Source: Oscillospiraceae bacterium
GTDB taxonomy: Bacteria; Bacillota_A; Clostridia; Oscillospirales; Oscillospiraceae
NCBI GenBank assembly: GCA_024690695.1
Contig: JAILOS010000083.1
Coordinates: 1 to 7,049 of the forward strand
DNA: 7,049 nt
Direction: 5' to 3'
Shown here: piece after piece, positions 1 through 7,049 of the stretch
Numbering within the stretch: the first letter of the stretch is position 1
Layout: each line of letters begins with the position of its first letter
The notes under the pieces: generated by a model
The model's input: the letters and a program-made list of their open reading frames with translations, nothing else
Databases searched by the model: none
Told to the model about the DNA's origin: nothing
Made by a program: the position numbers and the translations under genes

Positions 1-12
1 CTCGCTCAAAAC
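1..12. repeat. Fragment of a palindromic repeat arm at the left edge
   Basis: These 12 bases (CTCGCTCAAAAC) are identical to the last 12 bases of the window (7038-7049), where they form the outer arm of repeat copy B. The reverse complement also resembles the opposite arm of copy B (GTTTTGAGCGGG, 6941-6952; 11 of 12). The simplest reading is that a further B-type copy lies just outside the left edge and is cut by the window, so that it sits next to copy A. Because the element is palindromic, the orientation of the missing copy cannot be told. An alternative is that the two edges are the overlapping ends of one circular molecule. Confidence 0.5.
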
Positions 13-21
13 TGCTGCGCA

Positions 22-156
22 CCTGAAATAGAGAGATTTTTCTGTCAGGCGAGGCGAAAAGCGCAGAAATACTGGAAATGTATTTCGAGCATTTTCAACG
101 AAGTCTGGCAGGAAAAGATCCTTTTTCAGGCTGCCGTATCCCTGACTTGCTCGCCC
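22..156 (-). repeat. Palindromic intergenic repeat, copy A (minus orientation)
   Basis: Read on the minus strand, this is a 26-base flank (156 down to 131, beginning GGGCGAGCAA) followed by a 109-base imperfect palindrome (130 down to 22). The palindrome closes with a perfect 7-bp outer stem, CCTGAAA (22-28) with TTTCAGG (124-130), and a perfect 7-bp inner stem, GAAATAC (66-72) with GTATTTC (80-86), around a 7-base loop. It aligns with copy B (6915-7049) over the full 135 bases with no net gap: 22 of 26 in the flank and roughly 80 of 135 overall by hand count. It ends 60 bases upstream of the GTG at 217 and could lie in that gene's leader or act as a boundary. I see no ORF or transposase in it. 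It could be a mobile palindromic element (REP- or MITE-like) or a structured RNA. Confidence 0.75.
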
Positions 157-216
157 TAAAGAGAAGGAACTTTTTTGAACGCCCTTCGTCCAAAGAAGCA
201 AGAGAGGTGATCTGCC

Positions 217-561
217 GTGAAACGCCGTCTGATCCTGGGCCTGTCGGTCTGCGCCGCGCTGGTCTGCGCGCTGTTTTTCTGCCACGTCGCCGCGATGCGG
301 CCGAGCGCGGAGGCACTCTGCCGGGCCGAGGCGCTGGAATATCTGCTCTCGCAGGCCGATCCCGAGTGCCTGCCCACGATGGCGCCCTATCTCAGCGGCG
401 AGCCCGCGCTGAGCGCGCCGCCCGCGGAGGGGGAGACCGAGCGCGTGGGCGACCGGATGCTCCGCAGCGAGGATACGCTCTACTACGTCCGCCCCGGAGA
501 CGGCCGGACGATCGCCTTCGTGCGCGCGGAGCAGGAGGCATTTTCGCAGCTCGGCCGTTGA
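217..561 (+). CDS. Small exported or membrane-anchored protein of unknown function
   Basis: I do not recognise this 114-residue protein. It starts with GTG at 217, chosen because AGGTGA (204-209) lies 7 bases upstream and the next residues, KRR followed by about 20 hydrophobic residues, form a typical signal sequence or N-terminal anchor (residues 2-26). There is no lipobox, although cysteines occur at about 12, 17 and 22 within the hydrophobic stretch. The remaining 85 or so residues are soluble and acidic, with an Ala/Pro/Glu-rich middle and a C-terminal part (YYVRPGDGRTIAFVRAEQEA) that looks like a short beta-rich segment. Translation in this frame is open and ends at TGA 559-561. The next gene has its own promoter immediately downstream, so this one is probably transcribed alone. 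No promoter of its own is convincing upstream. An extracytoplasmic location is inferred from the N-terminus only. Confidence 0.7.
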   Translation: MKRRLILGLSVCAALVCALFFCHVAAMRPSAEALCRAEALEYLLSQADPECLPTMAPYLSGEPALSAPPAEGETERVGDRMLRSEDTLYYVRPGDGRTIAFVRAEQEAFSQLGR

Positions 562-567
562 GACGGC

Positions 568-596
568 TTGCAAGTCGGCTCCGGCTGTGGTAGAAT
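568..596 (+). promoter_or_regulatory. Vegetative (sigma-A type) promoter for the XRE gene
   Basis: TTGCAA (568-573) and TAGAAT (591-596) are separated by exactly 17 bases, and TGG directly before the -10 box makes it an extended -10 element. The -35 box begins six bases after the stop codon of the upstream gene. The start of transcription would fall near 603, leaving a leader of about 30 bases before the ATG at 636. Confidence 0.8.
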
Positions 597-635
597 AAGC
601 CCGGAAAAAATAAAAAAGCCGGGAGGACGATCGAC

Positions 636-1151
636 ATGGCCGCAAAAACCGTTGGAGAACTCATCAAGGAAGCCCGCACCGCCGCCAAGCTCTCGCAGCA
701 GGCGCTGGCCGAGCAGATCGAAGGGCTGAGCGCTTCGGACGTCAGCAAGGCCGAGCGCGGAGAAAAGGAACTGACGCAAGCCCAGCTCAAGGCGATCGCA
801 AAGGCGACCGGCGTGACGCAGAAGTCGCTGCTCGAAGCGGCGGCCGCGAAGAAGCCCGCCGCGTCAACGGCCGCGAAGAAACCGGCGGCGAGCGCGAAGA
901 AACCGGCTTCGACGAGCGCCGCGAAGAAGCCCGCCTCGACGGCTGCGAAAAAGGCGGAGGAGATCACGCTCACGGCCGCGGAAAAGAAGCTGCTGGAGCT
1001 CTACCGCGCCGCGGATTCCGACACGAAGAAGGCGGCGGTCGCCGTGCTCAAGGGCGAAAAGCCGGAGGACAGCGGCGTGCTCGGCAGCCTGCTGAACATG
1101 ATCGGCGGCACTGACGTCGTCGGCGGCCTCCTCGGCAGCCTGAAAAAATAA
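636..1151 (+). CDS. XRE-family DNA-binding protein with histone-H1-like Ala/Lys/Pro linker
   Basis: This 171-residue protein has three parts. Residues 7-64 form an XRE/Cro-type helix-turn-helix (KLSQQALAEQIEGLSASDVS, then KAERGEKELT and a closing helix), which should bind DNA. Residues 68-109 are a low-complexity linker with four AKKPA units and a final AAKK, like the basic tails of bacterial H1-like proteins (Hc1, BpH1, AlgP). Residues 110-141 (TAAEKKLLELYRAADSDTKK) resemble the C-terminal helix found after the HTH in many clostridial XRE regulators. The last 25 residues are Gly/Leu-rich and hydrophobic (GVLGSLLNMIGG, VVGGLLGSL) and may mediate self-association. The ATG at 636 is supported by GGGAGG (621-626), 9 bases upstream. 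It is monocistronic, between its own promoter and a strong terminator. It could be a sequence-specific regulator or a nucleoid-associated protein; the basic linker favours non-specific DNA contacts. No target is evident. Confidence 0.85.
   Translation: MAAKTVGELIKEARTAAKLSQQALAEQIEGLSASDVSKAERGEKELTQAQLKAIAKATGVTQKSLLEAAAAKKPAASTAAKKPAASAKKPASTSAAKKPASTAAKKAEEITLTAAEKKLLELYRAADSDTKKAAVAVLKGEKPEDSGVLGSLLNMIGGTDVVGGLLGSLKK
843..953 (+). repeat. In-gene repeat encoding Ala-Lys-Lys-Pro units
   Basis: The DNA under residues 70-106 of the XRE-like protein carries imperfect repeats of the type GCGAAGAAGCCCGCC and GCGAAGAAACCGGCG, encoding AKKPA with short Ser/Thr spacers. The synonymous differences between units indicate an old repeat rather than a recent slippage event. 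Such tracts often vary in unit number between strains. Confidence 0.7.
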
Positions 1152-1160
1152 ACGAGGGGC

Positions 1161-1198
1161 AAAACGATCCGGATCGAAACTGTCCGGATCGTTTTTTT
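1161..1198 (+). terminator. Rho-independent terminator of the XRE gene
   Basis: AAAACGATCCGGA (1161-1173) pairs perfectly with TCCGGATCGTTTT (1183-1195), giving a 13-bp stem around a 9-base loop. A run of seven T (1192-1198) follows the GC-rich part of the stem. It begins 9 bases after the TAA at 1149-1151. The A-run on the 5' side could let it work weakly on the other strand, but no gene needs that here. Confidence 0.92.
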
Positions 1199-1370
1199 GC
1201 CTTCCCGGGAAAAGGCGTGTATGCAAAAAGTACATAAACAACCAAAACGTCCGACGCGGCCGGGGCTGTGCGCGGGAAGGGCGGCCCTCTCTCCGCACGC
1301 AGCCGCGGCCTCGACTCTTTTTGGGCATTTTGAACGGCCCGGGGGCGTCATGTTTGGATGGCATTTCCTG
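1199..1370. other. Non-coding gap with a GC-rich imperfect hairpin
   Basis: No credible gene is present between the terminator and the next promoter. The main structure is an imperfect hairpin at 1258-1310: GGCCG (1258-1262) pairs with CGGCC (1306-1310), GGCTG (1264-1268) with CAGCC (1300-1304), and TGCG (1269-1272) with CGCA (1294-1297), after one mismatch and a two-base bulge. A run of five T follows at 1318-1322, but it starts 7 bases beyond the stem, so this is not a standard terminator. It could be a degenerate terminator, a small RNA or chance pairing in GC-rich DNA. Confidence 0.35.
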
Positions 1371-1402
1371 CAGAATTGTCTTGCCGGCCTGCAAAAATTC
1401 TG
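1371..1402. promoter_or_regulatory. Possible operator dyad around the -35 box
   Basis: CAGAATT (1371-1377) and AATTCTG (1396-1402) are perfect inverted repeats separated by 18 bases. They bracket the -35 box (1381-1386) and the spacer of the operon promoter, and the right half touches the extended -10. The spacing of about 25 bases between half-site centres would suit a dimeric regulator with contacts more than two helical turns apart. Seven-base arms can arise by chance, so this is tentative. Confidence 0.3.
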
Positions 1403-1409
1403 ATAAAAT
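1381..1409 (+). promoter_or_regulatory. Vegetative (sigma-A type) promoter of the binding protein / c-di-GMP operon
   Basis: TTGCCG (1381-1386) and TAAAAT (1404-1409) are separated by 17 bases, with TGA directly before the -10 box forming an extended -10. Transcription would start near 1416. This makes the in-frame ATG at 1410 unusable from this promoter and supports the ATG at 1479 as the true start. Confidence 0.75.
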
Positions 1410-1437
1410 ATGAAATTGGGAAAGTATTTGTTAATCT

Positions 1438-1457
1438 GCAGACCGCTTGCGGTCTGC
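1438..1457. promoter_or_regulatory. Perfect 9-bp dyad in the operon leader
   Basis: GCAGACCGC (1438-1446), a TT loop, and GCGGTCTGC (1449-1457) form a perfect inverted repeat about 22 bases after the predicted transcription start and just before the ribosome binding site (GGGAGGAGGAG, 1463-1473). There is no T-run after it, so it is not a terminator. As DNA it could be an operator for a dimeric repressor. As RNA it could be a leader hairpin affecting stability or ribosome access. Confidence 0.5.
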
Positions 1458-1478
1458 GGAGCGGGAGGAGGAGCCGGC

Positions 1479-3146
1479 ATGAAAGAGCTGAAGAGAACGA
1501 AGAGGGCGCTCGCCCTGGCGCTGGCGCTCGTCTCGCTGCTGCTCCTCCTCTCCGCCTGCGCGCCGCCGGGCGGCCCGCAGAACGTGCCGGAGGGGGAACC
1601 GGATCCGCCCCGGCAGTTCTCCCGCTTCCTCGTCGCCGTGGAGGACGAGCCGGACACCGTGGACTTCCAGTGCACGACGATCCACTACACGATCGCCCAG
1701 AACGTGTTTGACCGTCTGGTCGAGATGGAAAACGACGCGGAGGGGAACGCGGTGATCCGGCCCTCGCTGGCCGGGAAACCGGAGATCTCCGAGGACCGCT
1801 GCCGCTACACCTTCCGGCTGCGTCCGGGCGTCACCTTCAGCAACGGCTCGCCGCTCACCGCCTCGGACGTGGAATACACCTTTACGCGCCTGCTGACGCA
1901 TCCCGATTCCTGCAACCGCGACATCGTCGAAGAGATCGTCGGCGCGGAGGCGCTGGAGCAGGGGAAGGCGAAGCGGCTGGAGGGCTTCCGGGTCCTCGGC
2001 AAGCTGGAGTTTGAAATCACGCTGAACCAGCCCTTCGAGGCTTTTCTGGCCTGCCTGTCGATGCCCGGCGCCTCGATCCTCGACGCCGAGACGACCGAAG
2101 AGGCCGGAAGCCGCTTCGGGACCGAGCCGGAATGGACGGTCGGCACCGGCTCGTTCATTCTGAGCGGCTGGGACAGCGGCAAGGGCATGACGCTCACGGC
2201 CAATCCGAACTGCTGGCGCGGCGCGCCGAAATGCGAGGGGCTGGAGCTCCTGTTCCTGGAGGATCCGGAGGAGATCCGGGAGCTGTTTGAAAACGGGGAG
2301 CTGGACGTGCTGAATCTCGACGACGTCGGGAACTCGGCCGAGTTTTACCTGCACGGCACGGACTATCGGGACCGTCTCTACCGGGTCAACCGCATCAGCA
2401 TCACCTATTTTGCCCTCAACGAATCCGTCGCGCCGCTGGACGACGCGCGCGTCAGAAAGGCGCTGCAGCTCGCGCTGAAGCGCTCGGCGCTGCTGGACGC
2501 GGCCTATGCCGGGCGCGGGACCGTCGAAAACGGGATCATGCCCCACGGGCTGTACGGCTTCAACCCGGAGCTGCCGGAGATCCCCTTTGATCCGGCGGAG
2601 GCCCGGCGCCTGCTGGAGGAGGCCGGATACCCCGAGGGCTTCGACCTGACCGTCAGCGTCAGCTCCGCCTCGTCGCTGAAAGAAGTGGACGTGGTCCGCG
2701 CGGCGGCGGATATGTGGGAGAAGATCGGTCTGCGGGTGAAGGTCGAGCTGCTGGAGGAGGAGGACTTCATGAGCCGGCGCAAGAGCGGCTCGCTCGCCTG
2801 CTACTCGGCCACCTGGACCGCCGATTACAACGACCCGGACAACTTTTTCTACACCTTCTTCGGAAACGAGGCGAACGCCCGTTTCCGCAGCCTCTGCTAC
2901 GCGCGGACGGAGATCATGGAGCGGGTGCGCGACGCCCGGACGATCGCCGATCCCGAGGCGCGGATCCGGGAATACCGGGAGCTGGAGCGGATCATCGTCC
3001 AGGAGGACGCCGCCTGGATCCCGCTGTTCTCCAGACAGTACGTCTACGTGTCGTCCGCGCGTCTGACAGGCATGCAGTCCTCCTGGAACGGTTCGGTCAA
3101 GAACATGTACCGGGAGATGTCCGTTGATGGAGGCGAAGCGCCATGA
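1479..3146 (+). CDS. Family 5 extracellular solute-binding lipoprotein (OppA/DppA-like)
   Basis: This 555-residue protein has a lipoprotein signal peptide (basic KELKRTKR, a hydrophobic core, lipobox LSAC with Cys27), then a Pro/Gly-rich tether to about residue 47, then the SBP_bac_5 fold. Family hallmarks are LRPGVTFSNGSPLTASDVEYTF (its core LRPG at 114-117 and LTASDVEYTF at 126-135), ALNESVAPLDDARVRKAL (from 312), EARRLLEEAGYPEGF (from 374) and NDPDN (451-455) near the usual ligand-facing region. Members bind oligopeptides, nickel or other small ligands and usually feed an ABC importer. No permease or ATPase gene is visible here; the next gene overlaps by 4 bases and encodes a c-di-GMP receptor, so a sensory role is possible. 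The ATG at 1479 is chosen over the in-frame ATG at 1410 because the latter abuts the -10 box, lacks a ribosome binding site and would disturb the signal peptide, whereas GGGAGGAGG (1463-1471) precedes 1479. The ligand cannot be named; peptides are the family default. Confidence 0.9.
   Translation: MKELKRTKRALALALALVSLLLLLSACAPPGGPQNVPEGEPDPPRQFSRFLVAVEDEPDTVDFQCTTIHYTIAQNVFDRLVEMENDAEGNAVIRPSLAGKPEISEDRCRYTFRLRPGVTFSNGSPLTASDVEYTFTRLLTHPDSCNRDIVEEIVGAEALEQGKAKRLEGFRVLGKLEFEITLNQPFEAFLACLSMPGASILDAETTEEAGSRFGTEPEWTVGTGSFILSGWDSGKGMTLTANPNCWRGAPKCEGLELLFLEDPEEIRELFENGELDVLNLDDVGNSAEFYLHGTDYRDRLYRVNRISITYFALNESVAPLDDARVRKALQLALKRSALLDAAYAGRGTVENGIMPHGLYGFNPELPEIPFDPAEARRLLEEAGYPEGFDLTVSVSSASSLKEVDVVRAAADMWEKIGLRVKVELLEEEDFMSRRKSGSLACYSATWTADYNDPDNFFYTFFGNEANARFRSLCYARTEIMERVRDARTIADPEARIREYRELERIIVQEDAAWIPLFSRQYVYVSSARLTGMQSSWNGSVKNMYREMSVDGGEAP
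3129..3146 (+). promoter_or_regulatory. Ribosome binding site and ATGA stop-start overlap
   Basis: GGAGG (3129-3133) lies inside the end of the binding-protein gene, 9 bases before the ATG at 3143. That ATG shares bases with the TGA stop at 3144-3146. This implies co-transcription and likely translational coupling, so the two proteins would be made at linked levels. A second ATG at 3149 (residue 3) is possible but less well spaced. Confidence 0.8.
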
Positions 3147-6100
3147 AAATGACTTCGATCCGATTCAAGATCACGGCGATCACGGTCGCCGTCATTCTCG
3201 TGACCTTCCTGTCCGTTTTAGCCTCCTCCTATTCCGCGATCCGGCGGGAGAATGAGCGCCGCTCGGTGGAGATCATGCGCCTGAAGGGGAGCGAGACGAA
3301 GGACGTTCTGGACCAGTATTTCATCGAGATCGAGCGGTCCGTGTGGATGTCCGCCAATCTGGCCATGGATTCGCTGGACAGCGTGGCGCTCGTGGAGTAC
3401 GGCGCGGCGGAGCCCGCCGGCCGGACGGCCGAACAGCAGGCCCTGCTGGATGCCTATCTCGCGGAGCACTGCAAGCAGATCCAGAAGGCTTTTGAGAGCG
3501 TGGCCGGCGGCAGCAACGGCGTCGTCGCCTACTATTACTGCATCAATCCGGAGGTCAGCGAGACGGAGCACGGCTTCTTCTATTCGCGGATCGGCAAGGC
3601 GGGCTACATCGAGCGGGAGCCGCTGGACGCGAGCAAGCTGGATCCGGACGATCTCGAGCACAGCACCTGGTATTTTTCCGCGATCGAACGCGGGCAGCCC
3701 TCCTGGATCGGCCCTTACACCGCGCAATTTCTCGAGGAGGAGTGGATCTGCTCGTATCTGATCCCGGTCTACAAGTCCGGCGTGCTGATCGGCGTGATGG
3801 GGATGGACATCCCGATGGAGACCCTGTTCGAGCAGGTCAAGCCCATCCGCGTTTACGACACCGGCTTTGCCAGCCTCTGCGACGATGAAGGCCGCAACTA
3901 CTACTATCCGGAGCTCGAGCAGGGCCTTGCCCCGGAGATCACCGAGCTGACGGCCGCGGGCGACCTGCTCAGGCGCGGGAACAGCGGCGACGAGCTGATC
4001 CGCTATACGGCCAACGGCGAAAAGCGGCAGATGTCGATGACCACCCTGCGCAACGGCATGAAGCTGATCATCACCGCGCCCGTGCGCGAGATCAACGCCT
4101 CGTGGCAGCGCCTGGTCCGCAGAGTGCTGACCGTCGCGGCGCTCGTCATCCTGGCCTATGCGATGGCACTGATGTTCATCATGGGCTTTCTCACCCGTCC
4201 GCTGCGGGTGCTGACCGCGGCGGCCGGAAAGCTCGCCGAGGGCGATTACGACGTGGACCTGCCCTACAAAAGCCGCGACGAGGTGGGCGAGCTGACCCTG
4301 GCCTTCCGGCAGATGCGCGACCGGCTCCGGAGCTATATCGAGGACCTCAGCCGCCGCGTCTATACCGACGCGCTGACCGGACTGCCGAACATGCGCAGCT
4401 TTTTCCGGCGGGCCACGGACGAGAAGCAGACGCTGGCCGACGCGGACGAACAGCCCGCCATGCTGTATTTCGACGTCATCGGCATGAAGTTTTTCAACCA
4501 GCAGTACGGCTTTGAAGAGGGCGACCGGCTGCTGTGCGAGATCGGCCGGATCCTGAGCCGGCAGTTCGGAGAGCGGAGAGTCTGCCGCTTCAGCGAGGAC
4601 CACTTCGCCGCCGTCGGCGCCGAGGAGGGGCTGGAGGAGCGGCTGGAGGCCGTTTTCCGGGAGGTTCAGGAGGTCAACGGCGGCAAGACCGCTCCCCTCC
4701 GGGTGGGGGTCTATCCCTGCCGGCTTGGTCAGGTCGGCCCCGCCGTCGCCTGCGACCACGCCAAATACGCCTGCGACCGGCTCAAGGGGACCTATTCCTC
4801 CGGCTATATCTGGTTCGACAACGACATGCTCGGGCAGCTTGACGATACGCGCTATATCATCGACCATCTGGATCAGGCGCTCACGGAGGGCTGGATCAAG
4901 GTCTATTACCAGCCGATCATCCGCACGGTCAACAGCCGCGTCTGCGACGAGGAGGCGCTCTCCCGCTGGATCGACCCGAAGCGCGGCTTCCTTTCTCCCG
5001 CCGTCTTCATCCCGATCCTGGAGAACGCCCGCCTGATCTACAAGCTCGATCTCTACGTGCTGGACCAGATCCTGGAGAAGATGCAGGCCCAGAAGAAGGC
5101 GGGGCTGCAGGTCGTGCCGCATTCGCTGAACCTCTCGCGCGACGACTTTGACGTCTGCGACGTCGTCGAGGAGATCCGCCGCCGCGTGGACGAGGCCGGC
5201 ATCCCGCGCGACCGGCTGACGATCGAGGTCACCGAGAGCATCATCGGCAGAGACTTCGACTTTATGAAGGAGCAGATCAGGCGCTTCCGGGCGCTCGGCT
5301 TCAAGGTCTGGATGGACGATTTCGGCAGCGGCTACTCCTCGCTGGACGTGCTGCACGAGATCCGCTTCGACCTGATCAAGTTCGACATGAGCTTCATGCG
5401 CCGCTTCGACGAGGGGGACGAGAGCCGCATCATTCTCACGGAGCTGGTGCGCATGGCCGTCAGCCTCGGGCTGGACACGGTGTGCGAGGGCGTCGAGACC
5501 CCGGCGCAGGTCGAGTTCCTGCGCGAGATCGGCTGCAGCAAGCTGCAGGGCTATTATTACTGCAAGCCCATTCCCTACGAGAGCATCCTGGAGCGTTACG
5601 ACAGCGGCAGACAGATCGGCTTTGAAAACCCCGAGGAATCGGCCTATTACGAGTCGATCGGCCGCGTCAACCTCTTCGACCTCACGTCGATCGCCTCCCG
5701 CGGGGAGAACGAAGGACGGCAGTACAGCAACGCGCTGCCCGTGGGCGTCATGGAGATCCGGAAGGAGCGCGTGCGCTTCGTGCGCGCGAACAAGGCCTTC
5801 CGCGACTTCATGCAGCGCGCCTTCGACTTCAACCTCGAGGAGCGGGAATTCGGCTTCCCCGAGCAGGTCGAGGGCTCCGGCGCGTCCTTCATGCGGATGG
5901 TCCGCCGCTGCTGCGACGAGGGCAGCCGCGCGTTCTACGACGGGCGCCTGCCCGACGGCTCACTTGCGCACATCATCATCAACAGCGTATCCAGAAACCC
6001 GATCAACGGCGCCCAGGCCGTTCTGATCGCGGTGCTCTCCGTCACGGAGCCGGACAAGAGCACGACCTACGCGGACATTGCCCGCGCGCTGGCCGCGGAC

Positions 6101-6862
6101 TACTACAACATTTACGTCGTGGATCTGGATTCGGAGCGTTTCATCGAATACAGCTCCAAGGCCGGCGACGAGGAGCTGGCGATCGAGCGTCACGGCGAGG
6201 GCTTCTTCACCGCGGTGAAGCGCGACTCCGTCACCCGCATCTTCGAGGCGGACCGGGAGCCCTTCCTCAGGTCCTTCTCGAAGGAGAACATCGTGCGCGA
6301 GCTCGAGGTCCAGGGCTCTTTCCTGTACACCTACCGGCTGATCGACACCGGCGCGCCGCTGTACGCCAACATGAAGATCACGCGCATGTCCGGTGGCAAC
6401 CGGATCATTATGGGCATCAGCATCGTCGACGCGCAGATGAAGCAGCAGGAGGCCGAGGAGCGGGAGAAGCAGGAGCGTCTGGCCTTCGAGTGGGTCGCGG
6501 CGCTCGCCGGCGGCTACCTTGCGATCTATTCGGTCGACCCGGGAAACAACAGCTTTTTCGAGTACAGCGCCTCCAGTGAGTACGAGGCCTTCGGCATCGT
6601 CAAGCAGGGCGAGGACTTTTTCGAAAAGCTGCGCGAAAACTCGCCGCGCTTCGTCGTGCCGGAGGATCTGCCGGCCTATTCGCAGATCGCCACGAAGGAG
6701 AATATGCTGCGCGAGATCGCCCGCAGCGGCCTGTTCGCCTATCACTACCGCCTGCTGGTGGACGGAACGCCCTGCCCCGTCAGCCTGCGCGCCGCGCTGG
6801 TGAAGGAAAACGGCGTCGACCGGCTGATCATCGGCATCAACCGCACGGAAAACGCGAGCTGA
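3143..6862 (+). CDS. dCache-HAMP-GGDEF(degenerate)-EAL-PAS-like x3 c-di-GMP signalling protein, predicted phosphodiesterase
   Basis: This is a 1239-residue membrane receptor. TM1 is at about 9-31. An extracellular dCache-type sensor spans about 33-325 (WYF from W176, GMDI ending the first lobe near D222). TM2 is at 328-350 and HAMP at 351-403. The GGDEF domain (about 406-565) keeps DALTGLPN (409-416), but its signature is SEDHF (484-488), the substrate-site stretch reads DVIGMKFFNQ (444-453), and no RxxD inhibitory site is present, so cyclase activity is unlikely. The EAL domain (about 580-815) has the expected residues: E604 of EAL, N663, E695, D725/D726 (DDFGSGYSS), K746, D748, E782, E785 and Q802, so it should hydrolyse c-di-GMP to pGpG. 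After it come a PAS-like module (about 860-970) and two mutually similar PAS-like modules (about 982-1095 and 1118-1236) joined by a charged helix (1099-1117). No output domain follows. The overlapping binding-protein gene suggests ligand input through dCache; GTP binding by the GGDEF domain might tune EAL, as in Caulobacter PdeA. Both are inference. Confidence 0.93.
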   Translation: MKMTSIRFKITAITVAVILVTFLSVLASSYSAIRRENERRSVEIMRLKGSETKDVLDQYFIEIERSVWMSANLAMDSLDSVALVEYGAAEPAGRTAEQQALLDAYLAEHCKQIQKAFESVAGGSNGVVAYYYCINPEVSETEHGFFYSRIGKAGYIEREPLDASKLDPDDLEHSTWYFSAIERGQPSWIGPYTAQFLEEEWICSYLIPVYKSGVLIGVMGMDIPMETLFEQVKPIRVYDTGFASLCDDEGRNYYYPELEQGLAPEITELTAAGDLLRRGNSGDELIRYTANGEKRQMSMTTLRNGMKLIITAPVREINASWQRLVRRVLTVAALVILAYAMALMFIMGFLTRPLRVLTAAAGKLAEGDYDVDLPYKSRDEVGELTLAFRQMRDRLRSYIEDLSRRVYTDALTGLPNMRSFFRRATDEKQTLADADEQPAMLYFDVIGMKFFNQQYGFEEGDRLLCEIGRILSRQFGERRVCRFSEDHFAAVGAEEGLEERLEAVFREVQEVNGGKTAPLRVGVYPCRLGQVGPAVACDHAKYACDRLKGTYSSGYIWFDNDMLGQLDDTRYIIDHLDQALTEGWIKVYYQPIIRTVNSRVCDEEALSRWIDPKRGFLSPAVFIPILENARLIYKLDLYVLDQILEKMQAQKKAGLQVVPHSLNLSRDDFDVCDVVEEIRRRVDEAGIPRDRLTIEVTESIIGRDFDFMKEQIRRFRALGFKVWMDDFGSGYSSLDVLHEIRFDLIKFDMSFMRRFDEGDESRIILTELVRMAVSLGLDTVCEGVETPAQVEFLREIGCSKLQGYYYCKPIPYESILERYDSGRQIGFENPEESAYYESIGRVNLFDLTSIASRGENEGRQYSNALPVGVMEIRKERVRFVRANKAFRDFMQRAFDFNLEEREFGFPEQVEGSGASFMRMVRRCCDEGSRAFYDGRLPDGSLAHIIINSVSRNPINGAQAVLIAVLSVTEPDKSTTYADIARALAADYYNIYVVDLDSERFIEYSSKAGDEELAIERHGEGFFTAVKRDSVTRIFEADREPFLRSFSKENIVRELEVQGSFLYTYRLIDTGAPLYANMKITRMSGGNRIIMGISIVDAQMKQQEAEEREKQERLAFEWVAALAGGYLAIYSVDPGNNSFFEYSASSEYEAFGIVKQGEDFFEKLRENSPRFVVPEDLPAYSQIATKENMLREIARSGLFAYHYRLLVDGTPCPVSLRAALVKENGVDRLIIGINRTENAS

Positions 6863-6914
6863 GCCCGACGGAGTTCGGATTCGGCCGCGCCGCAAACGAA
6901 AAACCGCCCCAAAA

Positions 6915-7049
6915 GGGCGAGCAAATTAGGGAGACGACAGGTTTTGAGCGGGCCTTTTCCGCCCAAGCTTCATGAAAAATTGCGGAAATACAGACAAGTA
7001 TTCCCGCAATTTTTCATTTTGCCTGAACGAAAAATCCCTCGCTCAAAAC
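6915..7049 (+). repeat. Palindromic intergenic repeat, copy B (plus orientation)
   Basis: A 26-base flank (6915-6940, beginning GGGCGAGCAA and ending GACGACAG) precedes a 109-base imperfect palindrome (6941-7049). The palindrome has a perfect 10-bp outer stem, GTTTTGAGCG (6941-6950) with CGCTCAAAAC (7040-7049), and a 20-bp inner stem with one mismatch (6972-6991 with 6998-7017). It is the inverted partner of copy A, with the same 135-base length and the same flank and palindrome boundaries. Blocks shared with copy A include CTTTTCC (6954-6960), GAAATAC at the inner stem, GCCTGA (7021-7026) and AAAAATC followed by CTC near the end. It begins 52 bases after the stop of the EAL gene. Copy B is better paired than copy A, suggesting it is younger or better maintained. 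The nature (mobile element or RNA) is not settled. Confidence 0.78.
6972..7017. terminator. Inner hairpin of copy B, possible operon terminator
   Basis: The 20-base arms 6972-6991 and 6998-7017 pair at 19 of 20 positions around a 6-base loop (AGACAA). The stem has a short GC core (GCGG with CCGC), and five T (7010-7014) on the right arm matched by five A on the left, so it could stop transcription from either side. It is the first strong hairpin after the EAL gene, but the T-run lies within the stem rather than after a GC-rich stem, so terminator function is only plausible. Confidence 0.35.

Follow-up and report, generated by a model that had tools for sequence, protein, structure and literature searches.

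Genes and repeats of the locus

The window (the whole stretch of DNA analyzed here) is one entire contig of 7,049 bases, which is the length recorded in the protein database for the only contig listed with the large GGDEF-EAL protein. Four reading frames, all on the forward strand, lie between two segments of a repeated element (Table 1). The helix-turn-helix protein contains a long middle part rich in lysine, alanine and proline, with AAKKPA repeats, that is reminiscent of a histone H1 tail. The GGDEF domain of the large dCache-HAMP-GGDEF-EAL protein has SEDHF at the place expected for the GGDEF motif and the EAL motif is present as EEALSRW; judging from the sequence, this protein may act as a phosphodiesterase and not as a cyclase.

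Table 1. Genes, element segments and flanks in the 7,049-base window
Feature	Position	Strand	Evidence
Right half of element, copy 1	1..156	+	Profile positions 123-278, E 9.5e-46; alignment A4
Parts of copy 1: central block 1-12, linker, hairpin A ~23-130, right terminal inverted repeat 131-156		+	
Central block CTCGCTCAAAAC	1..12	+	Identical to 7038-7049; prefix-suffix overlap of 12
Flank TAAAGAGAAGGAACTTTTTTG, resembles the right half of a split terminator	157..177	+	Sequence; comparison with the complete copies, 20 of 27 of which are at an apex
Small ORF of 114 aa, starting with GTG, outside the element	217..561	+	No Pfam match
Helix-turn-helix protein, outside the element	636..1151	+	PF01381, E 3.1e-9
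Extracellular solute-binding protein, outside the element	1410..3146	+	PF00496, E 9.6e-80, scan from 1479; start may be 1479
dCache-HAMP-GGDEF-EAL protein, outside the element	3143..6862	+	Pfam domains
Flank ACGAAAAACCGCCCCAAAA, following the GGDEF-EAL gene; resembles the left half of a split terminator	6896..6914	+	Sequence
Left terminal inverted repeat, copy 2	6915..6940	+	Profile, alignment A4; end pattern drawn from such ends
Hairpin B of copy 2, closing with central block 7038-7049 at the contig end	6941..7049	+	Profile; left half 95% identical to L142

The repeats had been described in an earlier note on this DNA as an inverted pair of 135-base palindromic units (22-156 on the reverse strand and 6915-7049 on the forward strand), matching at about 80 of 135 positions, that brackets the locus. 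The similarity is real: ungapped comparison of the two segments yields 81 identities over the 135 bases, compared with 34.5±5.2 (maximum 52) in 1000 dinucleotide shuffles, and the palindromic part alone has 59 identities over 109 bases, compared with 27.9±4.9 (maximum 43), so that a match no better than that between shuffled sequences, the doubt raised in the same note, can be put aside. The extent of the unit had to be revised. The 135-base unit is only about half of one element, complete copies of which are mostly 276-279 bases long, and the first copy does not begin at base 22, given that a profile of complete copies assigns all of the first 156 bases to the element; the same profile matches bases 6915-7048 at positions 1-133 (E 3e-37), also on the forward strand. 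Compared with a complete copy in L142, the right half (1-156) is 91% identical and the left half 95% identical. Judged from these alignments, the two window repeats come from two copies in direct orientation, the first being a right half and the second a left half, and they look inverted because the element itself consists of two related long, imperfect hairpins placed tail to tail. The identity of the first and last 12 bases of the contig (CTCGCTCAAAAC) suggested that the contig begins and ends at an identical point within a larger element.

Structure and distribution of the complete element

A complete copy consists of a terminal inverted repeat of ~26 bases, hairpin B, a well-conserved centre, hairpin A in reversed orientation and the terminal repeat again; in most copies, the terminal repeat is close to GGGCNNGCANNNTAGGGANNCGNCAG and the centre reads CTCGCTCAAAACTGC. 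With a pattern drawn from the ends of the element, which are like GGGCNNGCANNNTAGGGA, 11 facing pairs were detected in five genomes, of which nine span 276-279 bases and the other two 215 and 222 bases, compared with no matches for the reversed-pattern control in the same five genomes. Individual genomes can contain many ends, with 20 matches in G024 and 23 in G043 (none for the control), and in G024, complete copies are most often 279 bases long. The alignment of the family (A4) has 23 rows, namely, 21 copies, one of these present twice, and the two window halves, which overlap in columns 128-139. The 21 complete rows agree fully in 129 columns, and no other 12-column stretch is better conserved than the central block, which shares first place (mean 0.976). 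The parts of the element contain no recognizable gene, only reading frames that run through them.

The element is predicted to fold extensively. One complete copy together with its flanks, folded as DNA (-106.3 kcal/mol, z -14.2), forms one stem from the terminator, one from the terminal repeats, and two long arms, and another copy, folded as RNA, adopts a similar shape (z -11.5). Changes on both sides were observed in 22 of the 31 predicted pairs in nine single hairpins, including the two window copies, and in 26 of the 74 consensus pairs of A4. These paired changes support the conservation of the fold-back shape, without telling DNA from RNA. Several partial copies (L304:331-752, L305:289-389, L307:297-398 and L284:355-468) lose the match around profile position 101-105, just after the inner part of hairpin B, and L304 has ~100 extra bases at that position.

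The end matches also bear on the placement of the element at the contig termini. The 94 end matches come from 16 of the 20 genomes examined, and 22 of them, all in four genomes (G024, G055, G104 and G146), are located 135-139 bases from a contig end; the right end of the window likewise breaks at 135 bases into the element. Other break points inside the element exist; in G043 and G055, for example, they lie at 92-96 bases. Assemblies are prone to end within the element, and the bracketing of the locus is an assembly effect: where assembly stops in a repeat, a contig starts or ends, so that the locus in between appears bracketed. Both halves point in one direction and share the 12 bases at which other contigs also break, and the view that an inverted pair marks out the locus is not supported; apart from two copies ~7 kb from each other, there is no sign of a biological marking-out. 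In some relatives, the family is common enough to end contigs, which explains a share of the contig ends in those genomes and makes it a trap for readers of contigs.

Relatives were reached through the large GGDEF-EAL protein, whose best named relatives come from metagenome-assembled genomes, mostly ruminant, with two labelled Ruminococcaceae at 64% identity and one at 62% (best segment). Weak DNA matches in the relatives share the hairpin core within several different terminal repeats, as if, by the look of these sequences, the core were reused with different ends in related genomes. One such core is enclosed by terminal repeats of five or more kinds (L112, L117, L119, L041, L083 and L139), in units of mostly 161-166 bases in total. 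Several weak matches, for example, L082, L092, L095, L097, L098, L106 and L110, resembled coding or unrelated sequence by eye and were set aside. A profile built without the window copies recovered window hairpin B at E 1.9e-7 and hairpin A at E 1.4e-5 in a search of ~1.4 Mb, a test that is partly circular because most of its seeds were chosen by similarity to B, L070 also by weak similarity to A, and L041 by the family motif. The covariance model, built from eight sequences including the two window copies, matched 10 of the 12 genomes of protein relatives at E 0.01. At E 0.001, it matched 84 of the 149 relatives of G002 (72 at E 1e-6, by our own count), compared with four of 299 genomes across the phylum at E 1e-6, G002 among these four; all these counts are lower bounds, with no more than 26 candidates per genome scored in the relatives of G002 and no more than 13 across the phylum, so that the two surveys are not strictly comparable. 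The family thus has many copies in relatives, which removes the possibility, considered in the earlier note, that there were none beyond the window. Among the matches listed for the relatives of G002, at least 21 pairs of a forward and a reverse match ~11 bases apart were counted by eye, that is, inverted pairs of one palindrome in the doublet arrangement of the REPIN definition. The exact 26-base flank pattern had no matches in all genome contigs and none in viral contigs, the repeat had no match in plasmid and phage records, and an Rfam search of the window returned no family at its cut-off, only sub-threshold matches.

Position at hairpin tips

In 20 of the 27 distinct complete copies, the element sits at the apex of a hairpin, with the stem ending no more than six bases from the element on both sides. 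The same test was passed by 23 of 4600 random points and by 95 of 3739 points chosen 5-120 bases downstream of reading frames of at least 150 codons. The 27 copies do not include L147 (the orthologue of L146), L186, L217, L164 and L221 (flank missing at a contig end), L155 (the same as L210) and L214 (the same as L148), repeated loci already counted, partial copies and late-found copies. The pairing between left and right flanks has a mean score of 10.66, compared with 6.56±0.33 for re-paired flanks (maximum 8.30 in 20 000 permutations), in a set of 28 rows with one duplicate (L279 is the same as L156, and both are within the 28). TTTT at the right end of the stem is a trait of intrinsic terminators and was flagged by a script in 13 of the 20 apex copies; some of the apex stems may not be terminators. 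Most apex copies have AA at both edges, and the edge letters AA|GGGC and GCCC(T)AA could belong to the element or to a duplicated target. The seven copies that are not at an apex by this measure (L143, L144, L149, L172, L191, L200 and L213) could result from recombination between copies or from misassembly; L200 adjoins an intact hairpin, and the right flank of L143 alone resembles half a terminator.

Comparison of orthologous sites points in the same direction. The insertion in L146, which is shared with the orthologous L147, has empty counterparts in L222 and L224, each of which is an intact hairpin (99 genomes searched). A second query, with the flanks of L174, matched 60 of the 99 genomes, G024 itself included, and none of the matches listed spanned the junction. 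The apex position was found in none of 21 short relatives with four other kinds of terminal repeat, L112 being a narrow miss with a 10-base gap. The hairpin core is clear in 15 of these 21 (E 1e-3 or better with a single-hairpin profile), the other six being L120:1673-1837, L129, L136, L001, L002 and L101.

The right-hand copy in the window has as its left flank AAAAACCGCCCCAAAA, directly after the GGDEF-EAL gene; the left-hand copy has TAAAGAGAAGGAACTTTTTT as its right flank, and the partner half of 157-177 is outside the contig. The flank at 6896-6914 does not pair with 157-196 (score 5.0), so that the two halves probably belong to different insertions; as far as their sequences indicate, these flanks look like halves of two separate terminators.

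Mobility, alternative explanations and known systems

The most likely interpretation of the family is a non-autonomous, MITE-like element that is mobilized in trans by a putative transposase and inserts at terminator tips. For the window, we put the probability that the contig begins in one copy and ends in another copy of such a ~279-base MITE-type mobile element, located at hairpin apices, at roughly 0.78. A transposase made elsewhere would recognize the element ends and would insert the element at the tips of GC-rich hairpins, most of them intrinsic terminators, whereby the stem would be lengthened rather than broken and the genes would be spared. A fuller version, for which the odds appear about even, is that the transposase recognizes extruded terminator hairpins and inserts the element, a three-way junction, in the loop, that termination survives and all terminators are harmless landing sites, and that the terminal repeats set the targeting whereas the core is reused by relatives with other ends and no such preference. 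The earlier note had proposed a mobile palindrome, of either MITE or REP type: the MITE-type reading is supported by the many copies, sharp ends, empty orthologous sites and compensatory changes, and a REP/RAYT origin gained little support. The model search of relatives and the check for empty sites suggested there proved productive, yielding the many copies and the one insertion with two empty orthologues.

No facing ends of the exact pattern more than ~350 bases apart, as expected of an autonomous copy, were found in 84 draft genomes (20 plus 64), so that mobilization in trans can only be inferred; the exact pattern could miss a diverged end, 22 of these 84 genomes had any exact end match, and such repeats assemble badly in drafts. 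When single ends were followed, no larger copy was found beside any. Fourteen of 20 such regions are at a contig end, and the six examined comprise four complete copies, with the other end off-pattern, and two partial ones; six further regions include one complete copy, one with an extra insert of ~100 bases, two partial copies and two without the element. A 1.4 kb reading frame after two of the partial copies, the only frame scanned, had no Pfam match.

The position at terminators could in part reflect survival bias, and small pneumococcal repeats are also described, in PMC3049150, as enriched downstream of genes. That such bias is the whole explanation, with insertion occurring widely, mainly harmless insertions in terminators between genes being kept and no hairpin-seeking enzyme involved, seems unlikely: this accords with the 7 of 27 copies away from an apex, but not with the precision of the others, in which each side of the stem ends within 1-6 bases of the element far more often than at downstream points, nor with the lack of apex insertion in relatives with other ends, most of which clearly have the hairpin core. 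Less likely still is mobilization as a REPIN-type element by a tyrosine transposase of the REP-associated kind (Y1). The two hairpins in inverted arrangement do resemble a REP doublet as outlined in PMC3116915, and several of these genomes have single Y1 genes (~175-200 aa); however, the Y1 search called for by the earlier note found matches in only 7 of 14 element-bearing draft genomes, with G092 and G104 among the misses, and the element is absent from 9 of the 10 Y1 regions fetched, the sole case being beside a truncated gene. Furthermore, the element is far above the 71-base spacing of one REPIN class in the same source and has terminal repeats of ~26 bases.

A dispersed structured RNA with a cellular role, the other possibility in the earlier note, fares slightly worse and is improbable. 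The pairing of both hairpins is kept through double changes, but pairing serves DNA as well as RNA, no Rfam family reaches the cut-off, the copies are beside unrelated flanks, the orthologous site is empty in two genomes, and the hairpin core occurs within several different terminal repeats. The least probable is a closed circle of 7,037 bases with one complete element, which would follow from joining the identical 12-base ends and would give 279 bases, the commonest complete length in G024. Other contigs break at the same centre, no replication gene is named among the four genes, and the outer flanks are unpaired, unlike those of most single insertions, although 7 of 27 single insertions fail likewise; the circular contig was rejected because the outer flanks do not match.

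An element of MITE type inserted at hairpin tips has partial parallels among known systems. Bacterial MITEs, for example, RUP of Streptococcus pneumoniae, are likewise short, non-coding, folded and multicopy, with terminal inverted repeats (PMC3049150, PMC10969869), whereas the present element has two opposed long hairpins and the hairpin-tip position, and no parent transposon was found in the genomes searched. The unit of REPINs and BIMEs also consists of two related, inverted palindromes (PMC3116915) but the present element has ~279 bases and ~26-base terminal repeats, and no Y1 gene was found in half of the 14 draft genomes. The insertion sequences IS1397, ISKpn1 and ISPsy8, among others, target REP sequences, and thus likewise insert into palindromes, ISPsy8 being located at the symmetry axis of a predicted hairpin with a 3-base duplication (PMC1525189); in the account given there, they encode a transposase and are directed to a single repeat family, unlike the present non-coding element, which targets unrelated hairpins. 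SPRITE of S. pneumoniae is another interspersed repeat tied to a terminator-like structure near gene ends (PMC3049150); as described, SPRITE is itself terminator-like, whereas the present element sits within the tip of a hairpin present even where the element is absent. No description of MITE insertion into terminator loops was found in the open-access literature searched, judged by titles and abstract openings, and within that scope the repeat family is real, undescribed and unusual in its hairpin-tip position. If the proposed targeting is true, terminators would serve as a safe landing site recognized by hairpin shape, not sequence, an unusual and testable mode for a small bacterial mobile element.

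Several additional repeats and genes were observed in these genomes. A truncated IS200-like transposase fragment (L294:1411-1650 and 1806-2084, reverse strand) lies ~156 bases from the element copy in G041, and the Y1 genes of ~175-200 aa in L295, L296, L298 and L301 seemingly contain in-frame repeat-derived inserts (RGDPCGRP and ARVAPT peptides). Another dispersed sequence, like GTCATCCTGAG..GAAGGATC, is found near element copies or remnants in L139, L191 and L284. In the G065 genome (2.7 Mb, many contigs), the ends GGAARCGCTGAWTAAATCG are matched 58 times in forward and 61 times in reverse orientation, with none for the control, which is enough for up to ~60 copies; many of the listed pairs span 161 bases, and some are shorter. 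These ends presumably resemble those of IS5-type insertion sequences.
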